DNA from: Candidatus Persebacteraceae bacterium Df01
Lineage (GTDB): Bacteria > Pseudomonadota > Gammaproteobacteria > Tethybacterales > Persebacteraceae
Direction: 5' to 3'
Length of the DNA: 64,000 bases
NCBI GenBank assembly: GCA_030386295.1
Contig: JANQAO010000001.1
Span: 261,546-325,545, forward strand
Position 1 is the first letter of the stretch; every line of letters starts with the position of its first letter. A program made the translations under genes and the position numbers. This document shows positions 1 through 64,000 of the stretch, one piece after another. Under the pieces are notes generated by a model. That model saw nothing but the letters and a program-made list of their open reading frames with translations, had not been told where the DNA came from and made no database searches.

Positions 1-441
1 ATCATAGCCGGTTGTTACTGTGTTAATACAGTTTTCAAACCACAGTGGCTGTGGCAAAATGTCATCATCAAAAAATGCTACATAAGTAGTTTGTGCCAAC
101 GATGCCAAGGTAAAACGACCGAAAAACTTCCAGTTAAAATTGGATACCAACACTCGGTCAACCAAAGACGAAAAATCTGGTGTTGGCTTTTCACTGTCAT
201 TGCACCACACCCAAATTTGTGCCGGCGGTACACTTTGTGCCCGCAACGCTGCGACTTGTTGTTGCAAATAGCCGGGGCGTTTATAGGCGTTAAGAATAAC
301 CGTAATACCGTTTTTGCTATCTGCAGAAAAAGGAATTCCTTCACGCTCAAAAGCAATGCCATTCTTGCGCATAGTGCGTTCTTGCGCCCAAGCATTAATG
401 CGCATCGCTATTTTTTTGAACAATCGTGGCTTGCGGCGCAT
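1..441 (-). CDS. GT-A type glycosyltransferase, 5' part (runs off left edge)
   Basis: The first 147 codons are present and the gene continues beyond base 1. After a basic N-terminus there is a GT-A nucleotide-binding strand (ITVILNAYKRPG, residues 46-57) and then an acidic FFDDD motif (residues 123-127) that serves as the DxD metal and sugar-nucleotide site in this fold. The ATG at 441 shares a base with the stop of wecB (TAATG), so the two are probably translationally coupled. It likely adds a sugar to a surface polysaccharide or LPS; the donor and acceptor cannot be told. The best comparison is with GT2-like or exostosin-like enzymes. The family is fairly sure, the role is inferred. Confidence 0.75.
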   Translation of the reverse strand, partial: MRRKPRLFKKIAMRINAWAQERTMRKNGIAFEREGIPFSADSKNGITVILNAYKRPGYLQQQVAALRAQSVPPAQIWVWCNDSEKPTPDFSSLVDRVLVSNFNWKFFGRFTLASLAQTTYVAFFDDDILPQPLWFENCINTVTTGYD

Positions 442-1577
442 TATGCGTTTTTCGCCAGAATATCTACAATACGTGGGGCAGACAAGCCGTCGCCGTAAGG
501 GTTAGACGCCGCCGCCATGTGTGCATAAACGGCTTCGTTATCCAGCACTTGCGTAGCGGCACTAACAATACCATCTATCGTCGTGCCTACCAATTGTGCA
601 GCACCAGATTCCAGCACTTCTGGGCGCTCGGTGGCATTGCGCATCACCAGCACTGGTTTGTCCAGCGATGGTGCTTCTTCTTGTACTCCACCGCTGTCAG
701 TCAATATGAGGTGGCAACGGTCCATCAACATTACAAAAGCACCATAATCTAACGGGGGGAGTAAAAATATATTGCTAATGTTATTTAACATCTGGCGTAC
801 GGTTTCATGTACCTGCGGGTTCAAATGCACCGCGTATACCAAGTCAATGTGTGGGTGCATCGTTGCCAACTGCACCAGTGCCCGACAAATATTTTGTAAT
901 CCTTCACCAAAACTCTCGCGGCGGTGTCCCGTCACCAAAACAAAGTGTCGCTCATCGGTGGGCGTATAACCGGCAGCAGTCAATTCGGATTTCACAACAG
1001 TGCGCATGGCAACGTCTTCTCGCAATCGCCGGCGTATGAGCAGTAGCGCGTCCAGCACTGTATTGCCTACTACATGCACCTCACCGGAGGCGTTCTCATT
1101 TTTCAAAATGGCGGCATTTTTAGCGGTGGGAGCAAAATGCAAATTAGCCAGCTTGCTAATTAAAACTCTATTAATCTCTTCTGGCCACGGGGCGTGTCGG
1201 TTACCACTGCGCAAGCCTGCTTCCACGTGAGCGATAGTCGTGCCGGCATAAAAAGCGGCAAGCGCACCAGCTAACGCTGTGGTAGTGTCGCCTTGAATCA
1301 CCGTCACATCAGGGCGCAATCGCTCAATAACCTCTCCGGCACCACGTAGCACGGCGGCGACCGAGTTGGACAACTGCGGTCCTTCGTGCATGACTTGTAA
1401 ATTTTCATTAGGCTGTAAATCAAACCAACGCAGCGCTTGCTCCAGCATCTGTTGATGCTGCGAACTTGCGCACACAGTCGTTTTAAAATCCGTTGGACGA
1501 GCGCGTAACGCCGCAACCAGCGGTGCCAGCTTAATGGCTTCCGGTCGAGTGCCGATGAATATGAGGATGTGTTTCAT
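441..1577 (-). CDS. wecB: UDP-N-acetylglucosamine 2-epimerase (non-hydrolysing)
   Basis: This 378-residue cytoplasmic enzyme interconverts UDP-GlcNAc and UDP-ManNAc, a precursor for ManNAc-containing surface polysaccharides. The N-terminal FIGTRPEAIKL motif is diagnostic. The residues known to be catalytic in the family are in place: Asp97 in VIQGDTTT, Glu119 in HVEAGLRSG, the PEE pair near 132-134, and His218 in TGHRRESFGEG. Length is typical. It is the first gene of a leftward pair with the glycosyltransferase that starts on its stop codon. A TAAAAT hexamer ends about 12 nt before the ATG. WecC (ManNAc dehydrogenase) is not in the window. Confidence 0.95.
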   Translation of the reverse strand: MKHILIFIGTRPEAIKLAPLVAALRARPTDFKTTVCASSQHQQMLEQALRWFDLQPNENLQVMHEGPQLSNSVAAVLRGAGEVIERLRPDVTVIQGDTTTALAGALAAFYAGTTIAHVEAGLRSGNRHAPWPEEINRVLISKLANLHFAPTAKNAAILKNENASGEVHVVGNTVLDALLLIRRRLREDVAMRTVVKSELTAAGYTPTDERHFVLVTGHRRESFGEGLQNICRALVQLATMHPHIDLVYAVHLNPQVHETVRQMLNNISNIFLLPPLDYGAFVMLMDRCHLILTDSGGVQEEAPSLDKPVLVMRNATERPEVLESGAAQLVGTTIDGIVSAATQVLDNEAVYAHMAAASNPYGDGLSAPRIVDILAKNA

Positions 1578-2012
1578 TTCGGTTACGATATTTTACCCGC
1601 GTTGTTATTTACATTGACTAACATTTTTACTACAGAGAATTGTCATTAATCAAAGTCAGTGCTTGGAGATAAATGGACGTTGAAGATCATGAGTTGCATG
1701 CGTTGATAGGAGTGGAAAAATTATTTTCGTAAAACAATATTTTTGCAAATTGAGATGTTTGCCGAAAACTGTAAATCAATTAATTATTTGTGGTAAAAGC
1801 TTTAAGATGATTTTTCATATAGGAAAAGATTTTTATTTTGAACGAACAGTGAAATGATTTTTCTATATAGGTAACTAGATGATATTAAAATCATTTGCGT
1901 ACTTGATGGAATGTAGTAAATTAATTCCGAATGCAAATAAAGGCTAGATGTTGTTGATGTTTTATGTTCGCTTGCTTAAGAAATAGCCAAATCTTGCGTA
2001 GGCAAACGCCCA
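1578..2012. other. AT-rich gene-free stretch
   Basis: About 435 bp between wecB and the decayed genes to its right. It is much richer in A and T than the housekeeping part of the window, and neither strand has a credible reading frame. It probably holds the wecB promoter at its left end and otherwise eroded sequence. No repeat, tRNA or terminator was recognised. Confidence 0.5.
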
Positions 2013-2571
2013 TCAATTAATTCGTCTTATTAATTTTTTGAACGTTGGGTTATCACATGGGTTCGTCATACTAACGCATTGTGTCAGCATATTATCAATT
2101 TCTTCATAACTTTTAGCCAATAACATGAGTTTAGCTGGTTTGCGGTATCTCCAAAGCAGGTCTTTTCTAAATATCATCGGGCAGGCGAGAAAAACCATCA
2201 AGAAGCACATTTTCTAAATTCGCTCCTGTGTCTATTTTGTATTCTCTATTGTTTGCAGAGATAATTGCGACCACACCATAGTTATATATTTTTGAATCAT
2301 GAAAAAATAAATGTCCTTCATCGTGTAGATAATGCTCATAAAGACAAGCAGGCATCCATGCTAATTGAGTTTTTTTAGCCGCAAAGTTAAATCAAAGTCT
2401 ACTGAACAAGGGAACCAAGAGCGATATGGCATTTCTTCCAGCGCTGATTTTCGCAACAAACTGTTTGCGTGGAGTAAAAATTTTCTTATGTTTAGTGCCA
2501 AATGTTGATAGATGCCTGTGCCTGATAATTTGAAAGGGCGTAAAAATGCTGTTGATTGGTTTTTCTGCTAG
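2013..2571 (-). pseudogene. Decayed polysaccharide-cluster gene, glycosyltransferase-like
   Basis: Two overlapping leftward frames join into one protein if about two bases are restored near 2167 (…LPDDI then FRKDLLWRYRKP…). The open frame reaches upstream to an in-frame TAG near 2570 without a start codon, giving about 185 residues of a longer lost protein. The central stretch VDFDLTLRLKK followed by a YEHYLHDEG segment recalls the acceptor-side motif of GT2 glycosyltransferases, but I do not recognise the family with confidence. Missing start, internal frameshift and AT-rich composition make it a pseudogene. Confidence 0.5.
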
Positions 2572-2652
2572 CTCTTATACGATTTCTTGAGCGGATGTTT
2601 AGGATGAAGTTACACAAAATAAATTATAATTTCAAGCGCAATTTTTATATTT

Positions 2653-3129
2653 ATGATAGAGAACAGAAAGACAAACCATATGCGACATTTTCTCTTTGGA
2701 CAGCGCATTATTGGAGTCGGAATAAAAAACCCGAAATTCCCTGCATGGTTGGAATTAATGGGTATTGAAGAATATGAGATATATTTTGAAAATGAAGATA
2801 TTTTAAGGAAGGTAGAAGTAAGAAAATATGGAAAAATTGGTGTGTATGCCGGATTAGAGCAAATGAAAACTATTGACGGAGACGTTCTTTTTGCCGAAGG
2901 TAATGCTATTAAGTGTCTTAGCCAGTATTGTTTTTTTAGGAAGTATGAAAGGATTTTTTCCCGCCATCACCCAATCTGTCTAGCTTATGCAGTTGTCTGT
3001 TTTTTGCGTTATTTTATTTCAGGGCGAAGATTAATAGCGTATGCGCCAGTAGCCCTTAAAATGAATGATCAGCTTTGGTTTCACGTTGTAGTTCGACATG
3101 CTGCGACAAAAAGAAAAAAGGAGCAGTAA
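2653..3129 (+). CDS. Hypothetical protein, possibly a degraded gene
   Basis: A 158-residue frame with no family I recognise. It is mixed in composition, with a hydrophobic stretch near residues 108-125 (YAVVCFLRYFISG) and a basic C-terminus. No Shine-Dalgarno sequence precedes the ATG. An overlapping frame starting at ATG 2604 reads plausibly up to an A6 tract at 2724-2729 and could be the true N-terminus, with a one-base gain in the tract joining the two. The next gene overlaps its 3' end. It sits in the eroded, AT-rich island, so it may not be functional. Confidence 0.35.
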   Translation: MIENRKTNHMRHFLFGQRIIGVGIKNPKFPAWLELMGIEEYEIYFENEDILRKVEVRKYGKIGVYAGLEQMKTIDGDVLFAEGNAIKCLSQYCFFRKYERIFSRHHPICLAYAVVCFLRYFISGRRLIAYAPVALKMNDQLWFHVVVRHAATKRKKEQ

Positions 3130-3884
3130 GAATTTATCTGCCTAAGAAATGGGAAGCTACAGATTTATTTGCAAGACTTGACCAAGAAAAAATTAATTAC
3201 GTGGTATTGCGTTGGTGGGAACGATTGCCGAATCTTCCATATAATGATGACATTAATATCTTAACAAGTAACGAACATCATCACTATTTTATTAATTACA
3301 TTGACGCGGGAAAAAATGGCGGGCGGGTGTTAGATGTGTACACGGTATCAGGAATAGAACATTCATCTGCTAGTGTTACTTATTATGAGCCAGAAAAAGC
3401 GAGAGAAATATTGCAAAGCAAAATGGATGGCACGTGTGGCTGTAAGGTGCCGGCGCCATGGCAAGCGTTTATGTCTTTGATTTATCACGCCTTATATCAA
3501 AAAGGATTTTATTCTAACCTTCCATCTATTTACGGTAATCAAAATCAAAGAGGGAAACTTTATAACGAAATTTCAAAACAGGCGACTAAGTTGGGAATAG
3601 ATGTATCTTTAGATATGGAGTCTCTTGAGTTATTTCTTTCCCATAATGACTGGCGACCACCTATTGATAAATTAGCCAGATTATCAATTAGAAATGAATG
3701 GGTGCAATCATATTTCTTTCCCCAAATCAATTGTGAAAAGAAAAATATGTTGGTGCATTTATACTAAGTTTTGGATAAAAGAAATAAAACACGTAAAAAA
3801 CCGTGGCTACACGGATGTGATAACGTGTACGAATCTGCTGAGTATATTGAAGAAATTGCGCCAGATATTATTATTGATGAATAA
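3075..3884 (+). pseudogene. Nucleotidyltransferase-like polysaccharide-cluster protein, frameshifted
   Basis: The first 230 codons (3075-3767) read as a protein with a VVLRWWERLP start, a DDINIL acidic strand, a DVYTVSG strand and a LIYHALYQKGFYSNLPS segment. I associate this pattern with uncharacterised exopolysaccharide-cluster proteins whose N-terminus resembles nucleotidyltransferases. The frame stops at 3767, but the expected continuation is readable in the other frames: VGAFILSF, then FWIKEIKHVKNRGYTD, then HGCDNVYESAEYIEE ending at 3884. Each switch fits one lost base in a short A or T run. The true start may be nearer 3133; only the ATG at 3075 is in frame. Confidence 0.55.
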
Positions 3885-3894
3885 TCAAATTGTT

Positions 3895-5003
3895 TCAACG
3901 GTATTTTTTATTCAAGGGAAGATAAATCCATTGGTTTTCTGATCGTATCTTTTTTTGTCGTGAAGAGAATTTTTTATCCCATATTTTTTTACTAAGTATT
4001 CGGGGAGAGCTAAATAACAATAAGTGAAGATATTGATATGCCTGTTTTTTTGTGTTGTCGGGGGCATTCATTAAAGAGTGATAGCCTAACCCAATAGCCG
4101 GCAGCCAAGATTTCCGATAAGTATGATTAGGAGCCATGGCCATTTCTGATAAAAGCGAGTCCGGGGCTCCAGCTATGTCCCATGATTGCTCAAAGCATGA
4201 AGATGATGAGTCGTGTCTTCGAGAAAATTCAAAATCTATAATTTTTAATTCGTTCTTGTCGGTGAAAATAAAATTTCCCGGATGATTATCAATCATGCTC
4301 CAGCCACTTTCCCATATTTTGTGCAACGCCTTAAAAACTTTTTTTGCGTGATGTATGGGATATGGAGTAACGCTATTTTTTCCCACGTATAACTTGATTT
4401 ATAAAATGGCAGAGTAATACTATTTTTTGTAACTTCTTCTATTGGCGAAATTTCATGGAGATGAGAAAGTGCTTCACGTGCTTTAATTTCTCTTTCCAAA
4501 CAGGAAGGTTGCCAACAGCGAAAGGTTTTTTTTATTTTATATATTTTATTTTTACAAATAACTTCAGCTTTGTTGTACGAGCCATTTGTCAGGATGGTGG
4601 TGACAGCGGCATTTGTCTTATATTCTGCTTCCAGATGTTCAAGTGTGGAAAAAATATTTTTGTACTCCGAGGCGGGCAGTAAAAATTTTGCCAATTTTTT
4701 TGCGAATTGTTGACACTTTGAAATAGCAATGTACTGTTGTCTATTTTGTGTTTTTCTTAATTCTCTTTGAATATTTATTATTCTTGGATTTTCAATTTCG
4801 CCAGCCGTGTCTAGAGGCATAATATCAACAGCCAAAATCGCCGTTAATTTTTCTCCTTTAGTAATACCAAAAGAAATAGCTTTTGCCGATACATCATTAA
4901 CATATGCTAGGATATGAAAGCCAGCACGCTTGTATAAAAAATCTAAGGTGTCAGCGGGCGGTAAGTTATTACTTGGCGAAATAAATATTGTGAAGTGAGT
5001 CAT
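3895..5003 (-). pseudogene. Protein with C-terminal APH/kinase-like domain, one frameshift
   Basis: Two leftward frames (4293-5003 and 3895-4386) become one 369-residue protein if one A is restored to the A6 tract (T6 on the plus strand, 4376-4381), joining …YTWEK to NSVTPYP…. The N-terminal half is not recognised. The C-terminal half is a small-molecule-kinase fold: a glycine-poor nucleotide loop near TNGSYNKAEV, a lysine in KIYKIKK, a catalytic loop DNHPGNFIF and a metal-binding IIDFEFS in place of DFG. Such proteins phosphorylate sugars in LPS or capsule clusters; the substrate here is unknown. It is either a recent pseudogene or a sequence error. Confidence 0.6.
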
Positions 5004-5054
5004 GCTTTAAATTTTTTATTGAAACAATGATTACTAAAAATTATTCTTGTTAGC

Positions 5055-6121
5055 TTAACTTGCTTGGCTCTTAATGATTCCTGCAGGCAAAGATGTAAAC
5101 AGCCATTTATAATTATTGCTAAAATCATTGCCAAAAGCGGCTTCTACGACAAATTTTGCTACGCGCTGTTCATTATAATCGCTATGCGCTCGCCGCCATC
5201 CGGCTTCGGCAGTGGTGCGCCAAGCTACGTCATCTTTTGTAAATTGTTTGATTTTTTCTATCAATTCTTTTTCGTCACTAAAGTACGAAACTTCGTCTTC
5301 GGCAAACAATGCTTTCATACTTTCATTATTAGGTGTCAATACTAGGCAGCCGTTTCCCGCTAACTGTGCTAAACGGTCGGACGAATACAGTGGGATATCC
5401 GTCGCACGACTGAGGTTTAATCCCATTTTACTTTTACTAATGAACGTACTTAATTCTGCGCTATTTAATAATGGATTGTCGCCAAAACCGAAAAACCCAC
5501 AGCGTACATCAGAAATATTTTCCAACATTGCAATATGTTTTTTCGCTCGAGCGCATTAGAGCCAATAAAAAACACGTCATAATTATGTTGTTTGGCGGCA
5601 AATGCGCGCCCAGTTTCAATGCTTGAGTCAACAATGTTTGGCAGATAATATAGTGGTGGCGATTGTGTGACGGCAATCAGAGGACTGTAGTATTCTGGTG
5701 CCATAGTGGCAAAAAAGGCGTCTAAGTACGGTTGCTTTGCGCGTAAGTGTGGCAGTTTATGTTTGGGAAACAGATCCACCCACCATTGTGCAATTTTGCA
5801 TGTTGGCAGGCAGTCTTTTAACGCGGCTAGCGTAGTTGGCATTAGTAATTCACAATGACCCAACAGGATTAAATCGGGATTAAACTGCCGCGCCACCGCC
5901 AGTAAATAATCATTCATTCTTTGCGTGCCTAGTTTTTTACCAAACCCTAAAGGTGCTAGATGGTGCGCCGTATCACGATAGCTGAAGTCCCACACACAGT
6001 GTCCGTTGCGAATTAATCCGTTGGTCATTTTTCTGTCCGTTGTATAGTAGCGTCCGATATGGTTGGAGGACTTGCGCTTAGACAGAAACCAAGAAAAATT
6101 AGCAATATGTAAAATTCGTAT
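5055..6121 (-). pseudogene. CgeB-type glycosyltransferase, start lost and frameshifted
   Basis: Frames 5465-6028 and 5055-5528 combine into a 355-residue protein if one A is restored at the A6 tract (plus-strand T6, 5538-5543): …SNALERK then KHIAMLENISDVRCGFFG. The N-terminus expected for this family (RILHIANFSWFL, then GRYYTTDRKMTNGL and IRNGHCVWDFSYRD) reads open back to an ATA at 6121-6119 where an ATG is expected; a stop lies just upstream. The C-terminal part has the usual NLSRATDIPLYSSDRL and LAGNGCLVLTP motifs. It therefore carries two separate lesions and belongs to the eroded polysaccharide island. Confidence 0.7.
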
Positions 6122-6209
6122 TGTTTGATGTTATTTTACTTGCTGCAATAAACAATGACTAACCTGCCAGATGCGGTTAGCACGCCCTCAACAGTGAGTA
6201 AGCAGACTT

Positions 6210-6522
6210 TCAATGGTTGCTATGCTTTCGTACTACCAACGACGTTAGTAATTCGCCCAAGCCGTGATTAGGAGTGCAGTCGCTTCCGCAGGCTTTTAGC
6301 GAATCGGCGTGGCGCAGATAGCGGTCGTTCGCCTCCTCTGTCATAGGAACTTGCATTTCTTCAAATGATACCGCAGCAGCAAAATCATCATAGTTAATTG
6401 TGTTGGGCAGCGCCACGTTGTTTATTTTCATCCATTGTCGCAGGGGAGTATTTTGTTGCGCAATTGCGCAGTTGGCTAGTGAAAAAGCGCGCCTACAGCT
6501 AGGGCTTTTTTAATATTTTCAT
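6210..6522 (-). pseudogene. Small secreted protein, two frameshifts in the signal peptide
   Basis: The 3' part is an open frame of 73 codons beginning MKINNVALP. Reading upstream, a signal peptide appears across three frames: MKILKK, then ALAVGAL, then FSLANCAIA followed by QQNTPLRQW, which enters the long frame. Restoring one A at the A6 tract (plus T6, 6506-6511) and one T at the T5 tract (plus A5, 6482-6486) gives a 104-residue exported protein with a cleavage site after CAIA. The mature part has two cysteines (ACGSDC) and no family I know. Both lesions are single-base losses in homopolymers. Confidence 0.55.
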
Positions 6523-6587
6523 AAAATATATACTCACTCTCCTTTACTTCTTAAGATAATATTTGAGGCGATAGTTGACAAAGATTG

Positions 6588-7109
6588 TTAATAGCTTAAC
6601 AGGGCGTCAAATGTCCGCTCCTTTAATTTGGCGCGCCCCTCCAGTTCAGATAATTCTATTAGGCAGGCAATCTGTACTATTTCTGCGTTTGCTTCTTCTA
6701 GTAATTCGCATGCTGCTGCCAGAGTGCCACCGGTTGCTAATAAATCATCAACCAAAAATATTTGTGCTCCTGTCGGCAAATCATCTTTTTGCATTTGCAG
6801 GGTGCCATTGCCGTATTCTAGTGCGTAATTCACTGCTCGGGTTTCGCCCGGCAATTTTCCCGGTTTGCGAATTAATACCAGTGGCACATTCAACATGTCG
6901 GCCAGCGGCGCGCCAAATAAAAAACCACGTGCTTCCACTGCCACTACCGCATCTAGGTGCGCTGGCGCCAGAGTTGCCAATGCTGCTACCACTTTGCGGC
7001 GGGCGCTTGCATCGCGCAACAGTGGCGTGATATCCCGAAACAAAATGCCAGGATGAGGAAAGTCTGGCACATCGCGGATGAACTTTTTTAAATAATCTGA
7101 ATGGCTCAC
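6588..7109 (-). CDS. apt: Adenine phosphoribosyltransferase
   Basis: A 173-residue cytoplasmic purine-salvage enzyme that makes AMP and pyrophosphate from adenine and PRPP. It has the family N-terminus (IRDVPDFPHPGILFRDITPL), an EARGFLFG strand around residue 59, and the PRPP-binding motif FLVDDLLATGGT at 118-129. The start is a GTG whose GTGA overlaps the TGA of the upstream nitroreductase, so the two form an operon. Length is normal. Confidence 0.95.
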   Translation of the reverse strand: MSHSDYLKKFIRDVPDFPHPGILFRDITPLLRDASARRKVVAALATLAPAHLDAVVAVEARGFLFGAPLADMLNVPLVLIRKPGKLPGETRAVNYALEYGNGTLQMQKDDLPTGAQIFLVDDLLATGGTLAAACELLEEANAEIVQIACLIELSELEGRAKLKERTFDALLSY

Positions 7110-7711
7110 ATTACTTTAACTGGGACGCTCCAAGCGCCGTCAAAAAAATTATCTACCAGTGCTTGACGCTGGCGCGGTGTCTCTTCACGTGCCCGCATGT
7201 CGTCATCTTTTAGTGTTGCCGCTTCTGCCTGTTTACCAACGGCAATGAATGACAGACAAGCACAATTTTGTGGCACGGCAAAGGCAGCACGTGCCGCTTC
7301 GGCGTCAAAACCTCCCATTTGATGGGCGCGCAATCCTTGATTTTCAGCTTCTAGGACCAGACACATTGCTGCCGCGCCAGTATCGTAGGCGTGAAATGTA
7401 TTGCTCTTACCATTGTGCGCAAAAGCAGTATCGGCGCAAACCAAAATAAGTGCTGCTGCTTGTTGTGCCCATGTTTGATTGTCAGGAACCAGACAATCCA
7501 GCGCTTTTTGCCACGCAGCAGGGTTACGCTCTTTGTCGCACAATACAAAGCGCCACGGTTCTGCGCCAAAACACGAAGGAGCCCAGCGTGCTGCTTCCAT
7601 AAGTGCTTGTAGCGTCTCGGAGGCAACTGGGGACGAACTAAAAGCGCGTGGACTCCAGCGGCTGGCTAGTAACGGATGAATGGGTTCGGAAGTTTGTGCG
7701 GGTTTGTGCAT
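7106..7711 (-). CDS. Nitroreductase family protein
   Basis: A flavin-dependent oxidoreductase of about 201 residues. Motifs are the N-terminal SRWSPRAFSSSPV, the FMN-contacting MEAARWAPSCFGAEPWRF, and a central YDTGAAAMCLVLEA helix, all typical of the nitroreductase fold. I place the start at the ATG at 7711 (MHKPAQ), preceded by AGGA in a good position, rather than 14 codons upstream. The physiological substrate is unknown. The gene overlaps apt by four bases and is first in this two-gene operon. Confidence 0.85.
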   Translation of the reverse strand: MHKPAQTSEPIHPLLASRWSPRAFSSSPVASETLQALMEAARWAPSCFGAEPWRFVLCDKERNPAAWQKALDCLVPDNQTWAQQAAALILVCADTAFAHNGKSNTFHAYDTGAAAMCLVLEAENQGLRAHQMGGFDAEAARAAFAVPQNCACLSFIAVGKQAEAATLKDDDMRAREETPRQRQALVDNFFDGAWSVPVKVM

Positions 7712-7780
7712 TGAGCAGTTCCTGTTTTTTGTAAAGGTTAGACAGTTTAACACTGGTATGGTGCGTGTTATTATGAAAAT

Positions 7781-8005
7781 ATGAAAAAGGTAATTTTTCG
7801 AACAATTTTATTGATATGTTCAATCTTGTGTTGTGTGATAGCCTCGTCAGCAACAGTCGATGAAAAAAATGGATTTAATATCGGTAGTGCGCTGGTGCTG
7901 GCGGATGAGATTTTAATGGGCAGCACGCTGCGTGAAGGCATTCCGGCAATTAATTTGTTAAACAACTGTGTCGCTATAATTACTTTCTATTATGAGCGAC
8001 GGTAA
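7781..8005 (+). pseudogene. Truncated DUF3179-like secreted protein remnant
   Basis: A 74-codon frame with a clear signal peptide (MKKVIFRTILLICSILCCVIASSA) followed by about 50 residues. The segment LADEILMGSTLREGIPAI resembles the start of DUF3179 proteins, which usually exceed 300 residues and have a DEI…GIPAI motif at this place. The rest is missing, and the frame runs into the start of pdxH, overlapping it by 14 bases. It is most likely the stump of a deleted gene; a small exported peptide cannot be excluded. Confidence 0.5.
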
Positions 8006-8648
8006 TTACATTCGGGCGGCGACAGTTAAAAGCGATGATGCCGTTTTTGACGCTATGCGTTGGCGTTCGCCAATGGCGATTTTTGCTGACTGGTTAGTCG
8101 CTGCCGAACATACTGGTATGGAATATCCTAATGCTATGACGTTAGCGACTGTGGACAGCACCGGCATGCCACAGGCACGTATTGTGCTGCTTAAAACATT
8201 TGCTGCCGGTGATGAAGTATTTAAGTTTTTTACCCATCGTGACGGACGCAAGGGTAAGGCGCTACAGACGTGTCCCAAGGCAGCTCTTACGTTTTACTGG
8301 CCACCGTTGTCGCGTCAAGTGTTGGTGGAAGGCGTTGTGCACGAATTGCCACGTGAGGAAACCGCTGTTTATTATCACACTCGCCCAAGACAAAGCCGTA
8401 TTGGTGCTTGGGCCAGTCGTCAATCACAACCGGTAGAGTCTTATGCCGTATTCCGCGCTCAAGTGGCGGCAGAAGAGAAAAAATACGCCAATAAAAAACC
8501 GCCATTACCGCCGCACTGGACTGGATTCATGCTTGTGCCATTGCGATTGGAATTCTGGCAAGATGGTCACTGTCGCCTGCATCAGCGGTTGGTTTTTGAG
8601 CGCGCGTCATCGGCGCAGCCGTGGCAAAGTATGTTTTTACAACCATGA
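7992..8648 (+). CDS. pdxH: Pyridoxamine/pyridoxine 5'-phosphate oxidase
   Basis: A 218-residue FMN enzyme that oxidises PNP or PMP to pyridoxal 5'-phosphate, the last step of vitamin B6 synthesis and salvage. Family motifs include ARIVLLKTF, FFTHRDGRKGKAL, the C-terminal-half RPRQSRIGAWASRQS and the terminal LHQRLVFER. A TATAAT lies at 7975-7980, 11 nt before the ATG, so the leader would be very short. It heads a close run pdxH-aroK-(77 bp)-aroB-hemB and overlaps aroK by four bases. Confidence 0.95.
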   Translation: MSDGNYIRAATVKSDDAVFDAMRWRSPMAIFADWLVAAEHTGMEYPNAMTLATVDSTGMPQARIVLLKTFAAGDEVFKFFTHRDGRKGKALQTCPKAALTFYWPPLSRQVLVEGVVHELPREETAVYYHTRPRQSRIGAWASRQSQPVESYAVFRAQVAAEEKKYANKKPPLPPHWTGFMLVPLRLEFWQDGHCRLHQRLVFERASSAQPWQSMFLQP

Positions 8649-9175
8649 ATGGGCATATTATATTAATTGGCATGACCGGCAGCGGTAAAACGACGGTAGG
8701 GAAAGCACTTGCACTGCTTTTGCAAAGGAAGTTTATGGATATTGATGCGGATATTGAGCGGCGGGAACAGTTGTCTATATCCGATATTTTTTCTCAACAA
8801 GGAGAAACCGCTTTTCGTGCGATAGAAACAGCGACGTTAAAGGAAACGCTGACAATAAAGGACTGGCGGGTGATTGCGACCGGTGGCGGTACGGTGTTGT
8901 CTGATACTAATGGCTCGCAGATGCGAAAAGTAGGCTGGGTGGTATATCTGCAAACTCCGTTGCCTTTACTGGAAGCACGGCTTACCGCTGATAAAGGAAA
9001 GCGACCATTGTTAGACAGTGAGGATTTGTCGGCAACATTGGCCAATATGTTGCAGCGACGGGAAATTTTTTATCAACGTCTGGCGCATCTGGCAGTAGCA
9101 CAGGCGGCGGATGATACGCCGCAGCAAATTGCCGAAAAGATACATGTTGGCTTGCGATACGTAACGCATGATTGA
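8645..9175 (+). CDS. aroK: Shikimate kinase
   Basis: A 176-residue enzyme that phosphorylates shikimate in aromatic amino-acid synthesis. The P-loop GMTGSGKT is at residues 9-16, the DIDADIE metal/substrate motif at 32-38, and the GGG shikimate-binding turn at 80-82. The ATG at 8645 overlaps the pdxH stop as ATGA; a longer frame starting eight codons earlier lies wholly inside pdxH and is less likely. aroB, the enzyme three steps earlier in the pathway, follows. Confidence 0.93.
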   Translation: MNGHIILIGMTGSGKTTVGKALALLLQRKFMDIDADIERREQLSISDIFSQQGETAFRAIETATLKETLTIKDWRVIATGGGTVLSDTNGSQMRKVGWVVYLQTPLPLLEARLTADKGKRPLLDSEDLSATLANMLQRREIFYQRLAHLAVAQAADDTPQQIAEKIHVGLRYVTHD

Positions 9176-9240
9176 CAGAACTTTATTAAAATCAAACGCC
9201 ATTTAAATACTTAAATCAGAATATTACTTTCACTCATATC

Positions 9241-9246
9241 TATAAT
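9241..9246 (+). promoter_or_regulatory. -10 element placed for a leaderless aroB mRNA
   Basis: A perfect TATAAT ends six bases before the aroB ATG at 9253, so transcription should start at or within a base of the start codon. No Shine-Dalgarno sequence fits in that space. No clear -35 was found. The same spacing recurs at other genes in the window. Confidence 0.5.
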
Positions 9247-9252
9247 AACGAC

Positions 9253-11309
<2,057 letters not shown>

Positions 11310-11477
11310 CACATGCAACTTATAAACGATAGCGGGTTTGGTCTTTTTCATTTTTGATTGTAGCCGCATTTCAAAAAATGCCGTTTTTATGAAAATGAAT
11401 CTCGCCTTTTATTATTTAAAAGAACAAACCTCGTAACACAAATTATTATAGACATTTCACTCGGAAAAATTAGTTTT

Positions 11478-13508
11478 ATGAAACGGAAATTGCATTACTT
11501 TTCGTGGCGACAGGAGTGGCCTGTAGGCGCTTGCATTATTGTTATGCTGCTGACAGTGTATTGGCATTCCATGCCGCCGAGTGTGACATTTGAAGACACT
11601 GGAATAATTTCTGCAGTGTGCTACAACGCCGGTATTCAGCATCAACCGGGCTACCCGCTATACACGCTACTGTGTATTCCGGTAGCGAGGTTGGCAGATA
11701 TTCTGCCCATCAATCCGGCTCAGGCAACCGCGCTGTTTTCTGCGGCTACTGCCGCTATCGCAGCGGCACTGTTTTATGAAATTGCAAGCCGTTTGTTTGC
11801 CTTCCGTCTGTTGGCAACGGCGTCGGCGTTGACGTTGGGATTGGGCGCGCGATTTTGGTCACAAGCAATTATTCCCGAAGTGTATACGCTCAACGTCTTG
11901 TTGGTAGCGTTGACTTTATTATTGTTACTGCGATTATTGCGTGCGCCACAGCGAATTCATATTTTTTTATGGCTGTGTTTTGTTGGCGGGTTGGGTTTGG
12001 CTAATCACTGGCCACTATATGTGGCTAATGCGCCGGCTTTTATTTTGCTGTTTTTTGCTGGCGGTTGGCGCGGACTAAAGAATAAGCCGTTTGTCTGGAC
12101 AGCCGGGGCAGGCGCGTTGGTGTTAGGGCTTGCACCCTACTTGTATTTAATTGTGCGTCCGCATATAGAGCCGCCACCGTTGTCTATTTTTACAGGTCTG
12201 GAAGACTGGACGCATATTGTTGATTATGTTGCTCGTGCAGCTTATAAAAAAGAGGAAGTGCCTAATATTGAGCATTGTGTTGACAGCACTCTGTGGGGAG
12301 GTCAGTTATTGATATGGGAATATGCTTCGTTAGGAGCACTGGCGGCAGTGTTTGGGGTTTGGCGATTTTGTCGCCGCCGCCCCGTAATGTGGACTGTTGC
12401 CATGCTTTGGGGTTTGGTAGCTACTGCTCCATTGCTTGGCGTTGTGTTGTGCGGTGATAGTGAAGGTGGTGTTGCACGTACCGTTTTTGCCGCGTATCCG
12501 CTACCAGCAATGTTATTTTTGATGATTTTTGTCGCTGCCGGATTGTCTGTTTTGCCCAAGCCATTGGGAAGCGTGGTGGCTTTTTTGTTGATGGCAGTAG
12601 TGGGAGTTGTTAATTGGTCAACTAATGATCGCAGCAGTGATACGTTGGCAGAAAATTATTCAATAGCAATAATGAAAGCACTGCCACAAAATGCGGCAAT
12701 ATATTGCGGTCGAGATTCTGGCTTTCCGTTAATTTACCGCCATTATGCATTGGGAGAGCGCCCTGATATTAAGTTTGTCCGTTCCGAAAATAATTTATTG
12801 GCACTAACAGGAAAACGGCGCCTATTTTATATTGCCGCACCTTTTGACAATTACGCTCGTCACGATTGGGGTATCATGGGAGAATTGTTACCAACACAAG
12901 CCGATGGCAAAGTAGAAGCGTATATTGCTCCTGCATTAATAGATTTTTATGCTACCTTGCCGACAATTTATAATGATTTTGATGAAGATACTCGGCAGTG
13001 GGACAAAATTTTTATGCGTACGGCATTGTTTGATGTGTCCCGTATGCTGGCTACTGCTGCTCACCGACAAACATTGGCACTTTCCGCTCAAGCAGTGCGT
13101 GAGGTGGTTAGGCAAACGCCGGAAGGATTGTTTGGCGAGCTGATGGCTCGAACATTAGGATGGGCAAATCCTGTAAAACATGTGGAAATACGAGAATATT
13201 TGACTGTTCTGCGCAATATTTCGGACGATTTTTTGCCTGCGTGGCGTGGACAGTTATCGCATATGGAAGCGATATTGTATATCGGCGCTGGTCAATGGCA
13301 GGCTGCTTACCAAAAATTAGAAGAGTCTGTTGACATTGATCCATCACCCGGAAATCTGGCTGCAATAGATTTATTGCAGTTGTTAGCGCGTGATAAAAAA
13401 TGGGAACAATATCGGCAACTCCGGCAACGGTTTGCTACATTTGACAATATTTCTTTACCTCCGTTGGATGCTGCTTGCGCTGTCGCTTTGAAAAAATTGT
13501 GCCGCTAG
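11478..13508 (+). CDS. DUF2723-family polytopic membrane protein
   Basis: A 676-residue protein with about ten hydrophobic helices in the first 420 residues and a soluble, helical C-terminal part of some 250 residues. The motif TFEDTGIISAVCYNAGI with QHQPGYPLYTLL after the first helix, and FWSQAIIPEVYTLN near residue 130, mark the DUF2723 family, whose fold resembles lipid-linked-sugar glycosyltransferases (GT-C). The C-terminal half looks like helical repeats. It is transcribed alone, with a CGGA ribosome site 13 nt before the ATG and a TATTAT further up. The substrate is unknown; a surface-glycan role is inferred. Confidence 0.75.
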   Translation: MKRKLHYFSWRQEWPVGACIIVMLLTVYWHSMPPSVTFEDTGIISAVCYNAGIQHQPGYPLYTLLCIPVARLADILPINPAQATALFSAATAAIAAALFYEIASRLFAFRLLATASALTLGLGARFWSQAIIPEVYTLNVLLVALTLLLLLRLLRAPQRIHIFLWLCFVGGLGLANHWPLYVANAPAFILLFFAGGWRGLKNKPFVWTAGAGALVLGLAPYLYLIVRPHIEPPPLSIFTGLEDWTHIVDYVARAAYKKEEVPNIEHCVDSTLWGGQLLIWEYASLGALAAVFGVWRFCRRRPVMWTVAMLWGLVATAPLLGVVLCGDSEGGVARTVFAAYPLPAMLFLMIFVAAGLSVLPKPLGSVVAFLLMAVVGVVNWSTNDRSSDTLAENYSIAIMKALPQNAAIYCGRDSGFPLIYRHYALGERPDIKFVRSENNLLALTGKRRLFYIAAPFDNYARHDWGIMGELLPTQADGKVEAYIAPALIDFYATLPTIYNDFDEDTRQWDKIFMRTALFDVSRMLATAAHRQTLALSAQAVREVVRQTPEGLFGELMARTLGWANPVKHVEIREYLTVLRNISDDFLPAWRGQLSHMEAILYIGAGQWQAAYQKLEESVDIDPSPGNLAAIDLLQLLARDKKWEQYRQLRQRFATFDNISLPPLDAACAVALKKLCR

Positions 13509-13664
13509 CGTCATTTTATTTTGAGGTAGATAAATTAGTCGGATAAAGCACTGATCTGATTTTATAAAAAGGTAAAATTTTTCTGAATATTATTGATTTT
13601 GTCTGCCGCAAAATGCGTGCAATAGCTGGCGGTGTTTCACGAGTGAGCGTACAATTGAAAAACG

Positions 13665-15434
13665 ATGGGAACATTCAATCATAAAGCGGTAATAACACAA
13701 ATTCCTCCACTACCCGGAGTGTACCGTTTTGTTGATAGCGGAGGCGCTCCATTGTATGTGGGTAAGGCAGCAAACCTCAAAAAACGTGTTACCTCTTATT
13801 TTCAAAAGACGCGCCTTTCTCCGCGTATCCGACTGATGCTGACTGTTGTGCACAATGTAGAGGTTACCGTTACCGCCTCCGACAACGCTGCATTGTTATT
13901 AGAAAATAATCTTATTAAGTCGCTAAAACCTAAATACAATATTTTGTTTAGGGACGATAAAAGCTACCCGTTTTTGCGATTAACGCGGCAACCATACGCT
14001 CAGGTGCTTCACTATCGTGGTGTGGCAGGTGATGATGATTGTTTTGGTCCTTTTCCCGATTCTGATGCGGTGCGCAAAACTATTGACATGATTCAGCGAC
14101 TGTTTCGGTTACGTACTTGCGCCGATACGGTTTTTGCCAATCGCACTCGTCCCTGTTTGTTGTACGGCATTGGTCGCTGCAGTGCGCCGTGTGTTAATCG
14201 CATTACACCGGCGCATTATGCATCGGATGTCGCCAGTGCGCGGGCGCTTTTGACTGGTGACAGTCGTACGGTTGAGCGTGATTTACGCACGCGAATGGAA
14301 AAAGCTGCTGAAGAAGAAGACTTTGAGCGTGCTGCTGTGTTGCGTGATCGCTTGCGGGCATTGGCGGTGCTGCGTGAGCGGCACTTTGTGGATGATCGTA
14401 AAACGCCGAATGCCGATTATGTGGGAGCTTGTTGCGACGAGCACGGTGCTTGTGTGAATGTGGTCATGGTACGTGGTGGGCGGCGTGTTGGCGAGCGGCG
14501 TTTTTTTCCTGTTCATGCTGCCGGCGCGACGGAAAGCGAAGTGTTAGCAGCTTTTATTGCACAACACTACGGTAGCACGTCGCCGCCAAAAATTGTGCTT
14601 AGCCATCGTCCGACATCCTTACCATTGCCGCTGGCGAGTGCCGTTATTCGCTCGCCGCGGGGCGAATCCAAAATGCGAGCGCAACAAGCTGCCACCAACG
14701 CTCGACTGGCGTTGGCGCTACAACGTTCGCACCAGTTGGCGGCGGCGGACAAAATGCAGGCGCTGGCAGACAGATTAACATTGGCAAAGGTGCCACGGCG
14801 CATAGAATGTTTTGATATTAGTCACAGTATGGGAGAAGAACCGGTAGCTTCACGCGTGGTGTTTGTAGATGGTGCAGCACAAACGGCAGAATATCGCCGT
14901 TACAAAATTGCTGCCGCGGGCGGTGACGATTGTGCTGCCATGCACGAAGCGGTAAGACGTTGTTACCGTCGCGCTGTAAGTGAAAATGCAGTACTGCCTG
15001 ATTTGTTAATTATTGATGGCGGAGTGGGACAGGTACGGGCGGCACAAGCGGCGCTACAAGAGGTGCCGACGACGATTTTTTTGCTGGGCGTGGCCAAGGG
15101 AGCGGCACGCAAGGCAGGTGAAGAAACATTAATTATGGCGGACGGTGAAGTCATGCAATTGCCCCCTGATGATCCAGCACTACATTTATTGCAGGCGGTA
15201 CGCGATGAGGCGCATCGTTTTGCCGTAGATGGCCACCGGAAGCGGCGCGATAAAAAGCGACGCGTTTCTACTTTGGAAGATATTGAGGGCGTTGGGCCGC
15301 AGTTGCGGCGCAGATTGTTGCAGCATTTTGGTGGATTACGCGGACTTAAAGCTGCGGGTGAAGGAGAATTGATTAAAATTGAGGGTGTGGGCGTACAAAT
15401 GGCCCGCCGCATCTATCATTTTTTTCATGAATAA
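13665..15434 (+). CDS. uvrC: Excinuclease ABC subunit C
   Basis: A 589-residue nuclease that makes both incisions in nucleotide-excision repair with UvrB. Domains in order: GIY-YIG nuclease (PGVYRF…LYVGKAANLKKR, about residues 17-95), a cysteine-bearing linker (CLLYGIGRCSAPCV), the UVR helix pair that binds UvrB (about 205-240), the RNase H-like nuclease (IECFDISHSMGEE, LLIIDGGVGQVRAA), and C-terminal helix-hairpin-helix repeats (LEDIEGVGPQLRRRLL). pgsA follows three bases after the stop, a pairing common in proteobacteria. TACAAT lies nine bases before the ATG. Confidence 0.96.
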   Translation: MGTFNHKAVITQIPPLPGVYRFVDSGGAPLYVGKAANLKKRVTSYFQKTRLSPRIRLMLTVVHNVEVTVTASDNAALLLENNLIKSLKPKYNILFRDDKSYPFLRLTRQPYAQVLHYRGVAGDDDCFGPFPDSDAVRKTIDMIQRLFRLRTCADTVFANRTRPCLLYGIGRCSAPCVNRITPAHYASDVASARALLTGDSRTVERDLRTRMEKAAEEEDFERAAVLRDRLRALAVLRERHFVDDRKTPNADYVGACCDEHGACVNVVMVRGGRRVGERRFFPVHAAGATESEVLAAFIAQHYGSTSPPKIVLSHRPTSLPLPLASAVIRSPRGESKMRAQQAATNARLALALQRSHQLAAADKMQALADRLTLAKVPRRIECFDISHSMGEEPVASRVVFVDGAAQTAEYRRYKIAAAGGDDCAAMHEAVRRCYRRAVSENAVLPDLLIIDGGVGQVRAAQAALQEVPTTIFLLGVAKGAARKAGEETLIMADGEVMQLPPDDPALHLLQAVRDEAHRFAVDGHRKRRDKKRRVSTLEDIEGVGPQLRRRLLQHFGGLRGLKAAGEGELIKIEGVGVQMARRIYHFFHE

Positions 15435-15437
15435 CCA

Positions 15438-15986
15438 GTGACTTTTTCCATTCCTAATCTTCTGTCATTATTTCGGCTGGCAACAGCGCCGTTGTTGGCG
15501 CTCGTTTTTTTGGTGCCGGAAAATCAAAATATAGCCAACATTGCCGCTACGGCATTATTTTTACTCGCCGCGTCTACCGATTTTTGGGATGGTTTTATTG
15601 CCCGTCGTATAAATCAAAGCACGTCACTGGGCGCGTTATTAGATTTGTTAGCAGATAAATTATTAATTGTTACTGCGCTGTTATTGCTTTTGGATGCTGA
15701 ACGGGCACCGGTAGGTGCTTGTATATTTATTGTCGGGCGCGAATTGTTGATGTCAGCATTGCGTGAATGGGTGGCGCAAAATGGTAAAAGCTCAACAGTA
15801 CGTGTAATCGCTGTTGGTAAATGGAAGACAGGGCTACAAATGACAGCAGTGCCATTTTTATTTTATGCGGGTGATTTGTGGGCGCTCAATACGCTGGCGG
15901 TAGGCGTATGGTTGCTGTGGGCTGCAGCGGCACTTTCGGTATGGTCTATGCTGTCGTATTGCTTGGCGCTGTGGAGAAATGAATAA
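15438..15986 (+). CDS. pgsA: CDP-diacylglycerol--glycerol-3-phosphate 3-phosphatidyltransferase
   Basis: An inner-membrane enzyme of 182 residues that commits CDP-diacylglycerol to phosphatidylglycerol. The CDP-alcohol phosphatidyltransferase motif is complete: TDFWDGFIARR, then GALLDLLADK, giving the DxxDG…AR…G…D…D pattern. It has about five membrane helices. The start is GTG at 15438, directly after uvrC. The PBP gene begins on the base after its stop codon, so uvrC-pgsA-mrcA-lpxL-like-dapF looks like one transcript. Confidence 0.92.
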   Translation: MTFSIPNLLSLFRLATAPLLALVFLVPENQNIANIAATALFLLAASTDFWDGFIARRINQSTSLGALLDLLADKLLIVTALLLLLDAERAPVGACIFIVGRELLMSALREWVAQNGKSSTVRVIAVGKWKTGLQMTAVPFLFYAGDLWALNTLAVGVWLLWAAAALSVWSMLSYCLALWRNE

Positions 15987-18272
15987 ATGATTGGATTATT
16001 AAAATTTTTATTTTGGAGCGTAATGTTTGGCGTAATCAATATTATTTTTTTCTCGGTTGTGGGGCTGTCGGTGCTGTATCAAAAATTACCGTCGCTGGAT
16101 GTGTTAATTGATTACCGCCCACGTTTACCGATGCGTATTTACAGTGCCGAAGGCGATATCATAGGTGAATTTGGCGAGGAAAAACGCGCCTATCGCACTT
16201 ATCAAGATTTTCCGCAGCAGCTGGTGGGTGCCTTGTTGGCTACCGAAGATGTGCGTTTTTTTGAGCATGTGGGATTGGATTTTGTCGGTATCGGGCGGGC
16301 AGCTCTGGGCTGGTTGGAAGGCCGGCGCGAAGGTGCTAGTACCATTACTATGCAAGTAGCGCGCAATTTTTATCTTGCTCGTGACCGCACTTTGGTGCGC
16401 AAAATTACTGAGGCAATGTTAGCGCTGGAAATTGAGCGGCACTTTACTAAGCAGCAGATATTAGAGCGTTATATGAATCAAATTTATCTAGGGCAAGGTA
16501 GTTTTGGTTTTGGCTCTGCAGCGCGCATTTATTTTGACAAAGATTTGGATGAATTAACAACTGGTGAAATCGCCTTACTTGCCGGTTTGCCAAAAGCGCC
16601 TAGCCGCTATAACCCGAGGCGTCATCGTACTCGTGCGCAAACTCGTCAGGCGCATGTGTTGGGGCGTATGCTGGCGAGCGACGTTATCAGCGCCGAAGAG
16701 CATGAAGAATTGATTCTTGCCGGGCTACCGTCTTTGCGCAGCCCGGCGCGGCAGGTTGCCGGAGATAACGCGTACGCTGCGGAAGAGGTGCGGCGGCTGA
16801 TGTTTGAACATTTTGGTGATGAAGCTTATGAGCGCGGTCTTAATATTTACACGACCATCCAGTCACGCCTTCAAAGTGCCGCAGCTCAGGCTGTGCGTAA
16901 AGGTTTGCTGACGCATCAGGCGCGCCGCCGATACGCGGGGCCGGAGAAGTTTTTTGACATTAGCGGATTGCCACAAAATAAAATTGCCGCACTGCTAAAC
17001 GATGAAGCCGTGTACGGCGGGTTACAGCCAGCAGTGGTGCTGGCTGCCGATAAAAAATCGCTAACGTTACTCGGAAAAGACGGTGAGCGCTATGTGGTGA
17101 ATGGGAAAAATTTGGGTGCAGCGCGACGTTATCTGCCCGGCGGTAGCAAAAAACCAACGCTGGCTTCGGGTGCGATGTTGCGGTTGGTTGGTGGCGGTGA
17201 AGAAGTGCAAGTAGCGTCTTTGCCGGGGGCCGAGGCGGCGCTAGTTGCCCTTTCACCCGAAGACGGTGCCATATTGGCTATGGCTGGTGGGTTTGACTTT
17301 AACCACAGCCAATTCAATCACGTTACTCAGGCACGGCGGCAACCGGGTTCGGCAATTAAGCCATTTATCTATTCTGCAGCGTTGGAAAAAGGTTTTACTC
17401 CTGCCAGTGAACTACCGGATACGCCAATTTATCTATCTGCTAAAGAAACGGGTAGTGGTAATTCTTGGGAACCAAAAAATTATGACGGTGTCGCTAGCGG
17501 ACCGATTTTATTGCGACGAGCACTGGCTAAATCCAAAAATCTTGCGACTGTGCATTTACTCAAATTTATTGGCACCGAATATGCGCAAGATTATCTGTTG
17601 CGCTTTGGCTTTCGCAAAGAGGACCATCCCGCTTATCTCACCATGGGGTTGGGTGCCGGTGCCTCCACGCCGTTAGAAATGGCGTGTGGTTATGCATCTT
17701 TTACTAACGGCGGCTATCGTGTTAACGGCTATCTCATTACCCGCGTGGAAGATTATGACGGTAATCTCATTGTTAATGAACTGGATTTTGAATCACGGAA
17801 GCGCATTATTGACCCGCGTAATGCTTTTATCATGACATCGCTATTACAGAGTGTTGTGCGTGAAGGAACCGGTAGGCAGGTATTGAGTACAGTCAACCGC
17901 CGCGATGTTGGCGGTAAAACTGGCACTACCAATGACACCGTTGATGCTTGGTTTGCCGGTTTTGGAGGCAATATTGTCGCTGTGTCATGGATTGGCTATG
18001 ACCAAGTGCGATCATTGGGCACAAAAGAAACAGGTTCGCGTGCAGCGTTGCCCATTTGGACATCTTTTATGGTCGAAGCACTTGCCAACACGCCAGAAGT
18101 AGAATATTTACCGCCGGCGGGTATTGTTACTGCTGATATCAATCCTGACAGCGGGCAATTATTATCGGTGGACGAAACCACTGAGGCGCGGCGTGAATAT
18201 TTTTATCAAGAATATTTGCCCGCTATTGGTGCACCGCCCGCAGCGCTAGAAGAAGAGCAGGAATTATTTTAA
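15987..18272 (+). CDS. mrcA: Penicillin-binding protein 1A, bifunctional
   Basis: A 761-residue class A PBP that polymerises and cross-links peptidoglycan. One N-terminal membrane helix (residues 7-30) anchors it in the inner membrane. The glycosyltransferase domain has catalytic Glu87 in LLATEDVRFFEH and the EGASTITMQVARN, KITEAMLALEIE and GLPKAPSRYNP motifs. An OB-like insert separates it from the transpeptidase domain, with Ser455 in PGSAIKPF, SKNLA as SxN, and KTGT at 644-647. It is somewhat shorter than the E. coli enzyme (850). Confidence 0.95.
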   Translation: MIGLLKFLFWSVMFGVINIIFFSVVGLSVLYQKLPSLDVLIDYRPRLPMRIYSAEGDIIGEFGEEKRAYRTYQDFPQQLVGALLATEDVRFFEHVGLDFVGIGRAALGWLEGRREGASTITMQVARNFYLARDRTLVRKITEAMLALEIERHFTKQQILERYMNQIYLGQGSFGFGSAARIYFDKDLDELTTGEIALLAGLPKAPSRYNPRRHRTRAQTRQAHVLGRMLASDVISAEEHEELILAGLPSLRSPARQVAGDNAYAAEEVRRLMFEHFGDEAYERGLNIYTTIQSRLQSAAAQAVRKGLLTHQARRRYAGPEKFFDISGLPQNKIAALLNDEAVYGGLQPAVVLAADKKSLTLLGKDGERYVVNGKNLGAARRYLPGGSKKPTLASGAMLRLVGGGEEVQVASLPGAEAALVALSPEDGAILAMAGGFDFNHSQFNHVTQARRQPGSAIKPFIYSAALEKGFTPASELPDTPIYLSAKETGSGNSWEPKNYDGVASGPILLRRALAKSKNLATVHLLKFIGTEYAQDYLLRFGFRKEDHPAYLTMGLGAGASTPLEMACGYASFTNGGYRVNGYLITRVEDYDGNLIVNELDFESRKRIIDPRNAFIMTSLLQSVVREGTGRQVLSTVNRRDVGGKTGTTNDTVDAWFAGFGGNIVAVSWIGYDQVRSLGTKETGSRAALPIWTSFMVEALANTPEVEYLPPAGIVTADINPDSGQLLSVDETTEARREYFYQEYLPAIGAPPAALEEEQELF

Positions 18273-19156
18273 TGACCATTCCGATGTCGTTGCTGCCGCT
18301 AGCTTTGCTAGGACGGCTACCGTTGTGCTGTCGTCGTTTGTTGGGAAAAATACTGGGCGATTTAGCGCGCATTTTTGTCGGTCGCCAGCGAATTGCGCAG
18401 CGCAATTTGGAGCTGGCTTTTCCAGAGTTGACGCCACGGGCGCGGCGGGATATTTTGCGCCAGCATTTTCGGTTGCTGGGGGCGACGTTGCTGGATGAAT
18501 GTGCGTTGTTGACTATGTCCAAAGAACGGTTGCGGCAGTTTGTCACGATCGCGCAAGAAGGTGAGTTGAGTCAGTCGTCATCGTTGATATTGGTGGCACC
18601 GCATTTTGTCGGCGTGAGTGTGGGTGGTGTCCGCATATCAGCGACAGTGCCGGAGGGGGCATCGCTACCGCGCTATTTATTTCATCACAGACCTATGCAT
18701 AGCCAGTTTTGGGACATTTTTTATCAACGGTTGCGCGGACGTTGGCAGGCGGCTGGGGTGGCGGCAACGCAGACCAACGCTATGTGGTTGTGTGCGCGCC
18801 ATTTGCAGAAAGAAGGTTGTCTTTTTTATCTGCCCGATACCGACCCCAAGACACGGAAAAGTACAGTATTTGTGCCCTTTTTGGGTGTGGCGCAAACGGC
18901 CACGACTACCGTCATTGGCCGGCTGGCAGCACTTACTGGCTCCCGCGTGGCACTTTGTGTGGCGACAATGACGCCGCAAGGTTACGAAGTGCGTTTGGAG
19001 CCGGTGGAAGATTTTCTCATAGCAAATGCCACTGCTAATGCTACTCGCATTAACCAACTTATTGAAAGGCATGTACGCGCGCAGCCGGCACAGTATTATT
19101 GGCTACATCGCCGATTTAAAACCCATCCAGTTGGTGAGAGGCACCGGTATGACTGA
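18272..19156 (+). CDS. LpxL/HtrB-type lipid A acyltransferase homologue with altered catalytic motif
   Basis: A 294-residue member of the lysophospholipid/lipid A acyltransferase family; family members add a secondary acyl chain to lipid A at the inner membrane. Recognisable segments are RQRIAQRNLELAFPEL, LVAPHFVGVSVGG, and FYLPDTDPKTRKSTFVPFLG-like residues around 186-205. The catalytic HX4(D/E) motif is HFVGVS here: His111 is present but the acidic position (116) is Ser. Either it is inactive, or another acid serves. It starts on the stop of mrcA (TAATG) and overlaps dapF by eight bases. Confidence 0.8.
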   Translation: MTIPMSLLPLALLGRLPLCCRRLLGKILGDLARIFVGRQRIAQRNLELAFPELTPRARRDILRQHFRLLGATLLDECALLTMSKERLRQFVTIAQEGELSQSSSLILVAPHFVGVSVGGVRISATVPEGASLPRYLFHHRPMHSQFWDIFYQRLRGRWQAAGVAATQTNAMWLCARHLQKEGCLFYLPDTDPKTRKSTVFVPFLGVAQTATTTVIGRLAALTGSRVALCVATMTPQGYEVRLEPVEDFLIANATANATRINQLIERHVRAQPAQYYWLHRRFKTHPVGERHRYD

Positions 19157-20006
19157 AGCTGTGCTGCCCTTTTCTAAAATGCATGGCGGTGGCAATGATT
19201 TTGTCATTGTTAATGCCGTGCATCGATTGCTACCGGCATTGGATTTTCGTCACCTTGCCGCTCGTCGAGATGGTGTGGGATGCGATCAAATTTTGATTTT
19301 GCAAGCACCAAAAACGCCGGCGGCAGATTTTGAATATCGCATTATCAACGCCGACGGCGGTGAAGTTGGGCAATGCGGTAACGGTGCTCGTTGTGCTCAT
19401 GTGTTTGCGCAGCGACAGGGGTTAACGGACAAAAAATGTTTGCGGCTGCAAACTAGCCACACGGTTATCACTACTACGGGCGTCGGTGATGGCATAGTGC
19501 GAGCCGAGCTTGCCGTGCCACAATTTGCGCCGGCGAATATTCCTCTACTGTGTGATAAGCAGAATGATACCTATACTGCTGATAACGTTATTGACGCTGG
19601 TCGTTTTGCAGCCCTGTCTTTGGGCAACCCGCACGCGGTGTTTTTTGTTTCTGATGAAACTGCTGCCGCAGTAAGGGAAATTGGATTTGCTTTTAATCGC
19701 GCTCATGAATTATTTCCGGTCGGTGTGAATGTTGGTTTTTGTCGTGTGATTGATGCGTGTACATTGGCGTTGCGCGTTTACGAGCGCGGTGTGGGCGAAA
19801 CACCATCCTGCGGTAGCGGTGCCGTTGCTGCTGCGGTGGCGGCAATGCAGGCCGGTTTTGTGCACACTCCAGTGCAGGTGTGTATGCGCGGCGTTGAATT
19901 GCGTTGCGGCTGGGAGGGGGCATCGTCGCCGGCGTGGTTGGAAGGTCCTATTACGCACGTGTTTGATGGCGTTATTCCGTTGTCTAATGTCCAAGTTGAG
20001 GCCTAA
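19149..20006 (+). CDS. dapF: Diaminopimelate epimerase
   Basis: A 285-residue cofactor-free racemase that converts LL- to meso-diaminopimelate for lysine and peptidoglycan. The two catalytic cysteines are Cys76 (GQCGNGARC) and Cys221 (PSCGSGAVA). The start at 19149 (MTEAVLPFSKMHGGGNDF) gives the normal N-terminus; the frame is open 41 codons upstream but that part lies in the acyltransferase gene. It is last in the uvrC-to-dapF run and converges on fghA. A weak 8 bp inverted repeat (20011-20018 with 20042-20049) lies between them. Confidence 0.95.
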   Translation: MTEAVLPFSKMHGGGNDFVIVNAVHRLLPALDFRHLAARRDGVGCDQILILQAPKTPAADFEYRIINADGGEVGQCGNGARCAHVFAQRQGLTDKKCLRLQTSHTVITTTGVGDGIVRAELAVPQFAPANIPLLCDKQNDTYTADNVIDAGRFAALSLGNPHAVFFVSDETAAAVREIGFAFNRAHELFPVGVNVGFCRVIDACTLALRVYERGVGETPSCGSGAVAAAVAAMQAGFVHTPVQVCMRGVELRCGWEGASSPAWLEGPITHVFDGVIPLSNVQVEA

Positions 20007-20079
20007 TAAGCAAACAAAATATTTAAAACGCTATCGGGTAGTTTGTTTGTTGTGTGGAGAATCCGTATATTTTCAATGT

Positions 20080-20919
20080 TTAACTGCGCAAAGCGGCGGC
20101 GTGATGAGCAATGTGTTCGCCAATAAAACTGGCAATAAAATAATAACTGTGATCGCATCCGGGCTGGGTACGCAAATCTAATGGCTGACCGTGTTTGTTG
20201 CACGCTGACTGCAACGCATCGGGGCGTAATTGACCATTGTGTAAAAACTCATCTGCTGTGCCTTGATCAATCAGTGGCGCTGGACAGCGATAACCGTCTT
20301 CAATTAGCGTTGTGGCGTCCCATTGTCGCCACGCGGCAGAGTCTTTGCCCAGATAGCCGCTCAGTGCTTTTTTCCCCCAAGCGCATTCTGTGGGATTGCA
20401 TATCGGTGAAAAAGCGGAGACAGAACGGTACTGTCCTGGATTTTTAAGTGCAATAATGAGCGCGCCATGCCCGCCCATGGAATGACCGGAAATTCCCTGT
20501 TGTTCAATGTTTGCTGGAAAATGGTTGCTGACTACTTGAGGCAATTCGTTGCTTACATAAGAAAACATGCGGTAATTTTTGTCCCAAGGCGGAACAGTGG
20601 CGTCTACATAAAAACCAGCTCCCGTGCCAAAATCATAAGCGTCATTTTCACCATCGATATCAGCACCGCGTGGGCTAGTGTCTGGCGCTACCAATAGCAA
20701 GCCATGCTCGGCGGCATAACGTTGTGCACCAGCTTTGAATGTGAAATTTTCTTCGGTACAAGTTAGTCCGGATAGCCACCACAACACTGGCACAGAGGAC
20801 TTTTTCGCCTGCGGGGGTGAGTACACAGAAAAGCGCATGGCGGTGCCGACGGTTTCAGATTGATGTTGGCAAATGCTCTGTACCCCACCAAAACACAAAT
20901 TTTTGCTGACTGTTTCCAT
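20080..20919 (-). CDS. fghA: S-formylglutathione hydrolase
   Basis: A 279-residue serine esterase that hydrolyses S-formylglutathione to formate and glutathione in formaldehyde detoxification. It has the alpha/beta-hydrolase oxyanion region LWWLSGLTCTEENF, nucleophile Ser147 in GHSMGGHGAL, an acid in DQGTADEFL, and the final His in GCDHSYYF. Its usual partner, glutathione-dependent formaldehyde dehydrogenase, is not adjacent. It is transcribed alone; a TAATAA sits seven bases before the ATG, which also has an AAGG near it. Confidence 0.93.
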   Translation of the reverse strand: METVSKNLCFGGVQSICQHQSETVGTAMRFSVYSPPQAKKSSVPVLWWLSGLTCTEENFTFKAGAQRYAAEHGLLLVAPDTSPRGADIDGENDAYDFGTGAGFYVDATVPPWDKNYRMFSYVSNELPQVVSNHFPANIEQQGISGHSMGGHGALIIALKNPGQYRSVSAFSPICNPTECAWGKKALSGYLGKDSAAWRQWDATTLIEDGYRCPAPLIDQGTADEFLHNGQLRPDALQSACNKHGQPLDLRTQPGCDHSYYFIASFIGEHIAHHAAALRS

Positions 20920-21001
20920 AAAGTGCCTTATTACATTTAATATTTAAAAGAATATATTATGAAAAAGTTTATTTATGCGCTAATCCAGTGCCTGATTTGG
21001 G

Positions 21002-21592
21002 TTAAAACGCCACCTTTGGCGCTTCTTCTAGCTTTTCTCTATCTGCAAATTCCAGCATATTGAGGTCTTGTTTGTGACCAAATATGCTGGCGAATATCAG
21101 CGGGGGAAAGCTTTGCCGGTAGGTGTTGTATGCCGTCACCGCGTCGTTATAGGCTTGGCGTGAAAAGGCCACTTTATTTTCGGTGGAGGTGAGTTCTTCA
21201 GACAGTTGCGTCATGTTGGCCGATGCTTTTAAATCGGGATAAGCTTCTACCGCAATTTGCATGCGTCCCAATGCGCCACCCAAGGCAGTTTCAGCAGCAG
21301 CCAGTGACTGCATTGAACTTGTGTCGGTCAAGTTACCTGCTAGTTTCCCTAACGTCCCGGCAGCATCGTTGCGGGCGGCAATAACTGCCTCTAAGGTTTC
21401 GCGCTCGTGTGACAAGTATCCCTTGGCGGTTTCCACCAGGTTGGGTATTAAATCGTAGCGGCGTTTGAGTTGTACATCAATTTGAGAAAAGGCGTTTTCG
21501 CCGCGATTTTTGTATTGAACCAAATTATTGTAGATGACAATGGCATAGATAACTACTACCGCTACAATACCTAAAAAAATATAAAATTCCAT
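21002..21592 (-). CDS. lemA: LemA family protein
   Basis: A 196-residue protein with one N-terminal membrane helix (residues 4-20) and a long helical domain. Motifs YNNLVQYKNRGENAFSQIDV, LKRRYDLIPNLVETAKGYL and the C-terminal FPPLIFASIFGH define LemA. The biochemical role of the family is not settled. It stands alone here, without the TPM-domain or M48 peptidase genes that often accompany it. A TATAAT and a GGAGA ribosome site precede the ATG at normal spacing. Confidence 0.92.
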   Translation of the reverse strand: MEFYIFLGIVAVVVIYAIVIYNNLVQYKNRGENAFSQIDVQLKRRYDLIPNLVETAKGYLSHERETLEAVIAARNDAAGTLGKLAGNLTDTSSMQSLAAAETALGGALGRMQIAVEAYPDLKASANMTQLSEELTSTENKVAFSRQAYNDAVTAYNTYRQSFPPLIFASIFGHKQDLNMLEFADREKLEEAPKVAF

Positions 21593-21800
21593 TTTATTCT
21601 CCGTTAAATTTAGGAAAATTATATAGAAAAGGCCTGAGAATATGCTAACTTGTATCCGCCGTTGCAGAAAATGTTATGCGAGGGGGGGATTTACATTTAT
21701 TTAAGCACGTCGTTGACTTCTAATATTCATAAAAAATAGGAGACGACCAAGTTTTTTTATAAAAAAATCAAATAAGCTGTGTTAACTGCAAATAATCCGC
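21593..21800. other. Divergent intergenic region between lemA and the rRNA promoter
   Basis: About 200 bp holding the lemA promoter on the minus strand and, on the plus strand, AT-rich sequence upstream of the rRNA -10, including a TTGACT at 21713-21718 without a matching -10. No trace of 16S rRNA, tRNA-Ile or tRNA-Ala is seen, although a normal rRNA operon would have them here. Confidence 0.55.
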
Positions 21801-21850
21801 TATAATCCGAATCTCTTTGCCCGCTAGGGCTTAGTGTTCCTTAACAATTT
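21801..21850 (+). promoter_or_regulatory. rRNA promoter -10 and boxA antitermination site
   Basis: A perfect TATAAT at 21801-21806 lies about 145 bases before the 23S. At 21835-21850 the sequence TGTTCCTTAACAATTT closely matches boxA of rRNA leaders (E. coli TGCTCTTTAACAATTT), the site where Nus factors load to prevent Rho termination. Together they show that the 23S-5S unit is transcribed from its own promoter. The -35 is weak. Confidence 0.65.
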
Positions 21851-21949
21851 AGATGAACAACGGGTAAGGTCAGCATATTTTTTATCCTTGTGTTTTCGCG
21901 TTATATTTCATGCCAATTTGGCAGGTCTTTCCAAGCGCGCAAGACTATG

Positions 21950-24993
<3,044 letters not shown>

Positions 24994-25090
24994 CATAGTC
25001 ATGCGCGTTGCGATTGTAGCGAGCATGATGTGAATATGATTGATTTTATTTGTTGTTCATCAATTACGGGTTATGCGTAAGCAGACAAGT

Positions 25091-25207
25091 TGTCTGGCGG
25101 TCATAGAGAGATGGAACCACACCTTTCCATTCCGAACAGGAACGTGAAACGTCTCATCGCCGATGGTAGTGCGGGGTTGCCCGCGCAAGAGTAGGACGCT
25201 GCCAGTC
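25091..25207 (+). rRNA. rrf: 5S ribosomal RNA
   Basis: About 117 nt. The ends TGTCTGGCGGTC and GCTGCCAGTCA can pair as helix I, and the conserved internal blocks CATTCCGAACAGGAACGTGAAACG and GCCGATGGTAGTGCGGGG-like sequence are in order. It follows 23S by about 97 nt with no tRNA in between, and a strong terminator follows. Confidence 0.95.
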
Positions 25208-25222
25208 ATTATTTTCCTCCCT

Positions 25223-25256
25223 AGCCTCATCTTTTCAACAAGATGAGGCTTTTTTT
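25223..25256 (+). terminator. Rho-independent terminator of the rRNA unit
   Basis: A perfect 11 bp stem (25223-25233 with 25240-25250), a 6 nt loop (TTCAAC) and a run of six T residues. It lies 15 nt after the end of 5S and closes the 23S-5S transcription unit. Confidence 0.93.
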
Positions 25257-25330
25257 ATAGCATTGTAGAAAAATAACGGTTAAAATATAAAAAGAGTAAA
25301 AATTTACTGATAAATTTTCGCTCAAAAAGT

Positions 25331-25969
25331 ATAACGAGGCTCAGGTTATGCGCGAAGATACGAGTGTCAAAATGTTGACGCGAATCCAGTTAAACAGTAA
25401 ACCTTATCTGGTTCTATTGTTATTATTTTAAAAATTTGTAGGTGATAAGCATATGTATCAATTTACTATGACTGATAATATAAGCTTCATGCTGTAGTTT
25501 ACAGAGCTTGATTTAAATTTTACAAGGAAGAGTGGTTGTGCTAAAAAAACTTTTAGCGGATGGCTTAAGTCTTTGCATTGAGATTTTATTATGGGATTTC
25601 GGTTATGAAAATCGAATTTTTTACAAAGGCAGTGATTTAAATGTTTTTTGGGGCTGTAGGGTTTTGATTATGGCGGATAGTTGCGAGCGTATGGGACGGA
25701 ATAATTATTCTATTAAATGAAATTAAAAATAGGTTAGTTAGCATTGAAAATAAGATTAAGTTACAGAAGTAGGCCACAATTTACTTAGCCCTTTTGATGT
25801 GATAGAAGAGCATTCCATAATCCGTTGAAAGTAGTTTGAAAGGGTTGTTAGAGATATTGGAGGCGAGAATGCTGACGTTAAATGGGTGAAAAAAATGTTT
25901 CCAGAAAATCCAAGGCATCCTGTGCCATGTTAATCATAGCAGGGTTAGTTGCTTCCTAACGCGAGGTGA
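25331..25969 (+). pseudogene. Decayed partial 23S rRNA copy around helix 45 with a longer insert
   Basis: Two blocks match the real 23S in order. Block A (about 25331-25375) resembles 23S 23080-23126; block B (about 25778-25969) resembles 23239-23443, with a deletion of about nine bases and many substitutions. Both stop where the neighbouring 23S sequence should continue. They are separated by about 400 nt at exactly the position of the IVS in the intact gene, and block B begins with the 3' arm of the IVS stem. So a duplicated or left-over piece of 23S with a longer IVS has decayed here. A 62-codon frame inside the insert (25532-25720) has no recognisable family. Confidence 0.75.
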
Positions 25970-26054
25970 ACCCCGAGTAAATTATTACGCCCTGCCCAGT
26001 TTGCCACGAAGCGATACTATAATTGTTAAAAGTATCAAATGAAAAGAAAATATT

Positions 26055-26885
26055 ATGGAGTCTACAATTATTAATGGACGGGCTGTTGCTGATGAAGTGT
26101 TGGCATCGTGCGCCACAAAAATTTCGCAGGGGGACGTTGTCCCCGGACTAGCCGTTATCATTGTTGGGGATAATCCGGCGTCGCAAGTTTATGTTCGCAA
26201 CAAAGTTCGTGCTTGCGAAAAAGCTGGGTTGCATTCAGAAAAATACGCCTTGTCTGTCGACGTTAGCGAAGTGGAATTATTGGGCAAAGTTGCGCAACTC
26301 AATGCTGACCCCGCTATTCACGGTATTTTGGTGCAACTTCCCCTACCCGCGCATATTAATGAAGACAAGGTACTTACCGCCATTGCCGCTCACAAAGATG
26401 TGGACGGTTTTCATCCTGAAAATATAGGGCGGCTGGTAGCAGGATTACCCGGATTACGTCCGTGTACTCCCGCCGGATGTATGGTGTTATTGGAGCGCGC
26501 TGGTGTTTCGCTGTCAGGTAGTCGAGCGGTGGTGATAGGGCGTAGTAATATTGTCGGCAAACCAATGGCATTGATGCTTATTAATGCGGGCGCCACTGTC
26601 ACCGTATGTAATTCCAAAACACCATCATTGGCGGCGACGGTGCAGCAGGCAGACATTGTTATCGCTGCTGTTGGTCGTCCGCGGTTAATTACGGCAGAGA
26701 TGATTAAGTCCGGTGCGACGGTAATTGATGTTGGTATTAACCGTGAAGATGGCGGATTAGTTGGTGATGTGGATTTTGAGTCGGTGCGTACGGTGGCGGG
26801 TGCTATTACGCCTGTTCCCGGTGGTGTCGGACCGATGACTATAGCTATGTTGGTATCTAACACTTTGCAAGCTGCTATCGCATGA
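26055..26885 (+). CDS. folD: Methylenetetrahydrofolate dehydrogenase / methenyl-THF cyclohydrolase
   Basis: A 276-residue bifunctional enzyme interconverting 5,10-methylene-THF and 10-formyl-THF with NADP. The substrate site has the Tyr-x3-Lys pair in VYVRNKVRACEKAG, the VQLPLP loop, and KDVDGFHPENIGRL; the NADP domain has GRSNIVGKPMAL and the C-terminal TPVPGGVGPMT. A TATAAT at 26018-26023 gives a short leader. The ABC transporter gene that follows starts within its stop codon (ATGA). Confidence 0.96.
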   Translation: MESTIINGRAVADEVLASCATKISQGDVVPGLAVIIVGDNPASQVYVRNKVRACEKAGLHSEKYALSVDVSEVELLGKVAQLNADPAIHGILVQLPLPAHINEDKVLTAIAAHKDVDGFHPENIGRLVAGLPGLRPCTPAGCMVLLERAGVSLSGSRAVVIGRSNIVGKPMALMLINAGATVTVCNSKTPSLAATVQQADIVIAAVGRPRLITAEMIKSGATVIDVGINREDGGLVGDVDFESVRTVAGAITPVPGGVGPMTIAMLVSNTLQAAIA

Positions 26886-27802
26886 CCGCTTCGGTGGTTG
26901 CAAAGCCTGCGATGAGGGTGGATCAGGTTTGTAAATATTTTGGTAATCGTATCGCAGTGGACGGTGTGTCTTTTACAGCTGCCGCCGGCGAGTGCTTGGG
27001 TATTTTAGGACCCAACGGTGCCGGTAAGTCTACGTTGTTGCGCATTTGTTTGGGAGTGTGCGAGCAAGATGCTGGCACCGTACAATTGTTAGATTATGAC
27101 ATTCCAGTACAAGCGTTGGCAGCACGGCGGCGAATTGGTGTGGTGCCGCAAAAAGATACGTTAGATCCAGATTTTAGCTGCGCTGAAAATTTGGCGGTAT
27201 ATATGTCATATTTCGGTTTGCCGCGCAATGATCGAGTAATTGACGAATTAATGAATTTTGCCGGCTTGTCGTCTCGCGAAACGGCGCCTATTACGCAGTT
27301 GTCGGGTGGTATGCAGCGGCGGCTGACTTTGGCGCGAGCTTTGGTGAATAACCCTGACGTTATTTTTTTAGATGAGCCAACTACCGGTTTGGATCCGCAG
27401 GCGCGGCACTTGATTTGGGAGCGATTACGTCAACTGCGAGCTGCAGGTAAAACGTTGTTGCTTACCACTCACTTTATGGAGGAGGCCGAACGTTTGTGTG
27501 ACCGTTTGATTGTCATGGACGAAGGTAAAATTATTGCTGCCGGCACGCCTGACACTTTAATACGAGAGAATGTAGAGTCAGAAGTGGTTGAAGTGTATGG
27601 TGATACCGCTCACGACTGGCTGGATGAACACGCCGACATCACTGGACGTAGGGAAGATTTTGGTTATTTGTCGTATTGTTATGTAGACGAAGCGGCGCCG
27701 TTAATTGACTCTTTGCGAGCGGTTTCTCTGCGTTTTTCTCATCGCCAGGCCAACATGGAAGACGTGTTTTTGCGCTTGACTGGGCGCGCCTTGCGCGAAT
27801 GA
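26882..27802 (+). CDS. ABC transporter ATP-binding protein, NodI/ABC-2 type
   Basis: A 306-residue ATPase. Walker A is GPNGAGKST (about residue 43), the Q-loop VVPQKD, the signature LSGGMQRR, and Walker B VIFLDEPTTGLDPQ with the switch His in LLTTHFMEEAERL. The C-terminal extension of about 80 residues ends in ANMEDVFLRLTGRALRE, typical of ABC-2 exporters of the NodI/DrrA group. It overlaps the permease gene by four bases. The exported substrate is unknown; polysaccharides, lipids and small amphiphiles are all carried by this family. Confidence 0.9.
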   Translation: MTASVVAKPAMRVDQVCKYFGNRIAVDGVSFTAAAGECLGILGPNGAGKSTLLRICLGVCEQDAGTVQLLDYDIPVQALAARRRIGVVPQKDTLDPDFSCAENLAVYMSYFGLPRNDRVIDELMNFAGLSSRETAPITQLSGGMQRRLTLARALVNNPDVIFLDEPTTGLDPQARHLIWERLRQLRAAGKTLLLTTHFMEEAERLCDRLIVMDEGKIIAAGTPDTLIRENVESEVVEVYGDTAHDWLDEHADITGRREDFGYLSYCYVDEAAPLIDSLRAVSLRFSHRQANMEDVFLRLTGRALRE

Positions 27803-28704
27803 ATCGCTGGTTGCCGCCGATGCCCAGCCGCCGTATGTGGCGATTGGTGGCGCGTAACGCACGAGTATGGCGCAAGTTGATGGGATCTTCCATTGCTACT
27901 CATTTGGCTGATCCGGTGATTTATTTTTTGGGTTTTGGTTTGGGCGTGGGTTCTCTTATCGGCGACGTTAACGGAGAATCGTATTTGCAGTTTATCGCCG
28001 CTGGCATGGCAGGCTATACGGTACTCAACAGCGCTAGTTTTGAGGGGTTGTATTCGGCGTTTACCCGCATGCACGTTCAGCGTACGTGGGAATCTATTCT
28101 CAATACTCCGATGACGCTGGATGACGTCATTTTTGGTGAATGGTTGTGGGCTGCGCTTAAAGGACTATTTGCCGGTACTGCTGTGTTGCTAGTAATTTCA
28201 ATTTTTCAATTGGCAGTGTATCCGACAGCATTGCTTGTGATTCCGTGTATGGTCGTGGCGTGCTTAGCGTTTTCGGGCATGGCGTTGGCATTTAACTCCA
28301 TTGCACCGGGCTACGAATTTTTCTCTTTTTACTTTTCGCTATTTATTGCGCCGATGATGATTTTATCCGGCGCTTTTTTTCCAGTGGAAGCGATGCCTGC
28401 TCCTTTGCAGGTGGTTTCTGCTGTGTTGCCATTGCGATATATGGTGGACTTGGCACGGCCTCTTCTGGTTGGAGAATTCCCTGAATCTTTTTTGTTGCCG
28501 ATTTTTGTATTATTGGCATATGCACTTGTGGGTTTGTGGGTTCTCTTATCGGCGACGTTAACGGAGAATCGTATTTGCAGTTTATCGCCGCTGGCATGGC
28601 AGGCTATACGGTACTCAACAGCGCTAGTTTTGAGGGGTTGTATTCGGCGTTTACCCGCATGCACGTTCAGCGTACGTGGGAATCTATTCTCAATACTCCG
28701 ATGA
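27799..28704 (+). CDS. ABC-2 type (NodJ-like) permease with frameshifted tail caused by a tandem duplication
   Basis: Six membrane helices and the NodJ pattern (SLIGDVNGESYLQFIAAGM, MILSGAFFPVEAMP, LPLRYMVDLARPLL). Without the duplication the gene would be 260 codons, the normal size. A perfect 590 bp direct duplication after base 27950 shifts the frame: residues 1-247 are native, then about 54 foreign residues follow to the stop at 28704, replacing the last 12 native residues. All membrane helices are kept, so the protein may still work. It forms an exporter with the ATPase that overlaps it. Confidence 0.8.
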   Translation: MNRWLPPMPSRRMWRLVARNARVWRKLMGSSIATHLADPVIYFLGFGLGVGSLIGDVNGESYLQFIAAGMAGYTVLNSASFEGLYSAFTRMHVQRTWESILNTPMTLDDVIFGEWLWAALKGLFAGTAVLLVISIFQLAVYPTALLVIPCMVVACLAFSGMALAFNSIAPGYEFFSFYFSLFIAPMMILSGAFFPVEAMPAPLQVVSAVLPLRYMVDLARPLLVGEFPESFLLPIFVLLAYALVGLWVLLSATLTENRICSLSPLAWQAIRYSTALVLRGCIRRLPACTFSVRGNLFSILR

Positions 28705-29130
28705 CGCTGGATGACGTCATTTTTGGTGAATGGTTGTGGGCTGCGCTTAAAGGACTATTTGCCGGTACTGCTGTGTTGCTAGTAATTTCAATTTTTCAAT
28801 TGGCAGTGTATCCGACAGCATTGCTTGTGATTCCGTGTATGGTCGTGGCGTGCTTAGCGTTTTCGGGCATGGCGTTGGCATTTAACTCCATTGCACCGGG
28901 CTACGAATTTTTCTCTTTTTACTTTTCGCTATTTATTGCGCCGATGATGATTTTATCCGGCGCTTTTTTTCCAGTGGAAGCGATGCCTGCTCCTTTGCAG
29001 GTGGTTTCTGCTGTGTTGCCATTGCGATATATGGTGGACTTGGCACGGCCTCTTCTGGTTGGAGAATTCCCTGAATCTTTTTTGTTGCCGATTTTTGTAT
29101 TATTGGCATATGCACTTGTGGGTTTGTGGG
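27951..29130 (+). repeat. Perfect 590 bp tandem direct duplication
   Basis: Copy 1 is 27951-28540 and copy 2 is 28541-29130. They look identical base for base. The pentamer GTGGG stands before copy 1 and at the end of both copies, a microhomology suited to slippage or unequal exchange. The unit length is not a multiple of three, so the permease reading frame is broken at the junction. Confidence 0.93.
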
Positions 29131-29168
29131 TGGCTACCGTACTCACGAGGCGGCGGTTGTTGTCGTGA
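28541..29168 (+). pseudogene. Second, 5'-truncated copy of the NodJ-like permease
   Basis: The second repeat unit plus the native 3' end. It reads in the original frame from about 28536 to the native stop at 29168 (VGSLIGDVNG to TVLTRRRLLS) but lacks the first 50 residues and has no ribosome site, so it is probably not translated. It shows that the duplication arose inside a single permease gene, not from two genes. Confidence 0.75.
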
Positions 29169-29410
29169 GACGCTAAGCAGATTAATATTTAAAAACAGGA
29201 GCTACTTTTAAATAGTTTATTATCATAAAAATATTTTTTATTCTTACGAAACGCTATTTTTTAGATGTTGATGTGCTTGATAAAAACAATAGAGACATAT
29301 TTTATTAGCAATAAAATATGTGGTTAATATTTAAGGTTTATTTGGTATTTTTGTTATGTTGAACACAAAACAAATAGCCATAAATTAACGTAATCCTTTA
29401 TAATCAAACG
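29169..29410. other. AT-rich intergenic region with an 11 bp perfect inverted repeat
   Basis: Between the exporter and the betA-like gene. At 29295-29305 and 29311-29321 the arms ACATATTTTAT and ATAAAATATGT pair perfectly around a 5 nt loop. No T-run follows, so it is more likely an operator or a weak bidirectional terminator than a standard terminator. A TATAAT at 29399-29404 serves the next gene. Confidence 0.5.
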
Positions 29411-31024
29411 GTGATGGCATCCTCATCAATCAGCGCGGATTATGTTATCGTTGGTGCTGGTTCGGCTGGGTGTGCGCTGGCGTGGCGACTTGGTAAAGCA
29501 GGTTGTGATGTGTTGGTGATAGAACATGGCGCGCCGGATCGCGGAATATTAATTAACATGCCGGCAGCATTGCCTTATCCGATGAACATGCCGCGCTATG
29601 ACTGGGGATATGCTACCGAACCCGAGGCTCACATGAATAATCGGAGCATGGCTTGTCCGCGGGGGAAAGTTTGGGGTGGCTCATCTGCCATTAACGGCAT
29701 GGTTTATGTGCGCGGCCATGCTCAAGATTTTAACGGCTGGGCTACTGCGGGCGCTGCAGGTTGGGCGTTTGCCGATGTGTTGCCCTATTTTATGCGCATG
29801 GAGAATGCTCATGATGGACAGCTGAATTGGCGCGGTACCGATGGTCCTTTGCATGTCACTCGTGCAGCACAACGTAACCCGCTACCGGAAGCTTTTATTG
29901 CTGCAGGGCGAGAGTTGGGGCTGGGTTTTACTGCTGACTACAACGGTGAATGTCAGGAAGGTATTTGTCAGTTTGAACAAACCATCTGGCGCGGACAACG
30001 TTGGTCGGCGGCGCGCGCTTATTTGCGGCCGGCTTTGCGTCTGCCCAATGTGCGGTTGGTACGAGCACTGGCGCGACGTGTGATAGTTAATAAAACTCAT
30101 GCCGTTGGCGTGGAAGTTCGCCAAGGAAATGCCATTAACGTGATTCACGCACGGCGTGAAGTAATATTGGCGTCGTCTGCCATTAATTCACCTAAACTAT
30201 TAATGTTGTCCGGTATTGGCGAGCCTAAAAAATTAACTAAATTGGGCATCGGTGTGGTGGTTGCCCGTGCCGGAGTCGGGTACAATTTGCAAGACCATTT
30301 GGAAGCTTATGTACAACAGGCGTGTACGAAGCCAGTTACGCTCAATCGAAAATTAGATTTGCTGTCTAAAGGATTGATAGGTGCTCGCTGGCTGTTGCGT
30401 AAAGACGGCGATGGCGCGACGAATCATTTTGAGGCGGGTGCTTTTTTGCGTTCTCCAAATGCGGCATACGCCGATATTCAATTTCATTTTTTGCCTGCTG
30501 CCATTCGTTATGATGGCAAGGCTGCTGCAACGGCGGATGGCTTTCAGGCACATGTTGGTCACATGCGCTCTGCCTCACGTGGCTGGGTAAAATTACGTGA
30601 TGCCGATCCCGAGTCACCGCCGCGCATTTGTTTTAACTACATGTCTTGCGATGAAGATTGGCGGCATTTTCGCCATTGTATTCGCTTGGCGCGTGATATT
30701 TTTGCCCAGCCAGCACTGGCCGAGTTTTGTGGCGAACGCTTAGCTCCCGTCGGTGAAAGTGATGCGGAACTGGATGATTTTGTGCGCCAATCAGCAGAAT
30801 CAGCTTATCATCCTTGTGGCACGTGCAAAATGGGAGCGCCAGATGATCCGCAGGCGGTAGTAGATTCGGAATGCCGTGTTTTGGGGATGAATAATTTGCG
30901 AGTTGTAGACTCGTCAATTTTTCCGCGTATTCCCTATGGTAATCTCAATGCGCCTTCCATTATGGTGGGAGAAAAAGCGGCGGATCATATTTTAGGAAAA
31001 TTATTACCGCGAGATGAGCGTTGA
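29411..31024 (+). CDS. GMC oxidoreductase, choline dehydrogenase (BetA)-like
   Basis: A 537-residue FAD enzyme. It has the N-terminal dinucleotide fold [16 protein letters not shown], the GMC signature [18 protein letters not shown], the second signature [15 protein letters not shown], and the catalytic His467 in [13 protein letters not shown], with the C-terminal [23 protein letters not shown] block. The last region is very close to choline dehydrogenases, but alcohol and sugar oxidases share the fold and no betaine aldehyde dehydrogenase is nearby. GTG at 29411 and ATG at 29414 are both possible starts; TATAAT ends six bases before the GTG, suggesting a leaderless mRNA. Confidence 0.88.
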
Positions 31025-31438
31025 CTCAACCCTACTGATATATAAAAGTGACTTGGTGGCATTGGAAAACAATTAACGCTAAGCTTTTTAGTGTCAACAC
31101 CAATTTAACAAAGCACGGAGTTTTGTAACTTTGACAATCAGCGCAATGAGTGTGGAAATTAAAACTTTAGTTCGTTCAAGCGTGTGTGATATGGTGCTAA
31201 ATAATATTAAATTAATTACCATTTCACGAGTATGCTTAGCATGAGAAAAGAGTATTTAAATAATTTTTATAGTTTCAAAGTTAAGCGGATGTTGTCAGAA
31301 TAATATCTATGTCGCTGCCGTTTAACTGTGTGAATAAAGGCGCTTTATATTGTGCGATAAGAATTTTGTGAGGGTAATGTAAATGGAGTATATTTCGCAT
31401 AAGTAATAAATACCGGTTGATTTATTAGGAGAGAGACC
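31025..31438. other. Regulatory intergenic region upstream of the oxygenase cluster
   Basis: About 414 bp, AT-rich, no credible gene. Near the right end it holds a possible promoter (TATATT near 31349 with TTAACT 18 bases upstream) and a 24 bp inverted repeat just before the ribosome site of the next gene. It separates the betA-like gene from the oxygenase-to-proX run, so the two parts may be controlled separately. Confidence 0.5.
31404..31427 (+). promoter_or_regulatory. Candidate operator: 8 bp perfect inverted repeat
   Basis: Arms TAATAAAT (31404-31411) and ATTTATTA (31420-31427) are perfect reverse complements around the 8 nt spacer ACCGGTTG. It ends at the AGGAGAG ribosome site of the oxygenase gene, so a bound repressor would block transcription or translation of the cluster. 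No regulator gene is present nearby. Confidence 0.55.
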
Positions 31439-32449
31439 ATGAGTACTAGTTTGCGAACCACGCCGAATTTTCCTCAAGGAAAACCGGATGAATACATTTG
31501 TTTGAAAGATGAGCCTGCCTTTGATGCAACACGGCATTTGGCGTTAACCAAGCCGGAATCCGTTTTTTCACTGGACGATTTGGGATATAAAGAAGAGGAA
31601 GTTCACGCTTGTCCCTCGTCGTTGGCATTGACATCGGCTTTTCGCATTTTTTCCGATGAAGGAGTGGCGGTAATGCAGGAGCTTGCTATGCGCATGAAAA
31701 GCAATCGCAATCAGGCGGCGGCTACCGGTGCCAACCGTCTAGGCTCATACATCCGCGGTGCCGGCTATCGTTCGCAATTTGTGCGTGACTTTTGCGATTG
31801 TCCAGAGTGGTTGGATTTTTTGTCCGAACTTGCTGGTGTGCGATTGGGGCGTCATTCGGTACCGGCAGTGGCATGCGGCATTAATTATGCGCCAGAAGAT
31901 ATTACCCGCGCTATTGATACATGGCATGTGGATTCAGTGTCTTTTGATTCCGTCATTTTGCTCAATGATCCGACCACCTTTGAGGGCGGGGAATTTCAAT
32001 ATTTTCATGGGACTAAAGCGGAGGGAGAGGCATTACTTGGAGTTAGTGGCGAAACCGGTACACAATCTGGGTTGCCCGTTGAACGGGTGAGCAGCATGAA
32101 TTTTCCGGCAGCAGGATATGGCTTTATTCAACAAGGCAATATGGTATTTCATCGCGCTTGTCGGTTGCTGGCGTATGCTGAGCGCACAACGCTGTTGCCC
32201 TCTTTTGTGGTTTTGGAAGCCGATAAAGATGATGGCACTAATGTAGCGGTAATGAGTAAATGGGCGGATCCGGGAATGCTTGCCGAATTGGCTCGGCATG
32301 AAGCTTGGCAGACCTGTGGCAGGTTACAGCGCCTGATTGATTCTTTACCGCTGGATGCATCGCCGAAAATCATTGCTGCAGAAACAGAAGCGGCAATTGC
32401 CGACATTAGTTGCTATGCGGCACAACTGCGTTCCGAATCGCCGCATTAG
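31439..32449 (+). CDS. 2-oxoglutarate/Fe(II)-dependent oxygenase-like protein
   Basis: A 336-residue protein with the marks of the double-stranded beta-helix dioxygenases: an HxD iron motif in TWHVDS (His163, Asp165), a distal iron ligand His238 in NMVFHRAC, and Arg249 in AYAERTT positioned to bind 2-oxoglutarate. I do not recognise the subfamily. The enzyme would hydroxylate or demethylate a small substrate using O2 and 2-oxoglutarate. A strong AGGAGAG ribosome site precedes the ATG. It leads a run of overlapping or closely spaced catabolic genes ending in a quaternary-amine importer, so its substrate may be what that importer brings in. Confidence 0.65.
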   Translation: MSTSLRTTPNFPQGKPDEYICLKDEPAFDATRHLALTKPESVFSLDDLGYKEEEVHACPSSLALTSAFRIFSDEGVAVMQELAMRMKSNRNQAAATGANRLGSYIRGAGYRSQFVRDFCDCPEWLDFLSELAGVRLGRHSVPAVACGINYAPEDITRAIDTWHVDSVSFDSVILLNDPTTFEGGEFQYFHGTKAEGEALLGVSGETGTQSGLPVERVSSMNFPAAGYGFIQQGNMVFHRACRLLAYAERTTLLPSFVVLEADKDDGTNVAVMSKWADPGMLAELARHEAWQTCGRLQRLIDSLPLDASPKIIAAETEAAIADISCYAAQLRSESPH

Positions 32450-32460
32450 TAGGATATTTG

Positions 32461-33396
32461 GTGTCATCGTATTTGATAACCGGAGCAGGCGGTTGTATTG
32501 GTGCTTGGATTATCAAACAGTTGCTAGATGCTGGCGAGCAAGTTGCGGCGTTTGACATTTCCTCTGATCGGCGGCGGCTGGAGTTGCTGTGTGATGATGC
32601 TGCCGAAGCCCGCACTGTCGCTTGGGAAGTTGGAAATATTGCTAATGCCGATGATGTGCTACGGGCGGTGGCGCGTTTTGAGCCAGAGGCGATTATTCAT
32701 TTAGCGGCGCTGCAAGTACCCTTTTGTAAAGCGGACCCAGTGTTGGGCGCGCAAGTAAACGTGGTTGGAACCGTGAACATTTTTGAAGCGGCAAAGCAAC
32801 ACAACATTAAGCGCGTTGTTTATGCCAGCTCAGTCGCTGCCACGGCAATGGGAACACAAACGTCATGGTTGGAAACATTGTATGGCGCTTACAAGGTGTG
32901 TAATGAACAGACAGCGAGGGTATACTGGTCTGAAAATGGTGTCTCTAGTGTAGGCATTCGCCCCAGCGTTGTGTACGGTCCAGCACGTGATCAAGGAATG
33001 AGCGCTAAGCCTACACAAGCGATGTTGGCGGCAGTGGCAGGCAAACCTTTTGTGATTCCTTTTACTGGCACGGTGGGATTTGTTTATGCGGCAGAAGCGG
33101 CATCAGCATTTATTCAAGCGGCGACCAAAGAGCGAAGTGGTGCAGCAGTATTTGATCTGAACGGTACTCCCCAAACCGTTGCCGACGTGGTTAAGATGCT
33201 TATTTCTCATTATCCGGAGGCGGATATTCGTTGTGAAGGTGAGCCATTGCCGTTTCCTGCAGATATGAGTGACAGACCGCTACGTGCCTATATTGGTGAT
33301 TATGAACGGATTGATTTTGTGGATGGGATGACACAAACTTTGGCGATGTTTTCTCGTCGGTTAGGGGAAAACAGAATTGATACGGTATTTCAGTGA
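32461..33396 (+). CDS. NAD-dependent epimerase/dehydratase family protein
   Basis: An extended SDR of about 311 residues. The nucleotide site is TGAGGCIG (7-14), followed by the HLAALQVPFCKADP segment and the catalytic Ser in YASSVAATAM with Tyr141-x3-Lys145 (YGAYK). I chose the GTG at 32461, which has AGGA eight bases upstream; the frame is open upstream only over the 3' end of the oxygenase gene. Such enzymes act on sugars, sugar acids and lactones (for example uronate or erythronate dehydrogenases). In this cluster a dehydrogenase role is likelier than nucleotide-sugar epimerisation. Confidence 0.8.
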   Translation: MSSYLITGAGGCIGAWIIKQLLDAGEQVAAFDISSDRRRLELLCDDAAEARTVAWEVGNIANADDVLRAVARFEPEAIIHLAALQVPFCKADPVLGAQVNVVGTVNIFEAAKQHNIKRVVYASSVAATAMGTQTSWLETLYGAYKVCNEQTARVYWSENGVSSVGIRPSVVYGPARDQGMSAKPTQAMLAAVAGKPFVIPFTGTVGFVYAAEAASAFIQAATKERSGAAVFDLNGTPQTVADVVKMLISHYPEADIRCEGEPLPFPADMSDRPLRAYIGDYERIDFVDGMTQTLAMFSRRLGENRIDTVFQ

Positions 33397-33406
33397 AAGG
33401 GACTTT

Positions 33407-34249
33407 ATGAAGCTTGTTCGTTTTGGGGAGATCCAGCGGGAAAAGCCCGGTGTTATAGATGCTACTGGCGTATTGCGTGATGCTTCCAGCATTATTGATA
33501 AGTGGAGTGGAAATGCGTTGGATGATGATTCGCTTGCTCGGGTACGAGCGGCTATGGAGGAATTACCGATAGTCGACTCTTCTCCTCGCTTGGGTGCACC
33601 AGTGTGTGATGTCGGCAAAGTAGTGGGTATTGGACTCAACTATCGCGCTCACGCTGCCGAGGCCGGACTGGACGTGCCGATTGATCCGATTATTTTCCTG
33701 ATGGCACCGACGGCGATTAACGGTCCTACCGATGATATTATTTTGCCACGCGGGAGCGTAAATACTGACTGGGAAGTTGAGTTGGCGGTTATTATCGGCA
33801 AAGGAGGCGCTTATATTGCGCCGGAAGACGCACTGTCACATGTGGCGGGTTATTGTGTTGCCAATGATGTGACGGAGCGAGACTATCAACTGAACCGCGG
33901 TACGCAGTGGACAAAAGGTAAAAGTGCCGACACTTTTTTGCCGTTAGGTCCTATACTGGTTACTCGTGATGAAGTGCCTGATCCGCAAAATTTACATTTA
34001 GAATTGTTTCTCAATGGTGAACTGCAGCAAAGAGGCCATTCTGCTGATATGATTTTTACTGTGGCAGAATTAATTTCGCGCGTGTCTGAGTACATGTCGT
34101 GGCAACCGGGTGATGTGATGATTACTGGGACGCCGCCGGGTGTCGGACTGGGCATGTCGCCGCCACAATTTTTACGTGATGGCGATATGCTTTGCTTGCG
34201 GATTAACAATTTTGGCGAGCAGTGTGCTCGGGTGCGAGCAGCGCAATGA
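33407..34249 (+). CDS. Fumarylacetoacetate hydrolase (FAH) family protein
   Basis: A 280-residue metal-dependent C-C hydrolase. The metal ligands are Glu123 and Glu125 in TDWEVELAVIIGK and Asp154 in VANDVTERDYQ; the active-site region VGIGLNYRAHAAE and the ITGTPPGVGLGM loop are typical. The N-terminus MKLVRFGEIQREKPGVID resembles the subgroup containing 2,4-diketo-3-deoxy-L-fuconate and -rhamnonate hydrolases. It would split a beta-diketo acid formed by the neighbouring dehydrogenases. The start ATG has AAGGGA just upstream. It overlaps the next SDR gene by four bases. Confidence 0.88.
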   Translation: MKLVRFGEIQREKPGVIDATGVLRDASSIIDKWSGNALDDDSLARVRAAMEELPIVDSSPRLGAPVCDVGKVVGIGLNYRAHAAEAGLDVPIDPIIFLMAPTAINGPTDDIILPRGSVNTDWEVELAVIIGKGGAYIAPEDALSHVAGYCVANDVTERDYQLNRGTQWTKGKSADTFLPLGPILVTRDEVPDPQNLHLELFLNGELQQRGHSADMIFTVAELISRVSEYMSWQPGDVMITGTPPGVGLGMSPPQFLRDGDMLCLRINNFGEQCARVRAAQ

Positions 34250-34998
34250 TGAAATTGCCAAATGGAACTACTGCGGTTGTTACTGGAGCGGCGCAAGGCA
34301 TCGGGTTGGCAATTGCGCGGCGTTTGATTGGAGCAGGAGCTCGTGTTGTTGTCGGAGATATCAAGCCACCGACGGTAACGGAAGATTTTTTATTTAAGCA
34401 AACTGATGTGGCGGATGAAGAGAGCGTTCGCGCACTCGTTGCTACGGCGGTTGAAGCCGGTGGATTGGACATTTTTATTAATAATGCGGGTATTGCTGTT
34501 GAGAAAACCATAACGGACACTACCGTTGATGAGTGGGATAGGGTAATGGCGGTTAATGTTCGTGGCGTGTTTCTTTGTGCCAAACATGCCATTACCGCTA
34601 TGCGCAAGTGTGGCGGAGGCGCTATTGTTAATATTGGTTCCATTGAAGGGTTAGGTGCCAATGCTTCCCATGCTGCTTACGCAGCATCCAAAGGAGCGGT
34701 GCATGCACTCACCCGCAATATTGCGTTGGAAGCCGGTGCTGACGGAATTCGCTGTAATGCAATTGCGCCGGGCTGGATAGATACGCCGTTCAATGATAAT
34801 TTAATCTCCCAATATCCAGACCCAGAGCGGGCGCGTGCTGCCATTAGTGGGTTGCATCCAGTTGGACGGTTGGGAACTCCTGATGACATTGCCGAAATGG
34901 CGTTGTGGTTGGCGAGCGATGCCTCAACTTTTGTTAGCGGGCAAGTTGTTGTCTGCGATGGTGGGCGAACGGCGCGGCTGCCGTTGCCGGCGTTATGA
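34246..34998 (+). CDS. Short-chain dehydrogenase/reductase (SDR) 1
   Basis: A classical SDR of 250 residues: TGAAQGIG nucleotide motif at 13-20, NNAG at 79-82, and the catalytic Ser132, Tyr145 and Lys149 (YAASK). The ATG at 34246 overlaps the FAH stop (ATGA); a second ATG follows directly. With the FAH hydrolase next to it, a 2-keto-3-deoxy sugar-acid dehydrogenase is a fair guess. The next SDR starts within its stop codon. Confidence 0.88.
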   Translation: MMKLPNGTTAVVTGAAQGIGLAIARRLIGAGARVVVGDIKPPTVTEDFLFKQTDVADEESVRALVATAVEAGGLDIFINNAGIAVEKTITDTTVDEWDRVMAVNVRGVFLCAKHAITAMRKCGGGAIVNIGSIEGLGANASHAAYAASKGAVHALTRNIALEAGADGIRCNAIAPGWIDTPFNDNLISQYPDPERARAAISGLHPVGRLGTPDDIAEMALWLASDASTFVSGQVVVCDGGRTARLPLPAL

Positions 34999-35771
34999 AA
35001 ATGTTATCTGGGCTAGCGCGCGACTGGGGCGGTGCTGTCGCTGTTGTTACTGGTGCCGGCGGCGGTGTGGGTGAAGCGGTTAGCCGACAGTTGGCGGTGG
35101 CGGGAGCTAGCTTGTTACTAGTTGGGCGCGATGAAAAAAAAATATGTCGAGTGAGTGACTCGCTGGGTGCCGAAATTGACGTGATGGTGCTAAGCGGTGA
35201 CGTTGGAGATTCTGATTTTTGTCGCCGCGTAATTGAAGAAACGCAAAGCCGTTTTGGTCGCTTGGATGTGCTGGTCAATAATGCGGGCGTCATGCATCGC
35301 GGTCCGGCGGAGCAAACTTCAGATGAAGATTGGGCGCGGGTCATGCGCGTTAATGTGGACGGCGTTTTTTATCTCAGTCGCAATGCCGTAGGGATAATGC
35401 GGCAACAGCAAGGTGGTGCTATTGTTAACGTCGGTTCCACATTGTCGTTGGTGGGGGCGTCTGGGTTGGCGGCGTATTGCACAAGTAAAGGTGCTGTGGC
35501 TCAGCTTACACGCGCAATGGCGCTAGAATGCGCGATTGACGACATTACCGTTAACGCGGTGTGTCCAGGGGCGATTGATTCGCCAATGTTATATTCTGAA
35601 TATCCGACAGGTACCGACGTCGATGCGGTGTGCGCCCGCAATGCGGCGCTCATCCCCAAAGGGGTTGTCGCTACCGCTGATGAAGTAGCACGCGCAATTG
35701 TATTTTTGGCATCCGAACCGCATATTACTGGCGCGTTGCTGTCGGTAGACGGCGGCTATGTGGCGCAATAG
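34995..35771 (+). CDS. Short-chain dehydrogenase/reductase (SDR) 2
   Basis: A second classical SDR, 258 residues, only distantly similar to the first. Motifs: TGAGGGVG (19-26), NNAG (95-98), catalytic Ser148, Tyr161, Lys165 (YCTSK), and a C-terminal DGGYVAQ end. Translationally coupled to SDR1 by ATGA. Two SDRs beside an FAH hydrolase suggest successive oxidation of two hydroxyl groups on the same carbon chain. The importer genes begin 83 bases downstream after a possible separate promoter (TATATT near 35840). Confidence 0.88.
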   Translation: MKMLSGLARDWGGAVAVVTGAGGGVGEAVSRQLAVAGASLLLVGRDEKKICRVSDSLGAEIDVMVLSGDVGDSDFCRRVIEETQSRFGRLDVLVNNAGVMHRGPAEQTSDEDWARVMRVNVDGVFYLSRNAVGIMRQQQGGAIVNVGSTLSLVGASGLAAYCTSKGAVAQLTRAMALECAIDDITVNAVCPGAIDSPMLYSEYPTGTDVDAVCARNAALIPKGVVATADEVARAIVFLASEPHITGALLSVDGGYVAQ

Positions 35772-35854
35772 TGCGGCACGTCACAAAATAAAAATGATTG
35801 ATTTTCATATTTTTAAACGGTTTTTTCGTTATAAGTGGTATATTGAACAAAGAG

Positions 35855-36922
35855 ATGAGTGAGCCTGTTGTTAGTTGCCAGCGGTTGTGGAAAATTTTCG
35901 GTGATAAAGCGGCCGCCGCTTTATCTGCTGTGCGTGAGCAAGGCATGGAAAAACAGGAAATATTTGAACGTTTTGGTTGTGTTGTCGGTGTTGCCGATGT
36001 GTCGTTTGATGTATATGAGGGAGAAATTTTCTGTGTCATGGGGTTATCCGGTTCGGGTAAGTCAACTCTCATTCGCCATATTAACCGTCTGATTGAACCC
36101 ACCGCCGGAGATGTCTTTATTGAGGGCGAAAACATCAGGAAATTATCCGCCGAAGCGTTGCGTGAATTGCGTGCTCGAAAAATAGGGATGGTTTTTCAAC
36201 ACATGGCGCTGTTGCCGCACCGTAATGCGCGTGAAAATGTTGCATTGCCGTTGGAAATTCGAAATGTAGATAAGCATATGCGTCGGGAAGTTGCCGACCG
36301 AGCATTGGAGACGGTAAATTTATCCGGCTGGGAGGAGCGCTATCCCGATGAATTGTCTGGCGGAATGCAGCAACGAGTAGGGTTGGCGCGTGCACTTGCT
36401 GCCGACCCGAATATTCTTTTGATGGATGAGCCATTTTCGGCTTTGGATCCGCTGATTCGCCGGCAATTACAAGACCAATTTTTAGAATTGGCAAAAAAAA
36501 TGCGTAAAACCACTATTTTTATTACCCACGATTTGGATGAAGCTATTCGCATTGGCAATCGTATCGCAATTATGAAAGATGGTGCATTAGTGCAAGTAGG
36601 TACTCCGGAAGCAATTGTTGCTGCACCTGCCGATGACTATGTTTCCGATTTTGTCGCTAATGTGTCCAAACTTCATCTCATCACTGCCGGACGCATCATG
36701 GACCCGATAGATTCTGTTACTGAGAATTATAGCGATTGGCCGGTCGCTCCACTAGATGCTTGTTTGGATGAATTGGTTGATATTTCCGTTAACACGGCGT
36801 TCCCTATCGTCATCAAATCCGGCGAGCAAACGCTGGGGGTAGTCACTCAAAAAAACCTATTGCGCGGCGTTCAAGGGCGTTTTGATAGTGCGATGGATGA
36901 GGACGTGCACAATGGCGGCTGA
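35855..36922 (+). CDS. proV: Glycine betaine/proline-type ABC transporter, ATP-binding protein
   Basis: A 355-residue ATPase. It has the ProV-specific N-terminal helix before the ABC domain (RLWKIFGDK, then QEIFERFGCVVGVADVSF), Walker A GLSGSGKST at 63-71, signature LSGGMQQR, Walker B ILLMDEPFSALDP, and a C-terminal part with CBS-like sequence (AFPIVIKSGEQTLGVV) that senses ionic strength in homologues. Start at ATG 35855 with AAAGAG upstream; the open frame 19 codons further up is hydrophobic and lacks a ribosome site. It overlaps proW. Confidence 0.93.
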   Translation: MSEPVVSCQRLWKIFGDKAAAALSAVREQGMEKQEIFERFGCVVGVADVSFDVYEGEIFCVMGLSGSGKSTLIRHINRLIEPTAGDVFIEGENIRKLSAEALRELRARKIGMVFQHMALLPHRNARENVALPLEIRNVDKHMRREVADRALETVNLSGWEERYPDELSGGMQQRVGLARALAADPNILLMDEPFSALDPLIRRQLQDQFLELAKKMRKTTIFITHDLDEAIRIGNRIAIMKDGALVQVGTPEAIVAAPADDYVSDFVANVSKLHLITAGRIMDPIDSVTENYSDWPVAPLDACLDELVDISVNTAFPIVIKSGEQTLGVVTQKNLLRGVQGRFDSAMDEDVHNGG

Positions 36923-37874
36923 AAACGCAAAATTTGATTTTTTGAACCCATTTGATTTTATTCATTTTCCGTTGGAAGACTGGGCTGATGGAGTCAAAGA
37001 ATGGGCGTTTGCTAATCGTTCATTTTTCCGCCCACTGCGTGAACCACTGGATTGGATGATTAACAATATTGAAGCAATATTGCAGTCATCTCCCCAGTTA
37101 GTTATTATGTTGGTTATAGGCGCTGTTGCATGGCAGTCGGCGAACTGGAGGGTTGGTCTGCTTGTTGTTGCTGCACTGACGATGATGGGCGTTATTGGGG
37201 CTCAGTCGTGGGGATTGGCGATGACAACGTTGGCGGTTGTTATTTCGTCAGTGATTTTGTGCGTGCTTGTTGGATTTCCTCTCGGCGTGTTAGCAGGTAA
37301 AAGCGATGGGGTAAATGTTGTGTTGCGACCAATACTGGATACTATGCAAACAATACCGGCTTTTGTTTATCTTATTCCGGTGGTGCTGTTGCTTGGCATT
37401 GGCAATGTGCCCGGAGTTATTGTTACTGTAGTGTTTGCTATGCCACCACTAGTTCGACTAACATCGTTAGGCATCCGTCAGGTTAACCCACATATTGTTG
37501 AAGCTATGCACGCATTTGGCTCTACGCCGCGGCAGGTGCTTTTTAAAGTGGAAATACCGATGGCAGCGCCGACAATCATGGCGGGGCTTAACCAAACGCT
37601 CATGCTTTCTTTATCTATGGTGGTTATTGCCTCCATGATTGCGGTCAAAGGGTACGGTAACGAAGTATTGCGTGCTATCGGGCGGTTGGATGCGGGCAAG
37701 GCCATTGTTGGCGGCGTTGGCATTGTGTTACTGGCAGTTGTGTTAGATCGAATTACACAAGGGCTTGGATCTTCTAAACGTGCCCGCGGAAACCGTCATT
37801 GGTATGAGCAAGGTCCAGTCGGACTGGTACGCACGATGTTACTTTTTTTACAATTAAACAGGAAAAAAACATGA
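36912..37874 (+). CDS. proW: Glycine betaine/proline-type ABC transporter, permease
   Basis: A 320-residue inner-membrane permease with about seven helices. The binding-protein-dependent permease motif EAMHAFGSTPRQVLFKVEIP is the EAA loop that contacts ProV, and the segment DTMQTIPAFVYLIPVVLLLGIG is typical of ProW. The ATG at 36912 lies 11 bases inside proV, and the stop overlaps proX. With ProV and ProX it imports a quaternary amine or similar zwitterion. Confidence 0.94.
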   Translation: MAAENAKFDFLNPFDFIHFPLEDWADGVKEWAFANRSFFRPLREPLDWMINNIEAILQSSPQLVIMLVIGAVAWQSANWRVGLLVVAALTMMGVIGAQSWGLAMTTLAVVISSVILCVLVGFPLGVLAGKSDGVNVVLRPILDTMQTIPAFVYLIPVVLLLGIGNVPGVIVTVVFAMPPLVRLTSLGIRQVNPHIVEAMHAFGSTPRQVLFKVEIPMAAPTIMAGLNQTLMLSLSMVVIASMIAVKGYGNEVLRAIGRLDAGKAIVGGVGIVLLAVVLDRITQGLGSSKRARGNRHWYEQGPVGLVRTMLLFLQLNRKKT

Positions 37875-38878
37875 CAAAAAATGACTCAAAGATTTATAAA
37901 ACGGCCGTTGGTGCATTAGCGTCGCTGGCTCTCATGCTTTCACCGGCGGTGGTGGCGGATGAGCCTGGTTCCGGAATAACCGTACGACCGGTGGAGGGTA
38001 CCAACATTGAAGAAAAATTCCAGCATCGGATTTTGTATCGTGCGTTGGAAGCGTTGGGATACGAAATTGCTGAACCGCAAGAAGTAGAGTATCAAACCAT
38101 GCATTTGGTTATCGGTGCTGGTGATAACGATTTTAGTGCAGTGCATTGGGATCCTTTGCATCAAGCATTTTATGATGAGTCTGGTGGCGGCAAAACATTG
38201 CGGCGTGTTGGCTCGCTGGTTGCGGGTGCATTGCAGGGCTATCTGGTGGACAAGGAAAGTTATGAGGCTGGTATAACTAATCTAGGTGATTTAAAAAATC
38301 CTAGCATTGCCAAGCGGTTTGACGGCGACGGTGATGGCAAAGCCGATTTAACTGGCTGTGTGCCGGGTTGGGGTTGTGAGCGAGTTATTGAGCATCATCT
38401 GGATGAATACGGATTGCGTGACACGGTTGTTCACAATCAGGGTGCTTATTCAGCGATTATTGCTGATACTATTGCACGTCACAATCAGGGTGAACCAATT
38501 GTTTACTATACTTGGACTCCTTATTGGGTTAGTGGGGTATTGATTCCTGGTGACAATGTGGAATGGTTAGAAGTTCCATATTCTTCATTGCCTGACGATC
38601 GCAAAGATAATACGGTATTTCAAGACAAAAATTTGGGCTTTGCAGTTAATAGTTTGCGCGTGATTGCCAACGAATCATTTTTGCAAAGCAACCCTGCAGT
38701 GGAAAAATTATTTGAAGTAGCAACTATTGATATCAATGACGTGTCGTTGCAAAACAGTAAAATTCGTGACGGTGAAGATTCAAGCGCGGATATTGACCGT
38801 CATGTAGAAGAGTGGATTATAAATAACCGCGCGGACTTTGATGCTTGGTTAGCAGCGGCTCGTAAGGCAGCACAATAA
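37871..38878 (+). CDS. proX: Glycine betaine/proline-type ABC transporter, substrate-binding protein
   Basis: A 335-residue periplasmic protein. Signal peptide with cleavage after AVVA (about residue 29), ligand-cage residues in HWDPLH and YYTWTPYW, and the ProX-specific DGDGDGKADLTGC with PGWGCE insert. It completes a full importer. The aromatic cage points to a trimethylammonium or related ligand such as glycine betaine, proline betaine or carnitine, but the exact ligand cannot be read from sequence. It is the last gene of the cluster; about 250 bp without genes follow. Confidence 0.93.
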   Translation: MTKNDSKIYKTAVGALASLALMLSPAVVADEPGSGITVRPVEGTNIEEKFQHRILYRALEALGYEIAEPQEVEYQTMHLVIGAGDNDFSAVHWDPLHQAFYDESGGGKTLRRVGSLVAGALQGYLVDKESYEAGITNLGDLKNPSIAKRFDGDGDGKADLTGCVPGWGCERVIEHHLDEYGLRDTVVHNQGAYSAIIADTIARHNQGEPIVYYTWTPYWVSGVLIPGDNVEWLEVPYSSLPDDRKDNTVFQDKNLGFAVNSLRVIANESFLQSNPAVEKLFEVATIDINDVSLQNSKIRDGEDSSADIDRHVEEWIINNRADFDAWLAAARKAAQ

Positions 38879-39115
38879 ATCCATGACGGTGAGGGGGAGG
38901 ATGTGCAAAGGAATATCGCGTTTTTGTTTGGCGAAAAAGTGAAAACTCTTTTTATGTCAAAACTCAAACCGATATTCTGGTACGGCACGTGGAGTAGCGT
39001 CGGTGACGATGGTTATTTAGGAGCGGATGATTAATTATTGAAAAATATTATCATTATTTACCCGCGCTGTTAAAAACAAACCGGTTGCGTTTTTTAAAAA
39101 ATCTTGCCGTCGCTT

Positions 39116-39121
39116 TATACT
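39116..39121 (+). promoter_or_regulatory. -10 element placed for a leaderless lpxK mRNA
   Basis: TATACT ends seven bases before the lpxK ATG at 39129, so the transcript would begin at the start codon. A TTTAAA 17 bases upstream could serve as a weak -35. No ribosome site fits. Confidence 0.4.
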
Positions 39122-39128
39122 ATTCTAG

Positions 39129-40112
39129 ATGATATTTTCTCAAGAGTTTTGGCGTCGTCGGGGGGTGATAAATTGGCTTCTGCTGCCGTTGGCGGAAATA
39201 TTTGGATTGGTGTCACTGGTTCGTCGTGAACTATATCGTTGCGGTGTGTTTTCGGCGGAACGGGCAGGAGTGCCGGTTATTGTGGTGGGAAATATTGTTG
39301 CCGGTGGCGGTGGTAAAACTCCTATTGTTATCGCTTTGGTGCAGGCTTTGCAAGCGCGGGGGCTGATTCCTGGGGTGGCAGCGCGCGGTGTTGGCGGCAA
39401 CAATGAGGGTGTGTTAATGGTGGAAGACGACACTGATTGGCGGCGTTGTGGTGACGAACCGTTACTTGTGCGTCGCCGTACTGGAGCGATGGTTTGTGTG
39501 GCGCGGCGGCGTATTAATGCGGTGCGGCAATTGTCAGCGGCGGGATGCGATGTTATTCTTTGCGATGATGGGTTGCAGCATTATGCGTTGCGGCGTGACA
39601 TGGAAATTTGTGCTGTTAATGGTGCTTTTGGCTTGGGTAATGGTTGGCTGTTGCCGGCTGGCCCCTTACGTGAAAGTTGCCGCCGGCTACACCGCTGCGA
39701 TTGGGTGGCAGTTAGCGGTGAAGAAGAAGTCGCTTTCAATCATCCGAAAATGGCGCGAGTAATTATTGAAACTGACGGTATTTACGCATCGTCGTTACCG
39801 GATAAAAAATTAACTGCTGCGGATTTTGCTGATCAAAGAGTTGTTGCTGTCGCGGGTATTGCGTCACCGCAGCGATTTTTTGATAAATTGCAAAAAATGG
39901 GGATACAGACTCAGTTGGAACGTTCGCTGCCTGATCATGGTCGTTTAGCAGATGTCGATTTTTTCACGCTCGCCGCCGACGCGGTGGTGATGACTGAAAA
40001 AGATGCGATAAAATATCCGCAAGAGGACAAGCGCCTATATGTGTTGTGTATTCGTGCTGTATTACCGCCGGAGTTGATAGACTCGGTAATTAATAAAATA
40101 TATGGATTCTGA
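39129..40112 (+). CDS. lpxK: Tetraacyldisaccharide 4'-kinase
   Basis: A 327-residue inner-membrane-associated kinase that makes lipid IVA by phosphorylating the 4' position of the lipid A disaccharide. The P-loop is GNIVAGGGGKTP (about 54-65), followed by CDVILCDDGLQHYALRRD, the second nucleotide motif, and the late DHGRLADVDF and MTEKDAIKY motifs. Length is normal. lpxK, the Trm112 gene and kdsB overlap one another in the order usual for gammaproteobacteria. Confidence 0.94.
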   Translation: MIFSQEFWRRRGVINWLLLPLAEIFGLVSLVRRELYRCGVFSAERAGVPVIVVGNIVAGGGGKTPIVIALVQALQARGLIPGVAARGVGGNNEGVLMVEDDTDWRRCGDEPLLVRRRTGAMVCVARRRINAVRQLSAAGCDVILCDDGLQHYALRRDMEICAVNGAFGLGNGWLLPAGPLRESCRRLHRCDWVAVSGEEEVAFNHPKMARVIIETDGIYASSLPDKKLTAADFADQRVVAVAGIASPQRFFDKLQKMGIQTQLERSLPDHGRLADVDFFTLAADAVVMTEKDAIKYPQEDKRLYVLCIRAVLPPELIDSVINKIYGF

Positions 40113-40311
40113 ATTTTTACAAATTCTCGTGTGCCCGCTGTGCAAGGGCAAATTGGATTACCGTCCCGAAGAGAGGCGGTTTATCTGCCATGCCGATCGG
40201 CTAGTGTTTCCCATAACCGAAGATGGTATTCCCGTACTGCTGGCAGAAGAGGCGGCGCCGTTGAGTGATGATGCGACCGTGTCACCGGACAAAGATACAT
40301 CGCGGAAATAA
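40102..40311 (+). CDS. Trm112 family protein (YcaR-like)
   Basis: A 69-residue small protein. It has the family pattern LQILVCPLCKGKLDYRPE, FICHADRLVFPI and DGIPVLL, with two CxxC-type cysteines in CPLC and one in FICH. Homologues activate methyltransferases or are simply linked to kdsB; the role in this setting is not settled. It overlaps lpxK by 11 bases and its last base is the first of kdsB. Confidence 0.9.
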   Translation: MDSEFLQILVCPLCKGKLDYRPEERRFICHADRLVFPITEDGIPVLLAEEAAPLSDDATVSPDKDTSRK

Positions 40312-41042
40312 TGTCTTTTTTAGTTATTGTGCCGGCGCGGCGCGGTTCCACACGCTTACCCGACAAGCCTTTGGAAGATATCGGCGGCAAGCCTATGTTG
40401 GTGCGTGTGTTGGAGTGTGCTGCTGCATCCGGCGCATTGCGCGTGTTGGCGGCGGTAGATGATGAGGTGCTGGTAAATGTAGTGCGTCGGGCGGGATTTG
40501 AAGCGGTGTTGACTGGCGAGTGTGATTCGGGATCAGCTCGCGTGGCAGTAGCGGCAGATCAATGTGGGTTGTTGGATAGCGATATTGTTGTTAATTTACA
40601 GGGTGATGAACCGTTTATGGAGCCGGCATTGGTGCGCGATGTGGCGGGGCTGTTAGCGAGACGTAGTGATTGTGTGTGTGCCACCGTTGCGCGCCCATTG
40701 TGCGGTACAGAAGAATTTAACGATCCTGCAGTTGTTAAAGTTATTGGCGATGCCGATGGAACGGCGCGTTATTTCAGTCGTGCTCCCATCCCGCATTTAC
40801 GGGAGGGAGGAGTTCCAAAAATGGCGCGAGCACATGTTGGTCTGTACGCTTATCGGATGGCATTTTTGCGGCGATTGTTGACATTGTCTCCTGCTCCCAC
40901 CGAATTGGCGGAGTGTCTTGAGCAATTGCGAGTGTTATGGCATGGTTTTTCTATTGCGTTGTTAGATGGAGATTCTGCTAGTTTTGGTATAGATACGCCG
41001 GCGGATTTGGTGCGCGCGCGCGCGCGTTATCGTGCGCATTAA
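40311..41042 (+). CDS. kdsB: 3-deoxy-manno-octulosonate cytidylyltransferase (CMP-Kdo synthetase)
   Basis: A 243-residue enzyme that activates Kdo with CTP for attachment to lipid A. The N-terminal nucleotide motif is VPARRGSTRLPDKPLEDIGGKPM, with VVNLQGDEPFMEP and the C-terminal IDTPADLVRARARYRAH. Near the 3' end is a run of 15 alternating G and C (about 41012-41026), coding RARAR, a site prone to slippage. lipB starts inside its last codons. Confidence 0.95.
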   Translation: MSFLVIVPARRGSTRLPDKPLEDIGGKPMLVRVLECAAASGALRVLAAVDDEVLVNVVRRAGFEAVLTGECDSGSARVAVAADQCGLLDSDIVVNLQGDEPFMEPALVRDVAGLLARRSDCVCATVARPLCGTEEFNDPAVVKVIGDADGTARYFSRAPIPHLREGGVPKMARAHVGLYAYRMAFLRRLLTLSPAPTELAECLEQLRVLWHGFSIALLDGDSASFGIDTPADLVRARARYRAH

Positions 41043-41658
41043 AAATCTGGGGTTGGTGGAATACCGCGCCACTTGGTGCGCTATGCGAGATTTTTGTGAT
41101 GTCCGTACCAATGACACGGAAGACGAGTTGTGGTTATTGGAGCATCCGCCTACTTACACGCTTGGGCAAGCAGGGCGAGCTGAACACGTGTTGCGTGATA
41201 ACGGTATTCCACTGGTACGGTGCGATCGCGGTGGGCAAGTAACCTATCACGCACCAGGACAGATTGTTGTTTATCTATTACTGAATTTACGGCGGCGGCG
41301 GTTGGGCTTGCGAGAGTTGGTGCGGCGTTTAGAAAAAGCGGTTATCGTTTTGTTAAGTGATTATGGAATTAGTGCCTGTGGTGATGTTACCGCTCCTGGT
41401 GTGTATGTGAGTGGATCTAAAATTGCTGCGCTGGGCTTACGCTTGCGACATGGCTGTACCTATCATGGTATGAGTTTGAATGTGAATATGGATTTGGCGC
41501 CTTTTGCCGATATTAATCCTTGCGGCTTTGTTGATTTGCCGGTCACTCAGCTGATAGATTTGAATGTTACCGATAAGATGCCGCAAGTGCGAGAGAAGTT
41601 GGTACAGCAATTGTGTAGGCAGCTGGGTGCGGATGGACCACATGTCACCTCAGTGTGA
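41032..41658 (+). CDS. lipB: Octanoyltransferase
   Basis: A 208-residue enzyme that moves octanoate from acyl carrier protein to lipoyl domains. Motifs: LLEHPPTYTLGQAG, RGGQVTYHAPGQ, catalytic Lys130 in SGSKIAALG and Cys164 in INPCGF. The start is a GTG at 41032, overlapping kdsB by 11 bases. lipA, the next enzyme of the pathway, begins 15 bases downstream. The nearby aceE product is part of a complex that needs this lipoylation. Confidence 0.94.
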   Translation: MRIKNLGLVEYRATWCAMRDFCDVRTNDTEDELWLLEHPPTYTLGQAGRAEHVLRDNGIPLVRCDRGGQVTYHAPGQIVVYLLLNLRRRRLGLRELVRRLEKAVIVLLSDYGISACGDVTAPGVYVSGSKIAALGLRLRHGCTYHGMSLNVNMDLAPFADINPCGFVDLPVTQLIDLNVTDKMPQVREKLVQQLCRQLGADGPHVTSV

Positions 41659-41661
41659 TGA

Positions 41662-41667
41662 TAAAAT
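41662..41667 (+). promoter_or_regulatory. -10-like element close to the lipA start
   Basis: TAAAAT ends six bases before the lipA ATG, in the gap after lipB. It could give a leaderless lipA mRNA in addition to read-through from lipB. No ribosome site is visible before lipA. Confidence 0.35.
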
Positions 41668-41673
41668 TCGCGC

Positions 41674-42615
41674 ATGGAACACGTTAAACAGCGAGGTGAA
41701 GCAAAAACGGCACGCAATCCTATCAAAATTGTGCCCGTAGAAACATTGTTAAAAAAACCGGATTGGATTCGCGTAAAAGCGCCGAACAGCCCGCGATTTA
41801 CCGAAATTAAGAGAATTTTGCGTCAAAATCGTTTGCATTCTGTGTGTGAAGAGGCATCGTGCCCTAACATTGGTGAGTGTTTTGGCAAGGGAACGGCGAC
41901 ATTTATGATTTTGGGCGATTTGTGTACCCGCCGTTGTCCGTTTTGTGATGTTGGTCACGGTTCTCCACAACCACCCGATGACAATGAACCCAATAACTTA
42001 GCGCGAGTTATCGCTCAACTGCGTCTGTCGTACGTGGTGATTACTAGTGTTGACCGCGATGATTTGCTAGACGGAGGAGCCACTCATTTTGCTCACTGTA
42101 TCGCTGCCGCCCGTAAGGCTGCGCCAGAGTTAAAAATTGAAATTCTCACTCCTGACTTTCGCGGGCGCAGAGAAAAAGCATTGGATGCTTTGGCTGTTGC
42201 GCCGCCGGATGTGTTTAATCACAATCTGGAAACCGTGCCGCGTCTTTATAAAAGCGCTCGTCCCGGTGCTAGTTATGACCATTCACTCAAATTGTTGCAG
42301 GAATTCAAGCGTCGTCACCCGCAAACGCCTACCAAATCAGGGTTAATGGTAGGATTGGGTGAGGAGGATTCCGAAATTTATACCGTCATGGGCGATATGC
42401 GGGAACACAATATTGACATGCTAACTATTGGGCAGTATTTGCAGCCAACACGCGGGCACTTACCGGTTAGCCGTTTTGTAACGCCGGCTACATTTGATCA
42501 TTATCAAAAGTACGCACAAAAGCTGGGTTTTTCTCATGCTGCCTGTGGGCCATTGGTGCGTTCGTCGTATCACGCCGATGTGCAAGCGGATGAAGTGTTG
42601 AAAGCGGTAAACTAA
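41674..42615 (+). CDS. lipA: Lipoyl synthase (radical SAM)
   Basis: A 313-residue enzyme that inserts two sulfurs into octanoyl groups. It has both iron-sulfur motifs: the auxiliary cluster Cys58-x4-Cys63-x5-Cys69 ([12 protein letters not shown]) and the radical SAM cluster Cys84-x3-Cys88-x2-Cys91 (CTRRCPFC). The closing RSSYHAD segment supplies the serine ligand to the auxiliary cluster. Length is normal, and it works directly after LipB. Confidence 0.97.
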
Positions 42616-42651
42616 TTCGCTGTTAGTACTTTCCAAAGTAAGTGATTAGCG

Positions 42652-43116
42652 TTATTCTTTATCGCTAAATGGTTCGCCATTTTTGTGATCGGAGATTACC
42701 GCCGTTACGGTTCCTCTAGAAAAACCTCTAGATAATAAAAAGCGACTAGCCTGTGCGCGTGTTTTGGCATCTGAAAGTGCGACACGATATTTTTTTTGTA
42801 AAACACCGGCGGCACGGTCGTATTCATCAATACTGATTTCTGTTTTTAGAGCGTGGTCAATATCGTCGTCAGTCACACCACGTTCACGCAAATAATGGCG
42901 TAGTTTGATGTCGCCAAATTTTCTGCCTGCTTCTCGCACATAAGCACAAGCAAAACGCTGATTATTTAACAAGTTTTTTTCTTGTAGTCGGTTGAGGGCG
43001 GTTTCAATGTCGGCAGTGGTAAAACGGCGTATTAATTTTTGTGTGAGTTCACGACGGGAGTGTTCGCGCCGCGCTAGTAACGCAGTTGCGGTGGTTAGTG
43101 CGTTTTTGTTTACCAT
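42652..43116 (-). CDS. recX: RecX family regulatory protein
   Basis: A 154-residue all-helical protein that in homologues caps RecA filaments. The pattern ARREHSRRELTQKLIRRF, a RLQEKNLLNNQRFACAYV repeat, and LRHYLRERGVTDDDI marks RecX. It is not next to recA, which lies 3 kb away on the same strand. It overlaps the end of the TSUP exporter gene by seven bases and is probably co-transcribed with it. Confidence 0.88.
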   Translation of the reverse strand: MVNKNALTTATALLARREHSRRELTQKLIRRFTTADIETALNRLQEKNLLNNQRFACAYVREAGRKFGDIKLRHYLRERGVTDDDIDHALKTEISIDEYDRAAGVLQKKYRVALSDAKTRAQASRFLLSRGFSRGTVTAVISDHKNGEPFSDKE

Positions 43117-43919
43117 TGCGCTAATACTGAAGAAGTGAGCAGGCGCACGGCTAATATGGTGGTTAATGTGCCAAATACATAACGTAATAATTTTTCTGGT
43201 AATTTGGCTGTGAGATTAGCGCCAATAATAGCAAAAATCATGCTGAAGATAGCGATGTAGATAAGTGCTGGAGAATATACATAACCGATTGAGCCATCGG
43301 GCATGGCGGTATTGTTCCAGCCGCTAATAATGTAGCCGGCGGCGGCAAAGGTAGACACTGGATTGTTGAAAAATGATGAGGTACCGATGGACTTTTGCAT
43401 TGATAATCCTTGTCTGGACAAAAACGGCGTAGACATAGCGCCACCGCCAATACCTAACAATGATGATAGTACTCCAATGACGCCGCCGACGCCGGTAAGC
43501 GCCAGCAGTGGCAAAGCGGGTTTGGGTTTTGAACGGCGATGTGGAAAAAACATAACATACGATACGTAAAATAAAAATAAAGACAACAATAAATTAAGCA
43601 AAGCTGCGGAAAATAAATTTGCCAAATTGCTGCCGACAAAAGCACCAACTGCTGCCCCGCCAGCGAGCATTCCGCCTAGCCGCCACTCTACTGCCCCGTG
43701 GCGGGCATGGGTGAGCAGGCTAGGAATGGAGGTTAGTGCAATTACTGCCATTGCGGTGCCTATGGCGGCGTGAGTAGCGATGGCGGGATTCATGATACTG
43801 GCAAAGGTCAGTACTAGTAGTGGTGTGATAATGGCACCGCCACCGATGCCCAGCAAGCCGGCAAAAAAACCTGCGAATGCCCCCAAGCCGGCAAACAAAG
43901 CAACATCCGGCAGGGTCAT
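43110..43919 (-). CDS. Sulfite exporter TauE/SafE (TSUP) family membrane protein
   Basis: A 269-residue inner-membrane protein with eight predicted helices in two repeats. Each repeat begins with the family motif: FAGLLGIGGGAIITPLL near residue 19 and LSSLLGIGGGAMSTPFL near residue 150. Substrates of the family are sulfite, sulfoacetate or other organic anions; nothing here tells which. It follows the EVE gene by ten bases and overlaps recX. Confidence 0.9.
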   Translation of the reverse strand: MTLPDVALFAGLGAFAGFFAGLLGIGGGAIITPLLVLTFASIMNPAIATHAAIGTAMAVIALTSIPSLLTHARHGAVEWRLGGMLAGGAAVGAFVGSNLANLFSAALLNLLLSLFLFYVSYVMFFPHRRSKPKPALPLLALTGVGGVIGVLSSLLGIGGGAMSTPFLSRQGLSMQKSIGTSSFFNNPVSTFAAAGYIISGWNNTAMPDGSIGYVYSPALIYIAIFSMIFAIIGANLTAKLPEKLLRYVFGTLTTILAVRLLTSSVLAQW

Positions 43920-43929
43920 TAAATACGAT

Positions 43930-44385
43930 TTATTTTTTGTCGCCGGTAATCAAGCGCCACTCATCATCGCTTACCGGTGTGATGGATAGGCGGTTGCCAC
44001 GCCGCAAAATTAACATTTTCTCAAGTTCAGGAATGTGGCGCATATCGGCGAGCAAAAATGGTTTTTTGAGTTTGCGCACAAAAGCGATTTGTACACACCG
44101 CCAGCGCGGATTGTCTGGTGATGATTTGGAGTCATAATATTTACTGTCGGGGGCAAATTGGGTGTCGTCTGTCGCTGCTTGAGCGCAGACTTTGGCGACA
44201 CCATATACTCCGGGGGCGGCACAATTGGAATGATAAAACAACGCGCCATCACCCACGTGCATGTCGTGAATCATAAAATTGCGTGCTTGATAATTGCGAA
44301 TGCCAGTCCACCAATCGCGTTTGTCGCGCGCTAAGTCATCAATGGCGTAGTCGCCCGGTTCTGACTTTAGTAACCAGCGGTGCAT
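43930..44385 (-). CDS. EVE domain-containing protein
   Basis: A 151-residue single-domain protein. MHRWLLKSEPGDYAIDDL, TGIRNYQARNFM, GDGALFYHSNCAAPGVYGVAKV and the late LADMRHIPELEKMLILRRGNRLSITPV are characteristic. The EVE/PUA-like fold binds modified bases in DNA or RNA, and the exact role in bacteria is unknown. In related genomes this gene is common near zapA. A short possible coding frame overlaps its first 19 bases. Confidence 0.9.
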   Translation of the reverse strand: MHRWLLKSEPGDYAIDDLARDKRDWWTGIRNYQARNFMIHDMHVGDGALFYHSNCAAPGVYGVAKVCAQAATDDTQFAPDSKYYDSKSSPDNPRWRCVQIAFVRKLKKPFLLADMRHIPELEKMLILRRGNRLSITPVSDDEWRLITGDKK

Positions 44386-44534
44386 GAGCAGCAGGCGGGA
44401 AAAAAGTCCTGCAGAGAAGGCTCGGTGGTCGCTGACCTTCGGTTCAACGATGGTCGCCTCCGCACACCGTAGGCACTTTCAGCTTGGAAAGCGCTCAATA
44501 GCGCAACGAGAATGGCAACCCAGTTTTTTATCAT
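44367..44534 (-). CDS. Possible 55-residue secreted peptide (or 6S RNA locus)
   Basis: A short frame with a convincing signal peptide: MIKNWVAILVALLSAFQA with a cleavage site after AESA, then a basic, cysteine-bearing tail ending CCSCTAGY. It overlaps the EVE gene by 19 bases and has no clear ribosome site. The place just after zapA is where gammaproteobacteria keep the 6S RNA gene, and the sequence has small hairpins (GCGCT…AGCGC, CTTTC…GAAAG). I could not find the 6S core motifs, so both readings stay open. Confidence 0.3.
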   Translation of the reverse strand: MIKNWVAILVALLSAFQAESAYGVRRRPSLNRRSATTEPSLQDFFPACCSCTAGY

Positions 44535-44546
44535 TGGTTCATGCCA

Positions 44547-44849
44547 CTATATAGCGCGACCCTGCAGGGGACCGTTGGTGCGATTGAGCGCGTCTTCTAT
44601 GCGCTGTGTCATCTCACCAATTAACTTGCTATCATTATAACTGTTAGCTGACGGTTTTTGCGCCTCAAAAGCAATAAGCAGAGCCGCCATGACAGCAGCG
44701 CGTTCACCGTCAGAAACTCGTGATTTGGCACGAATGTTGTCAATTTTGTCTTCTACCAGTTGTGCTGCAGCATGCATAATGTCTTCTTCTTCCTTGTCAC
44801 AGGTAATGTTAAATTCATGGCGGCGAACACGGATAGTGAATTTGCTCAT
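44547..44849 (-). CDS. zapA: Cell division protein ZapA
   Basis: A 100-residue protein that binds and bundles FtsZ at the division ring. The N-terminal strand-helix part (FTIRVRRHEFNITCDKEEE) and the long C-terminal coiled coil with AALLIAFEAQK are typical. It starts on the stop codon of the small coiled-coil gene upstream (TGATG), a pairing conserved in gammaproteobacteria. Confidence 0.9.
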   Translation of the reverse strand: MSKFTIRVRRHEFNITCDKEEEDIMHAAAQLVEDKIDNIRAKSRVSDGERAAVMAALLIAFEAQKPSANSYNDSKLIGEMTQRIEDALNRTNGPLQGRAI

Positions 44850-45037
44850 CAGAGGCTTTCTGGTAGACGTAACATAATGTCGTTTATTTTTTTACGAGCT
44901 CGGGCATTGTTATCGCGCAATTTTCGGTTTTCATCACGCAGTAATCGCACCTCACGGGCTAGAGCATCACAACGAGCACAAAGGTGCTCAATGCGGCTGC
45001 CTAGTGCTTTTATGTCATGAGTTGAAGTGTTTGGCAT
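44849..45037 (-). CDS. Small coiled-coil protein, TIGR02449/ZapB-like
   Basis: A 62-residue protein almost wholly coiled coil (SRIEHLCARCDALAREVRLL, then RDENRKLRDNNARARKKI). It matches the small proteins found upstream of zapA in gammaproteobacteria, thought to act in division. I start it at the internal ATG (MPNTST) at 45037 because the frame five codons upstream begins with an unlikely MFILS. Function is inferred from position and shape. Confidence 0.75.
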   Translation of the reverse strand: MPNTSTHDIKALGSRIEHLCARCDALAREVRLLRDENRKLRDNNARARKKINDIMLRLPESL

Positions 45038-45064
45038 TGAGAGGATAAACAAAAGTGAATATTA

Positions 45065-45337
45065 TCAAATGGCAAAATTCTTATATCTTACGAGGGCTTG
45101 TTCACCCCAACTAACGCGCTTGCCAGTGTCGTGATATTTTTGTTTTAGTGTGCCTGCTTTGTGCTCGGTAATTATTTTTTGGATTTTTTTTACAACACTT
45201 TGACACATAAAAAAAGCATATTTGACATTGTCTTTTACATCGCCGATTCGCCAGATACTTTTGGGGTATTTATGGAGACATCGTTGATTGTGGCAATTGT
45301 AATCACAGCTTACTTTTAATAGTGTAGCTAGGTGCAT
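45065..45337 (-). CDS. Hypothetical protein
   Basis: A 90-residue basic frame, starting with four cysteines and histidines spaced loosely (CDYNCHNQRC), followed by a helical part (VVKKIQKIITEHKAGTLKQK). I do not recognise it. No good ribosome site is seen, and the sequence is more AT-rich than its neighbours. It may be a real small gene or chance. Confidence 0.35.
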   Translation of the reverse strand: MHLATLLKVSCDYNCHNQRCLHKYPKSIWRIGDVKDNVKYAFFMCQSVVKKIQKIITEHKAGTLKQKYHDTGKRVSWGEQALVRYKNFAI

Positions 45338-45566
45338 GGTGTTTTTTTTGATAGGCTATTTTTAGGGTATGACAATATCTTATCAAATTATATTAACAAT
45401 TGACACAGCGAATCAAACTTTCCTTGTTGAGACCTGCGTTTTTGAAGACAACGCGCTTAAACTTAATGTTGCTATCGTCTTTCAGATAATAAAAAATGCT
45501 GTATGGGAGATAGGAATTTTCGGATGATAGTTTTGTGAGAATTTTACGCTCACGTGACAAGTTTTT
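45338..45566. other. Intergenic region, nothing recognised
   Basis: About 230 bp between the hypothetical gene and the SMR transporter gene. AT-rich, without a credible frame, tRNA or terminator. Confidence 0.4.
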
Positions 45567-45896
45567 TTAGTGGCTAATGGACTTAGAAAATAAATTGATT
45601 ATTGCTACGCCCAAGACGATAAGTGCCATGCCGATAATGGCGGGAAAATCAGGTGTTTGTTTAAAGGCCATCATTCCTACGATGGCAATAAGCACGACCC
45701 CCAGGCCTGCCCAGATGGCGTAGGCAATGCCGACGGGAATGGTTCTGAGCACGATAGCCAAAAAATAAAATGACGCGCCATAGCTGATAATAACAAGTAG
45801 GCTTGGCCACAGTTTGGTGAATTCTTCGGACGCTTTGAGCGCGCTGGTGCCAATGACTTCGGCAATTATTGCGATGGAAAGGTATAGATAAGCCAT
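45567..45896 (-). CDS. Small multidrug resistance (SMR/EmrE-type) transporter
   Basis: A 109-residue protein with four membrane helices. Glu13 in IIAEVIGTSALKAS is the proton- and substrate-binding residue of EmrE, and the PVGIAYAIWAGLGVVLI segment in helix 3 is diagnostic. Such proteins export quaternary ammonium compounds or guanidinium as dual-topology dimers; since only one gene is present it probably acts as a homodimer. It has its own promoter (TATATTATA upstream) and an AAGAAAG ribosome site. Confidence 0.9.
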   Translation of the reverse strand: MAYLYLSIAIIAEVIGTSALKASEEFTKLWPSLLVIISYGASFYFLAIVLRTIPVGIAYAIWAGLGVVLIAIVGMMAFKQTPDFPAIIGMALIVLGVAIINLFSKSISH

Positions 45897-46008
45897 GTGT
45901 TTTCTTTCTTAGTAGCTTTCATATAATATAGAGAAACCCAAAGTGATTTGTCCGATACTTAACTGTTTTTATGGGTACAAATACATTTTTTCTTTTTGCG
46001 TTGGGTTA

Positions 46009-47049
46009 CTATTTATCATTTTTAGTAGGCTGTTCAGTGATTTTACTACTTCCCGCAAAAACGCCGCTAGCTTCCATGATTTTTCGGCGTAACTCAGCGG
46101 CTTCGTCGGGATGCTCCAGCATCCATTGGCGAGCATTTTCTTTTCCTTGACCGATGCGGACGCCACCCATAGAGTACCACGCACCTGATTTTTGCACCAG
46201 CTCGCGCTCCACTCCTAAGTCTACTAACTCACCTTCTTGTGACACGCCGTAGCCGTAAAAAATCTCAAACAATGCGAGCTTAAATGGCGGAGCTACTTTA
46301 TTTTTGACCACTTTAACTTTGGTATCGTTGCCGATAACTTCGTCGCCTTTTTTAATTGCTGCGGTGCGGCGGATGTCTAGTCGTACCGAAGAATAAAATT
46401 TTAAAGCATTGCCGCCGGTCGTGGTTTCAGGATTGCCAAACATTACGCCGATTTTCATACGCAATTGATTGATGAAAATAACCAGTGTGCCCGCGGTGCT
46501 GATGCTACCAGTCAATTTGCGCAGTGCTTGGCTCATGAGCCGTGCTTGCAAGCCGGGTAGTGAGGCACCCATTTCGCCGTCCAACTCGGCGCGCGGTGTG
46601 AGTGCTGCTACCGAGTCAATTACCAGCACATCCAGCGAACCGGAGCGTACCAGTGTGTCGGTAATTTCTAGAGCCTGTTCGCCGTCGTCAGGCTGTGACA
46701 GCAACAACTCTTCGGTGTTCACGCCCAATTTTTTGGCATAGGCTGTGTCCAAGGCATGTTCGGCGTCTATGAATGCCGCTAAACCGCCGGCGCGCTGAGC
46801 ACTGGCAATGACTTGTAGGGCGATGGTAGTTTTTCCTGACGATTCGGGGCCGTAAATTTCCACCACTCGTCCGCTGGGTAGTCCTCCGATACCGAGTGCA
46901 ATATCTAGTCCCAAAGAACCGGTAGAAATTGCTTTAATGTCTTTGATGGCGTGTTCGGCGTCGCCTAGCCGCATGATGGAGCCGCGGCCATAATTTTTTT
47001 CAATTTTGTCCAGTGCTGTTTGTAGTTGCTTTCGTTTGTCGGTACTCAT
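46009..47049 (-). CDS. recA: Recombinase RecA
   Basis: A 346-residue ATP-dependent strand-exchange protein. Walker A is GPESSGKTT at 67-75, with the [12 protein letters not shown] Walker B strand, [18 protein letters not shown] (loop L1 region) and [23 protein letters not shown] (loop L2). No LexA-type CTG-N10-CAG operator was seen in the 130 bp upstream, so damage control may differ from E. coli. The C-terminal tail is moderately acidic. Ribosome site AAAGG. Confidence 0.97.
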
Positions 47050-47136
47050 TAGTGTCGCCTTTCGGATATTATTACAAATGTATTTTACGCTTTTGGACCG
47101 TTCCCTATTTCATTTTGCAGTGATGCCGTCCGCCTC

Positions 47137-47165
47137 TTGATGCTGACTGGGTTAGAATATATAAA
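47137..47165 (+). promoter_or_regulatory. aceE promoter
   Basis: TTGATG at 47137-47142 and TATAAA at 47160-47165 are separated by 17 bases, a good sigma-70 arrangement. The ATG of aceE is 14 bases after the -10, so the leader is only a few bases long. Confidence 0.55.
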
Positions 47166-47179
47166 AGAGATAAACATTT

Positions 47180-49867
47180 ATGAATAACAACATCATCTCA
47201 TCGGACATTGACCCCGAAGAAACGCGAGAGTGGCAGGACGCGCTGGAAACAGTCATTTCTGCTGCCGGTCCTGAACGGGCGCATTTCTTGTTGGAAAAAT
47301 TGATTGACCAAGCACGCCGCGGCGGTGCTTATTTACCATATTCGGCGAATACTGCCTATATTAATACGATCCCGCCCTCGCGTCAGCAGCCGTCACCGGG
47401 CAATCACGAATACGAAGCCCGCATTCGTTCTTATGTGCGCTGGAATGCGCTTGCTATGGTGGTACGCGCTAATCGCAAACCGGGCGATTTGGGCGGGCAC
47501 ATTGCCAGTTTTGCATCATCCGCTGTATTTTATGATGTGGGGTTTAATCATTTCTTTCGTGGGGCACTGCCAGACGCTCCCGATGAAGCTAAAGAATATG
47601 GCGATTTAGTGTACTTTCAAGGACATTCGGCGCCGGGAGTTTATGCGCGAGCGTTTTTGGAAGGTCGCATCAGTGAGGAACAATTAGATAACTTTCGTGC
47701 CGAAACTGGCGGCAAAGGTTTGCCATCTTACCCGCATCCGTGGCTGATGCCTGATTTTTGGCAGTTCCCGACCGTCTCTATGGGGCTGGGACCGATTATG
47801 GCGATTTATCAAGCGCGCTTTATGCGGTATTTGGAAAATCGCGAACTTATTCCGACAACTGATCGAAAAGTGTGGGCATTTATGGGCGATGGCGAGATGG
47901 ACGAACCAGAATCGCTGGGTGCCATTTCGTTGGCGGCGCGTGAGGGGCTGGACAACTTGGTTTTTGTAGTCAATTGCAACCTGCAACGGTTAGATGGTCC
48001 GGTGCGCGGCAATGGCAAAATCATTCAAGAATTGGAAGCGGTTTTTCGCGGTGCAGGGTGGAATGTCATCAAAGTCATTTGGGGTTCGTATTGGGACACG
48101 CTATTGTATCAAGACAATCAAGGGTTGCTGCGGCGGCGTATGGAAGAGGCACTGGATGGCGATTATCAGACCTATCGTGCTAACAGCGGTGCCTACATTC
48201 GCGAACATTTTTTTGGTAAATATCCGGAGCTCAAAGCCATGGTGGCGAGTATGACCGATGAGGATATTTGGCGATTAAATCGGGGCGGTCACGATCCGCA
48301 CAAGGTTTATGCAGCGTTTCATGAGGCATTTAATCATCGCGGCCAACCAACCGTTATTTTGGCCAAGACCATTAAGGGATATGGTATGGGTGATTCTGGT
48401 CAGGCGCGCAACACCGCCCACCAAAAAAAGAAAATCAGCGATGAATCGTTGCGTCGGGCGCGTGATCGTTTCAGGTTGCCGATTAAAGATGAAGATGTTG
48501 ACAGTGTGCCGTTTTATAAGCCACCGGCAAGTTCACCAGAAATGCAATATTTGCAAGAGCGGACAAAAGCTATGGGCGGTGGTGTGCCGGCTCGTAAAAG
48601 CCAAGTTCCGGCGCTTGTTGTTCCGCCATTGGAGATTTTTAACGCCTTACTGAGCGATACGGGTGAGCGTGAGATTTCTACCACGATGGCTTTTGTACGA
48701 ATTTTGTCGGTGTTGGTGCGCGATAAAAATATGGGGGCGCAAGTAGTGCCTATCGTCCCCGATGAATCGCGAACATTTGGTATGGAAGGCATGTTTCGGC
48801 AGTTGGGAATTTATTCTCGCCACGGACAGCTGTATCGTCCTGAAGATGCTGACCAATTAATGTTTTACCGTGAAGACAAAAAAGGGCAGATTTTGCAAGA
48901 AGGTATTTGTGAAGCCGGCGCTATGTCATCGTGGATTGCGGCGGCGACTTCATACAGTAGTTACGGATTGCCAATGCTACCGTTTTATATTTTTTATTCT
49001 ATGTTTGGTTTTCAACGAATTGGCGATTTGGCGTGGGCAGCAGGCGACATGCGGGCGCGGGGCTTTTTGTTGGGTGCTACGTCTGGGCGCACCACACTCA
49101 ATGGTGAAGGGCTGCAGCACGAAGACGGGCACAGCCAAGTGCAAGCGCAGTTAATTCCCAATTGTATGTCGTACGACCCCGCCTTTGCCTGCGAGCTGGC
49201 GGTGATTGTGCAAGACGGCATGCGGCGCATGCTACAAGAGCGCGAGGACGTGTTTTATTACATCACGCTACTTAATGAAAATTATCACCACATCGCCCTA
49301 CCGGAAAAGTCTAATGAAAATATTTTGCGTGGCTTGCACTGCATTGCCGTAAGCGAAATTAAAAAACCGGCAGCGACGGTACGGTTGTTGGGTAGTGGCG
49401 CGATTTTGCAGGAAGCCTTGGCGGCGGCGGATTTGTTGGCGCAAGATTTTAATGTGGCGGCAACAACGTACAGCGCCACCAGTTTCAATTTGTTGGCGCG
49501 TGATGGTAACGATTGTGCACGTTGGAATTTGTTACACCCAACTGACAAGTGTCGCGTTTCGCATGCGGAAAAACTGTTGGGCGGTGATGCTTCGCCGGTT
49601 GTTGCAGCGACCGATTATGTGCGTTTGTATGCTGAACAAATTCGCGCTTTTGTGCCAACGCGTTATGAAGTACTGGGCACAGACGGTTTTGGTCGTTCTG
49701 ATACGCGTTGGAACTTGCGCCGTCATTTTGAAGTCGACAGATACTATATTGCTTATGCTGCACTGGTGGCATTGGCCGCCGACGGTAAGGTGTCGACCAA
49801 GCTGCCGACACAGGCAATGAAAAAATATAAATTGAGTGCCGATGCGCCCAATCCGTTGGGTGTGTAA
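47180..49867 (+). CDS. aceE: Pyruvate dehydrogenase E1 component
   Basis: An 895-residue homodimeric-type thiamine diphosphate enzyme that decarboxylates pyruvate and acetylates the lipoyl arms of E2. The ThDP motif begins at GDGEMDEPES and ends at NCNLQRLDG. Other family blocks are FFRGALPDAPDEAKEYGDLV, GHDPHKVYAA and LNGEGLQHEDGHS. Length is normal. aceF and lpd, which usually follow, are absent: the next gene lies on the other strand. So the complex is encoded from more than one place. Confidence 0.96.
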   Translation: MNNNIISSDIDPEETREWQDALETVISAAGPERAHFLLEKLIDQARRGGAYLPYSANTAYINTIPPSRQQPSPGNHEYEARIRSYVRWNALAMVVRANRKPGDLGGHIASFASSAVFYDVGFNHFFRGALPDAPDEAKEYGDLVYFQGHSAPGVYARAFLEGRISEEQLDNFRAETGGKGLPSYPHPWLMPDFWQFPTVSMGLGPIMAIYQARFMRYLENRELIPTTDRKVWAFMGDGEMDEPESLGAISLAAREGLDNLVFVVNCNLQRLDGPVRGNGKIIQELEAVFRGAGWNVIKVIWGSYWDTLLYQDNQGLLRRRMEEALDGDYQTYRANSGAYIREHFFGKYPELKAMVASMTDEDIWRLNRGGHDPHKVYAAFHEAFNHRGQPTVILAKTIKGYGMGDSGQARNTAHQKKKISDESLRRARDRFRLPIKDEDVDSVPFYKPPASSPEMQYLQERTKAMGGGVPARKSQVPALVVPPLEIFNALLSDTGEREISTTMAFVRILSVLVRDKNMGAQVVPIVPDESRTFGMEGMFRQLGIYSRHGQLYRPEDADQLMFYREDKKGQILQEGICEAGAMSSWIAAATSYSSYGLPMLPFYIFYSMFGFQRIGDLAWAAGDMRARGFLLGATSGRTTLNGEGLQHEDGHSQVQAQLIPNCMSYDPAFACELAVIVQDGMRRMLQEREDVFYYITLLNENYHHIALPEKSNENILRGLHCIAVSEIKKPAATVRLLGSGAILQEALAAADLLAQDFNVAATTYSATSFNLLARDGNDCARWNLLHPTDKCRVSHAEKLLGGDASPVVAATDYVRLYAEQIRAFVPTRYEVLGTDGFGRSDTRWNLRRHFEVDRYYIAYAALVALAADGKVSTKLPTQAMKKYKLSADAPNPLGV

Positions 49868-49957
49868 TCAGTTGGGTGGAGAGTAAACATTAACGACCTT
49901 ACCTGAATCGCTAACGTAGGTTTAGAAATTCATGCTTAACATCTAGCAAATGCGACG

Positions 49958-50803
49958 TTATTCTCGCACTAATTGTAGTCGTCGTGCTAAAAACAGTAGC
50001 GGCCAGCACAGCATAAAATAAAACACGGCGGCTAATAGCCAAGTTTCGAAAATCTGCTGTGTGGATACCGCCGTTTCTTGAGCACTAAACGTGAGTTCTT
50101 GCACGGAAATTACTGACAAGATTGCCGAATCTTTAACCAGTAATATTAATTGTCCGGTCAATGGTGCCGCCGTACGTGCTGTCGCTTGCGGCAAAATAAC
50201 TAAACGCAGTGTGTGCCATGATGATAACCCCATGCTACGTGCGGCATTCCACTGACCTCGTTCTATTGAAAGCACACCGGCACGTAGTATTTCGGTGACA
50301 AAAGCGGCTTCAAAAATCGCCAAGCACAATACACCGCTGATGAAATTTTCTGCTTGTGCCGGATCCCCAAATAGCAGGCGGCTAATTGTATTGTCTGTCG
50401 GTGTTATTTCGCCGGTAAAAATTTGTGAGCTGACGAAATAAAAGAAAATAAAGATGAAAACAATTGGAGGCAAATGCCGCAAGCTTTCCACATACAGCTT
50501 CGCCATAAGACGCAGCGCCGTCACGGGCGACAATGCCGCTGCCGTCACGATGCCGCCGATGAGTAGTGCTAATATACCGCTAAAAATCATTAACCGCACA
50601 CTGATTAACATGCCGTCTAGTAGCAACCCGCCGTGCCAACCATCTTTGTTGTGGGTTGCGATGTATTCTAGCGGTAGCGACCAGTGCCAGATATAGTTGA
50701 GTGCTGTACCGGCTTCGTATAGTAACCAGAAAAAAACGACAACGACGAACAAGCACACAAACGTATCTGTCGTTTGCCAACGATGGGCTGCGGGAATTTT
50801 CAT
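49958..50803 (-). CDS. Polar amino-acid ABC transporter permease 2
   Basis: About 281 residues with the HisMQ-type permease core: LYVESLRHLPPIVFIFIFFYF, then AAFVTEILRAGVLSIERGQW and ARSMGLSSWHTLRLVILPQA (EAA loop). The start at ATG 50803 (MKIPAAHRW) overlaps the stop of the first permease gene (ATGA). An N-terminal extension of about 75 residues precedes the core, as in the GltK/AapM group. The pair makes a heterodimeric pore. Confidence 0.88.
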   Translation of the reverse strand: MKIPAAHRWQTTDTFVCLFVVVVFFWLLYEAGTALNYIWHWSLPLEYIATHNKDGWHGGLLLDGMLISVRLMIFSGILALLIGGIVTAAALSPVTALRLMAKLYVESLRHLPPIVFIFIFFYFVSSQIFTGEITPTDNTISRLLFGDPAQAENFISGVLCLAIFEAAFVTEILRAGVLSIERGQWNAARSMGLSSWHTLRLVILPQATARTAAPLTGQLILLVKDSAILSVISVQELTFSAQETAVSTQQIFETWLLAAVFYFMLCWPLLFLARRLQLVRE

Positions 50804-51624
50804 TTGTTTTTTTGAACACGGGTTTCCCAGCGCCCTAAGATTAGCGCCAGTGGTAGACACACTGCCACATACAGAGCGCCAACGATAAGCCATATTTCAA
50901 AAGTTAAAAAAGTTTCTGATACTAAATTGCGTGCGGCATCGGTAAGGTCAGCAATGGCAATAACAGTCACAATGGACGAATGTTTGATGAGTGACACAAA
51001 TAAATTGGCCAGCGGTGGTAGTACTAGTGGCAGTGCTTGCGGGATAATTATCAGCCGCCAACGCCGCGCACGAGACAAACCCAGTGCCTGTGCGGCATCT
51101 ATTTGCGCTTGCGGGACATTGATAATACCAGCGCGAAAAATTTCGGCAGCAAACGCACCTTCAAATAACGCCAGTGCAAAAACACCGATGGTGAACTGTT
51201 CCCATCCAAAAGCGCTACCAACAATAAAATACCAAAGATAAAGCTGTACCAATAACGGTGTGCAGCGCATGATGTTGGCGTATCCCGAAGCCAGTCCGCG
51301 GAAGGAGCGCTGCGGTGACACGCGTGCTGCGGTTGTCAATAAACCAAATACTACCGCCAGTGCCGCCGCCAGCAGAGAGATTTTTATTGTTGTCATGGCA
51401 CCGTACAATAGCGGCCCCGGAACCCATCCGCCGTCTTCCTCGCGTAGTATATAACGCCACAGGCGTCCCCAGCGCCAGCGATAGTCCATGTCAACAACGC
51501 CGCGATAAAATGCAATCACCATAACTGTTAGTAATATTAACGACAATATTGTGTGCCACCGCTGTTTCCCACCCCAGTTTTTTACCTCAGCTGCCTTTAA
51601 CGAGCGTGTTATAATCGTATGCAC
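50800..51624 (-). CDS. Polar amino-acid ABC transporter permease 1
   Basis: A 274-residue permease. Core motifs: GYANIMRCTPLLVQLYLWYF, GAFAAEIFRAGIINVPQAQ and QALGLSRARRWRLIIIPQAL. Membrane helices begin near residue 27. It is divergent from the binding-protein gene; the two starts are 103 bases apart. No ATPase gene of this system is in the window, so the motor subunit must be encoded elsewhere or shared. Confidence 0.88.
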   Translation of the reverse strand: MHTIITRSLKAAEVKNWGGKQRWHTILSLILLTVMVIAFYRGVVDMDYRWRWGRLWRYILREEDGGWVPGPLLYGAMTTIKISLLAAALAVVFGLLTTAARVSPQRSFRGLASGYANIMRCTPLLVQLYLWYFIVGSAFGWEQFTIGVFALALFEGAFAAEIFRAGIINVPQAQIDAAQALGLSRARRWRLIIIPQALPLVLPPLANLFVSLIKHSSIVTVIAIADLTDAARNLVSETFLTFEIWLIVGALYVAVCLPLALILGRWETRVQKNK

Positions 51625-51727
51625 TTTTATTTATTCCGGTTCTGTTTTATTGATTCGGGTTATTTTTTCAGGCGCTCTTGCCCGTTTTTAATTTTGGTAA
51701 TTGGTCACATCAATAAAAGTAAATGCT

Positions 51728-52555
51728 ATGAAAAAGCACATTCAACCGCTCATAAGCCACTTTCGCTGGCTCACAATCGTTATTATCGCATGCGCTGTCT
51801 TGCCGGCGTTGGCGAATGATAGCGTCATTGATGACATGCTGGACAGAAACAAGTTGCGTGTGGGGTTAAGTAGTTTTGTTCCGTGGGCGATGCGTGCCAA
51901 AAATGGTGAATTTATCGGTTTTGAAGTGGATGTCGCTAAGGAAGTTGCCAAAGATATGGGAGTGGAACTAGAAATTGTTCCGACAGCGTGGGACGGTATT
52001 ATTCCAGCATTGCTGGCGAAAAAATTTGACATTATTATCAGTGGTATGTACATCACGTCGGCACGTAATTTACAGGTGAATTTTACTCAATATTATGACC
52101 GCAATGGGTTGGATTTGGTGGCTAATCGCGAGTTAGCGGGAGGTATGAAAAATATTTCCGATTTCAATCGTCCGGATGTTATTTTTTCCTTAAGGCGCGG
52201 TACCTATCCAGTCGCTTATGTCAAAAAGACGCTGCCACAAGCACAAATCAAACAGTTTGATGACGATGCTTCAGCTCGTCAGGAAGTACTCAACGGGCGA
52301 GCTCACGCTTGGATAACGGCAGAACCACAGCCGCGGTTTTCGGCGTTAGACTATCCGGACAAATTATTTCAACCCATTGCCGAGCGGCTAACCTACAATC
52401 AGCAAGGCATGGCGTTACGTAAGGGTGACATTGATGCGCTAAATTTCTTTAACAATTGGATTGCAATTAAGAAACAATCCGGTTGGCTACAGGAGCGGCA
52501 CGAATATTGGTTTGGTGGCCGGGAGTGGGCAGAACAAGTTGGCGATAATAAATAG
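51728..52555 (+). CDS. Amino-acid ABC transporter substrate-binding protein
   Basis: A 275-residue type-2 periplasmic binding protein (SBP_bac_3). The signal peptide ends after PALA; the mature part has DRNKLRVGLSSFVPWAMR, GEFIGFEVDVAKEVAKDMG and KKFDIIISGMYITSARNLQVNF, as in polar amino-acid binders. I start at MKKHIQ (51728). TATAAT at 51611-51616 gives a leader of about 105 nt. It is divergent from its two permease genes. The ligand is unknown. Confidence 0.9.
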   Translation: MKKHIQPLISHFRWLTIVIIACAVLPALANDSVIDDMLDRNKLRVGLSSFVPWAMRAKNGEFIGFEVDVAKEVAKDMGVELEIVPTAWDGIIPALLAKKFDIIISGMYITSARNLQVNFTQYYDRNGLDLVANRELAGGMKNISDFNRPDVIFSLRRGTYPVAYVKKTLPQAQIKQFDDDASARQEVLNGRAHAWITAEPQPRFSALDYPDKLFQPIAERLTYNQQGMALRKGDIDALNFFNNWIAIKKQSGWLQERHEYWFGGREWAEQVGDNK

Positions 52556-52632
52556 TAATTTTTATCGTTAGATGACTGCCGCTTACGCATTGAGGGCGGT
52601 TGCTATTTATCAAGTAAGATAACAAAATTCGG

Positions 52633-52704
52633 TGGAGGCAACGGGGGTCGAACCCACGACCTTCTGGATGCAAACCAGACGCTCTACCACTGAGCTATGC
52701 CCCC
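52633..52704 (-). tRNA. tRNA-Ala (anticodon UGC)
   Basis: The minus strand folds as a complete cloverleaf of 72 nt. The acceptor stem GGGGGCA pairs with TGCCTCC and includes the G3-U70 pair that identifies tRNA-Ala. The D arm is GCTC…GAGC, the anticodon loop TTTGCAT gives UGC at 52670-52672, and the T arm is GTGGGTTCGAACCCCC-like. The discriminator is A73; the next bases are CCG, so the CCA end must be finished by tRNA nucleotidyltransferase. In most bacteria this tRNA sits in the 16S-23S spacer; here it stands alone. Confidence 0.95.
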
Positions 52705-52790
52705 GAAATGTCAAAAAATAGATTCTAACCGTGTTTGCTGAATTTGTCACGCAGGAAAAAATATTGTGATGCAAGCCGATGCTATACCAT

Positions 52791-53846
52791 TTAATGCATT
52801 AGTGTGCCAGTAGCGTATTTTTCGGCTATTGTGTCAAGTGAAGCAGGTTTGATTTTTACCGCTTGACCGGCGGCACCAAAAGCCTCTAGGCGTGATTGGC
52901 ACAATTCGCGCATTTTGGCAATAGCTGGCTTGTTAAATTTGCGAGGATCAAATTCTTGCGGTTGTTCGCGGGAAATTTTTCGGTACTGACCGATAATCGC
53001 CATGCGACAGTCAGTGTCAATATTGACTTTTCGGACACCGTATTTGATACCTTCCACAATCTCTTCCACCGGCACACCAAAAGTTTGTGGCATAGTGCCG
53101 CCATTTTCATTGATAATGTCTTGCAGTTCTTGTGGCACGCTAGAAGAGCCGTGCATGACCATGTGCAAAGTTGGTAGTTTTTCGTGAATACGTCGCACCA
53201 CGTCCAACGCTAAAATATTCCCATCCGGTTTGCGGCTAAATTTGTAGGCGCCGTGTGAGGTGCCAATTGCTACCGCTAGCGCGTCTACTTGCGTCGCTTT
53301 GACAAAACGTTCAGCTTCATCTGGGTCGGTGAGTAGCTGCTCACGACTGAGTTCGCCGTCAAAACCGTGCCCGTCTTCTTTATCACCTTTGCCGGTTTCC
53401 AAAGATCCTAGGCAGCCGAGCTCGCCTTCTACGGAAACGCCGATAAGATGTGCCATATTACATACGCGCCGTGTAACGGTGGCGTTGTAATCATAGTCGG
53501 CTGGTGTTTTTCCGTCTTCATGCAAAGAACCGTCCATCATCACGCTGGTAAAATTGTTAGCGATAGCTGATAGACAAGTTTGCGGATTGTTGCCATGGTC
53601 TTGGTGCATGACAACTGGAATATGCGGCCACATTTCCGTTGCTGCTTGCATTAGACGGCGTAAAAACACATCACCAGCGTACTGTCGTGCACCGCGGCTG
53701 GCTTGAATAATAACTGGCGCGTCAACGGCGTCAGCTGCCTGCATGATGGCTTGAATTTGTTCCATGTTGTTAACATTGAACGCCGGCACGCCATAACCAT
53801 ACTCGGCAGCGTGGTCTAATAATTGTCGCAACGTAATAAGTGCCAT
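52791..53846 (-). CDS. fba: Class II fructose-bisphosphate aldolase
   Basis: A 351-residue zinc enzyme of glycolysis and gluconeogenesis. Motifs: the N-terminal [19 protein letters not shown], the zinc ligands in [37 protein letters not shown] and [12 protein letters not shown]. The pattern fits the Calvin-cycle-type class II B subgroup common in proteobacteria. It is transcribed alone, with a TACAAT and an AAAGGA ribosome site upstream. Confidence 0.95.
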
Positions 53847-54107
53847 ATTTTTCCTTTATGTTGGGATAAGAAGCAAATAATTGTACACGCTTGCTACAAA
53901 GACAGCTACTGGTCTGACGGACATTTCAATGTCATCCGAATTCTTATACAGCAGATATTGGTTGCGACGTTGAGTTATAGCGTATCCAGCATGTGCTGGT
54001 TATCATTTTTTGTCTTTTATGGATGAGTAAGATAATGTTTGGGAGGGCGAGAAACATGTTTTTTGTAGCGCAAAATTTATCAGTGCATGACAGATGGCTT
54101 TGGGGGC
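53847..54107. other. Divergent intergenic region fba/hrcA
   Basis: About 260 bp holding the fba promoter on the minus strand. On the plus strand there is a short palindrome (CCAGC…GCTGG near 53990) followed by a T-rich stretch, too weak to call a terminator. No CIRCE element (TTAGCACTC-N9-GAGTGCTAA) was found before hrcA. Confidence 0.45.
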
Positions 54108-54113
54108 TATAAT
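54087..54113 (+). promoter_or_regulatory. hrcA promoter placed for a leaderless mRNA
   Basis: ATGACA at 54087-54092 (5 of 6 to TTGACA) and a perfect TATAAT at 54108-54113, 15 bases apart. The ATG at 54121 begins seven bases after the -10, so transcription should start at the start codon. Confidence 0.5.
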
Positions 54114-54120
54114 CAATCGC

Positions 54121-55176
54121 ATGGATAGTGCCATTAACAGCCGTTCTAAAGCGATATTAAAGTCTATCGTGCGCGAGTATATTCGTGGCGGTGAGCCAGT
54201 TGGCTCACGTACATTATCGCGAATTACCAATCTCAATCTCAGTCCGGCGACTATGCGCAATATCATGTCAGATTTAGAAAATATGGGTTTTTTGATGAGC
54301 CCGCACACATCCGCCGGACGCGTCCCCAGCGCTAAGGGATTTCGGTTTTTTGTCGACCATTTGCTTACTGCTCGGCCACCCGACGAAGCACTAATTAATC
54401 GTTTGCGTGATAACGTACGTGGTGACACCGCCGCCGATGTGCTTGCTGCCGCGGCTAATACTGTCTCCCAGCTTACTCGGTTTGCTGGTTTTGTTGCCGC
54501 TCCGGCGCGTGGCACGTTACGGATTCAGCAATTGCGTTTTGTCAAGCTATCATCCAGCCGAGTGCTTACCGTGGTGGTAACGGTTGACGGTGAGATTATT
54601 AACCGCATTTTTGAATGCGAGAGGCCACCGCAGGAGCGTGATTTGGCTGCTGCAGCACGTTTTTTTAACCGTTACCTTTGCGATTTAACTTTTGAGGAAG
54701 CTAAAAATCGATTACGGGAAGAAATGAAAAATTTGCGTGGTGAAATTTCACGGTTGCTGGCCGGTATGATGAAAACAATTGATAACAAGCTTGCCGATGC
54801 AGAGGGCACTATTCAAGTAGCTGGTGAACTGAATTTGCTCAATCAAAGCGAGTTGACTGCCGATGTGCGTAACTTGCGGCAGTTGTATGCTCTCTTTAAC
54901 AAGAAAAAAGAATTTTTTAGCATTATTGATCGCGGCAGCCGCGCCGAAGATGTCTGCGTATTTATCGGCAACGAGTGCGGTCATGATGCGCTATCCGAAT
55001 GCAGTTTAGTGTTGTCACCGTTGGGGCATGACGATGACGGTACGGTGCTTGGCTATTTGGGCGTTATCGGACCGAAACGAATGCGTTATCAGCAAGTCAT
55101 TGCCACGGTGGATGTGGCGTCCAAACTAGTATCACATTCGCTACAACAGCTGCGTTTGGAAGAGTTAAACGCCTAG
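54121..55176 (+). CDS. hrcA: Heat-inducible transcription repressor HrcA
   Basis: A 351-residue repressor. The N-terminal winged helix contains SRSKAILKSIVREYIRGGEPVGSRTL and LSPATMRNIMSDLENMGFL, followed by HTSAGRVPSAKGFRFFVD; the rest is the GAF-like dimerisation domain ending with RMRYQQVIATVDVASKLVS. In known cases HrcA binds CIRCE operators at groE and dnaK operons with GroEL as partner. No grpE/dnaK genes follow here, and no CIRCE is seen at its own promoter. HrcA is missing in many gammaproteobacteria, so its presence is a mild taxonomic clue. Confidence 0.92.
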   Translation: MDSAINSRSKAILKSIVREYIRGGEPVGSRTLSRITNLNLSPATMRNIMSDLENMGFLMSPHTSAGRVPSAKGFRFFVDHLLTARPPDEALINRLRDNVRGDTAADVLAAAANTVSQLTRFAGFVAAPARGTLRIQQLRFVKLSSSRVLTVVVTVDGEIINRIFECERPPQERDLAAAARFFNRYLCDLTFEEAKNRLREEMKNLRGEISRLLAGMMKTIDNKLADAEGTIQVAGELNLLNQSELTADVRNLRQLYALFNKKKEFFSIIDRGSRAEDVCVFIGNECGHDALSECSLVLSPLGHDDDGTVLGYLGVIGPKRMRYQQVIATVDVASKLVSHSLQQLRLEELNA

Positions 55177-55261
55177 CGTAAGGCTAGAGAGAAAGTGAGA
55201 ATTTATTATTTTATTACCGCATAAAAAATAATTTGTGCGGAAAAATGGTTATTGTTGAAAA

Positions 55262-56275
55262 TTAATTTCCCGCCGGCTGTTGCTGAGTAATGCAGTGAAT
55301 GCCACCGCCACCAGCGACAATAACATTAGCCGGAACGGATGTGATTTTGCGGTTGGGAAAAGCTTCGGCAATAATAGAGTGCGCCGTATCGTCTTCTTTA
55401 ATGCCAAACGAAGGCATTATTACACCACCATTGGCTAAATAAAAATTTATATAAGACGCAGGTGCAAAATCGTCTCTTTTACATATTGGCGGGCGGGGGA
55501 GTGTGAGGACCCGCAATTGCCTTCCCTCTGCGTCCGTAGCGTTGTGTAGTCGCCGAATATTTTCTTGCAATAGAGCATCATTATCGTCCTGCATCGCTAA
55601 CACTGTACCGGCAGCGGTGAAACAGGCGGCATTATCCACATGGCCGTCGGTTTCTTCGTCGTAAGTGTTACCCGCGAGCCAGATGATTTTTTTTGCACCC
55701 AAATAATTGCGTAAGTACGCTTCTATGTCGGCGCGCGACAAATGTGGATTGCGGTTGGGATTGAGCTGGCACTGTTCGGTTATTAGTAATGTTCCTTCGC
55801 CGTCGGTGTGAAAACTGCCGCCTTCCATCACCAGAGGCGCTACAAACCGGTGTAATTGTAAATGTTGCAAAATGTGACCGGCAACGGCGTTGTCGGCACT
55901 ATAAGAATGATATTTATTTCCCCAAGCATTAAACTGCCAGTCTATACCAGCGCATTCGCCGGCATCACTAACCAAAAATGTGGGGCCGTTGTCACGCAGC
56001 CACGAGTCGTCAATGGGAAGCGGCAGTACTTCCGCCGCGCCGCCCAGCATGTGGGCAGCGTTATCAGCATCCTGCGGGTGCGCCACCATCGTAACTGGTT
56101 CAAATGCGGCAATGCTTTGGGCAACGTCGGCATAGGCAGCGCGAATCGTTTCCAAATTTATGTTTGTTGGCCAAGCTTCTTGGCGGCACGGCCACGCCAT
56201 CCAGCAACGTTCATGAATCGCCCACTCGGCGGGCATCCAAAAACCAGCAGTGGCGGGCGTTTTTTCTTGATTCAT
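55262..56275 (-). CDS. aguA: Agmatine deiminase
   Basis: A 337-residue guanidino-group-modifying enzyme that turns agmatine into N-carbamoylputrescine, a step to putrescine. It has GFWMPAEWAIHERCWMAWP, the DDSWLRDNGPTF substrate loop, LVMEGGSFHTDGEGTLL, HVDNAACF, and the catalytic Cys328 in GGGGIHCITQQ. Its usual partner aguB is not adjacent. TATGCT ends six bases before the ATG, so its mRNA may also lack a leader. Confidence 0.95.
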   Translation of the reverse strand: MNQEKTPATAGFWMPAEWAIHERCWMAWPCRQEAWPTNINLETIRAAYADVAQSIAAFEPVTMVAHPQDADNAAHMLGGAAEVLPLPIDDSWLRDNGPTFLVSDAGECAGIDWQFNAWGNKYHSYSADNAVAGHILQHLQLHRFVAPLVMEGGSFHTDGEGTLLITEQCQLNPNRNPHLSRADIEAYLRNYLGAKKIIWLAGNTYDEETDGHVDNAACFTAAGTVLAMQDDNDALLQENIRRLHNATDAEGRQLRVLTLPRPPICKRDDFAPASYINFYLANGGVIMPSFGIKEDDTAHSIIAEAFPNRKITSVPANVIVAGGGGIHCITQQQPAGN

Positions 56276-56452
56276 GGGCAGAGCATAGGAAGACTTAGGC
56301 AGCGAAAATGCCTAGCATTCTCTAACCGTAGTTTAACAATAATCCAAGTAAAACATTATCAAGGTTTTACTTATTCTTGTTTTTAATCGTTAGCCGGTTA
56401 AATTTTTTAAAAACATGCGAACTCGTGACCTCGTAATATTATTATGATGCCG

Positions 56453-57808
56453 TTAATCGTCCCGCCGTACACGCTCCGGCAAAATGCCTCCGGGCGCAAA
56501 ACGCATTACCAGCAGCAACACCAGTCCCATAAACAGCAAGCGCATGTGTTGCGCATTGGCAAGCAAGTGTAAGCGTAAGGCGTTATCGTTGTCCAGCCAT
56601 ATTGTCGCCACATCCACCAGTTTTATCCCCAGCGGTTCTGCTTCTACCCACATCAACCAAATAAATGCACCTCCCAGTACCGCGCCTAAGTTGTTTCCAG
56701 CGCCGCCTACTATCGCCATTACCCAGATTAAAAAAGTAAATCGCAGTGGGTGATAAGCGCCCGGCGTGAATTGTCCATCCAATGTTGTCAGCATAGCGCC
56801 GGCTATGCCGGCAATCGCTGAGCCGAGAATAAATATCTGTAAATGACATTTTTTGACATCTTTGCCCAAAGCAGCAGCGGCGGTTTCGTCATCACGAATC
56901 GCACGCATCATTCTCCCCCAAGGTGAATTAAGTGCCAGTTCGCATAAAAGCAACACTGTCAACAACACAGCCAAAAATAGCCCGGCGTAGCATAGCTTGA
57001 CGACAATGCTGGAAGCATTAATTACCAGCGTGTGCAGTGTTGCTTCTCGCGCTGCCTCGTCCAATCCGCTCAGGGCACTGCGGTCAAACCATTCTACTGC
57101 ACGCACAAAAGTGTCACTTTGTTGTAGGATAATTTCTCGCGGTACAGGTCGTGCCAAGCCAGTAACATTTTTCACGCCGCGCGAGAGCCAGTCTTCGTGC
57201 TTGAGTACGGCGATGATGATTTCTGAAATACCTAAAGTAGCAATCGCCAGATAATCGGCGCGTAATCCCAGCGCAATTTTTCCTACCAGCCACGCCGCTG
57301 CCGCTGCCAGCAGTCCGCCGCCAATCCATGATAACAGCACGGGCAGACCCAAGCCACCTAAAAATCCAGTTTTGGCAGAGTTCACCGATTCTATGGCACT
57401 AGTCGCTGCTTGATAAAAATGTCCGGCAACTAGTATGCCGATGATAACAATTACTGTTGGCAGCCATTTGTTTCTGCGTTGTCGTCGTAAAACCGTTGCT
57501 ATTACCCCCGAAATGATAATGATAGCAAGTGCCTGCAGTAATCCGTTACCGCCGGCTTCCCATGCTGCCGCTACCGGTGAGTGCGATACCAGTACTACCG
57601 CTAAACCGCCCAATGCGGCAAAGCCCATGATGCCGACATTAAATAATCCAGCGTACCCCCATTGGATATTGACTGCCAGAGACATGAGTGCCGAAATCAA
57701 ACACAAATTGAGCACTGTTAGCGCCAGCGACCACGAGCGTCCCCAGCCTACCGCTGCCAGTAGAATAAAAAAGAGAACATAAGCAATGAGTGTGCGCTTG
57801 TGTATCAC
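56453..57808 (-). CDS. livM: Branched-chain amino-acid ABC transporter permease LivM
   Basis: A 451-residue permease. The LivM core is clear (NIQWGYAGLFNVGIMGFAALGG, LRADYLAIATLGISEIIIAV, SPWGRMMRAIRDDETAAAALGKD). It is longer than usual (about 320-430) because of extra helices and a loop of about 60 residues after the ATLGISE segment. It overlaps livH by four bases and is last in the livG-F-H-M operon. No LivK binding protein is in the window. Confidence 0.92.
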   Translation of the reverse strand: MIHKRTLIAYVLFFILLAAVGWGRSWSLALTVLNLCLISALMSLAVNIQWGYAGLFNVGIMGFAALGGLAVVLVSHSPVAAAWEAGGNGLLQALAIIIISGVIATVLRRQRRNKWLPTVIVIIGILVAGHFYQAATSAIESVNSAKTGFLGGLGLPVLLSWIGGGLLAAAAAWLVGKIALGLRADYLAIATLGISEIIIAVLKHEDWLSRGVKNVTGLARPVPREIILQQSDTFVRAVEWFDRSALSGLDEAAREATLHTLVINASSIVVKLCYAGLFLAVLLTVLLLCELALNSPWGRMMRAIRDDETAAAALGKDVKKCHLQIFILGSAIAGIAGAMLTTLDGQFTPGAYHPLRFTFLIWVMAIVGGAGNNLGAVLGGAFIWLMWVEAEPLGIKLVDVATIWLDNDNALRLHLLANAQHMRLLFMGLVLLLVMRFAPGGILPERVRRDD

Positions 57809-58817
57809 GGAGCACTTCCACGAAAAATGCCAGTTGGACGAATCAGCAAAGTTAGCACTAAAATAACGAAGGACACGGCAAATTTATATTCGGTGGACAA
57901 AAGTTGTACGAGCCCGGCGGGCGCCCAGTCGGTGGGTAGCAGATAAGTGAGAAATTTTTTATAGACATAGGTTAGCCCCACCTCGGAAAAAGCAATAACA
58001 AATCCGCCGGCGATGGCGCCTGCCGGTTGCCCAGTCCACCGACAATTGCCGCCGCAAATACCGGTAGTAGTAGCTGAAAATAGATGAAGGGTTTGAAACT
58101 TTTGTCCAACCCGTACAGTGTGCCAGCAACGGCGGCAAGTATGCCGGTCATAATCCACGTAATGATAATGATGCGGTTTGGCGAAATACCTGACAGTAGA
58201 GCCAGCTTTTCATTGTCTGAAAAAGCGCGCATGGCTTTGCCGGTTTTGGTAGCACGTAGAAACCAAAATAGTGTTGCCGCCAACAGTGCTGCAGTAAAAA
58301 CGGTTAGCGCCTGCGAAGTACGAATCGCCAATCCTTCTTGCAAACCGCTTAGCTCTTTGAAGGTGCTGACAGTAATGATAAAGCGTTCGCCATCATCAAA
58401 ACGCACATCGTCTACGCCAATAACTAAACGTACTATTCCGTTGAGTACAAACATAATTCCGATGGATGCCATGAGAAAAATAATAGGAGGGCTTTTTTTT
58501 CGGCGATAGTAGGCGTACACCGATTTGTCTGCGGCAATGACAAAAATAATGGTAGAGGCAATGCCGACGGGCAATGCTAATAGCGCCGTGGGGAGAGGCG
58601 CTATGCCAATGCCCGCTGTTTGTAGAGCTTGTGTGGCGAGAATGGTGAACATCGCGCCAAACGCCATTGTGTCGCCGTGGGCAAAATTGGAAAAACGCAG
58701 CACGCCATGTACCAGCGTTACGCCTAAAGCGCCCAGCGCTAATTGAGCACCATAAGTTACCGCTGGTATCAGTACAAAATTAGCGAGTAAGACAAAAGCG
58801 TTAGCGAAATCCGTCAT
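57805..58817 (-). pseudogene. livH: Branched-chain amino-acid ABC transporter permease LivH, one-base frameshift
   Basis: The frame from ATG 58817 reads as LivH (LALGALGVTLVHGVLRFSNFAHGDTMAFGA, FLMASIGIMFVLNGIVRLV) to LLLPVFAAAIVGGLGN and then goes out of frame. The correct continuation, PAGAIAGGFVIAFSEVGL to RPTGIFRGSAP, is present in the next frame and ends at 57805. Restoring one C at the CC on the minus strand (plus 58025-58026), to give the family's usual GLGNP, yields 337 residues. Neighbouring liv genes are intact, so this is either a very recent mutation or a sequence error. Confidence 0.8.
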
Positions 58818-58828
58818 GAGTAGTTGTC

Positions 58829-59533
58829 TTAACCGCCTAAAAATGAACGTCGCACTTCGGAGTCCGCCAGTAATTCTGCTCCCGTTCCGGTATGCCGGTT
58901 TTCGCCGGTTACCAGCACATAAGCACTGTCGGCAATAGACAGCGCTTGGCGGGCGTTTTGTTCTACCATCAGCACCGCTACACCGGAGCGACTGACGGCA
59001 ACAATGCGGGCAAACAATTCATTCATTACCAACGGAGACACGCCGGCAGTCGGCTCGTCCAAGAGCAGTGCCGAAGGACGCGTCATCAGTGCCCGCCCTA
59101 CCGCCACTTGCTGCCGTTGACCGCCGGAGAGTTCGCCTGCCGGCTGGCGGCGTTTTTGTTTAAGAATAGGGAACAGGTCAAATACTTCGGTCATTGTGCC
59201 GCTAATATCATCATCGCGCAGATAAGCGCCCATCTGCAAATTTTCTTCTACGCTCATATTTACAAACACGTTGTGTGTTTGCGGTACAAAAGCAATGCCC
59301 GCCTGCACTCGTTGTGGTGGTGGCAGTGTAGTAATGTCTTGTCCGCCAAGCGTAACGTTGCCGGTGCGTAAATCAAGCAACCCCAATAGAGCGTTCATCG
59401 CTGACGATTTGCCCGCGCCGTTCGGTCCCACAATCACCGCCACCTCACCTTTGTTGGCGCCGATAGTGCAGCCGCGCAAAATATCGGCGCCGCCGTAGCC
59501 GCCAGTGAGGTTTTCGCCTTGTAAATGCATCAA
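58829..59533 (-). CDS. livF: Branched-chain amino-acid ABC transporter ATP-binding protein LivF
   Basis: A 234-residue ATPase. Walker A is GPNGAGKSS, the Q-loop VPQTHNVF with the LivF-type MSVEENLQMGAY, signature LSGGQRQQ, Walker B ALLLDEPTAGVSP, and the late VEQNARQALSIADSAYVL. It overlaps livG by four bases; livH follows after 11. Confidence 0.94.
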   Translation of the reverse strand: MMHLQGENLTGGYGGADILRGCTIGANKGEVAVIVGPNGAGKSSAMNALLGLLDLRTGNVTLGGQDITTLPPPQRVQAGIAFVPQTHNVFVNMSVEENLQMGAYLRDDDISGTMTEVFDLFPILKQKRRQPAGELSGGQRQQVAVGRALMTRPSALLLDEPTAGVSPLVMNELFARIVAVSRSGVAVLMVEQNARQALSIADSAYVLVTGENRHTGTGAELLADSEVRRSFLGG

Positions 59534-60303
59534 CCTTGGCGCCCCAGATAAGATTCGATAACGGCTTCGTTGTTTTTGATTTCGTTGATAGTGCCTTGAG
59601 TCAGCACGGCACCGTCAGCCATGACGATGACCGACGAGCACAAACGCTCTAAAAAATCTAAATCATGTTCAATCATAAAAAAAGTATAGCCGCGCTCGCG
59701 GTTAAGCCGCGCAATGGCATCGGCAATTTCACCTAGCAATGTTTTGTTAACACCCGCCCCAACTTCGTCCAGTAACACTATTTTTGGTGTCGTCATCATG
59801 GTGCGTCCCAGCTCTACCAATTTTTTTTGCCCTCCAGACAACTGTCCCGCCGGCGTGTGTGCTAAGTGTGATAGCCGCAAAAAATCCATTACTTCTGCCG
59901 CCTGCTTCCGTAATTTTTTTTCTTGCATTCGAACTCGTCCACGTGCAAGCCAAGTGTTGATAATGCTTTCTCCGAGCTGAGAATCCGCCGCCACTAATAG
60001 ATTTTCTAGCACCGTGAGCTTTGAAAATTCACGGGCGATTTGAAAAGTGCGTAGCAAGCCGGCAGCATACAACTCATGCGGCACCAGTCCGGTAATATCG
60101 GTATCCATCAAAAAAATGTGCCCCGATGTGGGTTTGTGCAACCCAGCAATAATATTAAAAAGCGTCGTTTTGCCGGCACCGTTGGCACCGATAAGACCGG
60201 TAATTGCGCCGGCAGGAATCTCCAAGCTTACGCCGCTTACTGCCTGCAATCCTCCAAATTGCTTGCATACGTTATTTGTCCGTATTATTGCGGGTAATGT
60301 CAT
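59530..60303 (-). CDS. livG: Branched-chain amino-acid ABC transporter ATP-binding protein LivG
   Basis: A 257-residue ATPase. Walker A GANGAGKTT, LivG-type RTFQIAREFSKLTVLENLLVA, signature LSGGQKKL, Walker B KIVLLDEVGAGVN, and the His switch in FFMIEHDLDFLERL. Glu-Val replaces the usual Glu-Pro after Walker B, a common LivG variation. It is the first gene of the operon. The 55 bp repeat copy 1 ends one base inside its start codon. Confidence 0.94.
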   Translation of the reverse strand: MTLPAIIRTNNVCKQFGGLQAVSGVSLEIPAGAITGLIGANGAGKTTLFNIIAGLHKPTSGHIFLMDTDITGLVPHELYAAGLLRTFQIAREFSKLTVLENLLVAADSQLGESIINTWLARGRVRMQEKKLRKQAAEVMDFLRLSHLAHTPAGQLSGGQKKLVELGRTMMTTPKIVLLDEVGAGVNKTLLGEIADAIARLNRERGYTFFMIEHDLDFLERLCSSVIVMADGAVLTQGTINEIKNNEAVIESYLGRQG

Positions 60304-60358
60304 GCGGGGATTTTCTCACACGCCGCGCAGTACTTCATCGTGGCAAAACTGCGGTTTA
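60304..60358. repeat. 55 bp direct repeat flanking the MFS gene, copy 1
   Basis: From GCGGGGATTTTCTCACA to CTGCGGTTTA. It matches copy 2 at 61927-61981 in 48 of 55 positions. Copy 1 lies between the MFS transporter stop and livG. On the minus strand both copies can be read as a short peptide end (KPQ…LRG then stop), so it may be the remnant of a coding end or a regulatory element. Confidence 0.6.
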
Positions 60359-60463
60359 TCGTGCCAAACTGACACTGGATGCAATGCAATCGGGTGCGAC
60401 CGTAATCTGTCGGATTATGTTTTTTGCGCCGCCATCGAGTCTGTTGCATTCAAAACACTAAAT

Positions 60464-61657
60464 TTATTTGCCAGATTGCTTCATGCTATCCAGCCAACGG
60501 TCACGGAAATATCGCCTAGCTGCGAGAATGCATTCCAAGGCTGACATACCAGCTGCTGCTACCAATAATAAGATCATACCTTTCGTGGTGATAATCCAGC
60601 CTGCTATGAAAGGGAAGCCAAAAACACCTATAAAATAGGAAAAGCCGAATATTTGCATCGTTTTGCTCATTAACTCTGGTTCGGAATCATTGGCAGCCAT
60701 TGCTTTAACAATCGGGTATGAAACACCATAGCCAATCCCGAACAACACAGCGCCTAAAACATAAAGCAATGAGCTATCGGTAAAGAAGATAAAGCACAAC
60801 ACGCTTGTAAGCATAACAGCTAATAGCAAAGTAATAGTGCCATAGGGTGATCGACCGCCAATGAATTCCGCAAATAGAAATCGGCAAACAATCACCGTAG
60901 CAGTATAGGCAAGAAAGTAATTTGCGTAATCCAATCCGTTTTGTTGCGCGTAAATGGTTTGAAAATTGGTCACTGCAGCAAAAACCGAAGCGCCTAGCCC
61001 AACCATAATGATTGGACGTGCAGCGCGCGAACATAAGACAGCCTTGATTGAAGTCCAGTTTAGTCCACTATCATCGTTGACGCTATCACCGTGCGATAAT
61101 GTTGTGAGTGCCCTACGAAGTCCGATGAAGGTAATGCCGCTTATGAGGCACAATACCGACGATATGGTGAAAGTAATATTGATTGCATAACCTGCTTTGA
61201 CGAGATAGTTACCTAGCACAGGCGACAAACCAAATCCGGCCATAATAAAAATAGACAATAATGTGAAAATGCGTATTCTTTCTGATTTTTTGGTGATTTC
61301 GGTTAATACAACTGGTGTTAGGACGTAAAACATCGCCCACCCGATCCCTAGAAAAATACCTGCTAAATAATGCATGGGTCCGATGACTGACAAATAGCCA
61401 AACAAAAAAAGTGAGACGGCGATAATTATTGAAGCTAACCCTATGGTGTTCACCCGTCCAAGCATAGCAGTCACATGACCAAGGAAATATATAGTGACCA
61501 GTGTGGCTATGGTGGTTGCCATAAGAACGTTACCGACGTCTTTTTCATTTGCCCCAAATTCACGGAATAGTAATGGAAGAAGAAAAGTCAAACCATAGGT
61601 TCCAGCTTGCAGAAATGTTGCAAAAAAATAGAATGCCAAAGTTAAAAATTTACTCAT
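60464..61657 (-). CDS. MFS transporter
   Basis: A 397-residue inner-membrane protein with 12 predicted helices. The cytoplasmic loop between helices 2 and 3 (GHVTAMLGRVNTIG) is a degenerate form of the MFS motif A, and a second loop occurs at FIGGRSPYGTI. I do not recognise the subfamily; the sequence lies in the general sugar-phosphate/drug transporter range. It is bracketed by 55 bp direct repeats and is somewhat more AT-rich than livG and mla genes, which suggests it was inserted between them. Confidence 0.82.
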   Translation of the reverse strand: MSKFLTLAFYFFATFLQAGTYGLTFLLPLLFREFGANEKDVGNVLMATTIATLVTIYFLGHVTAMLGRVNTIGLASIIIAVSLFLFGYLSVIGPMHYLAGIFLGIGWAMFYVLTPVVLTEITKKSERIRIFTLLSIFIMAGFGLSPVLGNYLVKAGYAINITFTISSVLCLISGITFIGLRRALTTLSHGDSVNDDSGLNWTSIKAVLCSRAARPIIMVGLGASVFAAVTNFQTIYAQQNGLDYANYFLAYTATVIVCRFLFAEFIGGRSPYGTITLLLAVMLTSVLCFIFFTDSSLLYVLGAVLFGIGYGVSYPIVKAMAANDSEPELMSKTMQIFGFSYFIGVFGFPFIAGWIITTKGMILLLVAAAGMSALECILAARRYFRDRWLDSMKQSGK

Positions 61658-61926
61658 AAATAGAATCTCTAACGGTTATGTTTTCCGCAGCGAGGCAAGT
61701 AGGATAGTGTTAATATCAGCATAACTTATCGGCAATTCTAATGGCATTGATGTTCCGTCTATTGCTAGTGTTGAGATATTTAAAATCAGTTTCGCTGGGC
61801 AAACCACTTTGTTATCTTTCAAAGGTGACCTATATATCGCCGAGATTCATTAAAGTTACCCTGCCTTCCATAAAACACACGATATTCATCCATAAGGATT
61901 GCAAAATCACTTATCTCCGGGCGCTG
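61658..61926. other. Intergenic region with a possible gene-start remnant
   Basis: No complete gene. On the minus strand a 23-codon frame (61676-61747) reads MPLELPISYADINTILLASL and then stops, resembling the start of a PLP-dependent deaminase, and MDEYRVFYGRQGNF reads further upstream. They may be debris of a gene between the MFS and mla genes. A longer plus-strand frame (61741-62016) overlaps mlaB and was not accepted. Confidence 0.35.
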
Positions 61927-61981
61927 GCGGGGATTTTCTCACATGCCGCGCAGTGCTTCATTGCTGTAAAGCTGCGGTTTA
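61927..61981. repeat. 55 bp direct repeat flanking the MFS gene, copy 2
   Basis: Copy 2, 1,623 bases from copy 1 and in the same orientation, with seven mismatches. It touches the stop codon of mlaB. The seven differences are spread across the right two thirds, so the duplication is not recent. Confidence 0.6.
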
Positions 61982-62254
61982 GGAAGAAAACAAATCCGAC
62001 AGTTGGTAAAGTTTAATCAGGTCTCGTAACCGCGGTGGAATGTTGCAAAAAATTAATCGGCAATTTTTTTTTTGTGCCTCTCGCTTCCACTCAATGAATG
62101 CACACACCGCCGCGGTGCTACTGTCTTCTAAATTAGAAGCATTTATTTCAAGAGTTGAATTAGGGTTGATGTGTTTTCGTCCTTCGCTAAAACATATTTC
62201 CGCGTTTTCAAAACGCATGGCTGGCGGGCGATAACGGACAATCGCAGAACTCAT
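61979..62254 (-). CDS. mlaB: STAS-domain protein MlaB
   Basis: A 91-residue single STAS domain (STLEINASNLEDSSTAAVCAF, IEWKREAQKKNCRLIFCNIP, RLRDLIKLYQLSDLF). In the Mla complex MlaB sits on the ATPase MlaF and stabilises it. It overlaps mlaC by four bases and ends the operon as seen here. The conserved serine/threonine-containing turn (DSST) is present. Confidence 0.85.
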   Translation of the reverse strand: MSSAIVRYRPPAMRFENAEICFSEGRKHINPNSTLEINASNLEDSSTAAVCAFIEWKREAQKKNCRLIFCNIPPRLRDLIKLYQLSDLFSS

Positions 62255-62847
62255 GGTTGGGCTACCATTTTTTCTAGCATTTTAGCCAGCCCGTCAAAAC
62301 CGACTTTATTAATCATTCTGCCAAATTGACGCCGAAAATTAGCGATAAGACTAATTCCTTCAACTTTAACATCAATTATCCGCGGTTCGTCACCGGCAAA
62401 CAGGTAATCAATACGAGCGCTTTTGTCCTTGCCGCGCACATTCATTACTACCAAAATTTCGCCATTTTCCTGTTGTTTGGCTTTTACTATTTCAGTTTTT
62501 TGGTCATCGTATTTTGTCAGCACCTTCGCGTAGGTTTTTTCTAGCAGTTGCTGAAAAGCGGCGATAATGCGTTTTTTTTCTTCGTTGCTGGCGCGTCGCC
62601 AGTGTTTGCCGAGTGCCCGTTGAGTGATTTTAGAAAAATTCAGTAGAGGCGATATTTCTTCACGCATAAGCGCTAACGCTGCGTCGGAGTCAAGAGCGTC
62701 ATTTTGCTTCAATTCAATCAGTGCGCTCAACATATCATTATTACGCGTTTCCAAGTCGCGGCTAATCTCTTTGGGTGTGGTGGCCGCAGCGCTAACGCTA
62801 ACGACAAGTGCCGCTAAAAAAGTTATTAAACGATTTGCCAATTTCAT
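62251..62847 (-). CDS. mlaC: Periplasmic phospholipid-binding protein MlaC
   Basis: A 198-residue exported protein with a signal peptide ending near SAAA. The MlaC pattern is present: SPLLNFSKITQRALGKHWRRAS, FQQLLEKTYAKVLTKYDDQ, and RIIDVKVEGISLIANFRRQF. It shuttles phospholipid between the outer-membrane MlaA and the inner-membrane MlaFEDB complex. Confidence 0.93.
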   Translation of the reverse strand: MKLANRLITFLAALVVSVSAAATTPKEISRDLETRNNDMLSALIELKQNDALDSDAALALMREEISPLLNFSKITQRALGKHWRRASNEEKKRIIAAFQQLLEKTYAKVLTKYDDQKTEIVKAKQQENGEILVVMNVRGKDKSARIDYLFAGDEPRIIDVKVEGISLIANFRRQFGRMINKVGFDGLAKMLEKMVAQP

Positions 62848-62850
62848 GGC

Positions 62851-63315
62851 TTACTCCCCTGCTTTGTCGAACAAAAATTTGCTAATTAAGTGTTCCAACA
62901 CAATAGCCGAATTACCATGTACCGTAGAATTTTCGGGTACATTTTCTTCTTCGCTGCCTGGTTCAATGGAGATATACTGCCCACCGAGTAAGTTGCTGGA
63001 CACGATAGAAAAAATAGAGTCGATGGGAAATAAATACGGCTTGTCAATGACCAATGTTGCTTCGGCAACAAATTCGTCATTGATAAAATTAATTTCTTTA
63101 ACTCGCCCTACTCGGACACCAGCACTTTTGACCGGAGAACGCGTTACCAGTGAGCCGATATTGTCAAAACGAACTTTGACGAGGTAGCCGCCATCAGCAG
63201 AAATGCTGGTGAGATTAGCAGCCCGTAAAGCGATAAACACTACTGCCACAGCAGCAAACAATACAAAAGCACCGACAGCAAAATCTAACCGTTGGCGCAT
63301 GGCTTTTGTTTGCAT
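62851..63315 (-). CDS. mlaD: MCE-domain protein MlaD
   Basis: A 154-residue protein with one N-terminal membrane helix (about residues 12-32) and one MCE domain (YLVKVRFDNIGSLVTRSPVK, AGVRVGRVKEINF, LGGQYISIEPGSEEE). It forms the hexameric lipid channel on MlaE. The start may be ATG 63315 or the ATG five codons later (MRQRLDF), which matches homologues better. It lies between mlaE and mlaC with gaps of four and three bases. Confidence 0.93.
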   Translation of the reverse strand: MQTKAMRQRLDFAVGAFVLFAAVAVVFIALRAANLTSISADGGYLVKVRFDNIGSLVTRSPVKSAGVRVGRVKEINFINDEFVAEATLVIDKPYLFPIDSIFSIVSSNLLGGQYISIEPGSEEENVPENSTVHGNSAIVLEHLISKFLFDKAGE

Positions 63316-63319
63316 GATT

Positions 63320-64000
63320 TCAGTTTACCATGAACGCAGTGAGAACAAAGTTGAATCCCAGCACGGCCAAGGAGCCCTTAATCACTGTGCGAGTAGTGGC
63401 ATTGGCGACACCTTCCGCTGTGGGCAAACAAAAATAGCCTTCGTAAATAGCGATGAATGTGGCGACAAAACCAAAAAACAGGCTTTTTAGCGTGCCTAAA
63501 ACAAAATCGTCATAAAATAGTACCCGTTGCTGCATTTCTGACCAAAAAACGCCCTCGTCAATGCCAATTTGCGGTACCGCGATGAGGTAAGCACCGATAA
63601 TGCCGACGGCATCAAAATAAATTGTGAGCAACGGTAGTGCGATAAATCCGGCCCAAAGGCGCGGGCTCAATTCGCGGGCAATCGGATCCACTGCCATAAT
63701 TTCCATTGCTGCAATTTGTTCGCTGGCTTTTTTTAATCCGATGGAAGCGGTAATTGATGTGCAAGCACAACCTACAAACAATAGCCCCGAACTAACAGGG
63801 CCGAGCTCGCGAAATAATGTCAGCGCTACGCCGGCACCGATGACTTCCACTTGCCCGTAGCGCGCTAGTAATACATAAAATTGCAAACCTAGAACAAAGC
63901 CTACAAAAATACCGGCTACTAAAATAATAATCAGCGTATTGACGCCGCTAACCTTGAGTTGTTTGATAATTAGTGACGGTCGCCGCAGTGCTGCGCCGCT
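63320..64000 (-). CDS. mlaE: Mla/ABC lipid transport permease MlaE, 3' part (runs off right edge)
   Basis: The last 226 codons of the permease; the frame is open to base 64000. The conserved segments ALTLFRELGPVSSGLLFVGC, ASIGLKKASEQIAAMEIMAVDP and PLLTIYFDAVGIIGAYLIAV define MlaE. The start must lie to the right; reading only from the internal TTG at 63886 would truncate it. mlaF is expected just beyond the edge. Confidence 0.93.
   Translation of the reverse strand, partial: SGAALRRPSLIIKQLKVSGVNTLIIILVAGIFVGFVLGLQFYVLLARYGQVEVIGAGVALTLFRELGPVSSGLLFVGCACTSITASIGLKKASEQIAAMEIMAVDPIARELSPRLWAGFIALPLLTIYFDAVGIIGAYLIAVPQIGIDEGVFWSEMQQRVLFYDDFVLGTLKSLFFGFVATFIAIYEGYFCLPTAEGVANATTRTVIKGSLAVLGFNFVLTAFMVN

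What the first reader, a model, noticed from the sequence alone, without database searches (positions are those of the whole stretch)
25331..25969. Decayed second piece of 23S carrying a longer IVS at the same site
Two blocks homologous to 23S flank an insert of about 400 nt placed exactly where the working gene has its IVS, and the 3' arm of the IVS stem is recognisable. The piece covers only the neighbourhood of helix 45. It could be the remains of a second rRNA operon, a failed IVS transfer, or a local duplication in which the long insert is the ancestral form. I know of no described case of a solitary helix-45/IVS relic beside the intact gene.
Basis: partly seen in the sequence, partly recalled or inferred. 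Interest (0 to 1): 0.75.

Follow-up and report, generated by a model that had tools for sequence, protein, structure and literature searches.

The report
Decayed 23S fragment with foreign insert
Just after its only working 23S–5S ribosomal RNA unit, this small-genome gammaproteobacterial relative keeps a dead piece of a second 23S gene that carries a longer, unrelated insert at the usual helix-45 site; a sister genus has a similar piece in the same place whose insert still encodes intact small proteins.

Summary
Window 25791-25966 matches 23S 23256-23441 (78% identity, E 2e-38) and 25286-25378 matches 23031-23127, in the right order. They flank ~410 nt of 31% G+C at the helix-45 site, where the working gene has a ~128-nt IVS. 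The relic is dead: it differs at 24 of 130 sites invariant in three working 23S genes, mostly by C>T and G>A, it has broken helices, no LSU-model match, and its IVS stem falls from -34 to -8 kcal/mol. It descends from this lineage's own 23S: 30 of 36 polarised changes are shared with the working gene. The insert has no relative, contains no S23 gene and shares nothing with the current IVS core. New here: another genus of the family has a comparable relic directly downstream of its 23S, with two intact small ORFs in the insert, plus a third, shorter piece 4.7 kb further on. A third genus has a ~1-kb ORF-bearing, non-S23 IVS in its working 23S. Best explanation: remnant of a tandem second 23S copy whose IVS allele differed, eroded during rRNA-operon break-up. 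A retained or displaced IVS-with-cargo unit is possible but unproven. Moderately interesting; not a functional system in this genome.

The parts
21951..24994 (+). Single working 23S rRNA gene
   Evidence: RF02541 2860.6 bits, model 1-2925; only full copy in the genome; 16S is elsewhere, on contig C4
23113..23266 (+). Helix-45 IVS of the working gene, with its closing stem (27 consecutive pairs; about 128 nt, 23128-23255, lies between the blocks shared with the relic)
   Evidence: Insertion relative to RF02541; arms pair at -34.4 kcal/mol; no S23 family match in the genome
25093..25207 (+). 5S rRNA gene
   Evidence: RF00001 84 bits
25223..25257 (+). Intrinsic terminator of the 23S-5S unit, immediately upstream of the relic
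   Evidence: 11-bp stem and T run
25286..25378 (+). Relic 5' block, homologous to 23S 23031-23127 (strong part 25331-25378)
   Evidence: 68% over 97 columns, score 31 vs shuffle maximum 17; 81% over 48 columns
25379..25790 (+). Long insert at the IVS site, 31% G+C, no open gene left (longest open stretch about 60 codons), no database relative
   Evidence: Six-frame reading; Pfam; no match in phages or plasmids; no similarity to the working IVS core
25791..25966 (+). Relic 3' block, homologous to 23S 23256-23441
   Evidence: 78%, E 1.9e-38; helix breaks and 10-nt deletion

Best explanation
It is the eroded remnant of a tandem second 23S copy, i.e. an rRNA pseudogene. A second 23S(-5S) copy lay directly downstream of the working one. 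It carried a different, longer IVS allele in helix 45. Everything except ~23S 1081-1491 and its IVS was deleted, and what was left drifted with C>T/G>A mutation. It no longer makes a functional RNA or protein in this genome. Shown: homology, collinearity, position, lack of constraint, descent from this lineage's own 23S, and a comparable relic downstream of 23S in a second genus. Inferred: that the source was a whole tandem copy, that both genera inherited one duplication kept alike by gene conversion until decay (rather than two events), and that the IVS differed between copies, as happens between rrn operons of one genome in Salmonella.
For: Two collinear 23S blocks far above chance. The relic differs at 24 of 130 sites invariant in three working 23S genes, 21 of 36 differences being C>T or G>A; 7 of 42 mapped pairs do not form (two of them also non-standard in the working gene) and 9 are lost to gaps, with one two-sided change, while G001 and G004 keep 39 and 37 pairs with five two-sided changes each. 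No LSU model match in the relic even at E 1. IVS stem -7.9 vs -34.4 kcal/mol. The ML tree puts all change on the relic branch (0.24) and none on the working gene; origin before the G001 split is rejected, AU p 0.039; 30 sites shared by relic and working gene against G001, 6 the other way. Same arrangement in G002: 23S end, terminator, relic. Broken-up rRNA genes: 16S unlinked here, 5S unlinked in G002. IVS content varies between rrn copies of one Salmonella genome (PMC2672173).
Against: No trace of the rest of a second 23S, or of a second 5S, is left nearby, so a small duplication of just this segment remains possible. Similar survival of the same 23S segment in two genera is a coincidence under simple erosion. 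In G002 a further piece lies 4.7 kb away, not in tandem.
Confidence: 0.72

Rival explanations
1. A short segment (helix-45 region plus IVS), not a whole operon, was copied into the spot after the rrn terminator, for instance by ectopic recombination or copying of rRNA, and this happened more than once in the family.
For: Similar segment limits in G000 (23S ~1081-1491) and G002 (~1122-1510); a third piece in G002 away from the first; five sites group relic and working gene against G002's relic, one groups the relics, which favours separate origins; no other 23S or 5S remnants near.
Against: No insertion footprint: no convincing target-site repeats around the relic; no recombinase or reverse transcriptase among the flanking genes scanned; the tree does not reject a common origin of the two relics (AU p 0.32).
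Confidence: 0.17
2. The IVS with a little flanking 23S is a maintained unit outside rDNA because its cargo genes are useful; in this genome the unit has died, in G002 it is alive.
For: The G002 insert keeps two open frames with a TATAAT box in front, one of them homologous to free-standing plasmid proteins (47-52%, E to 1e-16) and jumbo-phage proteins; its second piece carries a 113-aa membrane-type ORF and a 64-aa HTH-like ORF; G001's working IVS also carries small ORFs.
Against: Cargo differs at every site and insert cores are unrelated; the insert in this window is dead; no mobility gene found; G001 shows no displaced piece.
Confidence: 0.08
3. The fragment is a functional RNA (regulatory decoy of 23S or a spare rRNA piece).
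For: Persistence at the same place in two genera.
Against: Helices broken, no LSU model match, IVS stem collapsed, no + strand promoter-like match between the terminator and the relic, and the working 23S is complete.
Confidence: 0.03

Closest known systems
Helix-45 23S intervening sequence of Coxiella burnetii (PMC4990558)
   Same: Insertion at helix 45 of 23S, long complementary stem at its ends (28 bp there), an ORF undergoing decay, small-genome gammaproteobacterium
   Different: Coxiella's IVS lies in the working gene and encodes S23p; here the long insert lies in a dead 23S fragment outside the gene, and no S23 gene is present in the genome
IVSs that vary between rrn copies of one genome (Salmonella, Photorhabdus; PMC2672173)
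   Same: Different copies of 23S in one genome carry different IVS content
   Different: Those copies are working genes; here one copy is a pseudogene fragment
Disrupted rRNA operons of symbionts with reduced genomes (PMC7761764)
   Same: 16S unlinked from 23S-5S, small genome
   Different: That work concerns operon linkage, not IVS-bearing remnants; only the start of its abstract was read here

Membership tests
rRNA pseudogene / fragment | Significant similarity to an rRNA gene of the same genome, in order, covering only part of it | tested here: met
rRNA pseudogene / fragment | Loss of constraint on sites and helices that working genes keep | tested here: met
   24/130 invariant sites changed, helices broken; no RF02541 match
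rRNA pseudogene / fragment | Not incorporated in ribosomes | not testable with these tools
   Needs RNA data
23S intervening sequence (IVS), for the insert of the relic | Lies at a known IVS site of 23S (helix 45) | tested here: met
   Same junctions as the insertion in the working gene
23S intervening sequence (IVS), for the insert of the relic | Long complementary arms forming an RNase III-type stem | tested here: not met
   -7.9 kcal/mol, interrupted; working gene -34.4, G001 -43.5. So it is at most a decayed former IVS
23S intervening sequence (IVS), for the insert of the relic | Excised by RNase III | not testable with these tools
   Needs RNA assay
S23-encoding IVS (PF05635) | S23 protein gene in the insert | tested here: not met
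   No Pfam match to S23 in six frames; none in the genome

The most novel reading that the evidence does not exclude
In this family the helix-45 IVS is a cassette site that takes up unrelated small genes, and the IVS with its 23S shoulders is repeatedly left or moved outside rDNA, where the cargo can outlive the rRNA copy (alive in G002, dead in this window).
Probability: 0.13. Interest if true: 0.7.

Novelty: new variant of a known kind. Interest (0 to 1): 0.4.

Why it matters
A fossil of an IVS beside the living gene shows how IVS content turns over and how rRNA operons dissolve in reduced genomes. The displaced G002 copy with intact, non-S23 small genes makes it testable whether IVSs serve as landing sites for small genes.

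Tried and rejected
S23/IVP gene in the insert or genome: none. Six-frame Pfam search of the insert: only sub-threshold matches (best E 0.048), treated as chance. Insert DNA in phages and plasmids: none. Homology between insert cores: none convincing; only terminal arms and flanks are shared. Other displaced pieces in this genome: none; two further weak hits in G002 (E 0.035 and 0.067) not counted. A KTSC domain for the 79-aa G002 protein was suspected from memory; Pfam gave no match, so it is not claimed. The literature search found no described solitary helix-45/IVS relic, but the library holds open-licence papers only. Taxonomic placement of the MAGs beyond their record titles was not found.

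Full report
WHAT IS THERE. The window holds a 23S-5S unit (23S 21951-24994, 5S 25093-25207) followed by a terminator at 25223-25257. The genome (1.53 Mb, 5 contigs, 98% complete) has one 16S, unlinked, on another contig, and no other full 23S. Downstream of the terminator and upstream of folD (26055-26885) lie two blocks homologous to 23S: 25286-25378 (23S 23031-23127) and 25791-25966 (23S 23256-23441). The second is at 78%, E 1.9e-38, score 100 against a shuffle maximum of 21; the first has score 31 against a shuffle maximum of 17. Between them lie ~412 nt in place of the working gene's 128-nt IVS. Nothing else of 23S or 5S is found outside the rrn unit in the window.

IT IS DEAD. Across 130 sites identical in the working 23S of this genome, G001 and G004, the relic differs at 24; of all 36 differences from the working gene 21 are C>T or G>A. 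Of 42 model pairs 26 stand, 7 do not form (two of these are also non-standard in the working gene) and 9 are lost to gaps, with one two-sided change; G001 and G004 keep 39 and 37 with five two-sided changes each. The LSU covariance model does not recognise the relic at E 1 although it gives 270 bits to the equivalent working region. The IVS stem is nearly gone (-7.9 vs -34.4 kcal/mol).

WHERE IT CAME FROM. With G001 as outgroup, relic and working gene share 30 changes, the relic has 31 private ones and the working gene 6. The maximum-likelihood tree puts zero length on the working gene and 0.24 on the relic; an origin before the split from G001 is rejected (AU p 0.039), while sisterhood with G002's relic is not (p 0.32). 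Site patterns lean towards own-lineage origin (5 vs 1). This speaks against import from a distant donor and is compatible with an old tandem duplication homogenised by gene conversion before decay (inference), or with separate events.

RELATED GENOMES. G002 (JAHZKE010000013.1, same family, other genus) begins with the last 34 nt of 23S, then a terminator, then a comparable fragment with a ~555-nt insert holding two open frames (L024). Its 11-bp stem core is intact. The 79-aa product has relatives on Rhizobium and Thermus plasmids (47-52% identity) and in jumbo-phage proteins. About 4.7 kb further, a second piece has two more ORFs and 39 nt of 23S/IVS-arm sequence at 82% (score 25 vs shuffle maximum 18; model hit E 2.5e-11; the model was built from sequences including this one, so that E-value is not independent). 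G002's 5S is a stand-alone gene, and its working 23S is not in the assembly. G001 (JAHRAH010000132.1) has a ~1-kb helix-45 IVS in its working 23S, closed by a 26-bp stem and carrying small ORFs that are not S23, and no displaced piece. G004 (another family of the order) has no IVS.

HOW IT MOST LIKELY WORKS. It does not work in this genome. Most likely a second, tandem 23S copy with its own IVS allele was lost piece by piece, as part of the dissolution of the rRNA operon seen in this family. That the source was a whole copy is inference; a duplication of the segment alone is the main rival. The recurrence of the same segment in two genera, and the intact genes in G002's insert, leave open that insert cargo slowed its loss.

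KNOWN THINGS. IVSs at helix 45 are excised by RNase III and may carry a decaying S23 ORF (Coxiella, PMC4990558); IVS content can differ between rrn copies of a genome (PMC2672173). rRNA fragments as such are not new (own knowledge). I found no description of an IVS-bearing helix-45 fragment standing beside the gene, within an open-licence library.

Noticed in passing
L025 (G001:C170), minus strand about 11630-12680: The working 23S of G001 has a ~1-kb IVS with small ORFs (87 and 62 aa, membrane-type), hairpins followed by T runs near its start, and inverted-repeat palindromes (GTCATTCCCGCGAAAGCGGGAATCC type).
   Followed up: partly
L024 (G002:C4) 5040-5730: A third displaced IVS-like piece with a 113-aa membrane-type ORF and a 64-aa HTH-like ORF ending in the 3' IVS arm and a short 23S flank; its 5' arm was not found.
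   Followed up: partly
G000:C4 60869-62414; L038 (G002:C60): rRNA genes are unlinked in this family: 16S separate from 23S-5S here, 5S stand-alone in G002.
   Followed up: partly
window 25595-25790: The dead insert contains an interrupted reading MKIEFFTKAVI*MFFGAVGF*LWRIVASVWDGIIILLNEIKNRLVSIENKIKLQK*, which looks like the ruin of a small membrane protein with a coiled tail; no database support.
   Followed up: partly
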